A DNA stretch of 64,000 nt, taken from NCBI GenBank assembly GCA_026120185.1, contig JANUWF010001190.1:2356001-2420000 (forward strand). Reading direction: 5' to 3'. The notes beneath the pieces are model-generated. The model ran no database searches and was not told where the DNA came from. It was given only the letters and a program-made list of their open reading frames with translations. This DNA is from Voacanga thouarsii. Lineage: Eukaryota > Streptophyta > Magnoliopsida > Gentianales > Apocynaceae. Of this stretch, positions 1 to 64,000 are shown piece after piece (the first letter of the stretch is position 1; every line of letters begins with the position of its first letter). Both the position numbers and the translations under genes were made by a program.

Positions 1-2690
1 TTCTTGGTACTCTAGTCACTGAATACCTCTACATGCTCTGTTTTTAAAGATTAAAAGCTTTCCATTTTCCATCACAAGTTCAAGATTGGCGTTAACGTTT
101 GTTTATATGGTTTAAATGAAAAACAAAACTTAGCTTGAAGATAGATACCTGCAGCTGAAGTTCTAATTTGCACCAACATTCTAATTTGGCAGAAAATGAG
201 AAGTGTTTTTTCTTGCTTAAAAGGAAAATAAATCCAAGATGTCATGTCCAAGTTGAGGATATCAATAGAAATGCATTTCACATCTTAATAGTTCAACATC
301 AAATTGAGACAGCTTTCTGGCTTGAAAAGAAGGGACCCCATTGCTTTTCTCCTGATCTTCTGAATGTTCCCCTCCCAAAATGACTAGCTATTATAGCTAG
401 GGGTTGCCCTAATTGGTTGGGGACTGGTAACATGACCTTGCCCCTGGACCTCTACTTACTGCATGCACATGCACTGATCTTAGGCACGTGCTGAGCTTGC
501 AAAGATATGTTACTGCTTAACCCTCTCTCCCTCTCTCTCTCTCTCTCCTTTTCTTTTTCAATAGGGGATGGGGGGGAGGGATAGATTGCTTATATTTTTA
601 TTCATGGGGTGCTCCAAAATTGCAGTCAATCTTTCTACTTTTGGGCTTGAATCATATCTGAAACTGAAGCTCACGGACATGAATTACTACAGGTTCTGGG
701 GAAAGAAGTAACTGTGGAGAAGGAAGACATTACCATAAGAAATGAGGGAGAGAGGAATAAAGTAAAGAAGATGCACAGCTGCAAATGCAGGCAAGGTGGA
801 TGCTTGTCATGGAGTTTGTGGATGAGAAGAAGGCAAAGAGAGAAACACAAGCAAAGTAAGAAGAATATTTTTCTTAACCATTTAAGTAGGTGCTAGATAA
901 AAGCTCCGCCCATTGTAGCACCAGAAAGATTCGCCAGCTCTCTCTATATCTAATGAAAGATTGTGGTGATCGGCAACGTTGTCGTGGGGGCCAATAGAGT
1001 ACAATCATAGAATTGGTGGAGGTGAAGGAATTGATGATTTGGTTGTTATCGTATAGTGATCCTATGTTTTTGTTCTTGTGTAGGTTGGAAATGGAATTGC
1101 TGACAACTTGGTGTTTCTCCTTTTGCGTGCACGTTTTTTTTTTTTTTTTTCCCACAAGAATTATGCATTTTTTTTATAAATTTTTTAGAAGGGAGGGAAA
1201 AAGACAAAAAGTGAGGAAAGGATGGGACATAATAGGTGTCAAGCTAGAGACATACGTTTCCAACAACAATACTTAGGATAAGTTATTAACGATATATAAG
1301 AATTAATTATGCATAAATATAAATATACTACATAACTTCATACCACATATTCTATAATGAGATATCTCTTATACTTACAATAAAATATTCTTTACGTTTT
1401 AAAATCATAAAATAATAGGTGTTAGTCATATCTTACCTTAACAAATTCTATTAGTGCGAGACTTAAAAAAAAAACCCATTACACATTCCTTTCATGGCTT
1501 TCTGCATTAATCCTATGTTTGGTTCACAGAGGAGGATGAGGGAGCAAAGGAGGAGAGAGGAATTTTTACTTTCATCAGGGGATAATTTATTTTGATTTTA
1601 TTTAGTTAGAGGTGAAGTTAAATAAATGATGAGTATTATTTTAATTTACGTCACAATATGTATAAATTTGAACGAATTATTATTTTTTAATATGGTGAAA
1701 GCTCTTCTTTTTTTAATTTACTTCATTTCTATCTTTTCTTCTAAATCAAACGATATATATTACCTATCTATGTCTAAATTTCTCCTTTTACCTTAACCAA
1801 ACATAGTGAAGCCAAAATTGATGTTAAACTTAGAGGGACGTAATTTGAATATAACGAAGATACATGGTTTGATTGAAGGTTGATAGTGGGGTGTAAGTGT
1901 CATGACTTGTCTCCTTCATGGAGAGGTTGCAAGAAGAAAGCGAAATGTCTTAATGCATGCATGGAGGGGAAATGGGGTAAAGCATCTTTAGTAAAAGCAG
2001 TAGCAGAGCGAAGGAGGAAGAAGACTGATTAATTCCTCCCCCAATTATTGGGCGGGGCAGGTGGGGTGGGAGAGGGGCTGTTTTCTTCCTTCCATTATTG
2101 AGCATCCTGAGATGGTTTCCAAAAATTCACTCACAGTTAAAAGAATAGTACTCAGTGCCCCTCCTTTTTCTTTAGCACTCAAGTCACGGGTTCAAATCAG
2201 CAGCACCACCACCACTGCCTTTCCTTTTCAGTTCTTCGGGTAATAAAGACGTCATTAATCCATAACAAAGGAACTGTAATTTGCACCATGAGAAAAGGAA
2301 TAAAAAAAAAAGCTTTTTCAAACACACTACTCGAGTCTTTTCTTTTCTTATTTTACCTTTTAAAAAAATATACATTTCGTAAAGATACGGAGTACAAGCA
2401 GCTAGACGGTAAGATCTCGTGCACCTTAATTATAGCTTTTGTAGTGACAACCTTGATTGAATGTGTAAGATAGGTGGGAGGTGATGACACAACGACCAAT
2501 CCTAAAAGACCACTCTTTCATCTAAGGATACCTAACTGCCGCACCGATCATTTGGGGGGAGGCATGACAGTGCGAGGTGGATAGTTTATCTGGGTTGGAT
2601 GCCTCCTAAAGAGTAACGGAGAGATGCAAAGGTAGGCTCAAGCTAATATTCTGCTCATGAGCATAATGGTATAAGTCTGCCCGATTGTGA
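1..2690. other. Left intergenic region, no gene recognised
   Basis: No reading frame here resembles a protein I know. The open frames are short, begin with non-ATG codons or overlap simple sequence. A CT-rich microsatellite lies at about 521-547 and a CACGTG box at about 485. Around 2150-2200 a GGGTTCAAATC string resembles a tRNA B box and could be a SINE remnant. The region may include promoter DNA of a gene beyond the left edge. Confidence 0.5.
521..547. repeat. (CT)n microsatellite
   Basis: An almost pure run of CT dinucleotides, interrupted once by CC. It lies about 30 bases 3' of a CACGTG box, a context common in plant promoters and 5' leaders, but no gene is attached to it here. Confidence 0.8.
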
Positions 2691-2935
2691 GACCAATTAG
2701 TCAAATAGAGACAAAAAGTCGGCCAGAGAGAAAAAGTATTACATAATTAATAGGATATACTTAAATAAATATTAGATTGAGGTGATATGAGATATAATTA
2801 TTAATAAAAAAATAAAAATATAATTTGTTGTGAGTATATGACAACTCTCAAGAAGCAAAAAAATATTTAAATTAATATTATTGAAATTAAAACTTTGATT
2901 TAAATTGAAAATATTTTGTTCTCACTTGTAGCCTA
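2690..2935 (+). repeat. Dispersed AT-rich repeat, copy 1
   Basis: This stretch matches, in reverse orientation, the sequence at about 48075-48270. Shared blocks include AGATTGAGGTG / AGATTGAAGTG, GTGAGTATATGACAAC and TTTAAATTAATATTATT in the same order. It is therefore a low-copy dispersed repeat, probably an old non-autonomous transposon. Family and exact ends cannot be set by eye. Confidence 0.55.
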
Positions 2936-3340
2936 TGAATCAAAATCAATACCTTTTAATCTAACTAGCTATAACCGGGTTTGGGGCCTCAAGTTCAAAT
3001 TGCGCGTCCATTTAATTGTCAAATTTCTACTTTGAAAATTTTTATAATTACTATGAATTTTTAAATTTGTAAGTCTATTTTGCCCCCATTTTGATTTCCA
3101 TGTAAATTATTTGTTTGCCATTGATTTTTAGTTACTTTTAATATATTTTTATGACTGTTGTAAATAAATTATATGCTAAATTTTACAGTTTCCAATTCGC
3201 CATAACTATACAAAGAGGTTTGCACATATCAAGAGAACATGCGTGGCCTCAAACAAAGTCTATTGAAAAATATCTGAAACAGTCGAAATCAATTAAACTA
3301 TTAAAGTAAAATGTGTAAATATTAAATGCTAGTATATATA

Positions 3341-3626
3341 TAAAATTCAGTCCCTTAACTTTTATTATTTAGTAGTTTAGATTTTTTTTTTCAATTTTTT
3401 TATGCCCTCTAACTATTTTTGAGAAACTTTTTTTATCTTTATTAATGTTTCCATTAATAAAACCGTAAATAATAAGAGTAAATCTAGTACTTCGCTATAG
3501 TTAGAGGACAAAAAAAAAAAGTTAATCAAAAATAGTTAGAATACCTAAAATGTTAGAAAAATAAAAAGAAAAAGGACCCAAACTACCAAACAATAAAATT
3601 TAAATGGTTGAATTGAAAATTTTTCA
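3341..3626. mobile_element. Foldback/MITE-like element, copy 1
   Basis: The two halves are inverted repeats of each other. The left arm (about 3341-3440), with TCCCTTAACTTTTATTATTT then a block reading CTCTAACTATTTTTGA, is mirrored by the right arm (about 3505-3626). No coding capacity is seen. A related element lies at 4209-4481. A target duplication could not be fixed. Confidence 0.6.
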
Positions 3627-4208
3627 AGAAATAAATGTTATAATAATAAAAAAATTAGTTATATGTTTACATTTTTCTTTCACTTCTAAAAGATAAATTA
3701 GAGAAAAAGAATAAAAAAGATTATATGAAAGTTTTTTGTACTACTTGTCCATAATGTATACTATCAAAGTTAAAGGGAGCATATAATATATGTTCTTAGT
3801 CAAATTTTCTAACTTTATAAACACTAAAAGTAAAATTCAATGTTCATTTACATTTTCTAGAGGGATAAATTATATCATTGGGATGATGATATATAAAAGT
3901 TCAATCAACTCTTTCATGAATAAGAATGACTCAAAAATCTTAGAAGTTGTAGAGGCAAAATATTGAAATATTAGATTTTTTTTAGATTTTATTTTTTTCA
4001 AAAAGAAATATAAAGTAAAAATAATAAACTTTAAAAGTTGGGGTGACATTGCATGAGCTTAATTTCTATACAAGTAAATCCAATAGGACAAAATTATTAT
4101 ATCAAACATGTTAAATTAGTGTACAAACAAAGATGATATTACTATCAAATGTTTAAAAATATATTTTTTATACAATTAAGTAATACTTTCCAATTTATTT
4201 ACAATAAT

Positions 4209-4481
4209 AATTTAAAAATTTTATCAATTTAATCACTTAACTTTTATTTTATTTTTTTTGATAATTTTGGTCTCTTTTCTTTTTTATAAATGTTTAAAAT
4301 TGAGAGAATAATAAAATATCGCATTTGCTCTTGTCGTTGACGGTCTAATTAATGAAAATGGCCATAAAGACCAAAACAATTGTTCAAAAATAGTTAGGGA
4401 ATCTAAAAAATTGAAAAAAATAAAATTGACTCAAACTGTCGAATAATAAAAGTTAAGGGATTAAATTGACGAATTTTTCTT
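4209..4481. mobile_element. Foldback/MITE-like element, copy 2
   Basis: It has the same architecture and similar arm sequence as the element at 3341-3626: an arm with ATTTAATCACTTAACTTTTAT at 4225-4250 and its complement with AAAAGTTAAGGGATTAAATT at about 4448-4467. Two copies within 1 kb of intergenic DNA suggest one MITE family, possibly derived from Mutator-like elements by its long AT-rich arms. Confidence 0.6.
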
Positions 4482-5686
4482 TGTAAATATCATTCACACA
4501 ATTAATCTTAACCATAAAATGATTTTTGGGAGAAAAAAATTACAACAATAATAACAACGAATTCAAACATCGGCCCCTCACGAGATAGGGCAAGTGGTAA
4601 AATTGAGCGAAATTTGAATATATGAGTCATTAAAAACAAAAAAAAAGGGGGACAAAATATGCAAGCTACTCGAACTTTCTTAAATTTTAAATTTCACTCT
4701 CAAAATTGAAAATGTGTCATTTTAGTCCTTGAATATTTAAAATACCTAAAAAATAATTCTTCTAATAATAAAAGTCCAAATATAATACAAAGCTATTAGC
4801 TCTCAAATTTAATCTCACTACCCTCTCTTCGAAATTCTTCATGTTATCAATAGCACTTTCAAGATTTAATTTCATGCATTTTTTGCAATTTAATAATCTT
4901 ATGATTACTCTTTTGCACATCTTCAGATCCAATTATACAACAAAAACAACGGATTTCACCCTTTAATAACTGAAACTCAAACATAGATATAAGAAAAAAA
5001 TTATATTCAATTCTCGATAGATAGAAAAGAAACACAGATTCAGTTATCGACAGATAGTAATTTTCTTGATATCTTTATAAAAAGAAAGAATATATTTGAG
5101 AGAGAAGTGAATTACTAAAAAAAGATCTGAAACTTAACGTTATATTGTGAGAATTATAAATGAATGAAAATACTCATAAAACATGTCATGTAAAAGTCAT
5201 GTAATGAACTTTCGTAAATATTTAACAGTTCTAATTAATGGAATGACTATTTTTTAAGTATTTTAAAAAATTAAAATTATTTTTTAATGTAATTATTTTT
5301 TAGGTATTAATGGAATGACTAAGATCACATAATTTAAAGTTGAATAGTAAAAATTAAAATTTATAAAAATTTAAAGATTTCCGGTATATTTTATCCCAAA
5401 ACAATTGATTTCAAACACGGCAAGACCATTATTCACCCACATAAATGTACCCATTGTAGTATGGGCCATTTGAAGCCCATCAGACAAGTGGGCCGCCGTT
5501 GAGTTTTGCAAATTTCTTGAGATTCTTATCCGCACTTTAAATAGAAGATAAAATAGTGCCACGTCATCGTCCGTTAGAATTGGCGGTTGAGAGCTATCCC
5601 TCCACCACCACCAACTGTAGCCTTTTCCTCATCGTCTCCGACAAATACACCTCCCGAGAAGAATTTAGGCCGTGAAAGCAGCTGTA
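4482..5686. other. Intergenic DNA and promoter region of the APE1-type gene
   Basis: AT-rich sequence without a recognisable gene. The last 250 bases become more GC-balanced and contain CT/CCACC-rich leader-like sequence directly before the APE1 start codon, so promoter and 5' UTR most likely lie at about 5400-5686. No TATA box could be assigned with confidence. Confidence 0.4.
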
Positions 5687-8600
5687 ATGGCAGCTTCAGT
5701 CGCCGGAGCAGGAGGAACTATCCTCTGTTCGCAGCGTTTTCGTTACTGCTCCAACTGTAACTGTTTTCTCTCTCCAAATGGGCCAACACTTAGACCCAAC
5801 TCGAGCCTCTTCACCATTCAAGAACCGCTAGTGGGAAAGACCCAAAATCATCCCCGACTCAGACCCATTACGAAGGCGGCCGATTCCACCCGACCCACAA
5901 CTGTCGACAAGTCTGTCGTACCAGACGATGACGGGTTTTCGTTTGCGAAGGTACACAGAACAGTACTAGAGGTTCTTTTTCAGTCTTATAAATTGCTGTG
6001 CGTTTTGTGATTCTATGTATATGAGAAATTCGTTTTGAATTGTATAAATGTGGAAGAATTGTTGCGCTTCAAAGTTCAATGAAATGTTGCACTTCAATTA
6101 AGTAGCAAGATTATGAAGGCTAGTTAGTCATTTAGGGCACTCATATTGTCTACAATCAAAATGTAAAATTATTATAATAATCCAGATAGTAAAATGTTTA
6201 AGTCCAGATGTTAATTCTGTTTCCAATTGCATTTTATTGCTCACAAAAGGTAGCTTTTTTGGTTCATAGAGGTTTTTAGTTGTAAGGGTCAGAAATTTAG
6301 GATGCTGTAATCTTCTTATAAAGTAAAAGTAAAGTTGGTACTTAATAGCTATGCATTCATAAATTTACTTCTTTTTACTGAGTTGAAACTATTCTGATGT
6401 TTTAATTATTCTACATGTTTTCCATCAATATAGTAGCATGGTATGAGAGAGAACACAAGAACTGCAATAGAAGGAAACTGCAAAAGCTAGAATTCATTTC
6501 TTTGTCTTATGGCTTTTTGATGAGATGCTCTTCATTTTCTTCTTCCTACAGATGAATCAGTCTGTACCATTATAATTTACCATAAATATGCAGGTTTCAT
6601 TTGGCGTCATTGGGTTAGGCAGTGGCATTGCATTTCTATCGTAAGTACATCTCACCGAATATGCATGCAAAGGTTTTGCCAATTCTCTATCAGTATTCTA
6701 CAATTAGTCCACATAATGAGTCTGCTTTACAGTTCATCTGGAAATTTGAATCTCCCTACTCCCCCCCTCCCAACACCCATACACAACTTTACAAAAAGTA
6801 TCTGAACAGCGTCCTCATTTTTCAAAGTTGGGTTGTGCATTAAAAACAGGTATGGCTTTGGGGCATATTTTAACATTCTCCCTGGATCCGAATGGTCTGC
6901 ATTAATGCTGACATATGGCTTTCCTCTTGCAATCATTGGAATGGCTCTTAAGGTGATTTCTTTATTGCAACTTTATGGTTTGAATCTCACATATGCTAAA
7001 TTTCCTCTTATGCGAGCCTAAGCTTTGCAAATATCGAGTCATTTCTCTGATTGCGAAAAATATGTTGTCATTACCTGGTGAATGAAAGAGGGAGATGCCT
7101 TAATTCTTTTTACTGGCCGGTGATGACCCGAAACCAATATTCCAAGCTCTGCATTATGTTGATATCATTTTCACTTTGCAGTATGCTGAGCTCAAACCCG
7201 TTTCCTGCTTAACCTATTCAGATGCCCAGAAATTAAGGGAACAATGTGCAACTTCAATCCTTAAGCAGGTGAAGTTTGCTTTCTGTCTTATGTTTTATGT
7301 GTATGGTTGTCTTTGTAAAACATTTATTTAATATGGCATTTTTAGTTTTACTCGAGGGCCGCTCTTTAAGTTTCGATTGGTACTTAATCCAGCAATGAAG
7401 AGCTCATAATATCCATGCAGATTTTACTCTTTTAGGTTATGTATAATGTATTGGGCAAGATTCTATTAGCAATTATGCAGAATTTGCATGACTTGTTTAT
7501 TAGGTCAGAAATGATGTCACACGCTACCGTTATGGTGATGAACAGCATTTAGATGAGGCACTGAAAAGGATTTTCCAATATGGTCAGGTAATTATCTCTG
7601 TCCATCTAAGAAATAATTTGATGCAAGCATTTCTTTCTCCCTTCATTCCTCCCCCTTCCTTGCCACCTCTATTCCTACTCAAGGTGGTGGATGGTGGATA
7701 TTCTTATCCATCACCAAGAAGAGAGAAGAAAAAATATGGCCTGTGGAGACGGATTAGAATTTAATCTATCTCTATGACTGTCCCACTGGTACACCTACAA
7801 TTTAAGTCACAAATACATGATAGAAGAGATGACATAAAACTTGTAATTCATAAACACTCCTATTAGTAGACTGTATTGGTGATTGTAGGAACTCCTAATT
7901 TAGCTCAGCTCTATTGTTCTTATACCCCAAATCACAAAAGCAAAGAAAGAAATATAGGAAATACAACCATGAAGAACAAAAGTACTGTATTCTTGGTCAA
8001 GTTCAAAAGTATGTTAGAACAGGTGATATTGATTTAATATGACCTCCATGTTTTCTTTCTATACAGGGAGGAGGAATTCCGCGGAGGAGTGCCCCAGTTT
8101 TAGAGATGATTCGAGAAGAAGTATGCTCCTTAAACTTGCTCAAGTTTCTGAATAGAAAACCACTAGTTCTCATGCTGCATTGAAATTGAAGCTTAGAGCC
8201 TTAGACAACATCTATTTACCATTCCTTGCATCATTTGAAAATCAACAAATGATGACTAATTGGATTTCATCAATCTTTCAACTGTACGTATCTATTGACA
8301 GATTCCCATAGGTTCACTTGCACCTTTTTCCTGGGTAGTAAATACCACTTCCTCTTGAATTGCTAGGAAATGGCTAATTAACCAATACCTGATTTGCATT
8401 GTTCGGATGAATTACTTTTTCATTATAACACAATATTGCCTTCCCATTTTTGTATGTTTCAGGTCACTGAAGATGGTAAATACTGTTTAGTATTGGTGTT
8501 TAAGGCAAAAGCTCTACAGTTGTCAGATTTCGAACAAAGACAGGTATGAGTTCAATAATATCAACATTACAGTTACAATTACAAGAACCACTTCTTTTTT

Positions 8601-8910
8601 CTCCCCTCTGTTGTCTTGTGTAGGGAGGGCTATTTATCTCATCTGCCAAAAGATTCTTGCTAAATTATGTGTCTTTTGGATCTCTTAGGCAAAATTTGCA
8701 TCTTTCTTTGGACCAGGGATTACAGCTGAAGTTGGTAAGTCCTAGAACTATTATTAACTAGAACTCCCATGGTAAAAATATGTGATGGCTAGAGAAAAAT
8801 GAACTGCCGACTTTGAAACGTTATAAACTTACCTCTATTATCCTGTGGATGCAGTGAAAGGAGAAAATGATTTGTATGAAGTGCGACTCATTTCCAACAC
8901 AATATTGTAG
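5687..8910 (+). CDS. APE1: APE1-like thylakoid membrane protein (DUF2854), plastid targeted
   Basis: Nine exons: 5687-5950, 6594-6640, 6850-6952, 7182-7268, 7504-7587, 8067-8120, 8463-8543, 8689-8734, 8855-8910 (822 nt, 273 aa). All introns are GT-AG. The open frame extends upstream only to a GTG at 5672, so the ATG at 5687 is used. Residues 1-80 are Ser/Arg/Thr-rich and look like a plastid transit peptide. Two hydrophobic segments follow (SFGVIGLGSGIAFLSYGFG and ALMLTYGFPLAIIGMAL), then a soluble region with CATSILKQVRNDVTRYRYGD. This pattern fits the cyanobacterial/plant DUF2854 family. Arabidopsis APE1, required for acclimation of photosynthesis to light, is the plant member I recall. The CDCA7-like neighbour supports this, since the two lie close together in Arabidopsis. 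It faces the next gene tail to tail. Confidence 0.85.
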
Positions 8911-10157
8911 ATCTTGTGAGGTTTCCAAACTCCATGCCAAATTCATTGCTGTCACCCCTGGTTGCTTTCAAAATATTGTAGTATTGTAGAGGAAAATTGG
9001 AAGGGAGAAGGGCTTGGTGATGAACTCAAAAAGAATGTAATGTATATTTACTTCACTATTTCTCTAGCTTTTGCCATGTAAAACTTGATAGACACTGATG
9101 TTCTTCTTTCCCCCTTGAAAATACAGGAAAGCCATTATGCAATCTCTTAAGAAAATTTGACAGTATTCCAGCTGGGTGAGATTGAGAGAGGGTAGCTCAT
9201 TTCTAACATATTCCATTTCTCAAAAGGAAAAACAGATTCTTTGGCGGAAGTGCTACTTCCAGACACTGGATTCCCATCCACAAGGAACAGAGAGATAAGC
9301 GGTTGCTTAAAGATATAGCCATAGAAAGAAGAGAGCTACGCTCTAACATTGTCTGAACGAGTCATGCAAGTTATAGCATATCCAGACGCTGCAAACTCTC
9401 TCAACCTTAGGAGTGGAAAGACAAAGGTTTAAAATATAGAGAACTCGGTGGAGGATAAAGGATACCCTTTTCAAACAAGGAGCCCTAAAGTTCAAGCCTT
9501 GAGGTCCCAAGGTCCCAAGTTTGAAACTGCAAAAATACAGAAGCAAGTACAAAAGGTTTATGCCAAATCCAAGAGGGCTATCATTTTCAGACAAATGTAT
9601 TAACACGCCCTCATCAAAATCCTAGCATTACTCCCTACCCCTATTCCACATAAGTAATGACAGAGTTAAACCAAGCTACCTTGCATGTAACTGATGTGAA
9701 GTATAACAACGTTTAGGTAATATGCTAATATCTATTATCCAAATAAAATTGTCATATCAATTCATCACATTAGCTCCAATGTAGAATACATTGTTGCCAG
9801 TACACAATATACAAAACTGAGCTTTAGTCTCCAATAATGTACTAATGCTAAACGTTTCCAAATTACTAATTCACAGTATTGTTCTGTCTCTGATGCTTTT
9901 CTCTGTTTAATAGGTAACCCTATAGTACAGTTCTGAGATTGTATTGCCAAATCATAAGTTAATTTCCCCGCATGCTTCACCATTTCCAGACAACTGTGGT
10001 GGTATTACCTTCGCAACAATTCTTCGCCTTTTTCCCCTGCAGGCAAAGAGACCAGTGAACAGTTTTAGTAATGACCGGCTTAATCAGAATAAGGTTGATT
10101 TCATAGTGCCAGGTGTAGAAAACAATTGGTTCCCACTCGTTAGGTAATAGTAGGATT
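8911..10157. other. Convergent 3' intergenic region
   Basis: This spacer lies between the stop codons of the APE1-type gene (+) and the CDCA7-like gene (-), so it should hold both 3' UTRs and terminators. No conserved coding sequence was seen. The open frames at 9343-9606 and 9765-9983 on the minus strand resemble nothing known to me. Confidence 0.55.
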
Positions 10158-13100
10158 TTACCTCAAACTGTTCAGGTGCTTCTCAACCACCTCTATTTGA
10201 TCATCATCCAAGGAAAACCATCTCTCCTCCTGCAATGTTGAAGTATTCTCACTTCCCAGATCTGACATCCACAAAAAGAGAGCAAGGACTTTAATGTCCA
10301 GAACTAAAAAGAACTTTGCAAGCTGATGCAATTAAAACCTATTAACCTACCTTGGACCAGTATTTTGGAGCCGTGGGACACACATTTAAGCCTCCAGTAA
10401 GCTTTACCATTCGTGCCGAAATGGATGCTTGGTGTCCGAATGGCCTCAGATGTCTGATTCCCTATCAAGCCACAAGAAGAAAGACTTAACTTGAATGTTC
10501 CAAGGCATGACAACACTTCTATACTCATGTTTTCCCAAAAGCCATGTTTCCGACATCATGCAAATAAGGAATACAAACAGTTCAAGAACAATGTGAAAAT
10601 TTTCATAATCATTTGTACAAAAGTTGAGCATTAGCATTGACAAGCTTATCTCAGGCAATTTGCACCGGAAAAACTTGGAAATAGACCTATTTGTTTATGA
10701 ATTTCAGAACATACTCTTTTTAAATATGCCAACCGACTCCAGCATCTCTGTATGTGCTTGCTCAGCTTCAAGCTTAATTTGAGTAAGGAGGGCAGCATGC
10801 TCTGAAATTGAAAGAGGAGCACCATTTTTCTCAATAATTGCTCTGGCAACTTCATCTTGCATTTGCTGTTTCAAATGCTTCTCCTAATAATGAACAAGGA
10901 ATTTGAATAAATAGAGAAAATGGTATGTCAAAAACCTAACAGGAAAATTACATTTGATTTGTCTTCTATTACCTTGTCTTTTGCAGCTTGCATTCGTTCC
11001 TTCTGTTCCTTTGCTTTCTCAGCATGTTCGGAGACCTGAGCATCTATCCAGATTCGAATCTGTCTGTATCAGGCAAAAAAGAAAAGAACCTTAGCAGTAA
11101 AAAAGTAACCAGAAAAGGATACAAAGTCGTAAAAGGAAAAAGAACCACAGCAGTCCTTATAACTTACGTAGTACCAAGGACTTCGTCACACAACATATTT
11201 AGGATTGTAAGTTTTTGCGAAGAGTTCAAGTTCTCATATCCATAAGCTCCCTTTTCTAAATGCTCCAGCAACTGTAACCTTGATCCAATCTCTGATCCAG
11301 AAATGGATTCCTTTAGCGCACGAACCCATGAATCTTTTCCACGTGTTGGGCTTAAATCTGAAGACCTAGGGAATTAACAAGAAAAGAAATTCTATCTTCA
11401 GAGAAAGGCATACTTAAATTGGCAAACCATCAATGCAAAAAATTATACCCTTGTCCTCGATCTTCCTGAATTAAAGATATTAAGCGGATGTGAAACTGGA
11501 CTGTCAAAGAAAATCTTCCTGGACGGCTACTTCGCCCATCCACCAAATCTTTCAGTATACATCCCGGCTGGCCATTCTTCACCTCAAGAATCTGTTCAAA
11601 ACGAATGAGAAGGCACAACAGCTAAATGTCAAGTGCTAAGGTCATTTTCTCCCTTGTATGCAAAGATACCGGAGCTAAGAAGGAATACAAGTAACAGAAG
11701 ATAAAATCAAATTCAACGTACAGCAGTAAAAGGCTAACTCTTAATTCTAGCGAAGTATAGAACGGCTAAATTACAATCCCACAAAGGAACATTAGCATAA
11801 GATTAAAACTTATTGAGTTTGCCACTAAGTCCAAGAAAATGATGCCTATACTAAATCATGGCAAAGTTAGGTTAGGAAGCCTACACCTATAAAATCTGAT
11901 AAAAAAATATGCAGCTAATGCACCTGAAAGCTAACAATTACAACTTGATTCAACAAAAAAGTAAATAAATATTCAAAAGAGAAAATGACTTGCCTTCCCA
12001 AAAACAGCACAAAATTCCAAGAATTGCAAGGCTTTGCCAACATCTCCTGGTGGCATCTCAACACCTTCTACAGTTGTCAGCTCAGTTCCAGCAGGCAAAG
12101 TAATTTCAGAAACACCCTCCTTTTTCAGTACATCAACATTTGTCTCCAGGTCTGCCTCTCTATTCTTGTTTTTATAGTTAATGGATTTCTCATCTTGCCC
12201 TTCCACTTCATCATTTATGACATCATCATGCTCCTCCATTTTCGCATTGTTGTTGTTAGTGGATTTCTCCTCTTGCCCTTCCACTTCATCATCATCATGC
12301 TCCTCCATTTTCTTATTGTTCTTGTTAATGGATTTCTCATCTTGCCCTTCCACTTCATCATTTATGACATCATCATGCTCCTCCATTTTCTTATTGTTGG
12401 TGTTAGTGCATTTCTCATCTTGCCCTCCCACTTGATTATTTGTGCCCTCATCGTGCTTCTCACTGGATTCCTCCAACTTAACCTTCTTTGAGTTTTCCTC
12501 ATCGGGGCTTGAAGGTGAAGACAGGGCCTGTAACTTTGATTCCACCTTATCATCAACATTTCTTTCCTTAACCCGCTTTCTAGTCAAACTAATCGAAGAC
12601 TCCTGCCAAAACAAGAAAAAGAGGTAATAACCGCCGATAAAAATTAGCGGGCAATACTTGGGTGGATCCGGTCCACCGTGGACCAATGCATAAATGTATT
12701 ATACCTTTCTAGAAGTGTACAACTTCTACTGCATATTATACAACACTTAATGCATTGATTCAAGTCCACTCAAATATTTCCCAAAATTAGCAACCTAGCA
12801 AGTAGCAACACCGCGCAGTACCATAGAACTAATCACCGTGTGTGCATGGAAAAAATGGTTAAAATAATACTTTAACTGTGCAATTTGTAGCCAAGTTTTA
12901 TTCCAAAGAAAGACATAGAAACAAAGTAAACTAGAGAAAGTGACTTGTATACATATTAAAATGTTCGAGCACAAACCATTTCGGGTGCAGCTTTCTTTCT
13001 TGGTGAATCTCCAAAACCATTCAGAGACTTTTCATGGTTAAAATTTGTGGGCCCGCTTACTTGAAGCATTTCAGAAACACACGAATATCCATTTGCCTTG

Positions 13101-14590
13101 GCCGCATGTACAAGAATACCAGTGGGCTGGCAACCACGTTTTTTCCTGCATATTTTACATGAAGATCAGAGAAATACCCAGTCACTTCCTAGAAAAGCAA
13201 CGACACAAATACTTACATGCATAAACTGCAGTTGCATAAGCCTCTGCACTTGGGACAAATCCACTCTTGCAAATTTGCAACTTCTTCAGCATTCTCGCCA
13301 TACCTGATCCAGAAAACAACCAAGAACAAAAATAGTCAGACAAGAGTAGCAGTACAAAACCAGATGTCTGAAGGGGAAAATTAATATTGTATCCAACCTG
13401 TTCCAGAGGCATTTGTGACAATATTTAATAGGGCATGGCTTGTTCTTTCCTATGTTCTTGCATTCTGCTGCTAGGTCCCTCGTTTTTTGGCGGCACTTCA
13501 AAAGATCGAGTTTCAAATCAAAGATTAGACAGAAAGATTTACAAATCAAAAAAAGAAATACAAACACCTTTCATTCACGATAACTGCAGGGTAATAAAAT
13601 GAAGCAAAAAAAAGGACTTGGCAACTTTTACTGTCTCTAATTTGTTAATAATTGATATCCAAATTAACCAAACCTGCGTCAGGCCCAAAGAACAGTAGCG
13701 AGGCTCAGTCAATGCAACTTCATTAAAAGCAAGTTAATACTAAAAATAAATAAACACCAATGATCCACATCTCTCATATTTCAACAGTCTTGGCTGAAAA
13801 AGAAAGACCATTTACAAATCCTCGGGGTATATCATTCATCTCATCATTAGTGTTGCATGTACTTAATGGGACTCGTTCTTTTTCCTCTTTGGACAAGTTA
13901 ACAATTTTAACTTTCTCCCTAAGCATATGAATTTTGGATATGATTTAATTTCAAATTCAAAATTCCAATCAACTGAAAATCAAAGAATCCCACTGAGAGT
14001 CCGTTGTATTTGAACCCCAGATGTCCTCGTTTGCGCATCAACCTTATCAACTGAGCCACCAATCACAACCATGAATAAACACCTCTCTACATTTTTCCCC
14101 AGTTGCATACCAACAAAAAGGAACTTGCTTGTTTTTCCCGATACATAACCAACCGAGAAAAACAACTCCTCTAGCTGGGAAATTAACATCTAACAGAGAA
14201 AAAGAAACGCATAAATATGTTAACACACCCACACACAGAAAAAACACTACAGAACAGCCTCATTTCACACATAAAGCAGAAAACACCCACCACTAACTTT
14301 ACTTTTCGCTTTCTCCGTCACTTTTCAATCAGATAAAGCAAACGGGTTCATACCAGAATCTGATAAAAAAAGGTTACCTGATGGCAACTCTTGCCATCCT
14401 TCGGGTCATAGATTCGACTACCGACCAAGCGAATTCCTGGGTTTCTATTGCGCTGTCTTGAAGGCCCAGACACGCACCCTTCTGCTCCATTTCTCTGAGC
14501 CTCACCTTGGCTGTCATTGGTGTTGGTGACGCTCTCCATTTCAGAAACCGAATCGACTGGTTTGGTTGGAGAACTTGGTATAACGGCCAT
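10158..14590 (-). CDS. CDCA7-like protein: CXXC-rich (R1-type) zinc finger plus DDT/WHIM-like region
   Basis: Eleven exons, in transcript order 14590-14378, 13495-13398, 13303-13217, 13145-12977, 12602-11994, 11591-11449, 11365-11168, 11063-10973, 10883-10715, 10461-10351, 10261-10158 (1992 nt, 663 aa). Exons 1-4 encode a cysteine-rich finger (SCHQCRQK, PCPIKYCHKC, WICPKCRGLCNCSLC) of the type named after monoamine-oxidase A repressor R1. Exon 5 is acidic and repetitive. Exons 5-8 contain ALQFLEFCAVFGK|ILEV and a Leu-rich block ending LNMLCDEVLG, as in DDT/WHIM chromatin proteins. Exons 9-11 carry a coiled stretch and GKAYWRLK. Arabidopsis At5g38690 is the closest homologue I recall. CDCA7 proteins bind DNA and recruit HELLS/DDM1-type remodellers; that role for this subtype is inferred. 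Intron 5 starts with GC. Confidence 0.88.
11592..11993 (-). other. GC-AG intron (intron 5 of the CDCA7-like gene)
   Basis: The donor reads GGGAAG|GCAAGT on the minus strand, a good GC-type donor, and the acceptor is GAACAG|ATT at 11591. The intron is in phase 0 and joins AVFGK to ILEVKNGQPG, which restores the expected DDT-like helix. No GT donor nearby keeps the frame. GC-AG introns are about one percent of plant introns. Confidence 0.75.
12165..12440 (-). repeat. In-frame 78-bp coding repeat in exon 5 of the CDCA7-like gene
   Basis: Four tandem copies encode a Glu/Asp/Asn-rich unit of about 26 residues, of the form EVEGQDEKSIN...KMEEHDDVIND. The second copy lacks the last few residues, and the fourth diverges after its first half. 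Every length change is a multiple of three, so the frame is kept. The array forms a flexible acidic linker between the zinc finger and the DDT-like region, and probably varies in copy number. Confidence 0.85.
12649..12782. mobile_element. MITE with 9-bp target duplication, copy 1
   Basis: A 134-bp element in intron 4 of the CDCA7-like gene. It starts GGGCAATACTTGGGTGGATC and ends CCACTCAAATATTTCCC, which are imperfect inverted repeats. The 9-mer AAAATTAGC flanks it on both sides (12640-12648 and 12783-12791), and a duplication of that length is typical of Mutator-like transposons. It has no coding capacity. A second, inverted copy is at 31036-31161. Confidence 0.85.
13988..14078 (-). mobile_element. 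tRNA-related SINE-like fragment
   Basis: On the minus strand, within intron 1 of the CDCA7-like gene, there is an A-box-like TGGCTCAGTTGA followed about 45 bases on by a B-box-like GGGGTTCAAATAC. This spacing fits an internal RNA polymerase III promoter. The sequence between them cannot fold into a clean cloverleaf, so a SINE head is more likely than a tRNA gene. Confidence 0.45.
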
Positions 14591-15155
14591 CAGAACTCTT
14601 CGATGTCAGAATTATACAGCAATCTCGAAGCCTGAACAAGAAAAGATTACTGTAAATGTAATCCTCCTCGCCCTCTCTCCCTTGTCTTGGCCTGGACAGG
14701 AGGAGGATTACAGATATAGTCGAATTAAATTGCTTCCATAGTTTGGAGGGGGAAACAGCGCCACATTTGAATTTTGGTAATATTCTCTACTTTCCGCCAA
14801 GTTTACGGACCCGATTGGGCTTTTCCCGCTGGGACGTTATGATGAAACGCCTACGATTTTCGGGCTTCGAGCGAGACACTGGAGAATGATAAATTAGTTA
14901 ATTTTTTATTTACATTCCCTTTTATCTCTTCATTTTAATTATTTTTTAATCTATTTTAATTAATTTTACAGAGATAAAAAAAATAAAATTTTTATTAATT
15001 AAATATTCTTTTCTATTTTTATCCTTACAATTTAATGATAAGTGTATCTCCTTATATTAAAAAATACACAAACTTCAAAACTTTGTTATAATTTCAAATT
15101 ACTTCTCTCTTCTAAGTATTTAATTTTATTAAAAAATGAGTTAAAATATTGATGA
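14591..15155. promoter_or_regulatory. Upstream region of the CDCA7-like gene
   Basis: The 5' leader and promoter of the minus-strand CDCA7-like gene should lie here, before the Copia element that begins at 15156. About the first 290 bases are GC-balanced and then give way to AT-rich DNA. The Copia insertion is only about 565 bp from the start codon, so it could affect expression. No specific promoter box was assigned. Confidence 0.4.
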
Positions 15156-15522
15156 TGTTATAAAATTAGGGTAGTGTTAGAATAAAATCTACCCACTACA
15201 CACTAAGAAAATTCTAACTATTCTTTGCACAAAAATTTCTCTTCAAACTTCTCTCTTTCTTTCTCTCACAATTCTTTCTCTAATCTTTCTTTCACTAATC
15301 TTTCTTTCACAAAATGATGGTGTATTACAAGCTTAGAGAATAACTCTATTTATAGAGCTCTAATTAGTGGAATACATCATGGCATACATCGTCTTCAACT
15401 AATCTCAATTAATGGCGTCTCCACTAAATGGTGGACATTCATAAAAATCTTATAATAATTCACATAAATCCATAATTAGTGGAGCCTCCACTAATTAATA
15501 GAGATTCCAATAATTCATAACA
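15156..15522 (-). repeat. 3' LTR of the left Copia element
   Basis: A 367-bp terminal repeat that, on the minus strand, begins TGTTATGAATTATTGG and ends AATTTTATAACA. It contains CTCTATAAATAGAG, a strong TATA-type core promoter. The adjoining polypurine tract marks it as the 3' LTR. Confidence 0.93.
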
Positions 15523-16450
15523 CTCCCCCTTGGATGTCCATCCATACATAAAGAATATGCCTCGTTAAAACCTTACTAGATAAAAATCCAGTGGGAAAAA
15601 AAATCTAGTGAAGGAAAAATAGTACAATATTCTATATGTTTGTTTATTACTCCCCCTGATGAGATGATTCCTTTAAATCTTTAAACCGACGCATACCGAT
15701 TTTATATCTCAACTTCTCAAATGTTGTAGTCGGTAAAGTCTTCGTGAAAATATCTGCGAGGTTATCACATGACCGAATTTGTAGCATATCAATTTCACAT
15801 TTCTTCTGGAGTTCATGAGTAAAGAAGAATTTTGGTGAAATATGTTTTGTCCGATCTCCTTTAATATATCCTCCTCGTAATTGAACTATGCAAGCTGCAT
15901 TGTCTTCATAAAGAGGAGTTGGAATATCTTTGATTGATGATAATCCACAACTTTCTCGGATATAATGAATCATGGATCTTAACCATATACATTCTCGACT
16001 TGCTTCATGAATGGCTATAATTTCAGCATGATTTGAAGAAGTAGCTGCTATAGATTGTTTCGTAGAACGCCATGATATAGCAGTATTTTCACATGTAAAT
16101 AGATAACCCGTTTGAGAACGTGCTTTATGTGGATCAGATAAATAACCAGCATTTGCATAACCTATCAATGTTGGACTGGTTTTATTTGAATAAAATAATC
16201 CGAGATCAATTGTACCTTGGAGATATCGAATGACTTGTTTAATTCCATTCCAATGTCGTCGTGTTGGTGAAGAACTAAATCTTGCTGGTCTTTGTGAAAA
16301 ACCTTGGGCTACTAATCGCGCTTTATATCGAACGATTTCACTCTTTTCATTGCACTTTCGCACAAATATCCATTTGTAGCCAACAGGTTTTACATCTTCT
16401 GGTGTTCGGACTGCAGGTCCAAAGACTTCACGGATGACCCAACCGGTCAT
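15523..16450 (-). pseudogene. Copia pol remnant: start of RT fused to RNase H
   Basis: A 267-codon open frame (16450-15647) starts with the end of the integrase/RT linker (VFGPAVRTPE, YKWIFVRKCN, YKARLVAQGFSQRP). It then jumps directly to ARFSSSPTRRHWNG and the RNase H region (LYEDNAACI, RTKHISPKFFF, IRSCDNLADIFTK). Comparison with the right-hand element shows that about 750 bp encoding the RT palm, with its IDD catalytic box, is missing at this junction near 16290. The frame has no internal stop. It ends just before the polypurine tract and 3' LTR. Confidence 0.88.
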
Positions 16451-17560
16451 GCCAAATGCTAAAAGTAATAGGATCAGTAAACTTCTGGTTTACTAGATGA
16501 TGAATTTCAATTGTACGTATTTTTACAAAATATAGACCAGTAGAAAAATACGGCAGTTTTTCTAATACCGATTTCTTACCCAAATGCATTTGAGTAATAA
16601 AAAGATGCTCAATCCCATTTTCCTCATTTGTTTCAACATGATACCCATTTCTACGGATATCTTTAAAACTCAATAAATTTCTTCTGGATTTTGAGGAAAA
16701 TAGTGCCTTATCAATAATAATTGTTGTTCCTTTAGGCAACAATATACTAGCTCTTCCGGAGCCCTCAATTACATTTGCACTACCGTTTATCGTATAAATA
16801 TTTATTTCTCCCATTTTGAGATCAGAAAAATATTTCTCATTTTTTAGTATGGTGTGTGTAGTTTCACTATCAATAATTCATACATCATCATTAATAACGA
16901 CCATCCGAACACAAATATATATATGTAAACGTAAATATTATTAGAATAGAATGAAAATGAAAATACAAAAACATCGGGGTGAGGCTTTAGTTCTTACGGA
17001 CACTTGCCATCACCAAATAAATGGTCTATCCTACCGATCCGGGTGTTCAAAAAAATCCGATACATCCATATGGGTAATATTGATATTAAGATCTTCGGGA
17101 TCAATATCGTCATCCTCGATATTATTTATTGGATGTTGAGAAAAATTTGCTTCCACATTTTTATTTTTCAATGAAGCTTGATACAATTCAACTAAATGCT
17201 TAGCCGTACTGACAGTTTACGTGACCAATGACCTTTCATGCCACATCTATAACATATATTCTTATACTTTTCTTCAATTTCTTTTTCTTTTCCCTTTTGA
17301 TCTTTTCTGTTCCACTTGGTGGTCGGTATTTCTCACGATTTGATTATAATTGTGATAAGGGAAATATCGAGCGTGTCTACGACCATAACCACGACCACGG
17401 TCACGGCCACGGCCACGGCCACGACCACGACTATAACGATGACTTCTGCTGGAGCCAACGACATTCACTTCAGAGTCTTTGTAGAGCCGGTTGAGTGCAG
17501 CTTCATGATTTCTCAATAATAACTCATTATTTTTCTCTACAATGAGAAGGGCAATAATTA
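16428..17560 (-). pseudogene. Copia gag C-terminus, protease region and gag-pre-integrase remnant
   Basis: Starting from the right, an Arg/Gly repeat (RGRGRGRGRD, codons at about 17390-17435) and a lysine-rich stretch form the nucleic-acid-binding end of Gag. A decayed zinc-knuckle region follows. The frame at 16814-16428 has ASILLPKGTTIII and ends FSIWHDRLGHP, the usual gag-pre-integrase motif. Just after that motif the sequence jumps to the RT linker in another frame, so the whole integrase core is gone. Confidence 0.8.
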
Positions 17561-18065
17561 AATCCGTAAATTTTGTATACCCCTTTTCTCGATATTGTTG
17601 CTTTGCGGGACAATATTCGAGGCATGAAAGGTGGAGAATGTCTTCTCCAACATATCTTCATCGATCACTTTTTCTCCGCATAATTTTAATTGAGATGTAA
17701 TTTTATACATTGCGGAGCTATATTCATTCACGGTTTTAAAATCTTGCAACCTCGGGTGCAACCATTCATACCGTGCAATAGGTAGTACGACCATCTTCGG
17801 GTGGTCAAATCTTTCTTTTAAATTTACCCACGGGCCATATGGATCTTTTTCGGTAAGATATTCCATTTTCAAATTTTCATCGAGATGACGACGAATAAAA
17901 ATCAAAGCTTTAGCCTTGTGTTGTGCGAGATGCACTATTATTTGCTTGAATAGTTTCACTAAGACCTTCGACATTTAGATGCATTTACGCATCGAGAACC
18001 CATGACATATAATTTTTTCCGGAAATATCAAGGGCTACAAATTCGAGTTTCGCGATGTTAGCCAT
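17558..18065 (-). pseudogene. Copia gag remnant
   Basis: The predicted gag start is the ATG at 18065, reading MANIAKLEFVALDISGKNYM, a typical plant Copia Gag beginning. A stop codon follows within about 30 codons and a frameshift leads into the open frame 17974-17558, with DPYGPWVNLKERFDHPK and VNEYSSAMYKI, as in plant Copia Gag. The protein is therefore broken. Confidence 0.82.
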
Positions 18066-18163
18066 AGAGATCAATAAATGCGTACTGTCTTCGGCTTTGG
18101 TAACGGCAGAAACTCGTGCTTAGTCTTCGGCTTTTGTACCGGTAGAGACTCGTGCTGATAACG

Positions 18164-18530
18164 TGTTATAAAATTAGGGTAGTGTTAGAATAAAATCTAC
18201 ACACTACACACTAAGAAAATTCTAACTATTCTTTGCACAAAAATTTCTCTTCAAACTTCTCTCTTTCTTTCTCTCACAATTCTTTCTCTAATATTTCTTT
18301 CACTAATCTTTCTTTCACAAAATGATGGTGTATTACAAGCTTAGAGAATAGCTCTATTTATAGAGCTCTAATTAGTTAAATACATCATGGCATACATCAT
18401 CTTCAACTAATCTCAATTAATGGTGTCTCCACTAAATGGTGGACATTCATAAAAATCTTCTAATAATTCACATAAATTCATAATTAGTGGAGCCTCCACT
18501 AATTAATAGAGATTCCAATAATTCATAACA
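18164..18530 (-). repeat. 5' LTR of the left Copia element
   Basis: A 367-bp repeat of the same length as its partner at 15156-15522. It supplies the promoter for leftward transcription of the element. The internal region begins at 18163 with CGTTATCAGCACGAG, the likely primer-binding region, which is also found after the 5' LTR of the right-hand element. It is flanked on the right by the target duplication GATGA. Confidence 0.92.
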
Positions 18531-18535
18531 GATGA

Positions 18536-19461
18536 GAATTTAATTATCTCTCTAAATTGCTATTGATATTTTTTAAGAATTAATGAGATGGGCATGAATA
18601 TCAGAATTCATAAAATAAGTTTTTAACTATTATTTTAATATGCTTATAAAATAGAATATTATTAAATATGGATAAATTTTGAATATTAAATCTTGATTTC
18701 ATAAAAAGATAAATAATTTGAGACAAATATTAAGTTAGAAAGTGGACCGATAATTTGGAACGAAAGAAGTAAGATGTTTATCCTAATTTATCTGTCTCGT
18801 TAACAAATCAAAATTATATTAATGTTATTTTTTCACAAATATCTCTCTTTAATACAATGAGTACTGTGTACTTATAGTGAGAAATAAAAATAAATTAAAT
18901 ATGCTTACAACATATAAAGTTTTGAAATTTGATTATTCTTTAATAAAGAAAGAACTTATCTGATGGTAAAATAAGTAATGTTAATTAATTAACTGAAATT
19001 TTTTATTTTTATTTTTAAATTTATGAATCGATTAAAATTAACAGATAAAAGGGGATGGATAAATTACTATTTAGTATAATTGGATAGAAATTTACGTGAA
19101 TAGATTTATTTGAATATAATAATTAATAAAGAATTATTAAATATATAATGTTAAAATTAAATTTAATTGAGTAAAAAAAAAAAGATATGATGTGTTGAGA
19201 AATGAAAATTATTTTAATTACTATTATTTTAAATTGAAAAGAAATTGTGTCTAATTACACCTGTCTAGGATATTTTAGTAGCTAAATCCAAGCTACTAAT
19301 TAATCCTAAGAAATCACTAATATATTACAGAAATTGTTTCTAAAAAAGTGTGGGGGTTGGAGAGATGGAAAATTAATTCAAGATTATTTAAATTCGGATG
19401 CAAATATAACAAATGTTATAAATACACATAACTGAGTAGGACCATGGCAATTACTAGTTTT
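18536..19461. other. AT-rich spacer between the two Copia elements
   Basis: About 0.9 kb of AT-rich DNA without recognisable genes. It separates the left element, which transcribes leftward, from the right composite, which transcribes rightward. I see no target duplication at the right end of this spacer where the truncated Copia fragment begins. Confidence 0.6.
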
Positions 19462-19885
19462 GGATTATCATCAATCAAAGATATTCCAACTCCTCTTTAT
19501 GAAGACAATGCAGCTTGCATAGTTCAATTACGAGGAGGATATATTAAAGGAGATCGGACAAAACATATTTCACCAAAATTCTTCTTTACTCATGAACTTC
19601 AGAAGAAATGTGAAATTGATGTGCTACAAATTCGGTCATGTGATAACCTCGCAAATATTTTCACGAAGACTTTACCGACTACAACATTTGAGAAGTTGAG
19701 ATATAAAATCGGTATGCGTCAGTTTAAAGATTTAAAGGAATCATCTCATCAGGGGGAGTAATAAACAAACATATAGAATATTGTACTCTTTTTCCTTCAC
19801 TAGATTTTTTTTCCCACTGAGTTTTTATCTAGTAAGGTTTTAACGAGGCATATTCTTTATGTATGGATGGACATCCAAGGGGGAG
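19462..19885 (+). pseudogene. 5'-truncated Copia fragment: RNase H end and polypurine tract
   Basis: From about 19462 the sequence matches the RNase H end of the same Copia family (GLSSIKDIPTPLYEDN ... IFTKTLP), with a stop codon at 19759-19761. It continues through the polypurine tract AAGGGGGAG directly into the LTR at 19886. Sequence left of 19462 is unrelated. This is the 3' end of another element that shares an LTR with the element to its right. Confidence 0.87.
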
Positions 19886-20237
19886 TGTTATGAATTATTG
19901 GAATCTCTATTAATTAGTGGAGGCTCCACTAATTATGGATTTATGTGAATTATTAGAAGATTTTTATGAATGTCCACCATTTAGTGGAGACACCACTAAT
20001 TGAGATTAGTGGAAGATGATGTATGCCATGATGTATTCCACTAATTAGAGCTCTATAAATAGAGTTATTCTCTAAGCTTGTAATATACCATTATTTTTGT
20101 GAAAGAAAATTAGAGAAAGAATTGTGAGAGAAAGAAAGAGAGAAGTTTGAAGAGAAATTCTTGTGCAAAGAATAGTTAGAATTTTCTTAGTGTGTAGTGT
20201 GTAGATTTTATTCTAACACTACTCTAATTTTATAACA
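19886..20237 (+). repeat. 5' LTR of the RKD-carrying Copia element
   Basis: It begins TGTTATGAATTATTGG, contains CTCTATAAATAGAG and ends AATTTTATAACA. It is followed at once by CGTTATCAGCACGAG, the same post-LTR sequence as in the left element. It is also the 3' LTR of the truncated fragment at 19462-19885, so one LTR is shared by two internal regions. Confidence 0.9.
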
Positions 20238-20845
20238 CGTTATCAGCACGAGTCTCTACCGTTATTAAAGCCAGAAGACAGGTACGCATTTATTGATCTC
20301 GCTAAATTCGAATTTGTAGCCCTTGATATTTCTGAAAAAAAAAATTATATGTCATACAAAAATGCATCTAAATGCTAAAAAAAAGGGAGATCCATATGTC
20401 ATGTGGATAAAAATAAAGATTTGACCACCTAAAGATGGTCGTACTACCCACTGCATGGTATGAATGGTTGCACCTGAAGTTGCAAGATTGTAAAACCGTG
20501 AACTCCGTGATGTATAAAACTATATCTTAGTTAAAAATTTTACGGATAAAAAGTTACTGATGAAGTTATATTGGAGAAGACATTCTCCACTTTTCATGTC
20601 CTACAGTAATAATATCGAGAAAAAGAGTATCCAAAATTTACAGCTTTAACATGAGTTATTATTAAGAAATCATGAAGCCAGATGAACTGGCTCAACAGCA
20701 CTCCCAGAAGTGAATGTTGTTGGCTCCAGCAGAAGCCATCGTTATAATCGTAGTTGTGGCAGTGGCTGTGGTTATGGTCATGGACACACTCGCCTGAAGT
20801 GGAACAGAAAAGATAATAAGGGAAAAAGATATTTCCATTAATAAT
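20238..20845 (+). pseudogene. Degenerate gag of the RKD-carrying Copia element
   Basis: Pieces of the same Gag as in the left element can be followed (KMVVLP at about 20425, a Gly/His/Arg-rich stretch at 20710-20790, then GTGGAACAGAAAAGAT at about 20799), but with many frameshifts and stops. Similarity ends at about 20845, where the RKD segment begins. Confidence 0.75.
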
Positions 20846-20871
20846 AAGTATCACGTCTTTTATTCATATCA

Positions 20872-22271
20872 CTAGTGTTCATATGAACTTAAGGATACAT
20901 GCTTATAGTTGCTCTTTTGTAATTGAGCTGACAAATGTAAGATGAAGGTTTGTAATTGTTCTTTTTTAATATTTACATTAGAGGAAGACAAACAATTAGT
21001 AATTATGGACTTCAGCTCCTCTTTTTCGACATCCTCCTCCTTTTCTTTCCCCTTTGAGCCAGTATTGAGACTAGCAGTAGAATTAGCCGTAAAATTACTG
21101 CGAAATAAGTCTTGGGATTTTATGATCTCCTTAAGTTTATTATAATTAAATTTCTTATTATATTTAGCCTTGAAGCATGCTTGTCTCAATTTCTGTGTTT
21201 GGTCCTCTAATTGCGTATTAGGATTTTCTTCCACCAACTGTTTTTCACATTCCAGTATCGCAATGGCTTCTTTCAACTTCTTCTCAGTCATATGTCCTCC
21301 TTCTTCTTTATTTTGCATCTCCTGTAAATCGAAGTGATATCATCGGTTATTTACTTATAAATCTTTCATAGTTTCATACTTGTAAATTATAAGTATATAT
21401 GAGAGAGAACCTGAACATTCTTGATTATGGTCTCCAAGCTCACCAATTTCCTGTGAGGCCATCGACGAATTCCTAACTCCCTACATCTTTTTTTGAGACG
21501 GGTTATGCCAATATTCAATTCTTTGGCTGCGCTCCTGATTAGTAGGTAAAAATACTGCGAAATTGTTTCTCTTGATAGTGTCTGGGAGTTATTGCCCTTC
21601 TTCTCTCTCTGCCTCTTAATCATCTTCTTCTCCCCAAGAATTTTGTCTGCAATAATATCTTGAACTTCGATATTATGCATTTCATGAGTACTTACTCCGA
21701 CTTCATTGCTAAGACCACTCATTATTTCTCCTAGAAAAAGAAAATAATATCAGTAAAGGTAATACCATTCAAAATCCATGTTTAAATGTATAATAACCTG
21801 GAAACATATTATGGCTTTGTTCAAAATCCATTAGAAAGTAGAAAGGATCATGCACAAGCATATCCTCATTCAAATGAATAGCATCAAGAGGAACAGTATC
21901 AAAAGCAGTCTCTTGTAGGGGCAGATCAACTTAGTCCAAAGCAGTATGTTCAAAACTTCCACTGATTTACATCAAAAACAAACCAAAAGAGAGTTTAATT
22001 TCATTATCAAGCATATTAAAAACAAATGGAAGCCCTCAAAGGTATCTCACCTGAAATTAGGAGGAAGCGGTTGGTATGGAAAGGAAAACATATCAAAATC
22101 TTCTACGTTCGAATTAGGCAGAAGCGGTTGGTTTGGAAAGGAAAACATATCAAAATCTTCTGTGTTCGAATTAGGCAGAAGCGGCTGGTTTGGAAAGGAA
22201 AATACATCAACATCTGCTACAGAAACCGAGTCAAAATTTGACCATATCTCAAATGAATTACGAGTCTCCAT
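20872..22271 (-). pseudogene. RWP-RK domain (RKD-type) transcription factor carried in a Copia element, one nonsense codon
   Basis: Four exons: 22271-22051, 21961-21798, 21730-21411, 21321-20872; 384 codons if the stop is ignored. Exon 1 encodes a 19-residue unit (FSFPNQPLLPNSNTEDFDM) three times. Exon 3 has the RWP-RK domain: ISQYFYLLIRSAAKELN, LKKRCRELGIRRWPHRK, then SLETIIKNVQ. Exon 4 continues as in RKD proteins with a Glu/Lys helix (LECEKQLVEENPNTQL, KLRQACFKAKYNKK). All introns are GT-AG and frame-consistent. In exon 2 codon 84 is TAA (21931-21933), probably from CAA, so the full product is broken. ATG codons in exons 2 and 3 could still give a protein with the whole DNA-binding domain. 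RKD factors act in egg-cell and early embryo programmes, and a citrus RKD is linked to nucellar embryony. Confidence 0.88.
22054..22212 (-). repeat. Threefold 57-bp coding repeat in RKD exon 1
   Basis: Three tandem units of about 57 bp encode FSFPNQPLLPNSN[T/V]EDFDM and a diverged last copy FSFPYQPLPPNF. The units are nearly identical, so the amplification is recent. The array ends at the exon 1 donor. Confidence 0.9.
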
Positions 22272-22332
22272 ATCTGCTTTGTGATTTTTGTTTTTGATGT
22301 TTACTAATGATTGATAACTGAGATATATATCG

Positions 22333-22373
<41 letters not shown>

Positions 22374-22590
22374 AGGAAGAAGAAGAGGTAGATGGTAGGT
22401 AGAGGGTTGGAGGAGAAGAAAATACAAGAGAGGAAGACGAAAAGTCGGTACCGGGAAGAGTGCAAAAAAAAAGGATATATTTTTCTTGGCATTTCCTGCT
22501 TGTCATCATTTTCTTATATTTCTTTTCTTATTCTCCTGTGAAATCATTATTCCCTAATTAGGGGGAGAACAGAAACAGTACAAGAAAGAT
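22272..22590 (-). promoter_or_regulatory. Captured upstream region of the RKD gene
   Basis: About 300 bp between the RKD start codon and the point where Copia integrase resumes (about 22590, ATTGGACAACATCATTAAAT). It contains an (AT)n run at about 22335-22364 and purine-rich blocks on the plus strand, and no Copia similarity. It is best read as the 5' leader and part of the promoter taken along with the gene. Confidence 0.6.
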
Positions 22591-24717
22591 CGTGATTGGA
22601 CAACATCATTAAATTATCTTGATCCGCATACAAGCGCGTGTGAACTTGAAGTTCAAAAGATAATTTATTTGTAAAGCATTGCAAATCAAATGCCAAACGC
22701 TTTTGTTGACTCTAGAAGAGTAACAAAATCGCATATGCCAGCTATAAATGCTCATATTCTAATTGAAGTTCCAACAGAACAAAAGATTTTACATATAGCT
22801 GCTGAGCTAAAAGTGTGCCAGAAGCATGGCCGACCTCTTGGTTCTAAAGATAAAAATCCTCGAAAGAAGAGAGGATTAATGGTCCAGATGATCATATTAA
22901 AGTAAAGAATGATAAAGACTAAGAGAAAACTTATGACAAAGAACCAGACATAAATGAAAGTAACACTGAAATTTCTATCCATTATACCACTTCCGGTAGA
23001 AGTTGGAATCGGATAAAAACAATTATTGATCATATGTTTGCATATAATATCTCTTGATGTTATACAGGATAGTGATGATCCTAAACCAATATCAGTTGAT
23101 GAATGTCGGCATAGAAAAGATTGACTGCAATGGAAAGATGCGATTCAATCGGAATTAAATGCACTAACAAAACATGAAGTCTTCGGACCTGCGGTTCGAA
23201 CGCCAGAAGGTGTAAAACTTGTTGGCTACAAATGGATATTTGTGCGAAAGCGCAATGAAAATAGTGAAATCGTTCGATATAAAGCGTGATTAGTAGCCCA
23301 AGATTTTTCACAAAGACCAAGTATTGATTATGATGAAACTTATTCTCCTGTTATTGATGCTATTACACTCCGATATCTTATCAGTTTGGCAGTACATGAA
23401 AAGATAGATATGCGCCTATTAGATGTTGTCACTGCTTACTTGTATGGAAATTTAGAAAATGATGTTTACATGAAAATCCCCGAAGGATTTCATATGCCTG
23501 AAGCACATAAACATTATCCTCGTGAAAATTACTCCATCAAGTTGCAGAAATCATTATATGGCTTGAAGCAATCTGGGCGTATGTGGTTCACACGTCTTAG
23601 TGAATATTTATTGAAAGCGGGATTTAAAAATGACCAGGTATGTCCATGTATTTTTATTAAGAAATCTGGTTCTAAATTTGTGATATTAGCTATATATATT
23701 GATGATATTAATCTTATTGGAACTCCCGAAGAACTTTAAGAAACAATTGATTATTTAAAAAGAGAATTCGAAATCAAGGATTTTGGCAAAACCAAATTTT
23801 ACCTTGGTTTACAAATTGAACATCTGGAGAGTGGAACATTTATTCATCAATCAACATATACAGCAAAAGTGCTAAAAAGATTTTACATGGACAAAGTACA
23901 TCCATTGAGTATTCCAATGATCGTCCGATCATTAAATGTGGATAAAGATCCTTTCCGACCTCAAGAAAATGATGAAGAACTCCTTAGTCCTGAAGTACCA
24001 TATCTCAGTGCAATTGGTGCATTGATGTATCTTGCCAATAATACACGACTTGATATTGCTTTTGCTGTCAATTTATTAGCAAGATTTAGTTCTTCACCAA
24101 CACGACGACATTGGAATGGAATTAAACAAGTCATTCGATATCTCTAAGGTACAATTGATCTCGGATTATTTTATTCAAATAAAATCAGTCCAACATTGAT
24201 AGGTTATGCAGATGCTGGTTATTTATCTGATCCACATAAAGCACGTTCTTAAACGGGCTATCTATTTACACGTGGAAATACTGCTATATCATGGCGTTTT
24301 ACGAAACAATCTATAGCAGCTACTTCTTCAAATCATGCTGAAATTATAACCATTCATGAAGTAAGTCGAGAATGTGTATGGCTAAGATCCATGATTCATT
24401 ATATCCAAGAAAGTTGTGGATTATCATCAATCAAAGATATTCCAACTCCTCTTTATGAAGACAATGCAGCTTGCATAGCTCAATTACGAGGAGGATATAT
24501 TAAAGGAGATCGGACAAAACATATTTCACCAAAATTCTTCTTTACTCATGAACTCCAGAAGAAATGTGAAATTTATGTGCTACAAATTCGGTCATGTGAT
24601 AACCTCGCAGATATTTTCACGAAGACTTTACCGACTGCAACATTTGAGAAGTTGAGATATAAAATCGGTATGCGTCGGTTTAAAGATTTAAATGAATCAT
24701 CTCATCAGGGGGAGTAA
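22590..24717 (+). pseudogene. Copia pol remnant: integrase end, reverse transcriptase, RNase H
   Basis: The segment begins with the integrase/RT linker (LDPHTSACELEVQKI, NAFVDSRRVTKSHMP, KHGRPLGSKDKNP). It proceeds through RT blocks (YKWIFVRKRN, DYDETYSPVID, VTAYLYGNLENDVYMKIPEG, LQKSLYGLKQSGRMW, LAIYIDDINLIGTPEEL) to RNase H (SSPTRRHWNGIKQVIRYL, DNAACIAQLRGG, IFTKTLPTATFEK). Stops or frameshifts at about 22918, 23287, 23737, 24145 and 24250 disable it. The catalytic YIDD box itself is intact. Confidence 0.9.
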
Positions 24718-24842
24718 TAAACAGACATATAGAATATTGTACTCTTTTTCCTTCACTAGATTTTTTTTCCCACTGGGTTTTTATCTAGTAAGGTTTTAAC
24801 GAGGTATATTATTTATGTAATGGATGGACATCCAATGGGGAG

Positions 24843-25210
24843 TGTTATGAATTATTGGAATCTTTATTAATTAGTGGAGGCTCCACTAATTATGGATTTA
24901 TGTGAATTATTAGAAGATTTTTATGGATGTCCACCATTTAGTGGAGACACCACTAATTGAGATTAGTGGAAGATGATGTATGCCATGATGTATTCCACTA
25001 ATTAGAGCTCTATAAATAGAGTTATTCTCTAAGCTTGTAATACACCATTATTTTTGTGAAAGAAAGATTAGTGAAAGAAAGATTAGAGAAAGAATTGTGA
25101 GAGAAAGAAAGAGAGAAGTTTGAAGAGAAATTCTTGTGCAAAGAATAGTTAGAATTTTCTTAGTGTGTAGTGTGTAGATTTTATTCTAACACTACCCTAA
25201 TTTTATAACA
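24843..25210 (+). repeat. 3' LTR of the RKD-carrying Copia element
   Basis: A 368-bp LTR after the polypurine tract (CCAATGGGGAG). It contains one more copy of the GTGAAAGAAAGATTA unit than the 5' LTR, which accounts for the length difference. The next bases outside are ACATG. Confidence 0.92.
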
Positions 25211-26249
25211 ACATGAATATATTTAAATTCGAGAATATTTATTTTTTATACTATTATAAAAGTAAGATGAGATAAAAAAAAATATATGTATTTAATTAGT
25301 ATTAGATTTAAAATATTTTTATTTAATAATTTTTTTTATTAATTCAACAAATATTATCGCTCAACCATCTAATATTAATGTTAAGGCACTAAAGGTTTTG
25401 TGTGACATGTTTTGTAAGTGTAACTTGCCATTAGCATGCATTAAGGGTGTATTTGGATTGGGATAAATTATTTTAATTTAAAAAATTAAAATTATCATCT
25501 AATTATAAAACATCATATTTTTTTATTTTTGCCATGCCTCAGCCTATATATTTATTAAATTTAATTCAAACGAGTTATTATCTATCTATACTATTATAAT
25601 TCATAATTAAATAAAATAATACACCTTCTGTTTTAAAATACTTATTAATTAAATTTTTTTATTTTGTTTTAAAAAACTTGTTCGTGTATATATTTCTAAA
25701 ACTAATAATTAGTTTATTCTTATTATATCTTTATTTATTCTAAATCAACTACGTAACTTTTATTTTTTCTTACTTTTTGATAATTTTTGCCGATTAATAA
25801 TTATCGTATTTTTAATATAAATAAAATAGAAAAAATTATACTACCACCGTTTCATGTGACGATATTGATACTCCTTAAAGGTGTTTTATTTGCTCGTAGC
25901 TCCCATTTGATACCGGATAAAGCAAATATTGGGTTTCGTTTTTCTTGTGATGGGCCTGAAAGAGGGGGTACATGCCAAGTATCAGATTTAATTTTTTTTT
26001 TAACAATATAAGTCATTTTACAAAATTTTATAAAAATTTATTATTTTTTTCTATCTCTATCCCTCTTTATAATTTCTCTCTTTTCATTAATTATGACCAA
26101 ACTCTATTTTTAAAAGTTCAATTTTAAAATTATTTAGAATTTATGAACCTTTAATTCCTATGTATAAGTCTAAAATAATTTATATTTGAAAAGAAAATAC
26201 TCTTAATCTGTTTGTAAAAATTTTTATTGATAACTATCTTGAGACGGAA

Positions 26250-26302
<53 letters not shown>

Positions 26303-27633
26303 TTTGTTTTGGAGGGACGGCAATGGCATGCCTCTGGTCTCGTAAGAGTCCCGTCCCGGCAGCCTGCCACCGTGTGACAAAGTGAAGTAATTATACGATT
26401 GGAAATGCAACTCTTCGAATTATCATTCAAAACAAAAGAGATATTTGACAATTGACAAACTCCATTAGGACCACGAAGACTTGATTCGGGTAAACGTGGC
26501 AGCTCCGTAATGGGACAACGAGGATAAGGCTAATACTGGCTTAGAAATCTTGACAGTGCCCACCCGCAAACCAAGTACCATGCATTAATGGGATGGAAGT
26601 ACAGCCTTTGTCTCCCTATTACACCCTCCGTATTTGCCTTCCCTTTCCAGGAAACTTAGGAGGCGCTGCAAGGCTCCTTTAGTTCGATTCTCTCTTTTAC
26701 TAGGTATTAGGTATGTTAATGCATGATTTCTGTACGCTTAGAGACTTTGTTGCCTGGTAAACTGGTTGATCATGGAATGTTTGTGAATATGCTTGAACGA
26801 ACAATGTTGTTTGCTGGGATTTCTTTGATTTTTTTTTTTTTTTGCGCCTGAAAGTGTCATGCACTGTAATTAGTGACGAACCCAGAGAATCAGATGTGTA
26901 ACTTGGGCATGGAATCTTGACGTTCTTGGTATTGGTATACATAGAAAAATGCAGGTTTTTCTATGATAATGTCATAATACTTGATGAGACACTGCATCCA
27001 ATATCAGAGGTTTTTTTTTTGCTTTTAGTTAGATCTTGGTTATTTATACTCTAAGTTAGGCATTGAACCGCTAGAATATCATGGATTTGTTTGTGCATAT
27101 TTACCATCATAGCAGGAGGGAAAAAACAAAAACAATATAAATGCACTGAGGTCTTCTTGAGTGTGGACATGTAGTTTGGACACTTTTCTTGGATATGCCA
27201 AATTGCCAATCATGAAATGGCTTGACACTTAACTACTACTGTTGTAAATCCAAAGAGTCTGTCTATGCGGATGACTTACCAGCCTTTTTAACAGTGGAGT
27301 ATGATTTATACTTTCTGGTTATATTGTTGTATTGCCATGTTTTCTTCTGTCTTTATTTATTTACTATTTTTTTAATCTAATTCACAAAAATTTCCACAAT
27401 AGATCCCTTTTTTTGTGGATTTCGTTGCTCCTCATGGAGATTTAAAAAACCTATATGAATGACAGGAAGTTTTCTAGAAAAAAGCTTGTTCAACAAAGAA
27501 GGTCAAACTGCAAGAATAACAGGAGTGCAAGAATTTATGCTGTTGCATTTCTGTTTATACAAACTACAAATATATACAATTGAGAGATTATTTCTCACAT
27601 TTTGTCATCTCTGCTTCTCTTAAAACAGTTATA
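25211..27633. other. Intergenic DNA and upstream region of the rhomboid-like gene
   Basis: AT-rich DNA without a recognisable gene, including an (AT)n run at 26251-26298. From about 26450 the sequence becomes more GC-balanced. A 5' UTR exon near 26580-26700 followed by an intron ending in TTAAAACAG at 27630 would fit the start codon at 27634, but this is only inferred. Confidence 0.45.
26251..26298. repeat. (AT)n microsatellite
   Basis: A run of about 24 AT dinucleotides in intergenic DNA, likely length-variable between individuals. Confidence 0.95.
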
Positions 27634-30600
27634 ATGGAATGTGGACTCTTACGGGGACGAATACACAACAAATGGCCTACACAAAACCACAACATGCTTA
27701 AAGCATGCAATTTGCTAATGGAAAACAAGATCAGAGACCATTTAGGACCTAGTTTCTGCAGTACTTCCCGAGTTAGAAAATTGTCCAGAGTCTTCAAAGC
27801 ATCGAGTTGTTCTGAAGATCAGTTGAGATCCTTAGATTCTTATTTTAGAAAACTCCATAATGATGATCTACAGTATTCTTCACGCACTTTCAATAAAAGG
27901 GCAGCATTACTTGAGCCAAGTGTTCAATTTGAGGCAAAAAAGGAATTGAGATTCCTGGAGGAATACCTTAGCAAAGTTGATGAAGGTAATATTTAGCAAG
28001 TCAATTTTGAATAAACATTTCTTCTTCTCCTTCCAAGGTAAGAAAGGGGGAAAGTATGGGAGAGAGATAATTAATAAGAAAAAGAAGATTGACAACTTTC
28101 ACTATATATATTTGAAACTGAGCTTAATTGAGGTTGCACATTTATTATCAGTATCCCATAGCATCTCTGCAGTGAAAGGCTCTGTTTGCAGCTTGAACTA
28201 CGTCTAGTTGAAATATATTGCTAATTTTCTTGTGGACTGTTGCTGTCTGTGGCCTATTGATCATTTGTTACATTATTGCCTGAAATGTACTCTGCTTTCA
28301 TCCCTTGGCCTTTAAAACTTTAATCTTTGTCGATGCCATGTCATTTGAAAAAGCATTGTCAATGTATTAACAGTTTGATTGGGAATATTTTTATTGCACA
28401 TTTCAAGGTAGTCTTTTTTCTCTTCTTCACCTTTTAACTGGTGCATAATATGGGTATGTTCTCATTGTACCTTTCAGAACATAGTTGCTACTACCTAGAA
28501 GAGATAGATTGACCTTAGGTTTAGTCGAGGCATAATTCCCACTGAAGTAATCACATCCGAATTGTGCTTCACATTCAAACCTTTTTCTAGGCTCTGGCGC
28601 CAACATTTGATGAAATCTTTAACAGCGATTATTCATTTTCTTTGATAATTTGTGTGCTGAGATTATGATATTCAGATGAAAAAAAAAAAAGGATATAAAT
28701 GTGACCATCCTACTCAAAACACAAGAATGGAACTTGAATGTTTCACCACACTTAAGTTTTATTTTGCTTTCTTCTGGAATGTTACTTAAAAGTCTAGAAT
28801 GGTCAAGACTCAAGACATTCTGGCAAGACTGTTAAAAGATGCATCAGTTATGCAATTCTAATAGCTAGTTTTTCTAATTCCTGTACTGAATGAAAAATCT
28901 GAATCCTCTTTTCTTTCAATTTTCAGGTGGGAAGTTGAAAAGGCACACTTCATCTTCTTCTGAAGATGAAACTTTTGAAGCAGCCATGAGTTCCTCTGTC
29001 AAAGGAGAACATGCAAGTGGAAGTGTGAAGAAACTGAGAAGTTACATGCTGTCAAACAATAGGGGTGGCAGGAATGGTCAGAGGAGCTCAGATGATGAAC
29101 CCTCTAACTTTTATTTACCGTAAAGGATCATACTTCATGATTATGTGTTTAGGGCTACATAAGTCATTGGCAGTTATTCAATATGCTTCTTAAAAAATTA
29201 TGCTCCTCACACATTTATGCACTTTTTTTCACGCAGAAGTATCATGGTTTCCATAAATCTTGCAGTATTTCTTTTTGAGATAGCAAGTCCAATCAGAAAC
29301 TCAGAGTTAAATCTCTTTTCACTGCCAATGGTCTTTGGAGCAAAAATAAACAATTTGATCCTTGTTGGAGAATGGTGGAGGCTAGTCACTCCCATGTTTC
29401 TGGTACAAGATCGACGACTGGGTTCGTGTTTAGTTGCAGTTACTATGTTAACGTGCTTCTAAATGGATATAGAGACCTCAGCTGTCAATACTACAGAAAA
29501 TAATCCGGCAATTTAAAGATTTAACCGATGCAAAATGCAGGAAAGAACTAAAATCACATATTACTAGTAAATAAATTGTTTCTGTTGCTTTTGAAGATAT
29601 GGAAGCATGGCTTATGATAATAAAAAGTAAGATTCATTCCATGTCCAAAACTTATATAAGCTCATATTAATTGCTAGAGATTAAAGTTACAGGGCGATTC
29701 CAGTTTTCAGTTCTATTCAAAGCTATTGTGATTGATGGACTGTATATCTGACGGCTAAAGTTTTCAATTTGCAGCACTCTGGAGTCTTTCACTTTGCCCT
29801 TAGTAGTTGGATGCTTCTTACCTTTGGCCCTCAAGTATCTCGGGCTTATGGTCCGTTTACCTTTTTCTTGATATATGTGCTTGGGGGACTTTCTGGCAAC
29901 GTGATCAGCTTTCTTCATACACCAGAGCCAACTGTAGGAGGGACGGTAAGCAGGGAGAAGGAGCTCATTTTTTCCCCCCTCTTTTAATTTTAAATTTTAG
30001 TCCTTTACATTTAATTTAGTGCACTTTCTTGTCAGAAATTTCATTTATTTGGCCCGTTCTTTAGCTTCTTCCTGCCTGCTATAGTTTTGTCACCAGTCTT
30101 TGATGCTTAGGGTCCAGCATTTGCTATAATTGGGGCATGGCTCATCCATCAAATCCAGAACAGGGGTCTGTATGGGAAGGATCCTTATGAAAGCTTGTTT
30201 CGCCAGGCAATTATTGCTACTGCGCTCAGCTGTACTCTAAGCAACTTTGGTCCGGTTGATGACTGGTCAGTATTTACAGTATTTGTGATTGAAAATAATG
30301 GAAGTTGATTATTGCAACATCAAGCTTCATATTATTTTGGTAATAAAAATAAATCATTTTAGAGTAATGTGCTAGATAGTAGGGCTGTAGAGTAGTTATA
30401 TTTCATCTGTAAGATTTGAAGATAAATAATTTGTGATTTTGCAGGACTCATTTTGGAGCAGCTTTCACAGGTTTAGCATATGGATTTTTCACTTGCCCAA
30501 CAATTCAACTAGATGATAAAGCTTCAGAAAGTGGTCGGGAGGAAGGAATCAGACTCGTTACACTTTACGTCAATCATTGTAAATCACTTGTATGCTTCTC

Positions 30601-30682
30601 CATATTCATTCTGCTGTGGACATCCTTAGTCTTTGTGATTGAGCCACCACTCAACTACCCAGATGGATATCATTTTGAATAA
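27634..30682 (+). CDS. Plastid rhomboid-like protein, RBL9 type, probably proteolytically inactive
   Basis: Six exons: 27634-27985, 28927-29119, 29237-29402, 29775-29945, 30111-30265, 30445-30682 (1275 nt, 424 aa, near the Arabidopsis RBL9 length). The upstream in-frame extension begins with TTG, so the ATG at 27634 is chosen. The first 60 residues are basic and Ser-rich, like a plastid transit peptide. A Ser-rich linker (TSSSSEDE) precedes a six- to seven-helix rhomboid core with GEWWRLVTPMFLHSGVFHF and DDWTHFGAAFTG. Where active rhomboids have GxSxG, this protein reads GPAFAIIGAW, and the oxyanion Asn of HxxxxHxxxN is Ser. The catalytic serine is therefore absent while the His is retained. 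It is probably an envelope or thylakoid scaffold; that role is inferred. Confidence 0.9.
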
Positions 30683-31321
30683 TTCGCATGTGAGTTGATT
30701 CTACAAGCAGGAAATCATGTAAACTTTGTCAAGTTTCAATAATGTCGGGTAGAATAATCTCTCCCTTTTGTGTCTGCAAATTATTCTAGTACCTCAGTGG
30801 CCGTTTAATGTTTCATCCGCCATCCTGGGTTGGTTGGGGGGTATATTATAAATAGGAAAAAAAGACGTTGATACTTGGAAGTTTCTTTGGTCATTTGTGC
30901 ATCGGACAGTATAGTAAAAAATGGAAAAGAACTCGGAACATACGTTAGTAGGGCTGCTCTGCTCGGCCTACGTTTTTCAAGATTTTCCTTTGCGAAGCCT
31001 CCACGTTAAAATTTGTCCTCTGGGCTCCACCCAACGGGAAATATTTAGGTGAATCCGATTTACCGTGAATTAATGCTTCAAGTATTATATAATATGCAGT
31101 GGAAGTTGTACATTTCTAAAAGATACAATACATTTATGCATTGATCACCCAAATATTTCCCTCTCAACGAACACCTGTCACGCGTTAAGCCCTCCACAAG
31201 CAACCACGTATATTTTGCTCTCGGGGATTAGCTGTGCAAATCTCTCTCTCTCTTTACAAAAGCAGAGTCCTAGAGGGCTATCGTGGGAAAAGCCTCAGCT
31301 TGAGCTTTAACTTTTTCGACT
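30683..31321. other. Spacer between the rhomboid-like and AWPM-19-like genes
   Basis: It contains the 3' UTR of the rhomboid-like gene, a MITE copy (31036-31161) and the promoter/leader of the AWPM-19-like gene, with a short CT run at about 31240-31252. No further gene was seen. Confidence 0.55.
31036..31161. mobile_element. MITE, copy 2
   Basis: This 126-bp stretch is, in reverse complement, the same element as 12649-12782. Both contain blocks such as AATGCATAAATGTATT, TGTACAACTTC and TGCATATTATA in the same order. Its ends are GGGAAATATTTAGGTG and CACCCAAATATTTCCC, near-perfect inverted repeats. Flanks CCACCCAAC and TCTCAACGA do not give a clean target duplication, so it is older than copy 1 or has altered edges. 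It lies about 160 bp before the AWPM-19-like start codon. Confidence 0.8.
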
Positions 31322-31999
31322 ATGGAAGTTGGAAGGGGTGGAAGAAGCCTAATGGGGCATCTCTTAGCTGTCAACTTTGTCGTAAATCTGATTCTACTTG
31401 GACTTGCTGGATGGTCTCTGGACAAATACATAGACGGCGAGCAAGATCATCCCCGTCAGTTCTCTGTTTCTCTGGTTCCTTTCCCACCAACTTCTGTAGT
31501 AATTGAGTCCTGGAGTTTGAATTACACAAAGTCTTGATAATTTGTCCTTTCTCTCTCTCTGTGTATAGATTTGGGTGGAAATCCATCAACAACCTTTTTA
31601 TTGACTTTTGCATTGATCGGCGGTGTAATTGGAATATGCTCATTGTTTGCTGGACTGATACATTTTCGAGCTTGGCGCAGTGATACTCTGGCCAGTGCAT
31701 CTTCTTCAGCATTCATCTCTTGGGCTGTTGCAGCGCTTTCTTTCGGGTATCTCCTCGCTTTGTTTTCTAAGTTCATAATTCTGATATCTAAGCAGAACAT
31801 ACGACCTCCGAACTCCCACCAACAGCAATTCCACACCCCTCCCCCCCTCCCACCTCTCTCCAAATCCCCAAAGAAAGGTGGGATTTTGTACAGAAGTACA
31901 AGCCGGGAGCTTAGCACGGCTTTTATTTATTTATTTTTATTATTGTGGTTTCACGTGTAAATCTTCTTTGAGTGATTCAAAATTTAGTGGATTTTTGCA

Positions 32000-32066
<67 letters not shown>

Positions 32067-32409
32067 TGATACCTTTCATTTTTTGGATACAATGGTGCAG
32101 TCTCGTATGCAAGCAGATCATTCTGGGAGGACGTAGAGGGAAACGATTGGTAAAGAAGAGATCACTTGAAGGTGAAGGCCTCTTATCTGCATGATTACAA
32201 TGGTACTAATACGCTTCATGTCATTGCAGCAAACATTGGAAGCTTTTGTCACAATATCAACACTAAGCCAGTTGCTCTATCTGCTGATACTGCATGCCGG
32301 CATATGTAGCAGCAGACACGGACCAGCCCACAGAAACGCTCCTAGTCAATATGGTGGCATTGACAGGACTCCTGAACCCTTCAGGACTGGCACTTCACTT
32401 GATATCTAA
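31322..32409 (+). CDS. AWPM-19 / PM19-like plasma-membrane protein
   Basis: Four exons: 31322-31454, 31569-31746, 32101-32149, 32230-32409 (540 nt, 179 aa, the usual family length). Four hydrophobic segments are visible: LLAVNFVVNLILLGLAGW, TTFLLTFALIGGVIGICSLF, SAFISWAVAALSF and EAFVTISTLSQLLYLLIL. Before the second comes the conserved HPHLGGNPST, and after it HFRAWRSDTLASASSS. This is the AWPM-19 pattern. Family members accumulate during seed maturation, cold or abscisic-acid treatment, and some have been proposed to aid ABA uptake. Function here is by family only. It converges on the GDT1-like gene, with 331 bp between stop codons. Intron 2 holds a (TAA)n microsatellite. Confidence 0.9.
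32000..32065. repeat. (TAA)n microsatellite in intron 2 of the AWPM-19-like gene
   Basis: About 22 AAT/TAA repeats, ending 35 bases before the intron 2 acceptor at 32100, so length changes alter the distance from branch region to acceptor. Confidence 0.95.
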
Positions 32410-32740
32410 AGGGGGAGCTTTCGATTGGATCTTGTTCCTTCAGTTGTGACTCGAGACTAAAGTCATTTTTCACTTCATTCTCTAGGTTCTCTGATACAAT
32501 TTGGGTAAGAACCCAAGTAGAAATTCTGGGGCAAAATGTAAACAGAGGTATGGTGGAGAGAAAAAGAGGAGTTCCCTTCTTGTTACAACTGAAAAATGAA
32601 TACATAAGATGCCTTATTGTCCTTGTTGTGTTATCCAACTAGCTATTGCAAAGATACGAATGTTATTATCTTTTCCAGCTACAGAACAGTTTGAAAGGAT
32701 AAAAAATGGAGTCTGATTCAGATCACAGATGGACCAAATA

Positions 32741-35196
32741 TCAATTTGACGAGAGAAAAGATTGGACACCAAATATCAGAAACAGAATTCCACCTAATAG
32801 TGTCACCTGTATTAAAAAAGAATAAGCCTGATTTGAAAAGAGAAATGCATATCTAAACTATCAGTTACCGTGGAGCCAAGTCTAACGAATAGCAGAAAGA
32901 GTTTTACCAGCCTCTCAGAGATTCGAGATGCTAAGCTCTTTCCTCCGATAACAGCTGCAACGGTGCACAGTGCCTGCCCTCTGTAGAAGTTGGCACCAAA
33001 GTAAAGCCTCAATTACATAAAAACCAGAACCCAAGAAAAGAAAGGAAGAGGGAAACAGAGAACATACAGAATTCCACCAAGGATCACTCCTATGGTATTT
33101 TCATCTGCTGCAAGACCAATGGTTGCCAGCTGAAAATGCAATTTTACACACAATTAATCTCATGTTGTTAGGTAGTGATTTATGAGTATTCCTCAGGATG
33201 ATGCTCACCTGACTCTTGTCACCCCATTCACCAAAACAGGTAACCGAGAATGCCTACACAATATGAAATAAAACATCTGAGATTCACTACGAAGACGAGT
33301 AAACAAGTTTTGAGAATCACTAACAAGCAAAAAACCTTGATGAACACAGGCGAGAAAAATCGTCCGAGAAATGGCCTCCTCTGCTGCTTCTTCAAATCCT
33401 CATTCTCATCCGTCTTCCAGAATGTGTCAATACATAGCATTAGTCAAATTTTTTATAGGTGAACTGACTTGAAGATTCCAAAACGTCCAACCATACATTT
33501 ACACTATCAAAATGCTGAGCAAAATATAGGAACTCTATTTAAAAGATTTAACGTTCTTCACCTCACCTTGCAACCTGCTGTGCTCTTAGGGCCTTGAGCA
33601 GCATCCTGATTATCCCAGAAGAAAAAGGAAACAGTTCATGAGAAACGATATCTTCAACTTGTACTAAAGCCACAGTCCAACACAAATGCAGATTAACACT
33701 CAAAACAGGGAAGCAGAGTGGTGACTGACCAATTCTTTTTCAACGTGCTTCAACTCGTCATTGTCACTGTTGAATATAAAGGACAAGAATTAATTTTTGC
33801 AGAGATCCGAAAGATGGACATTAGATCAGGGCATTTTCTTGATTGACAAAAACTAGAAGAAGAAAGGGGAAGAGAGAAAATACTCATCGTCTTCGTTGTA
33901 TGCTTCCCACAGTGACCATGACCCAAAGCTAAAGAAGAGAAGGGTAGTAATGTTGTGAGCAAGTTCACGAGAAATCTGCCAGGAAAATGAATAAGATAAC
34001 TGAAATACAAATATACTTCTGCAGATTGTTACCAAATAGTCATCTTTTTACACTTTCCAGTTCTGCCAATGTTATTGACAAATTAAAAACTCTGTGCAAC
34101 ATAGTCCAGGTTTCTCTCCCCTTTCTGTTCCATTAGTAGCTTTTATTTATTTTAGCATGAAGAGTGCTGACTTACTCTCGCACATATTTGGAACAATTAA
34201 ACTAACCCTGTTTATCATCTAATGTTTCTTACATAATCCGCGCCCTCGAAAGAAAAGGGAAATTTTGGCTTACCAAGTTCGGTGCAGCCCAACCAAAAGC
34301 AGCTGATAGAACAGTCATCACCTACATTTTCATTTCAAAACATCTCTTAGTCTGAAAAAGACATCAAATTCATTATTCCGGCACGCCTTTTTAACATAGA
34401 TTAGAAGAATCAAATAGAAATTACTGATTGATTTTAACAATTTTAAAAGCAATTGTTTTGTATATATCTGCAACAGAGAAATTGAAATAACAAAAGAACT
34501 GATCTTGTTAGTCAAAGAAATTATGATTGTAGATTTTTTGTTCCCCATAGCATTCATTTTCCATCTCGTTTCACCCAAGGTGGGATTAGCATATTTGATA
34601 TTAGTGAACTGAAAATAGTCAAGTGGATTAATTTCTTGAAATACAAAGCCAAAGAAAAGGCAGAAGCCAAAAGAAAGCTTACAATGACAGAAGACAGGCA
34701 ACCAAGCAAAACACTCCTCCTTGGATGCTGCATTGCCAGTATCTTACAACGACAAGACGTTAAGGAGTCCAAAGAAAACCATTCAGTCCAGGCTTTCACA
34801 GACCAAAACCAACAATTTTAATCATTAACTCATAATCGAATTCGAGCACAACCAAGTCTTTCCAGTATTTGATGAACTTGTCAACGTCACCAAGAGAGAA
34901 TCACTTTCTTTTTTGTGCATTCTTTTACATATCCTTTGTGGAGTGCAACGAGAACTGGGAAAAGAGTAGTAACAGAGAGAACATACTTACAGCAGCAACA
35001 CAGAAGGTTCTATCACCAACCTCGGAAAGAACTGTCATCATAAGAGACTTTGTAAAGCCCTGAAACAAAATCCAGGCACCCAGAGTTTGAGTAGATTATT
35101 AAGGTAGAACATGCTATAACAGAAAGATCATTGCTTTGCTTTTTCATATTTTGGAGGTCAACGGCTAAATTTCACCTGTGATATTGGCGAATCCAT
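32741..35196 (-). CDS. GDT1-like (UPF0016) Mn2+/Ca2+ transporter
   Basis: Twelve exons, in transcript order 35196-35176, 35059-34991, 34742-34683, 34321-34274, 33975-33884, 33766-33730, 33605-33567, 33413-33336, 33253-33209, 33129-33068, 32980-32908, 32806-32741 (690 nt, 229 aa, as in the short Arabidopsis GDT1-like proteins). The two family signatures ExGD[KR][TS] are present as EVGDRT in exon 2 and EWGDKS in exon 9, one in each half of the pseudo-symmetric protein. About six membrane segments flank a charged middle loop (NEDDDNDELKHVEKEL). There is no plastid transit peptide (it starts MDSPISQ), so it belongs with the Golgi/ER GDT1-like members rather than plastid PAM71. These move Mn2+ and Ca2+ in exchange for protons. 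Exon 1 is only 21 nt. Confidence 0.92.
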
Positions 35197-35984
35197 TTCC
35201 TCAAACTCAATGAAGAAATGCAAGGACCTTGATGAAGAAAAAATGTCACTCTCAAGAGGCTTCTGAGAGCAGAAAGTCAATATATATAGAGGTATACACA
35301 GCTTGTGTGTGTGTGTGCGCGCGAGTGTAAAAATAGAGATGCATTTTGTTGGCTTGAAGTTCCATGTGAGAAAGGAGAAACTTACCTTCGTTGATGATTG
35401 GCAAATGAGAAAATAATATTATCAAATATAATTTTTTTAAAAATAAATTTATAAAATATGATTTTAGATAAATTACATTCTTATATTTAGAAGATAAAAA
35501 AATTGAAAGAAAGTTTTATAAATATTTTTAATATTTAAAGTTAAAATATTATACATACAAAAATTTTTAAAATTATTTTAAAATATTTCTTATAATTATT
35601 GTACAATTTAATTATATATTTATTTCTTTTAAATGATTATATTAAATAAAAATCATATAATTAGTGTTCTTATGTCTTAAATGCAGATTTTATTTTATTT
35701 TATAATATTTTTATATTAAGCTCAAATTTTAATGTTAATAAAAAATAATATTTGATTATTATCAAATTAAAATATTTACAGAAATTTAATAAATTTTCTT
35801 TTCATATAAGCTATACAATCATAATATGATTTTTAAATTAAAAATTTACAATTATTTTTCTTAAAGTTAAACTTTTTAATTTTATGAAAAAAAGTATATT
35901 TTAGCTGGTAATATATAATTTTTTTATAACCAAATAAATACGAAATGTGTAATTGGTCAGTTTCAATTTGGTTTCAATTAGCGG

Positions 35985-36065
35985 AAGGGTCGAGTGGGAG
36001 GGGGGAAGATTCGAACTTGCGACCATCCAACTAAAACCCATGACCAGTTAAATTATACCGAGTGG
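35985..36065 (-). mobile_element. tRNA-related SINE-like fragment
   Basis: On the minus strand, TAACCACTCGGTATAATT leads to TTTTAGTTGGATGG and then GGTCGCAAGTTCGAATCTT, which resemble the A and B boxes of an RNA polymerase III promoter. No acceptor-stem pairing is evident, so it is read as a SINE head. Confidence 0.4.
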
Positions 36066-37002
36066 TTAAATATATATAAAAAAAGAAATATATAAATTTT
36101 TAATATTACTAGATTAGAAAAGGTGTAAGGAGAGAAAGATAAGTGATGAGGAGTATATAAATATAAATAAATATTTTATTTATCTTTGTTTTTAAAATTA
36201 TTTTTATATTTATTGTTATAATCTTGGAAAATGAATCACAATATTACTTTTCATAATGGATACATTTTCTCAATATTTTATATTTATTTTTCCAAATATC
36301 AAGAATCAAATACTTCTTTTAAGACATAATTAATGAACTAAACACTTAATTTTAAAAATAAAGAATATGGTTACTTTTTTTTATAACCAAATAGAGCCTA
36401 AAGCATTTGATTATGCCTCATGCACTGAATCCTCTATGACATGAAGAACATGTTCCATTTTTTTTTCAAATCTTCATTTTAAAAGAATTTTCTTGGTCAT
36501 AATTCTTTTTCATTTGGAAGATTAATAAAGTATTTATTATTTTTTGTCAATTTTATCTATATAACTTATTACTTCACTAAATGACATTAATTTTTAATTT
36601 TAATCTACTATTTCTAAGAAGGTTAATTTAATTTTTTCTCTCAAAATTTTAAAAATTTAAAAATTTCCAAAACTTGAATGGTCAACTCAAAGTTCATTTA
36701 AAAAAAACAACGTAAAAATATTGCTCCTTTCCTCGAGGTTGAATATCCTATTTTTTAATCTAACATAAAAATATGATAGTATTTAATTACGAGTAATTTA
36801 TTACTTTACCCTCTTATTAATCAAAATATTAATAATAAACTTATAGGTTAATGAAATTTATATACTTAAATAGAGAAAGTTAATTATAAAAATTTTAATA
36901 TATATTTATTTTAGACAATACACATTCATTTTCAAATATTCTAAAGTATTAATATAGACATTATTACAAAAAAAAAAGAGTAATATTTATTTAAATTGAA
37001 TT

Positions 37003-37350
37003 GCTAGCAAGGGGAGGCAAGATTTGAGGAAGCCACCTGCTCTACAAGACAATGTAGCGACCAAAACCTCGGCATCTTAACGTCTATATTAATAAATGAA
37101 GTTAGTTATTAAATTTTAAAGAAAAATATTTATTTTAAAAAAAAATAAAAACGAGCATAGCAATATAAACATATGAAAGAGGAATATGTATTTAAATGGG
37201 AGTAGTAGCCAAGGAAGGCAAGATTTGAGGGAGGCCACCTACTCCACAAGACAAGAACCTAGATAACCACTCCCCAAAATGGTGCTGCCTTGTTATTTTG
37301 ACCCCAGAAAATCACATATGTGAAGGCGACCAGAACCTTGGCATCTTGGC
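37003..37350. repeat. Diverged direct duplication with a length difference
   Basis: GGCAAGATTTGAGG...GCCACCT...CTC.ACAAGACAA at about 37016-37052 recurs at about 37217-37252, and GCGACCAAAACCTCGGCATCTT (37052-37078) recurs at about 37328-37350. The right copy has about 75 extra bases between these blocks. It probably marks a partial duplication of the RCC1 3' flank or an old transposon. Confidence 0.5.
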
Positions 37351-37471
37351 TTCCTTCAATATAGAAATACTTAGAAGTGAATCCTAGGTTTCCCACTATA
37401 ATTATAGCATTACACAAGATTCTTCTAATTATACAGTAGTAATGTAGTATCTATTAAGCAAAGGCTGCAGC

Positions 37472-40400
37472 CTACTGCTCTGATAAACAAGGCTGCCACT
37501 CTACTATTGCCAGTGTATGACGGCCACCACAAGCAACATACTTGGCAACCCAACGGCCTTCATTGCCACTAAGATTTGAGGGTGGTGGAATGTTTATGGG
37601 AACTTCTGATGGGTGACCTGTTGTCACCTTTTTTCCATATCCAAGACGGCCATGGTCTCCTCGTCCAAACTGTACAAGTGAGGATAAGTCAGTCAGCAAC
37701 ACAATATCCTTACATTGTTGTAAGTGGATCACATAAAAAACATAACTTGCCCATTGATTCAAAAATCATGGTAAAAGGGAGTAAAATATATAATATGTTC
37801 TAAGACAAATTAATCGGAAGCTAAAGACAGCTGAACTACTTATCAAGACCTCCAAGGCGGCATATTAATGTATTTGGTGGAAGTGGAATTACATAAGCAG
37901 CTAACACCTAGCCTGAATAACTGTTTAGTATAAAAAAAACTCTCCTTTTTCTTACAAAAAATAAAGATCTTTCCTGGCATAATACCAGTTAACAGGTGCT
38001 TTATGGTGTTAGTGCTGGAGATGTGAAATACAACTATTGTCAAACTTGAAGGATGCCCTCATTCCCCTTGCATAAGAAGTTTAGCCAAATCACGCTTAGA
38101 TTTAGCAAATTGGTTTCCAGATGCATATCATTAACCCCAAAAATCACAGAGAAGTTTGATAATACTCACAGAAAACATGCGTCCATCACGAGTTAAGGCA
38201 ACAGAATGGGTGCCTCCACATGATACCTGCACCAAGAAGGTTCCCGACTTTAGAATTCTTGCAAGAACTTGAGTTATACAAGGCAAAGTTGACAACAAAT
38301 GGAATGAACTTGGTTAACCACTGTTAAATTCATGAAAAGGGAACTACCAAAAATGAAAAAGAGAAATTGAAGTCAAGGTTTAAATAAGCCCACCAAACGC
38401 AAGGTGACAGTCACCAGTTGTCTCATTATTGTCAGATGCGAATTCCTCTCAATGCATAATTTAGAAAACTTCCTATCCCAACTTTTAATGTAAAATCCAT
38501 TACTAGATCCCATAAATTTCAGCTCATTGATAATAAAGTAGATTGCTCAAGAACCATATCATGCAAAAGCAAATCTCTCCAAAGAAAGCATTGTGTTGGC
38601 AATCAAAGAAGTAGCAGGCGCAATATTTTAGTAATTGTTTAAGAGAATTTTCTGGAAAAGATTCTTTCTTAAGATACCGGATGAAAAACATCCTATGAAA
38701 GATGACATCACTTTAGGACCTTTTAAAAGGATATCATCTATCTGCTCAAAGTAGCATATGCAAATAGTTTCACCTACAATAATCATTTTCTTTAAATTAA
38801 TGTTAAACAAAAATTGTATCTTGACATGCATTAGTAGTGATGTATATATCAGCACCTGCACGATATCCTCTCCGACTAGAAGCTGAACCATTTGGGGAAC
38901 CATTTTACTGCTTTTGTCATCTCCAAAACCAAGTCTTCCGTGTTCCCCTCTTCCCCAGCCATATACCTGCAAAATATAAGAGGCTTAACCCACTACTAAA
39001 ATTAAATGCAAAAGAAGATTCACAATTTAGTTGACATTGCAACTGGAATCTTAACAGGGACAAGGCAACATCTTTAAAGTCCCTTGGAGATTTGCAAACA
39101 TAAAAGTCTCTTATTTTGATAAATGAAAAATTAAGGGACTCCTCCAGAGCAATGTGAAAGCCAAGTTATGCAGCAATTGATGGGCTAAAAGGAGGTGATA
39201 ATCTGCTTTAGCTAATCAGAAATAGAAACTTGGAATTATTTCAAACTTTTTCTTCTTATGGCACTCCAAAGCTATCTTAACAGAAGATTGTTAGCTTAAG
39301 CTAAAGATTGATTATATAGCTTGATAATTTACCAACATAGTAGCCCTATGTGAGAAATCAATATGAAAGTCAATATCAATAATGCAAAACTCGGTTATAA
39401 GCCTATAGACAAGATTAAATATTGTTCATGAATACAAGTCAAATTGAGTTACAAGCCATGAGGTACATAATTTAACGATATGAACAGTTTCACATTTAAA
39501 AAGTAGGTACCTCTCCTTCATATGTTAATGCAGTTGAGTGCCACCCTCCGGCTGCAATATCAACCTGGAAATAAGTAGAATGTTAACAAGTCGAGTAAAA
39601 CCTTAACACCTTTATTTAATATGCTTTTAACTTCACTCAGCCATGAGTTTGTCATAAGTTTATCAAACTAAGCCAAAAGCATCGTTATGATTTTCATTAA
39701 ATAGTTGATATCTCAATGAAAAGGATATTGAGAAACAAAATTCTCGGCTATGGTAGAAAAAGTTGAAAAAACTATCAAATTCTTCTTACAGTGAGTTGGT
39801 ACAGAAACAAAAAAGGGAGTAATTTTCTTATTCATACCATGTAAACTAGTCTCACAAAGAGAATACAGATAATTGACATTATTCTGAGATCTCAGCGAGT
39901 TGATAGAAATCATCGCATTTTTTCCCCCTTTTTTCTGTCATAAGACATCTGGCTCTTCACTTCATTAAAACTTTAGCATAGTTTCCCCATGAAATGTTTT
40001 CATGATTCTGCCTATTCCTATGAGGCTAAAGATTTCAAATATCACTTAGCAAGAAAATGAGGATAGCGATTTCAATCGCGAATTGTTATACGAATACAAG
40101 CAGGCCTTTCAAGATTTAGGAAACTAGTCAATGCATAGAAATACAAACCAAGGTAAGGCCAGACAACCCTTGAACGGGAATAGGCTGTGATCTTGGTTGA
40201 GTATCACCAGTTCCTAGTTGTCCATACTCGTTATTACCCCATGCCATTAGTACTCCATCATCAAGGAGAGCCAAATTATGGAAAGCTCCAACAGCAATCA
40301 CTCTCACACTTTCAAGACCTTGTACTCGAACAGGAGTAGAAATTTGCTTTCTGTGCAAGTTCAGAGGAGAAATCACAAACAAAATTTAAGTCCAATTTCG

Positions 40401-41890
40401 TAAGCTATAATATAATGACTTTACGGAAAGCCAATCACAAAGAGAGTATACATGTCACCAGGAGGCCATGGTTGACCCCATGTCCATACATGTCCTTCCC
40501 GTGTTAGGACAACTGAATGTGTGCCTCCAGCAGCTACCTGCAAGGCAGCAAAGTGGGGGATGTTAAATATCAAGGAAGAGAAATGCAACATATTACATGT
40601 TCACAAATGCATATTCAAGGACTAAAGTGAAAGCAAAGATCTCTTCCAATGACTCCACCATAATTCCTTTTCCTAATAACTAACAAAAGGCTTTGAAACC
40701 TTAGCTTGAGCTATGAACAGGAATCGAATATCATCATATCCATAATGTAACTTTTAAATGTTTCAGTATTGAAATCAACTTTACAATTAAGTTTACTAAG
40801 AAATGCTTCCTATGAAATAATTCTTCCAGTAGACCATGCCTTTACCTGCCGAACAGTAAGCTTTGGCATACATCGCTGTGGAATTACAATATCCCTCCTC
40901 ACAGGCTTACCAGTGTCATCTTTCCGTTCAGGCTCTTCACCACACTGGCCATACTCATTTCCACCTACAAAATATAACAAAAATTCTTACAACCAAAAAC
41001 AAATTGTTGACAGAATACAGTATATATTTAAGAACAAACTGAGACATACCTGATAGACCAAAACAAACAACGGGAATATTATTCAAAGACAGTGCATTTT
41101 GAAAACCAACAAGACGCACCCTTATACCATCAGTTTACTCGTACCTATATTTAATTAGAAATTGTAGGAAAAGCGGAAAGAACAAAATTGACATACCCCA
41201 AGCATAGGCTCGGCCTTGATCGTCAACAGCCAAACAATGCCACCCACCAATAGCTGCCTGAGATGAAGTAATATATTGACAAAAAGAACCAACTATTAAA
41301 CTAAACTTCCGAAAGGAAGGTCAAGTCCAATACGCCAAATTAAAAAATCATTACCTGAACAATCTTAACGTTAGCCAGAGCTTTCACTTGACTAGGAATA
41401 TTCTCCGTTTTGGTCTCGGGTGGATGCCCCAAAGTCCCCCTTTGATTCCAACCCCAAGTAAATAACTAATTTCCATCAAATCCAGAAAACAGAAAAGCAA
41501 AAATATGCACAAAACAGAACCCACATCAGATTCTGCTAAAGAAAAGTAAAACAAAGTGCAATATACAATCTTTGACAAGCGATAGTAGCAGAGTCATCAA
41601 TTTAACAGCTTTGGGAACTACCTTGCCGTCGTCGCAAATGGCCAGAGAGTTTCGACTACCAGCAACTACAGAGCAAACGTTGTACGCCTCGAGAGCTTTG
41701 ATGGTGCACACCCATTCTTCCTCTTCAACTTCACCAATTCCCAACTGACCATCTTCTCCTGAACCCCTGAAATTACATCTGCGTTAATCAGTATAATACT
41801 TAACCTGCCATATTTGCTGTGTCTATTTTATGTGTGTATACAGTACAGAGGGAGTGACCATGCGATAACTGCGGTCTTGGAGGCGGCCAT
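37472..41890 (-). CDS. RCC1-repeat (seven-bladed propeller) protein
   Basis: Eleven exons, in transcript order 41890-41859, 41766-41622, 41465-41355, 41257-41197, 40964-40846, 40537-40452, 40350-40149, 39564-39511, 38966-38856, 38226-38170, 37669-37472 (1176 nt, 391 aa). RCC1 signatures recur: WGSGEDGQLG, GWNQRGTLGHP, GGNEYGQCGE, GGTHSVVLTREGHVWTWG, GNNEYGQLGTGD, GWGRGEHGRLGFGD, FGRGDHGRLGYG, CGGRHTLAIVEW. Length and order match Arabidopsis At5g16040/At3g02510 as I recall them. The family includes the UV-B receptor UVR8, but the UVR8 tryptophan triad is not evident here and the protein has no C-terminal tail, so a UV-B role is not implied. Molecular function is unknown. Cmc1-like and CCT6 genes follow to the right, as in Arabidopsis. 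Confidence 0.93.
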
Positions 41891-43052
41891 AGAGGAGAGG
41901 CCTACTGACAGTGTCCCTTGCTAGAAAAGAGGCGGATTGTAGGGGCCAATGTATCAATGGACGGTCTTATATAGGGGAACTTCTTGGTGCGTGCTTCAAG
42001 TGGAAGCCGGAGGGGAAACAGCCAGAAGTGCGATTCTGATTCGAAATTGCATAATTGTCCAATTTGATTGATGAAAATTGACAAGTTTTGGAAATTTTTT
42101 GAGCCATGCTATTGATACATAAATATACAACTTAGCAAACATATTGATAGAACATAAAAAATATATAATTTTTTAAAAAATCATTTAGTATAATTTAGGG
42201 GGAAGTTACTAATATTTGTGTGATGATAAAGTTCCTATGTCATTTTACCACCAATCACCGACATTGTGAAAGAATTTTGTATTTTGATATTGTGAAAGAG
42301 ATTTGAATTAGCAATATATGTACATAATTTTAAAATTAATAATTTTTTAATTTTATTCTTTTATTTTAAATTAATTATATAATTTTTTAAAATTCTTTTA
42401 GAATAGAAATTTTATTTGAAAAACAACTCTCTTAATGTCATGAAGAGAGTAATATTTTACACATATGGCATTGGTCAAATATCCATTATTATTTCTGCGA
42501 GATCAACTACTGCAGTTATTTTCCATGGCATGATTCCCAAAAAACAAGAGTCTTCTCTTCTGCTTTCTGATTTGTTTGGCAAATGGCACACATTACATTA
42601 TAAAGATCATTCATCCAACCACACGCACCATCATACACAGGATGCATTCCCGCTCAAATTGGAGGCACTTTTTCTTCCCCCTCTTTCTTCGGGGAGGGAA
42701 TTGGAGGGATTGAAACCAGTTCACAGTCCAAAAGTATGTGAGAAACACCAATGCATTGAACAACGTGTAGAAAGAAAATTAATAGGAATAAATATTTCAT
42801 TAGGGCAAAGCCATTAGTTCATCCCGTTATCATATTAAAATAGAAATAGAATCGCTCAATAAAAGCACTACATCCCCTAATGAGACATCCAAAGCACTAA
42901 ATCTTCTCTTTAGATATTGAAACATAAATCGGTAGAACATTGCAACCCCGAGCGCCACTACCAAGCCATCCATCCAATCTTTGCTATAAACCCCCCAACG
43001 GAAGTCCTATACTAAAATAACAAACAGAGAGTACAAGGCTACACTACAGGCT
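41891..43052. other. Spacer between RCC1-repeat and 14-3-3 genes
   Basis: It contains the promoter of the RCC1-repeat gene (from 41891 rightward), AT-rich DNA, and the 3' UTR of the 14-3-3 gene near 42850-43052. The plus-strand open frame at 42416-42817 resembles no known protein. Confidence 0.5.
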
Positions 43053-45046
<1,994 letters not shown>

Positions 45047-45074
45047 TTTCACTTGTATTAATAAAATACTGATC

Positions 45075-45702
45075 CTGCGAAAGTTTCAAACAAAACTGTC
45101 TGAATTACTAACCATACAACACACAAGCCACCGTGCAAAATAGTATACACATAAACAAACAGAATAATACTAGAAATTCACTAAAATCCTTGGTAGTTGG
45201 TTTGTTAATCAAATGGATCAAGAAACTCATCACTTGATTCGCTAATCAGATGAAGGAAAAAAATTTACATAAAATCATCTGGAAGATCCAAATGCCTGTG
45301 CTGTGTAGAAATATATAGAATTACGAGCAGCAGAACAATTAGTAATCCACACAATAGTCCTAAAACACATCTCAACATCTGTAATTATTCATTCAATGCC
45401 AGAATCCTAAAATTTCTTTACCATTTCCATTCAACATTGGATTAGCTTAAAAATAAAGCAGATCGCCAAAAAGAGACGCATGAAAACAACAGACTAACAA
45501 CCAAATACCAATATGCCAAATAATAATCACGAAATCATGAAGCAAAATTCAACTCTGACAGTGACAACAATCGAAATGAAAGATCAAACTGTCAGCGAGT
45601 GCAGATCTATTACCGATTCAAAATCTACGGAAATTAAAAATACAAGAGAAATCGAGAAATTGCAGATCCAGACCTAGCCCTAGAGAAAATCGAAAAGTAC
45701 CT
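45075..45702 (-). other. Probable 5' UTR intron of the 14-3-3 gene
   Basis: On the minus strand CAAATAG|GTACTTTTCG near 45702 looks like a donor, and ACTTTCGCAG|GATCAG near 45076 an acceptor with a pyrimidine-rich lead. The sequence between is AT-rich and non-coding. Leader introns are common in plant 14-3-3 genes and often raise expression. Confidence 0.55.
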
Positions 45703-45729
45703 ATTTGCCGAATGCCGATGCAGCGATCA

Positions 45730-47200
45730 AATTACGGAGGGAGTAAGAGCGAGAAGGGGATGAATTTTAAAGCAAGGCGAGAGTTTCGGATAGGCTGGGC
45801 CAATGAGCAGCGGACAGGTGGGCAAGCGGTGGCGGAGTATGCTATATGGAGTCTTTTTTCAAACGGACACGAGCTCGTGCCACGGTGGCAGTAACCATTC
45901 AAAGGCCTTTTTTGATTGGGCCAACGTTAATCGGTGTAGTCCGTGATTGGCCTAGTTGAATACTTGTATACATGCAGTCTACTGGGCTTAACGTTTTTGG
46001 AGTGGGCTTCTGGAAACGGCTGCGATTGATGGGGCGGAGAGTGAACTGAAGTTTATGTGCTGAAATGTCTCCCAACCCATGATGTGATTATATGGTAAAC
46101 GGCAAGTCTGTAAACGCTACTCTGACCCAAATTATTGTTATTTTAATTTTTATTTTAAATTATTTATTTTGTTAAAAAATTAAGATTTAATATACTAAAT
46201 TTATTTTAAATATTATTTATTCATTTTTAATTTAATTTTTATTTTAAATTATTTACTTTGTTAGAAAATTAAGATTTAACATACCAAATTTGTTCTCATT
46301 TAAAAGTACTCTATTTTTTAAATATATTAAATAATTTCTTTCCCAACAAACTAATCTCATTTAAATAATATGAGAGAGAAGCAATTTGGATTACATCAAA
46401 GTTTTAAAATTTGAGTATTTCTTAATAAATAGAGAAAGAATATATTAAATTTTAAGAGTAAGAATGTAAGTAAATGTTTAATTAACTAAAAAACTTACTT
46501 ATCTTAATACACACGTAATGGGTTAAATAAGACAAATAATTTGGGACAGAATGAGTAGTGTTTTGTGTTATTCTAGGTTAGTGCTCGTGCGTTGCACGGG
46601 ATAATTTCAGTAACGTTCTCAATTTTCTTATATTCAAAAATAATTTAGATAAGAAGATAATTGTAATATTTTAAAAAATAAAAAGTTCATATAACTTTGA
46701 TTTGGTGATGCACCTGTTGAAAGATTAATTTCATAATGAAAATAGAGTATTGTTCAAGAGTGTGTAAATAAATTATTCATTAATTCCATAATAAATTTGT
46801 TCTTCTTTTGAAATGAATGAAATGCATGTGAAGTCAATAAGTAAAAGGAGCCATACAAAACCATGACTTCAAATATCGTTCGGCATCACAAATGAATCTC
46901 ATGTATAACTATTAAATAGAGTAAACAAAAGGACTCACCTATCGATGTACGAATTTCACTTCAAGAAAGTCTTTCATGGATTTCCCTACTTCATGGGTAG
47001 CTTCATCTTGGTTGCCACAAAAAATCCTTGGTAACAATTTATAACTAAGGAACTTTATAATTGAACTTTATAACTGCATCAGTAGGGAAATCCTTGGCTA
47101 AAATAGTCCTTGATGATGGTTCTTCCAATATTCAGAGTCCAATTGGTGACTATTCATTACATTTTGATCCATGTAATGCTCAATTTGCGTAACAATTTTA
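45730..47200. other. Intergenic DNA upstream of the 14-3-3 gene
   Basis: The first part (45730-46000) should hold the 14-3-3 promoter. After that comes AT-rich DNA and, at 46581-46600, the palindromic string GTGCTCGTGCGTTGCACGGG, which resembles sequences often seen at ends of plant non-autonomous transposons. No gene was seen. Confidence 0.45.
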
Positions 47201-47553
47201 ATGAGATTATGCGTTGGGACATCATCAGTTGTTGGGAACGATTTATTTGCACTGCACCATGTTTGTTACCTTAGGTGGGATGACAAATGTTATGGCGATA
47301 GGCCTCCAAAGATCGGTAATGGTGTCCTTATTGGGGCTACCGTAGCCATATTAGGAAATGTGAGGATTGGTGAGGGGGTAGAAACTGGGACAGGCTCATC
47401 AGTGCTAATTAAGTGTCGTCTTGGAAGACTGTAGTTGGGAATCTGGGAAGGTTGATTGGTGGAAAGGAGAAACCTCAAATACATGAAGACATAGTCGGGG
47501 AGTCGATGGAGCATACCTCATTCATTTCTCAACGGTTCGATTATGTTATATAA
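47200..47553 (+). pseudogene. Serine O-acetyltransferase pseudogene fragment
   Basis: The left-handed beta-helix of a plant serine acetyltransferase is recognisable: SSVVGNDLFALHHV, GDRPPKIGNGVLIGATVAIL, GNVRIGEGVETGTGSSVLIK, then in a shifted frame VVGNLGRLIGGKEKP and a tail ending SQRFDYVI with a stop at 47551. Frameshifts follow HHV and VLIK, and the N-terminal half is missing. The piece is intronless here; whether it is a retrocopy or a transposon-carried fragment is open. It cannot make an enzyme. Confidence 0.82.
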
Positions 47554-47904
47554 ACAAATGTAGTATTTCTCTAAAGAGTAATATACTTGATCATGCTTCC
47601 TTGTGGCAATACAACTTTGTTCTGGTATCAGGATATCACTGAATTCATTATCCAATAACAATTATATCAAATTCAGACAACCGATAACACTTCTTATAAA
47701 GGAACGGATAGATGCGAACGAAGAGTGATGCGTAGGTGAACATAACTTTGATTACGTCCGTCTTATCTGAATTCAATGAATTCAAATAATCCTAATATTA
47801 AAAAAAAAAAACTCTTTAAAATTTTTTCACCTCTTACCTGAATTCATTAAATTCAGATAATCCTAATATTAAAAAAAATTATTTAAAATTTCTTCACCAG
47901 GAAA

Positions 47905-47949
47905 AAAAAGAGAGTGTCATGTGTCATAATAGGAGGCTTCCGCAGTTCC

Positions 47950-47991
<42 letters not shown>

Positions 47992-48078
47992 TTATATTTA
48001 CCAAGAAAAAAAGAGAGTGCCATGTGTCATAACAGGAGGCTTCCGCAGCTCCTATTTTATATATATATATATATTTGA
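47905..48078. repeat. Direct duplication of about 70 bp ending in (AT)n
   Basis: ACCAGGAAAAAAAAGAGAGT...GGAGGCTTCCGCAGTTCCTATTATATAT (from about 47896) is followed by ACCAAGAAAAAAAGAGAGTG...GGAGGCTTCCGCAGCTCCTATTTTATAT (from about 48000). Each copy ends in an (AT)n run. Tandem ends of this kind are usual for non-LTR retroelement or MITE tails. Confidence 0.65.
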
Positions 48079-48270
48079 AAAGAAATTTTTCTCGATTGAA
48101 ATTAAAACTCTAATTTAAAATAATATTAATTTAAATAATTTTTATTTTCCAAAAGTTGTCATATACTCATAATATATCATACTTTCTCTCTCAATTCGCA
48201 TTTACTCCACATTTAATAATATTTTATTAAATTTTAATACACTCACTTCAATCTAATCATTACCTAAGTA
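48075..48270 (-). repeat. Dispersed AT-rich repeat, copy 2
   Basis: Its reverse complement matches the repeat at 2690-2935 over most of its length, with blocks GAGTATATGACAAC and TTTAAATTAATATTAT shared. No coding capacity. Confidence 0.55.
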
Positions 48271-48481
48271 CAGACTTGATTTTTAGCTTATGCATTAAAT
48301 ATCTCATAGTAATTTTTAGTACCATTTACAGACTTCTTAGGACAAGTTTAATTTCTCGCAATTTGCATCTTTTACAAGTCCTATAAGACAGATTTAATTC
48401 CTAACTCTACTTTGTAATTTTACGATACAAGGATGACTAACAATCCTTGAACAAACTAATCTTTAGGGAAAAAAGTAAGAT

Positions 48482-48680
48482 AAATTGGTGAGTTTAGTCT
48501 CCGAATTTTTTTATTTTGGTATGTTTGGTCCATTTTCTTAACTCTATAGGTCCCTTATCTTTTTTATTTTGGTACATTAGATCCTTATGGCCACATTCCG
48601 GCGGGTCAACCCGGAATCAACAATTCAACTCTGATATTGACCCATTTTTGCAAGGGCAAATTCGGCATTTCATTTATTTA
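48482..48680 (+). repeat. Left terminal inverted repeat of the MULE
   Basis: Starts near AAATTGGTGAGTTTAG and runs through GGTACATTAGATCC, TCAACTCTGATATTGACCC and TTCGGCATTTCATTT. It is mirrored, with gaps, by 54618-54855. Confidence 0.78.
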
Positions 48681-49083
48681 TACCCGATAAATGCAAATCA
48701 AATTGACCTTGGCATTGATCAAAGCCATCGGGTAAATTTTACCACCAAGTACCACTGGTATCTTTGATCGAACCCATCGCCGTCCTTGATCAAAGCCATC
48801 GCCATATTTGATCCAAATCACTACCGTCCATATGCACAAAGCTATAATTTTTTCAAGATAATGCTAAAAGATGCACAAAAAAAGTATCAAAAATATTATT
48901 TCTTCGTGGGCGCAGTCAGAGCTGTTAAAGGAACTGTAGCCAAGATGGGGAATTTTGCAAGGAATGCTGGACTCGCAAATTGTTGAATGCTACTTGGAGT
49001 AAGATATTTTACAATTTGCATATGCCCGTGAAGTCGTTGGTTTGTCCTCACATTTTTTAATTGGAGTAGTGGAATTTGCATGA

Positions 49084-49990
49084 AAATTTGGAATGAACTT
49101 CCTGATGAGAAGAGAAATGCATTTGTTCGGATTGGCCCATGATGGTTTTACATATATACATTTATCAATAAAGAAAAGGTGTTGGAATGGATGAAGAAAA
49201 AAGATTCTTTCCATGAAATACATTATTGTGCCTATTGTTCTATGGTATGTGGCTTGAGTTTGTTTACATATTTGTCGTTTTCACAGTAAAGGAGATGAAC
49301 AGACATAATACCATTCACAAGCTGTTAATTGAGTTGTTCTTACATGTGTTTTTGTAGGTTTCACTGGTCTCTATTGATATTGTGCAACTTTGGTGAAGAA
49401 TCGGAGTTAAGTGGTCAGTGCATGGTCATATTGAATTCCCTTCAATCTGCAGAATACATAATTGAGGCTAAAATAAGAGTGTATATTAGGCTGTCTTACT
49501 GGTTTTGTTTATTTTTTTTATATATGAAGTAATTAGATACTGTGGTATTTAGAATTACATTTTTATTGTGCATAATTTTGTGCTGGATATATTTAAAACG
49601 AAGGGCAAGCATATGGACAGGAATACAGTAATGAAGATTCCTCTTATGATACCTAAGGTAAGTGACATTTTTACATTTACAATCCATATGTATTTTTTCC
49701 TTTCTTATATAAGGTATGATAATGTTGTACTAATTAGGAGTGAAATAATTTATTAGGTTCCACAACAAACAAATGGGGAAGATTGTGGAGTTTATGTCCT
49801 ATATTATGCCTATTTATTTATGCATAATGCACCAAAAAATTTCTGCATCTCTGAAGGCTATCCATATTTTGTAAGTCCCTCTACTCTAGTTCATGTTTCC
49901 ATAAATGTTGTGTTAATGGATTTTGTTTACGTATTATGGATAGTGCAATTATACATGTAGTTTATTGCAATGCAGATGAAAGAGGATTAG
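49084..49990 (+). pseudogene. Ulp1-type cysteine peptidase (C48) gene of the MULE, degenerate
   Basis: Five exon-like blocks follow the plant Ulp1 plan. About 49084-49244 has IWNELPDEKRNAF, then after a frameshift in an A-run YIIVPIVLW. About 49358-49480 has FHWSLLILCNFGE and CMVILNSL. About 49567-49657 has FVLDIFKTKGK. 49757-49870 has VPQQTNGEDCGVYVLYYAYL. The last, from 49976, ends at a TAG (49988-49990) where the family has Trp. The catalytic His and Cys are kept, but the Asp of LDSL is Asn. Such enzymes cleave SUMO-like modifiers; this one is very likely dead. Confidence 0.8.
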
Positions 49991-50147
49991 TTTATCGTAG
50001 ACAATTTGAATGCCTTTAGACATAGGTTAAATTCTTCAGCTGAAGTTAATATCTTGATCAGTGATACCTTGATCAATGACGACTCACCTACTAGGGGAAT
50101 AGAACAACTTGAACTTCTTACTTCATCAGCTTGTGTAGACTCTGCAA

Positions 50148-53100
50148 GTGGGGGAACTTCTATGGATGTATAAGCAGCAATTTCTGAACAGATGGAAAAT
50201 CTTATTCAAACAGGAGATGATGCCACTGAGATTGAAGTTAAGCTACCAGATGACATTATTAGTTCTGCAGTCTCTATTATATGTAATGATGAGGAGCAAC
50301 ATGGTGAGTTCAAAGGACATACAAGAGTTGAAATACTTGAAATTGAGAATAGATGAAAGCATCTATTGGAACAACGTGACTGACCAGATATACAGGCAAG
50401 TGGTAAGAGTAAGACTAATGCTAGTGATAAGAGCAAGAATGATAAATTGGAATCAGATGATGAGATGAATGCAACTTGTTTGGAGGGTGAATACTTTGAG
50501 GACTCAGAATATCCATTGAGTGATGATGATGACGACTTGTTTGAAGTATTCATTGATCAAAGAAATGAGGATGCTTATGCTGATATTGATGATGAAATTA
50601 GCAGACTGAATGAGAAGACCAAAATGGTGCAAAATTCTGATAATGTGGTAGGTGAGGAAATAAATGTTGAGAAGCTTGATGAATATGCACAAACAATTGT
50701 GGAAATTGGCCAAGAACAAACAAAAATCATTAAAAGAAAGACAAGTGGTATCAAAGGTTCACGAAGAACATGGATGTACAAGCAGACTTTTTAAAAAAAT
50801 GAAGAGGAATTTGCAAATGAGAATGTTGAGCTTGGCCTAGAGGAACAGAGCATGTTAGATACAGACAATGAGTATTTTGATGGAGATTCTACTAGTGATG
50901 ATGAGTAGCCAGGTAGCAAGAGGGCTAAGGCAGTTAGATTTAACGATGAGAGGGATGGACAAAATTCTGTCTTTGAAATGGGCATGCTATTTAACACCAA
51001 AGAGGACCTTAAGGGTGCAATAATAAACCACAGAATCAAGCATGATAGAGAAGTTTTTTTTAAGAAGAATGATAAAGAAATGGCGAGGGCATGTTGTAAA
51101 GGACATACATGTTAGTAGACTATCTATGGACATAAGGTGAGGGATACTCCTTCCTTTCAAATTAGAACTTTACAAGATAAGTATGAATTTTCAAGGAGAT
51201 TGAATCACAATCTAGAAAATACAAAGTACCTTGCAGCTAAATACATTGATGACTTCAAATCTGTGAATGGGGTCAAGGTGGATAAGTTCCAAGATAAAGT
51301 ATACAAAGATTTGCTTCTGAACATTTCATAATGGGAGGTTTATAGAATAAGACGAGAGGTAAAGCTGTTGATTGAATAAAAATATAAAGACAAATAGAAA
51401 TTATTGTGGAGTTATTGTGAAGAGTTGAAGAGAAGCAATCCCGGGACAACAGTTTACATTGATATGGTGCAGAATGAGGACACTGGAGTTAGTGTATTCC
51501 GAAGGATTTATGCCTTGCTGCACTTAGAAAATGAATCAAAGCTAGCTGTAGAAAAGTGCTTGGTGTTAATGGGACTTTTTTAAATGGGTCCCATAAAGGG
51601 ATGTTGTTAACAGCAGTGAGTGTTGATGCCAATAATGACATTTTCCCAGTAGTTTATGCAGTAATTAAAGCTGAAAACAAATCAATATAGAAGTGGTTTA
51701 TTAAAGGCCTAATAGAGGATCTTGGCATATACAAGCTTGAGGAGCGGCGTTTCATGTCTGATAAACATAAGGTATGAAAAAAGCTGTCTTCCATGAACTT
51801 TAATTCTTTTTTTTTTTTTTGGACTTGGAGAACAATTACTTACTAGTTTATTTTGTTTAATTCTATAGGGATTAATTCAAGTTGTTCAACAGCTACTACC
51901 TGGAATTAAACATCGACACTATATCCGCCACCTGCATAACAATTTTCAAAAATCATATCCAAGAGACAAATTAAAGGATCAACTGTGGAAGTGTACTAAA
52001 CAACATACCCCAACAAATTTGAGGCAGAAATGAATGCACTAAAGGACTTTGACGAGGCTGCGTATAATTGGTTAAGAGCACACACTTGTCTAAACTTTTG
52101 GAGCAGATCTCACTCAAGAGAAATAAGCAAATGTGATATTTTGTTGAACAATCACTGTGAATCATTCAATAGGCATCTTCTACATACAAGTTCAAAGCCA
52201 ATTCTGGTGTTGTTGGAGAGAATAAGGGTGTACATTATGTTGAAACAACAAAAGTATAGGAAGTGGATTTTAAAACAACAGGGAAATATTTGCCCAGCAA
52301 TTGTCAAGACACTGGAAATAGTGAAGGAGGCTTTAGCAAATTGGTTTGTATCTTATGCAGGCGAAACTAAGTTCCAAGTTAGCCAGTCAAATGATGAGCA
52401 GTTTGCAGTGGACATAGGAATGCAAACTTGCTTTTTAAGAAAATGGAATATATCAGGTATCCCTTGTATGCATGCTATGGTTGCCCTAGTGAAGTTACGA
52501 GAAAACCCTGAGGATTTTGTGGATTAATGTTACAGCATTGAAGCATATAAGAAGGCTTATGAACCAATTGCTTACCCTACAAATGGGTCTAACAACTGGC
52601 TTGCTTCAAATAGAAGGCCACTAGTGCCCCCAGAAAAATGTTAAGTTACCTAGAAGACCCAAGACAAATAGGAGGCCGGAAATTGGGGGAAATGCAGCAA
52701 GAAGCTTGAAGGTAGACCTCAGAGGATGAGTAGAGTTGGATTTAGTAATAACAAATGTAGAAAATGTGGCCAAAGTGGACATAATGCAAGAAAGTGTCCA
52801 GTTCAGACATATGCCACTGTTGAGCAACCTGTAGCTTGTATGGGTCCAGTGAGTGAAAGTAGTGGACAAATTCCATCAATTGCTGGCCAACCTACATCAA
52901 TAGTATGTGCTAGCTAGGATGATCAGTCCCATGGTGAAAGTGGCAAAAATGTGCCACATGAAACTTATAGCAAACATAGACAGAAGTTGAACAAGTGTGG
53001 TAGATGTGGGCAACTTGGGCATAAAAGTTTAACTTCCAAGTGACCCAAGTGTTGTTCATATGGAAGCCCAGTCAGACCAAGGTCCTCATGGATTTTCAAC

Positions 53101-53410
53101 TTGTGTAGATCCAGCAAGTGAAACTCACATTCCATGTATTAATTTTGCTGGCACAAATGATCAGTTCCATGAAGAGGTTAATGAAAGTGCTAAGGTATAG
53201 TTCATATCATGATACTATTTTTCTACTTTTACTTAGTTGACTTGCACATAATCACTAACTTGAACTATTTTATGTTTTATAGACTTCGAAGAAGGACAAA
53301 AAGGTAATGAGGCCAACAAGATACAGCAAGTGTGGAGAAGTTGGCCACAACAGAGTTAGGTGTCCACGTCCAGGTTCATATCTATATTCTAAGGTAAGCA
53401 TGATGGACAT
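50148..53410 (+). pseudogene. MuDR/MURA-type transposase of the MULE, degenerate
   Basis: An acidic N-terminal part (50148-50910, LSDDDDDLFEVFIDQ) leads to a MuDR N-terminal block (FEMGMLFNTKEDLKGAI near 50970). The DDE region contains GVNGTFLNGSHKG (about 51570), AVIKAENKS, FMSDKHK and, after an intron at 51772-51868, HYIRHLHNNFQ. NNHCESFNRHLLHTSSKP and a SWIM-type finger (WNISGIPCMHAM, about 52445) follow. Zinc-knuckle motifs (KCRKCGQSGHNARKCP at about 52753, and weaker ones near 53000 and 53320) close the region. The first catalytic Asp is Asn (GVNGTF) and several stops occur (for example near 50171, 50791, 51690 and 52525). Confidence 0.85.
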
Positions 53411-54617
53411 GGCTACAAGGAAGCTGGATTAAAATATGGTTTACAATAATTGAAGCATGATGGACTAAAGCTAGTAACATGGCTATTTAGTGATTGTATA
53501 GCTAAAAGATAGCTATTTATTGCAGGCAAATGTTTAGTGGTTAGTGTATGGATGGTTAGTGATTGTAGGCATCTTGGGGTTGTAATATTTTCTACCAGGT
53601 ACTTGAAAACTTATAAGCAGTGTGCCTATTTATAGTAATGGAATGGAACAAGCAGAATTATCTACATTGGTGTCTAGACAATTGAGCTTTTAGTATATTA
53701 ACTTCACATTGTGTAGATCTAGCAAACACAAATTGAAAGGCTACTTAATAAAGATAAAATGAGATACTTTTGATAGTTAACTTGAACTTGAATTCATAGA
53801 CATTTAGCAAAAACAACAACATACACATAATTAGAGCACTAGAAATCCCAACAAGCTGAGTACATAATCATCAAGACAACAAAAACATAAATTCCAACAA
53901 ACTACAATGCTAGAAATTCCAAATGATGTCCACTTTCCATAGTCTAATATATCATCATCAGGACAACAGAAACACAAATTTCCTTCAAACTTCAGTACAT
54001 AATCAAAAGCCAACATTACTCTGTTCATTAAAGAATTGCAAACTCTGTTCAACAAACCAACATTTGCTTTAGTTTATTGATAACCATAACAAGATTATCA
54101 AAACTTAAGATATAAGTATCACACTCCAAAAAGTTACTCGTCTTTTCTGAAATGAGGTTCTTTCTACTTCCATTTTCCTTATCCTTCTCAGTAGGCCAGG
54201 TATGATAATATTCGCTCTGTTGCACATGGGAAGATCAACCTACTGAAAAAATTCCCAACTTGCAAAAATCTTTAAAAAAAAAAAGAAATTATAGTACAAT
54301 GATCGACCGATACATACATTTTTTAAAAACTCACCCCATTATTTTTACAGGTTACAAATCGCCTTCCTAGATTTTGATCTGTACATGAGGTCCGAATAAT
54401 AGTTGCAAACCCACAGCTACAGAAAATTGGTAGGTTACCGGAAGACCTACTTTTCACCTCTTTTGACCTTGATCTTCTGTCATCTTACTCTTCAAATGCA
54501 TGCATCATTCGAATGTGATTTGGTTCTAATTTGCAAAGAGGAAGCTTTGATGTCGTCCAAGATAAGGAAGACCAAGCTCAGTCCATGATTTTGATTCGGT
54601 TTTCATAGTGCCATACA
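53411..54617. other. 3' non-coding part of the MULE
   Basis: About 1.2 kb between the last zinc-knuckle motif and the right inverted repeat. No coding similarity was seen in either strand. Confidence 0.5.
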
Positions 54618-54855
54618 GTGAAATGCCGATTTTGCCATTTAATAAAAGGTAAAATCGGAGAAAAAAAAAAGGTCAACATCAGAGTTGACTTGTTAATTTC
54701 GAGTTGACATGTGGTTGGAGGAACCTAATGTGTCAAAATAAAAAAGATACAGTAACTAATGTGTCAAAATAAAAAAGATAAAAACTTATAAAGTAAAAAA
54801 CAAAGAAATTAAACATGTCAAAATAAAAAAATTCAGTGACTAAACTCATTAATTT
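54618..54855 (-). repeat. Right terminal inverted repeat of the MULE
   Basis: In reverse complement it reads AAATTAATGAGTTTAGTCAC ... ACACATTAG ... TCAACTCTGATGTTGACC ... ATCGGCATTTCAC, matching the left repeat with some insertions. It includes an extra copy of a TGTCAAAATAAAAAAGATA unit. Confidence 0.78.
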
Positions 54856-55002
54856 GTTAAAAAAATAACTAAAAAAGTGAAAAATTTTGCTATGGCTATT
54901 GCCGTACTAAACCCCTAGCAAATCCGAAATCCAAAGTACTTGCCTAAGTAGAAGAGAGGAGAAGGGGCTCTTCTGAAGTTCCTCTCTGCTGGCAGGGCAA
55001 TC

Positions 55003-57384
55003 ATGGGATATATACAAGAAGCCCGTGAAAATCACGTTAAGAAGAAGGTGGAAGAAGGTATCAAATGGCTTTTCTGTGACATCGCATCATGTTGGTCTTT
55101 GCATTAATACCAATCGATGAAATGTTTCCTGAAGTTTTATCCTTTGAATGGTTCTGAAATGAATTTCCAGTAGTTCATTTATTTGATTTTCACCTTTTTA
55201 TGCAAATTTCTTCGAAGAGGGGAAGTGGGCTGCTGCAATCTTCTTCCTCCGGTTCATTTTGTAGTTCAAAACTTGGTGTATCGATATATCTGGGCGAGTT
55301 TTTATTCCGAAGCTCTTGAAGTTCTTGATCTTAATGTAGCTTGTTTTGAGTTATTAATTGGTCAATAGTGATATTACTTGCAGCTCTAAGCAATCAGATA
55401 TAGACTCTACTCTGGCTTTATGTAATCTTGCCTTCCCTTTATGTCTTAGTCAATTCTTGCTTCAAAGCTTTAAACTTCAGTTTTGTTCCATGAGTAATTC
55501 TTTGCAATTCTGGTGCGGTGTATGCTAAATGCGATATTAAGATTCGCTGCGTTTAGTATGGAGATGTATATCACCACATAATTTTGGGTTTGGGCCTAAT
55601 TTTGGAGTTAATATAGCTGTTTTGGCTATAGAATTGCTGATGTGATGTGAAAGTGTTTTGACTTTTGTATTGTCCAAGTGGCCTAGTGGTTTTCATGGTC
55701 ACATTTTGTGCATGTAGTGTCGAATGAAGTTGGTTCTCTTATATATACTGTGGCTTTTTATGCCAATACAATTCAAAATGTACTGTTTTCTATGCAGTTT
55801 TTAAATCTCTAAGATATTCGTTCTATGTTCATAGCTTGTTTAGTACTGTGAGGGGCTTCCTCTGTCAGATCCATAAGGTACTTGTCAATTGGCATGGTCT
55901 TCAGAATGTCTTTATAGTTTGCCTTACATTCATGAATGAAAACAAATATGATATTGAGAGAAAGCTAGGTGCTTTCAGTTCCTTGCTACTTCATTCCAAT
56001 CATGCAAGCAAAATTTGATATTACAATCTTTGATCGTCTCTAATTTCTGTTTTTCAATTATGAGATGCAAGTTTTAATTTATCAGCAAAAATTCAGCTTT
56101 ACGCAGCAAAATGAAGCAGAAGGCACTGAAAGAATGCGATCAGTACACTGCAAAATATGCTGAATGTGCAGTAGGAAGAACATTATCTGTTGTCTGGCAA
56201 TGTCGTAAACAAGCTAAAGAATTGAATGAATGCCTTCATCAGTTGTAAGTTTGATCAAATTGATGCAGTTTTGATCAGATGCGAATAGCATCATGTAGGC
56301 ATCATGTAGGTCTGTAATATCTGTTTGTCTATAGTTGATTTGTGCATGGAGTAAGCTGTGCAGTACTATTTCATGTTGATTGTCAATTGACAAGAAGGGA
56401 GGGCAGGGGAAGCTGCTTCATTCATGCTTGCTAATTATGTTGGACAATTTGGGATTAACATTATAATTGTTTGGTTTTTTTCACTTCTAAAAGAGCATGT
56501 CTTGAATGGGTAGAGAAGCCACACCATGACATCATCTGAAGCTTATCCGTAGTCATGCCTCTGAAAACTTTATCTTGTTTAATGCATCTACAGAGGAATT
56601 TTATACCTACTTCTAAGTCCTGCCAGCTTGTCCTGTGGCCTATAGTGTGCCGGTATTTTCCCTGGGATCTTTAGGACTATGAGCATGGTAAAGCCTTGAC
56701 TTTGAACATAGGCAACTTAGCAAGGACTGGAACATATGGTGATTGGGTCATCTATTGCTATCATACAATGATATAGTGCAAAATTTTGAAACATCAAGTC
56801 AGGGAATCCTGTCACTTTATCAGAGACTGTGGCATAATAGAAAACTGATGGAATGGTGTCAAAGCTCATTTATTTGTTTATAACTACTAAAGGTTCACTG
56901 TAGGCATAGATGGTGTTAAGAGATTCTCTTTATCGCAGCATTTATAAATTACCACTTGATTGGTTCCTTATTTTGCTCCGATCTATACATTTCAACATCT
57001 GAATGATCAACTTAAAAAGGACTAAATAGTCTGTCATAATCACTATGTATGTATCTATTCACCTTCACTTCATTTTGGAACTTTGAAGTAGCAAAAAAGT
57101 AAGTATTCAGTATCTTGGACATGAATAATATTGCAGAAAAAGGATAGATTGATTTCTAAGCAGCTCTCTACTCTCTTTTTGTTTAAATTGCTGCCAAAAA
57201 TCATAGATTTCTGTTTGAAATTTATATACTCATTCTGGTCAAAGCCTCTTGAAATATTATGTTTAGAAATCTCTGAATATTGTTCTATTTTTTCTTTTCT
57301 TGCAGCACCAACGATTCTGTGTTGGAAGAAATGAAGAAAGAATACGTGCTTCAACAAGATGGGAAAGGATCTCTAAGGGCTTGA
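55003..57384 (+). CDS. Cmc1-like twin CX9C protein for cytochrome c oxidase biogenesis
   Basis: Three exons: 55003-55057, 56097-56244, 57306-57384 (282 nt, 93 aa). The protein starts MGYIQEARENHVKKKVEE. It contains two CX9C pairs (CDQYTAKYAEC and CRKQAKELNEC) spaced as in the CHCH/Cmc1 family, and ends LQQDGKGSLRA. These small proteins enter the mitochondrial intermembrane space through Mia40, which forms their two disulfides. Yeast Cmc1 stabilises newly made Cox1 during complex IV assembly. Introns are long for such a small gene (1039 and 1061 bp). Arabidopsis At5g16060, between RCC1 and CCT6 genes, is the homologue I recall, and the order here agrees. The right end of the MULE lies about 150 bp upstream of the start codon. 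Confidence 0.9.
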
Positions 57385-58504
57385 TTTTGCTTACTTTGAA
57401 TCAGGCAAACTTTTCCAGCTGTGTTTGTTGCCAACCTCTCGTCCTTTGTGTCTCTTTTTCTTTTCCTCTCCTATGGAACACGGCATGAAATGGGATTTCA
57501 GTATCCAAACTAGGCTGAATCTCTTGATGGAACTCGGAGAGTATCAACTGTATGTAGTAGATTATGGCATTTCAGAATTGAACATTTGAAAATCTCTGCG
57601 ATAATTTTTTATAATTTCTATGTTCCTTAGTTCTTACTTTGGCTAGCAGCAGGTGCCAGTTATTTAGAAAAATAGGTAGATTGCCTGCGGTTTGATAAAT
57701 TTATGAATTTTTTTCTGCATGTGAGCCGAAGCAAATTGAGGTTCATCATTCATATTTTAGGATAGCGTTTTTACTGGCACCATAGAGCTCTGTAGGCAAT
57801 CCATATTCTGTTATGTTGGCATCGACATTTTTTCCCCCCCTTTTTATACTTTGGTTTGATATGAAAGACAATTTAGCTCACATTGCCTTAATGTTGGAGT
57901 AAAGATTTGAGATTGGCTGGCGGCAGGTAGAAGCACAAAGTTGGTTTGTTAATTGTTACCCCCTCCTGATAGGTTGGGATAAGGTTTCCATTTTTCGGAA
58001 ATGGTTGTGTTGGGAGGAATTTTATTTGTTGTGTGTGTTTTGGGGAGAGGGGGGGGGGGGGGGGGAGGGGACGGAGTAGGGGAAGGGAGGAGGAAGAATT
58101 AATCACCAATGGTCCTTGTTTAACGAAATCAGAATTGCAGAAGCAACGTAGAAAGGCCTCGTGTTGAGCCGGCAAGCTTCGATTATGCAAATCTTGAGCC
58201 AGAAAAAAGGTATCAATCATTAAAATTTGGAATAAGTTTTCGATGAAATGAAAATTAAAGAAATGAATAAATGAACATCCCCTCATCTTCTCAACGACAA
58301 GTCTACAATAGAAAAAGAAGTCGGAACAAATTCATTTTCCACAAAATTCGGATGGGACACAGCAAAATTACCCACTAAACGAACTTCCACAAAATTCTCC
58401 ATTTACAATGTAGCATTTTGGAGTATCATTTTGGCAATTCAAACCGAGAAAATTAACCTAGAAAATGAGTACATTGAAAACCAAAAAAAGTAAAACAATA
58501 TTAA
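57385..58504. other. Convergent spacer between Cmc1-like and CCT6 genes
   Basis: It should contain both 3' UTRs. A G-run at about 58049-58065 within a G/A-rich tract is the most striking sequence. The minus-strand open frame at 57888-58286 depends on this low-complexity tract (proline run) and is not believed to be a gene. Confidence 0.55.
58049..58086 (+). repeat. G-rich tract
   Basis: A run of about 17 consecutive G, then GAGGGG and further G-triplets, on the plus strand. It could form a G-quadruplex on the plus strand; in the minus-strand CCT6 transcript it would be C-rich. It is also a likely site of sequencing length error. Confidence 0.7.
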
Positions 58505-61500
58505 TTAAGTAGGCTTCCTCATGTTACGGCCAGCCCGAATTACTTCATCCACAAGAAGCAACTGAGATGCTATTACAGGCCTGTATTAAAAATTTCCCCC
58601 AGTTAGTTAGAATAAATCAAGGAAGAAATAAGGTAAAACAAAGGAACCACAACAAAGTAGCTAGTCATTTGAATCAAAATGGAGTAGAGCAGACAGGCAA
58701 TGCCTAATAAGCTAAGTCTGAAAAATCCACATACCCCGAATTTATGATTTGTCGCTTCACAGAATAATTGTCAAAGATACCCTCCATTTCAGGATCAATA
58801 GGTTCGCCAGTATGCTGATTTAGTGCCACTTTTTTCCCCTTGTCACACTCACCCTGCCAAGAATGTTGAAATTATAGCAAGCTCAAAAAGAATTCATCTG
58901 CTAAATCCTTTGAAGCAAAATGTGACATCATATGAAGCATTACCGTAAGAGCAATAATCACATCTTGGGTGTCAAGACCAGAATTCTCAGCTAATGTCTT
59001 TGGCACCACAAGAAGAGCATCAGCAAATGCTTCAACACCAAGTTGTGCTCGCTGTTTGAAGTGGGGAACAGCAGCAATAAGAATTTTTTCAGGAGCATAT
59101 GAATGAGCACAAAATAATCTGGACTATCCATCACCATATAAAAGACACAAAGAAGATGCTATTATACAGGCTGAAATAAGACATCATGAAAATAGATATT
59201 TAAATATATACCCCTTTAACAGTTTTCTTCACTTTATTGATTAGGTTTTGTCTAGCTGCAACCTCAAAAGCACCAGCGCCCTGGAAAACAGAAGAGAAAT
59301 GTACCTATTAGAGAAGGGAGGGACAAACTTAAAAGTAACAAATTATTTATCACGAGCAAGACTTCTAAGCCTTCTACCACCAGAGGGGACGGGCAACAGA
59401 AAATAAACAATTATATGGTAACTCATCTGATTAGTCATAAGTACCCAAAGATGCATCTAAAGGCTATAATCAACATGTTTGATACCCAGGCAAATATCTA
59501 AATGACACCACATTTGACTTTGGCAAATGAGCACCGCTAGCATTCTCAAAAACTTCAAGAATGCAGGCCAAAAAATTAACAAAATTTCAGACAGACACTG
59601 AGCTTATTCATCAGCAGATTGGCATTGGCAGCTAATAAATCTTGTTTGCTGTAAGATTTTGGTGTACTTAAAATATTCACACATTTCAGACCTGAGCTTA
59701 TTCATCAGCAGATTGCCACACGAAACTAATGCATTTGTCTGCCATAAAAATTTCGGTCCACTTGTAAGGCACAGACACCGTATTTCTTATATACCCGTAC
59801 ACAAGCACTTCAAATGCTTGATTCATCATCAGTGATGACTTGGAACCAATGGCACATTATCGAATGTTATCTATTGTTTGAATTCTCTATCTGAGAGTTA
59901 TTTAGCATTAAACAAATTGTGTTCCCGTTAAACATAACACCATTGGATTAACTGGTAAAGATATTTTTGAGAAAAAAGATGGCTTCCCAGGATGAAATGA
60001 AAATTGGTTCCATATAACAGGAGAAACATTTTCTATTTCTAAACTGAAGACCTATGCAGCCGGGGGAACAAGGGATCAAGGAGATGGCAGGAGAGTCATG
60101 GAAATACTGGTTTCTCACGACTATGAACACTAACCTCATGAACTAACATTGTTTTGAGAGAGAAAATTGGTTTTTGGAAGTAACTAAAGGCCTCATTTTC
60201 AACAATTGAGATAAAAGTACCGTATTCTAGGAAACAGATTATGCATGAATGCTATAACCACTAATATGCTCTGCAATGCAAAATCTTACAGCCACTACAG
60301 CTTCATCCTCAACGGTATTTTTAACTGATCTTAGTCCATCACGAACTGCATCCTTGATCTGAGCAATAGTATGATCATTAGGACCTGCACAGAGAAGGCA
60401 CAAAAAGAAACTGTTGTTCAATCCCACAGACCACTGCATGATAAATCAATGAAGTAAATGAGTAAACGCTCATAGACATGTGACCCCAACAATTTGATGG
60501 GACAAGAAAAGGCATCTTAAGATACCTTTAATAAGAATGGTACAAGAGTAAGGATTCTTCACATTCTCCACAAATGTATATTTCTGTTCGCCAAGAACAT
60601 GCTCATAAACCAATCCAGCCCAACCAAGGCAATCAGGAGTTAGGTCATTGACAGAATTGACAGCCTCCCCACCACAAGCCAAAACCAAACGTTCCATATT
60701 TCTCCTTTTTGCTCTTCGAAGGGCAATTATCTATAAAGATCATGGAATTAGAATTACATAAAATAGTTAAATGAGTGTAATTGCACACAGTTTTTAAATC
60801 AAGTTGCACCAAAAGCAATTCTTAAATGCCTAATAAAATTTTCCTATTTCTTAAAGAACAACCCCCCACCCCCCACCCCCACCCCCCCAAAAAAAACACA
60901 AGGAAAAAAAGAAAGGCAAACATTTGCTGGAGTCTCACATGGCTGTCTAAGCTCTAATAAAACTTACCCCTGCTCGGGCAAGCAGATCAAGTGATGGGGG
61001 GTCAATACCCTGCTGATTGATGACAACAAAATTGTTATCATTACCAGCACAGACCTGCAGAGACGCAGCAGATACGACACCAAATGAATCTACAGCTTAT
61101 ACTCAACATTATCAGCATGGACTTAAAAGTCCCACCAAATCCGTTACCTTGTTTTTCAACTCAATAATTTTTTGCACTCTCTCATCAACAGATTGTCTTT
61201 CTGCTGCAACCATTGCCTCTCTCTGCTCAGCATTTGAGTAGAAAAATCCTGCATTTATTTCACTTTGAAAAAAAAAAGGGGGTCAATATGGAGTGAAATG
61301 CACCAAACAGTAAACGGGGGATACAATACTATCAGTCTTTACCTCTTTTCATATTCTAATGACACATTACACGTCAAAATATAACAATTCTCAGCTCTTC
61401 TCTTCATGTCCGGATGTCTTGAACCGTGATCAAGGACAAGACCCTCAACCTACAGTTTGAACCAATTTACCATGAGAAACAAATGCCAAATCAAGATGCA

Positions 61501-63620
61501 GCTTTTCTTGTTCTATCTCCACTCTTCCCACATCCTCTCCCCACATGAAATAACTAATGAGCACGAAGATGCACACCATTTGAACAATACGTGTTTGATT
61601 GTCATATGTTTCTAATCATGCAGAGACACTCATGCTACAACAAATGATTTGGATTGATAAATGCTCAAGCATCAAAAGTCTTCAGGAATGAAAGCGGGAC
61701 CAATAAAACCATGATAAAAACTCAGATACAAAACAACATGGAAAAGTTAAACCATAAGAGTAGTAATTTTTACATACCAACCGAGTGTCTACATCAAACT
61801 TGTGGCGCATATGCATTATCTCGACCATAAAAAGGTCAATAGGTTCTTCAGGCTTGCGGATGCAGAGGACCTAAGAGATTAGGTCATGGAAACACAAGAA
61901 ACAGAAATCAATAAGCCAACTTCACCAATATAAAACTAAAAGCAGGTGCTATGAAACAAATAGATGAGCATGTATATTCAGCAAGTCAGAAGTTGAACTG
62001 CTGCAGGATTTAGCTTATAGGTATATATCTGTGTTGTAAATTAGAACTACAACCGTCAAAAATAAACAAAGAATACTCACTGCATTTACAATAATGTCAG
62101 TTAATTGATCCGCCAAGGCCTCGTACAACTGCAGGAGACCAATACTATATCAGAGCATTGAAAACATAGTAACTAATCAAAGAGAAAGGGAGCAAGGTAA
62201 AATATAAAAAATAAAAATAACCTTTGTTCTTAATGTTGTTCTGGCCACCATCTTCAATATCTCTCTGTCTGGATCATCACCCATCACAACATTAGTCTTG
62301 AAGTCTTCAAGAAACAGTAGAGTTGCCCTTTTAGCAATTTCAAACCCATCAACTAGAACTCGGGGATGCATCCCTGCAGAGAATCAATGTTTTCATATCC
62401 AAACTTAACCCACTGTAAAGAAAAGAAGAAAATTACAAAAGCAATGCGTAGAAAAGCTTCGTGCATGAGGAGAAAGGCAGCTCGGAGGGAGGATGAGTAT
62501 GCCATGAGAGAACAGCACTATGTGCTCAATACAAACAATCTCAGTGAGAAAGGGAAAAGATATTTACTCCTGGAAGGCTTATTCGCATATGTTAGCAAGT
62601 TTGCTCCTACAGCTAAAGGTTTTTTACCACAAATAGAGTGTAGAAAGTTAGATATTGACACAAAACTAGTTGTAGGATAGCTGAAAACCTCTCAGTATCA
62701 TCAACGGTATGATACATTTACAAGTTCAGCCCTGTAATACGTCAGCGAAATAAAAGTGATGTAGATTATAAAAGAGAATCATTCAAGAAATTGAAATTCA
62801 GGGCAAACCTTCATCAATGTACCGCTCAGATTGCTTCATGAGTTCCCCAATAAAAAGTACAGTTGAAGTGGTACCATCACCGCTTATATCATCTTGAGCA
62901 ACTGCAGTCCTTGCTATCATTATTGCAGTTGGGTTTTGAATTTGCTACAACAAATTTATATATAATAAATCACTGGGAACCACCAAATGCAACAATATGA
63001 TGAGCAAAAATAAGAATCCAGCATAAAAGGCTGGTTACCAAATTACTACAAATTTTAGAATTGTCCCAGGTAGAAAATAATGATAATAAGAATCCTGAAT
63101 AAAAGGCTGGTTCCCGAATTACGACAAATTTTAGAATTGTCCCAGGTAGAAAATAATGATAATACTCAATCTGAAATTTTTAGCCATAGCACCTAATTTG
63201 GTTTTCAAAACCTAATGAATCCCCACAATTCTAACTCGAAGAAATAAATCCAAATACATAGAACCAAGTTCCAATCAGCAGACCACCGAATAAAGTTCGT
63301 ATCTTGAACATGTATAATGTAGTGAAAATAATAAGACAATGGTAAAACTAACCATCTCTTTTAGCAGAGTGTTGCCATCCTTCGTGAGCTTAATGTCGCC
63401 AGCTCCCCCAACAAGCCTGACAGTGTAATTTAGATGAAATCAAGATAATCCTTAGAAACACAAAAACAAAAATCACCAGTACTGACATTTTAATGGTTCC
63501 TTTAGGTCCAAGGTTGGTCTTGAGGACATCTTGCAAGCCCTTTGCGGCATTGATGTTCATGTGCAGGGCGGCCGATTTGTTCAGAACCTCCGCATTCGGA
63601 TTCAATACTCTGATAGACAT
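58505..63620 (-). CDS. CCT6: T-complex protein 1 subunit zeta (CCT6)
   Basis: Fifteen exons, in transcript order 63620-63487, 63416-63353, 62944-62809, 62373-62222, 62128-62081, 61870-61778, 61449-61343, 61262-61148, 61054-60968, 60730-60526, 60384-60290, 59280-59212, 59051-58944, 58853-58735, 58580-58505 (1608 nt, 535 aa, the length I recall for Arabidopsis CCT6). It begins [20 protein letters not shown] and ends [11 protein letters not shown]. Group II chaperonin ATP-site motifs are present: [21 protein letters not shown] and the late [11 protein letters not shown]. One of eight subunits of the cytosolic TRiC/CCT ring, which folds actin, tubulin and WD-repeat proteins. All introns are GT-AG and keep frame. 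Intron 2 contains a tandem 76-bp duplication. Confidence 0.97.
63009..63160. repeat. Tandem 76-bp duplication in CCT6 intron 2
   Basis: Two adjacent copies (63009-63084 and 63085-63160), both beginning AATAAGAATCC and ending AGAAAATAATGAT, differ at about five positions. They lie within intron 2 (62945-63352) and do not touch splice sites. Confidence 0.9.
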
Positions 63621-64000
63621 CTTCGACTCTGCAATACATACATAAACTATCAGAAGATTTACAAGTGTAATGTTCTCCAAACTGTTAACAGCCGATGTGT
63701 GAGCGTTCTCTGAGTAAAGCAGATCGAGTATTCGAATAGAGCGGTACCGCTGGAGATCGAGCTTTGCCGAAGTAGCTGAAGGCGTCGGAAGAGGAAAACT
63801 GCACCGGAGTGGTTTCTCAGGTGAGAGAAAGGAGGGAAAAGTAGGTTTTAGGGCTTTCTGGAAAGGGTTTTCATATCTTCGCGTACCACGTTTGAAATGA
63901 AATGGCACTTGAAACGATGTCGTGAGGTTTCCCGTCAAAATGGAAAATCCAAAATTTCCAGTTTATTATTTTTTGACCACAAAAGAATTACGTACTAGAC
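63621..64000 (-). promoter_or_regulatory. 5' leader and promoter region of CCT6
   Basis: Sequence upstream of the CCT6 start codon. In-frame extension of the first exon upstream is interrupted by splice-like sequence (CAG before AGTCGAAG...), so a leader intron near 63630-63710 is possible. No TATA box was assigned. Confidence 0.4.

Follow-up and report, generated by a model that had tools for sequence, protein, structure and literature searches.

An intron-bearing RKD gene dispersed in antisense by a Copia retrotransposon of Voacanga thouarsii

The genome of Voacanga thouarsii carries an RKD (RWP-RK) transcription factor gene, introns included, at well over a thousand places, to which it was dispersed in antisense orientation as the cargo of a Copia LTR retrotransposon. 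This chimera is mobile as one unit, as seen from its LTRs, junctions, and target site duplications (TSDs), and its cargo is present in on the order of 1,900 copies that fall into at least 2 subfamilies. Taken jointly, the mobility of the chimera and its mobilization in trans form an account that we hold to be very probably correct. The copy from which the analysis started lies in a stretch of 64,000 nucleotides (hereafter "the window") and has the following neighborhood and parts:

15156-18530, minus strand: cargo-less relative of the same LTR family, internally deleted, with TSD TCATC, Pol_BBD, and a piece of RVT_2
19456-19885, plus strand: 3' end of another element copy (end of RNase H and purine-rich tract), fused to the shared LTR
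19886-20237, plus strand: 5' LTR of the cargo-bearing Copia element, TG...CA, paired with 24843-25210 (K2P 0.011)
20238-20845, plus strand: leader plus broken gag remnant, without any ORF of at least 60 aa
20846-22540, minus strand: captured RKD cargo, made up of the gene's upstream region, its four exons and three introns, and a short part at the 3' side; its junctions recur genome-wide
20869-21321, minus strand: RKD exon 4
21411-21730, minus strand: RKD exon 3 with the RWP-RK domain (PF02042, E 3.3e-21)
21798-21961, minus strand: RKD exon 2, with an in-frame stop in the window copy at about 21931-21933
22051-22271, minus strand: RKD exon 1, start codon at 22271, including a 57-bp tandem repeat at 22055-22225
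22541-24842, plus strand: probable integrase end, Copia reverse transcriptase (RT), RNase H, and purine-rich tract, with several stops in the window copy
24843-25210, plus strand: 3' LTR of the cargo-bearing Copia element, by LTR match

LTR matching and Pfam searches placed the two LTRs, the gag remnant, the antisense four-exon RWP-RK gene, and the RT region exactly where the first-pass annotation of this DNA had put them. It had also correctly seen Copia similarity break off near 20845, while the restart that it gave as about 22590 has to be moved to about 22540, where the Copia frame resumes with EIIIP*LGGEQKQYKKDRDWTTSLNYLDPHTSACELEVQKI; judging by Copia motifs, we take this frame to be the integrase end that precedes RT. 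Downstream of the cargo, a Pfam profile search of the plus strand detected RVT_2 with E-values of 3e-36 and 1.1e-7, and this type of RT, together with the presumed integrase end, assigns the element to Ty1/Copia. The gag remnant behind the 5' LTR is 73.5% identical to gag of the cargo-less element at 15156-18530. Positions 19456-20237 match 24412-25210 at 95.7%, with 19456-19885 duplicating the element's 3' end at 24412-24842, and a TSD check of the LTR flanks found no target duplication at the element's own LTR pair. Because of this repeated 3' end and the missing TSD, we regard the window copy as part of an LTR-sharing tandem that begins at 19456, and its 5' LTR does not mark an edge of insertion. 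No tRNA genes were found by a tRNA scan of the 64-kb window, and a plasmid collection queried with the left junction gave no match, which carries no information on the element.

The RKD gene of the window extends over its four exons from 22271 to 20869 on the minus strand with GT-AG borders at the introns, and the cargo also includes around 270 bp of DNA from upstream of the gene. Its frame is interrupted by a stop at codon 84 in exon 2. In the cargo proteins of 2 other copies, L019 and L068, PF02042 is the sole Pfam domain at E 0.001, with no PB1 (NLP) domain, and the cargo protein shares 43-48% identity with six plant RKDs or RWP-RK proteins. An RWP-RK domain without PB1 and full-length homology to annotated RKDs place the cargo in the RKD subfamily, members of which are known controllers of egg and embryo identity. 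Variants of exon 1 with two repeats exist among the fetched copies.

The first-pass annotation had proposed that an LTR element captured the gene and is able to spread copies of it, and had named a search for both junctions at other loci as the check; the genome-wide recurrence of the cargo junctions bears this proposal out. The left junction was found at at least 39 other places (40 scored of 2,002 candidates) and the right one likewise at at least 39 (40 scored of 2,557 candidates). At 18 of 20 fetched junction loci, a number that includes L021 and L024 despite their truncated 5' LTR, LTRs flank the gag remnant, cargo, and RT part on both sides, and the LTR pairs of 13 of these 18 loci have a perfect 5-bp target duplication; these TSDs and the TG...CA ends are again those of Ty1/Copia elements, even though the window copy itself has no TSD. 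Divergence between paired LTRs ranges from K 0.003 to 0.045, with 0.061 for L024 and its truncated 5' LTR, and these low values point to recent movement. All counts leave out L001-L008, which duplicate the window or L009-L015, and the fetched copies are the best-scoring ones and no random sample. A 31-mer from cargo intron 3 occurs at 1,891 places (951 + 940) of the 1.35-Gb genome and its control 31-mer at 0, and a right-junction 31-mer at 832 + 877 places, again with 0 for the control. The latter was dropped as sole counter of the cargo because it sits on the Copia side, and the intron-3 31-mer was used instead. At 17 of 36 exact right-junction places, an exact cargo 31-mer follows 1.1-1.4 kb away in the expected orientation; the 36 derive from 38 right-junction places listed up to C447, with the tandem on C198 represented by 1 of its 6 and 2 places on C447 left out, neither of which is near a listed cargo place.

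These data weigh against two explanations without a mobile chimera. An RKD locus inserted by chance into a single Copia element, the alternative offered by the first-pass annotation, or Copia fragments around a native RKD gene would fit the irregular window copy by itself, with its Copia 3' end before the 5' LTR, lack of a TSD, and gag at 73.5% identity to the relative. However, a chance insertion is contradicted by the recurrence of the same junctions, by whole units flanked by TSDs, and by some 1,900 cargo copies, so that we consider an immobile gene highly improbable. Still less credible is an assembly artefact or collapse of repeats: the region is indeed repeat-rich and first-look candidates greatly outnumber scored ones (2,002 and 2,557 against 40 each), but the units are several per cent apart and lie on separate contigs with differing flanks and TSDs.

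The chimera does not have the intact gag, protease, integrase, RT, and RNase H of an autonomous element. No gag ORF of at least 60 aa was found in the 20 fetched loci or the window, and the cargo is judged, from order and similarity, to replace the protease-integrase stretch. Because gag is broken and the protease-integrase part replaced, movement probably occurs in trans, although ORFs on the RT side persist (up to 599 aa in L024) and count against non-autonomy. The chimera would thus be moved by same-LTR relatives, for example the element at 15156-18530, whose gag match (PF14223, E 6.4e-6) is just below Pfam's cut-off.

As to the origin of the cargo, one Copia lineage of V. thouarsii would, most simply once, have acquired a genomic RKD gene in antisense, which would have taken the place of the stretch from gag to the integrase end where protease and the integrase core are expected. 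Shared junctions and a tree of ten RKD sequences from this genome, in which four cargo copies group as a single clade (UFboot 100), point to such a single capture. The older subfamily, represented by L068 with an open RKD frame of 365 codons, is identical to the window element at 87% in the LTR, 76% in gag, 82% in the cargo, and 91% in the right part (520 bp). It is unlikely, in our estimation, that the RKD gene already resided in a different mobile repeat (CACTA-like, for instance) that entered the Copia element and was then amplified by it. Dispersed RKD-bearing repeats of this sort do exist (L070-type and L069-type), and the flank of L070/L074 contains GACGGTT/AACCGTCG-like motifs, which may be of the CACTA subterminal type. 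On the other hand, similarity of the cargo to L069 and L070 ends near the gene, and the nearest RKD relatives found, the head-to-head pair L073 (UFboot 100), match the cargo alone within their 2.2 kb, with no LTR, gag, or right-part match. Among copies without interruption at the exon 3/4 border, full processing is rejected for L070, which retains introns 1 and 2; L071 ends within exon 3 and is uninformative in this respect.

Among 59 fetched copies, 55 are nearly full length (all except L016, L039, L048, and L053), and their RKD frame is open over 365-384 codons in 8 and broken in 47. Introns are retained, with all six splice dinucleotides canonical in 38 of the 55, and the cargo thus lacks the intron loss of a retroduplicated (cDNA) gene; they would survive because the gene is antisense in the element's genomic RNA and cannot be spliced there. 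Judging by their frames, some copies still look capable of encoding an RKD protein. Indels were counted in 56 copies (without L016, L039, L048, and the window): of 78 private exon indels, just 17 are multiples of 3, and 25 of the 29 exon indels common to at least 2 copies are not, each of these occurring in 2-8 copies. Such shared frame-breaking indels suggest that frame-broken copies may also act as sources, or else that slippage or compensating shifts recur. Between L068 and L019, all 5 indels in 1,084 bp of exons are multiples of 3 (counting a 56 + 1 split as a single 57-bp unit), compared to 20 indels in 542 bp of noncoding cargo, though the choice of these two copies for their intactness biases the comparison toward in-frame indels. 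N/S relative to expectation is 0.63 on internal branches (p 0.004) and 0.79 on terminal ones (p 0.0003) of a copy tree with 57 rows (without L016, L039, and L048, with the window added) and UFboot of at least 95 at just 6 of 54 nodes; since control frames stray as well, from 0.68 to 1.8 on internal branches, we judge this test unsafe. The dN/dS of 0.41-0.44 between subfamilies was likewise dropped as proof of selection, because simulated neutral evolution under the observed mutation spectrum yields 0.61 +/- 0.14 and thus reaches that range (83 of 1,000 at or below 0.44).

How far selection has acted on the gene is therefore a matter of weighing. A passive hitchhiker in a real mobile chimera, with open frames merely reflecting recent bursts from few intact sources, is a reading that we find possible, if somewhat doubtful. 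It agrees with the large majority of broken copies, with private indels free of frame constraint and mostly frame-breaking shared ones, and with a dN/dS within reach of neutrality, but it accounts less readily for 2 subfamilies that are both open-framed with cargo 18% apart and for the exclusively in-frame exon indels between them, against four times as many indels in half the length of noncoding cargo. We favor the view that selection maintained the RKD frame in at least some source lineages, which is likely but unproven. After insertion, each frame would be free to decay, and the likeliest reason for any selection would be, though unproven, that the protein, through activity in the egg or early embryo, was of use to the element or to its carriers. 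The RKD gene might even be an accessory gene of the retrotransposon, selected as its own germline switch; we consider this rather unlikely. If it were true, the factor would be made from its own upstream region in the egg cell or early embryo and would keep or recreate a germline-like state that allows transcription of the LTRs and of the helper, and the plant would harbor an embryo regulator in perhaps hundreds of open copies, provided that the sampled share holds. In any case, the scattering of a member of an egg- and embryo-control gene family more than 1,000-fold bears on the origin of embryony from maternal tissue, and plant RKD gene counts should be read with caution, as they can be transposon-driven.

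Precedents for this chimera are antisense extra ORFs of LTR elements and, in pearl millet, LTR-borne RWP-RK genes. Antisense ORFs between pol and the 3' LTR (aORF-3R) are found in plant LTR elements such as maize Grande (gene23), rice RIRE2, Silene Retand, and PvRetro13; nuclear or DNA-binding potential has been suggested for several of them, and gene23 of Grande was shown to have its own promoter (PMC7264820, PMC11963269). Conserved antisense genes of this kind are a standing puzzle, and in two papers on them no host genes resembling them are reported from outside transposons (PMC7264820, PMC11963269). As in aORF-3R elements, the antisense gene is kept in most family copies here, whereas our element is a Copia, all 18 two-LTR loci have the cargo between the gag remnant and the RT part instead of between pol and the 3' LTR, and this cargo is a recognizable host-type transcription factor gene with introns. 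Since it is close to host RKDs, its origin, expression, and selection are directly testable. Host genes within LTR elements are also known from transduction by maize Bs1 (as cited in PMC7264820) and from pepper, where retroduplication of NLR genes was verified by intron loss, around 72% of carriers are non-autonomous, and purifying selection was reported (PMC5664825). Our case resembles these in having a host gene inside a probably non-autonomous carrier and differs from the pepper NLRs by retained introns, antisense orientation, and a single chimera with some 1,900 cargo copies. RWP-RK genes of pearl millet overlap intact LTR elements, and their expansion was tied to LTR activity; this species is a grass, and the cited parts of that study describe no single chimera shared by its RWP-RK genes and give neither orientation nor introns, junctions, or copy numbers (PMC10011142). 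Finally, embryony is associated in citrus with a MITE at CitRKD1 (PMC6090715) and in mango, as polyembryony, with a promoter insertion (PMC10709545). In both of these, an insertion alters a resident gene, while in V. thouarsii the transposon itself carries the RKD gene.

The window holds two neighbouring elements of one Copia LTR family, which sequence comparison separates into A and B; element B carries the RKD gene as antisense cargo.

Features of elements A and B and of the RKD gene (exons as read in the window copy)
15156-18530, minus: element A, with LTRs at 15156-15522 and 18164-18530
19886-20237 and 24843-25210, plus: LTRs of element B, from the LTR match
22271-22051, minus: RKD exon 1
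21961-21798, minus: RKD exon 2
21730-21411, minus: RKD exon 3
21321-20869, minus: RKD exon 4

Element A is internally deleted, lacks the cargo and is flanked by a perfect 5-bp duplication (TCATC); it has a gag match slightly below the Pfam cut-off, Pol_BBD and a piece of RVT_2. Element B reads, in order, decayed gag remnant, minus-strand gene (RWP-RK domain, Pfam E 3.3e-21), what is probably the end of integrase, and then RT and RNase H; the cargo replaces the stretch between gag and the integrase end. This agrees with the first-pass annotation in the LTR pair at 19886-20237 and 24843-25210, the gag remnant and the antisense four-exon RWP-RK gene, as well as in RT and RNase H downstream, while the integrase end that it also claimed is only probable. 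The Copia frame restarts at about 22540, reading EIIIP*LGGEQKQYKKDRDWTTSLNYLDPHTSACELEVQKI, and not at 22590 as that annotation had it. Ahead of the 5' LTR of element B, the 3' end of the element occurs once more (19456-19885), and no target duplication was found in the flanks of B; this element therefore belongs to an LTR-sharing tandem. The gag sequences of B (20388-20771) and A (17407-17846) are 73.5% alike, and the LTRs and RNase H ends about 96-97%; on these sequences, it looks as if the LTR and 3' part of element B had been exchanged with the cargo-less lineage.

The cargo moves as a unit with the element. The genome-wide junction search proposed earlier returned both cargo edges at 39 other scored places each: A left-junction query of 301 bases matched this place and 39 others mostly at full length with 87-95% identity (best 40 of 2,002 candidates), and a right-junction query did so over 299 or 301 bases with 97-98% identity (best 40 of 2,557 candidates). 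In 18 of 20 fetched loci of about 10 kb, an LTR stands on either side of the unit of gag remnant, cargo and right part, with internal deletions in some; the exceptions lack the right part (L016) or are rearranged (L025). A perfect 5-bp duplication accompanies 13 of these 18 LTR pairs, two of low complexity (L020, L022), and is absent from L011, L014, L019, L021 and L024. The activity of the chimera is recent, with a paired-LTR K of 0.003 to 0.045, or about 0.1 to 1.8 million years at a rate of 1.3e-8, as used in PMC10011142 and PMC5664825; K is 0.061 in L024, whose 5' LTR is truncated.

Copy number was probed with an intron 3 31-mer that has at most 2 mismatches in 56/56 aligned copies. It occurs 951+940 times in the genome (reversed control 0), a count that takes in fragments and a few local tandems. 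At C198:1601107-1604219, part of the cargo forms a local tandem array in which this 31-mer recurs exactly six times, about 616 bp apart. On the Copia side of the right junction, a 31-mer gave 832+877 hits (control 0). We compared 36 of the 38 exact right-junction places listed up to contig C447 with cargo 31-mers, and at 17 or more of them an exact cargo 31-mer lies in the expected orientation 1.1-1.4 kb away (1,238 in the window); this is a lower bound, since both 31-mers had to be exact and among the first hundred listed.

We fetched 59 cargo copies, all from best-scoring lists and thus not a random sample, and 55 of them are nearly full length. Their ATG-to-stop frame is open in eight (L014, L019, L026, L028, L029, L031, L043 and L060; 365-384 codons), all six splice dinucleotides are canonical in 38, and six of the eight open copies combine both features. 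The window copy has a stop within exon 2. In exon 2 of several copies (e.g., L009 and L024), clustered 1-bp insertions shift and then partly restore the frame, and single-base shifts are common to several copies. Exon 1 contains a 57-bp tandem repeat (window 22055-22225; FSFPNQPLLPNSN.EDFDM), whose unit count differs from copy to copy with the frame kept. The gag is broken, with no ORF of 60 aa in the 20 fetched loci or the window; the longest RT-side ORF has 599 aa (L024).

The cargo is found in two subfamilies. The older one, L068 (3.6 kb fetched), repeats the arrangement of LTR, gag remnant, cargo and right part (87, 76, 82 and 91% identity); its RKD frame is open over 365 codons, and its splice sites are canonical. 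Its cargo differs from that of L019 by five exon indels in 1,084 bp (3, 57, 9, 15 and 6 bp, the 57-bp one appearing as 56+1 in the alignment and taken as one) versus 20 in 542 bp of noncoding cargo, five of these multiples of 3. As a control, we counted indels seen in just one of 56 copies: exons have 78, with 17 multiples of 3 among them, and 300 bp of noncoding cargo have 14. These counts give no hint of constraint once a copy has inserted. Against this control, Fisher tests give p 0.0009 for the in-frame share and p 2e-6 for density. That both L068 and L019 were picked as intact counts against reading this as selection. So do the shared exon indels: of the 29 common to at least two copies, 25 have a length not divisible by 3, and each of these is present in 2-8 copies. 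The substitution tests point weakly in the same direction as the indels: Internal branches carry 82 N, 51 S and 3 stops versus an expected 91, 36 and 9, with control frames straying too, and dN/dS is 0.41-0.44 versus 0.61 +/- 0.14 in neutral simulation. On balance, we lean modestly toward selection on the RKD frame in source lineages.

The L019 protein, with PF02042 as its sole Pfam family, aligns along its length with Cornus, Olea, Nyssa, Fagus, Camellia and Malania proteins at 43-48% identity. A search of 5.8 billion proteins gave 185 matches, the top-scoring one with 41% identity and 85% query coverage; higher identities, up to 65%, span only about one third of the query among the 120 matches listed, so that the cargo has no near relative among these. 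In a tree of 169 columns, several nodes of which are weak, the four cargo copies included fall into a single clade (UFboot 100) that groups with the head-to-head RKD pair L073 (UFboot 100), which places L073 near the donor; the nearest sampled outside relative of this genome's RKDs is a Camellia sinensis protein (100). L073 (C486:1180500-1182700) has long open exons 3 and 4. The cargo retains introns together with some 270 bp of DNA from upstream of the gene, so a genomic segment was captured and not a cDNA.

Outside the Copia element, too, RKD genes seem to be scattered over this genome. A Cornus RKD query gave 6,761 first-look candidates, with 111 scored and 181 matches. One dispersed repeat, L070 (C694:241300-243700), keeps introns 1 and 2 and lacks intron 3; among the best 40 of 3,861 candidates, larger pieces are 79-93% identical, and several cover almost the full 2.4 kb with its flanks. 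In the upstream flank of L070 (L070:2220-2401, L074:1-370) there are motifs similar to GACGGTT/AACCGTCG, which may correspond to those of CACTA subterminal regions. Another type, L069 (C591:1750700-1752600), has a sharp edge at L069:43 common to many copies, with larger pieces 82-89% identical among the best 40 of 2,944 candidates. The RKD copy L072 (C1831:89200-90900) adjoins sequence at about 1440-1660 of L072 that may be an Athila/Tat-type Gypsy terminus.

The cargo may have joined the element by read-through and template switching or by insertion at the DNA level. Its introns would escape splicing because it is antisense in the element RNA, and the chimera would probably be mobilised in trans by relatives that share its LTR, element A being a putative decayed example. 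Any RKD expression would probably be driven by the cargo's own upstream region, with a putative benefit to element or host.

In open-licence literature on RKD/RWP-RK genes with retrotransposons and on antisense or intron-keeping capture, judged mostly by title and start of abstract, we found no description of an RKD-Copia chimera. According to PMC7264820 and PMC11963269, plant LTR elements can carry antisense extra ORFs of unknown origin, and transduced genes are usually in sense orientation. The retroduplicated NLRs carried by pepper LTR elements were recognised via intron loss (PMC5664825). LTR-borne RWP-RK genes have a real precedent in pearl millet, where genes of this family overlap with intact LTR elements (PMC10011142).
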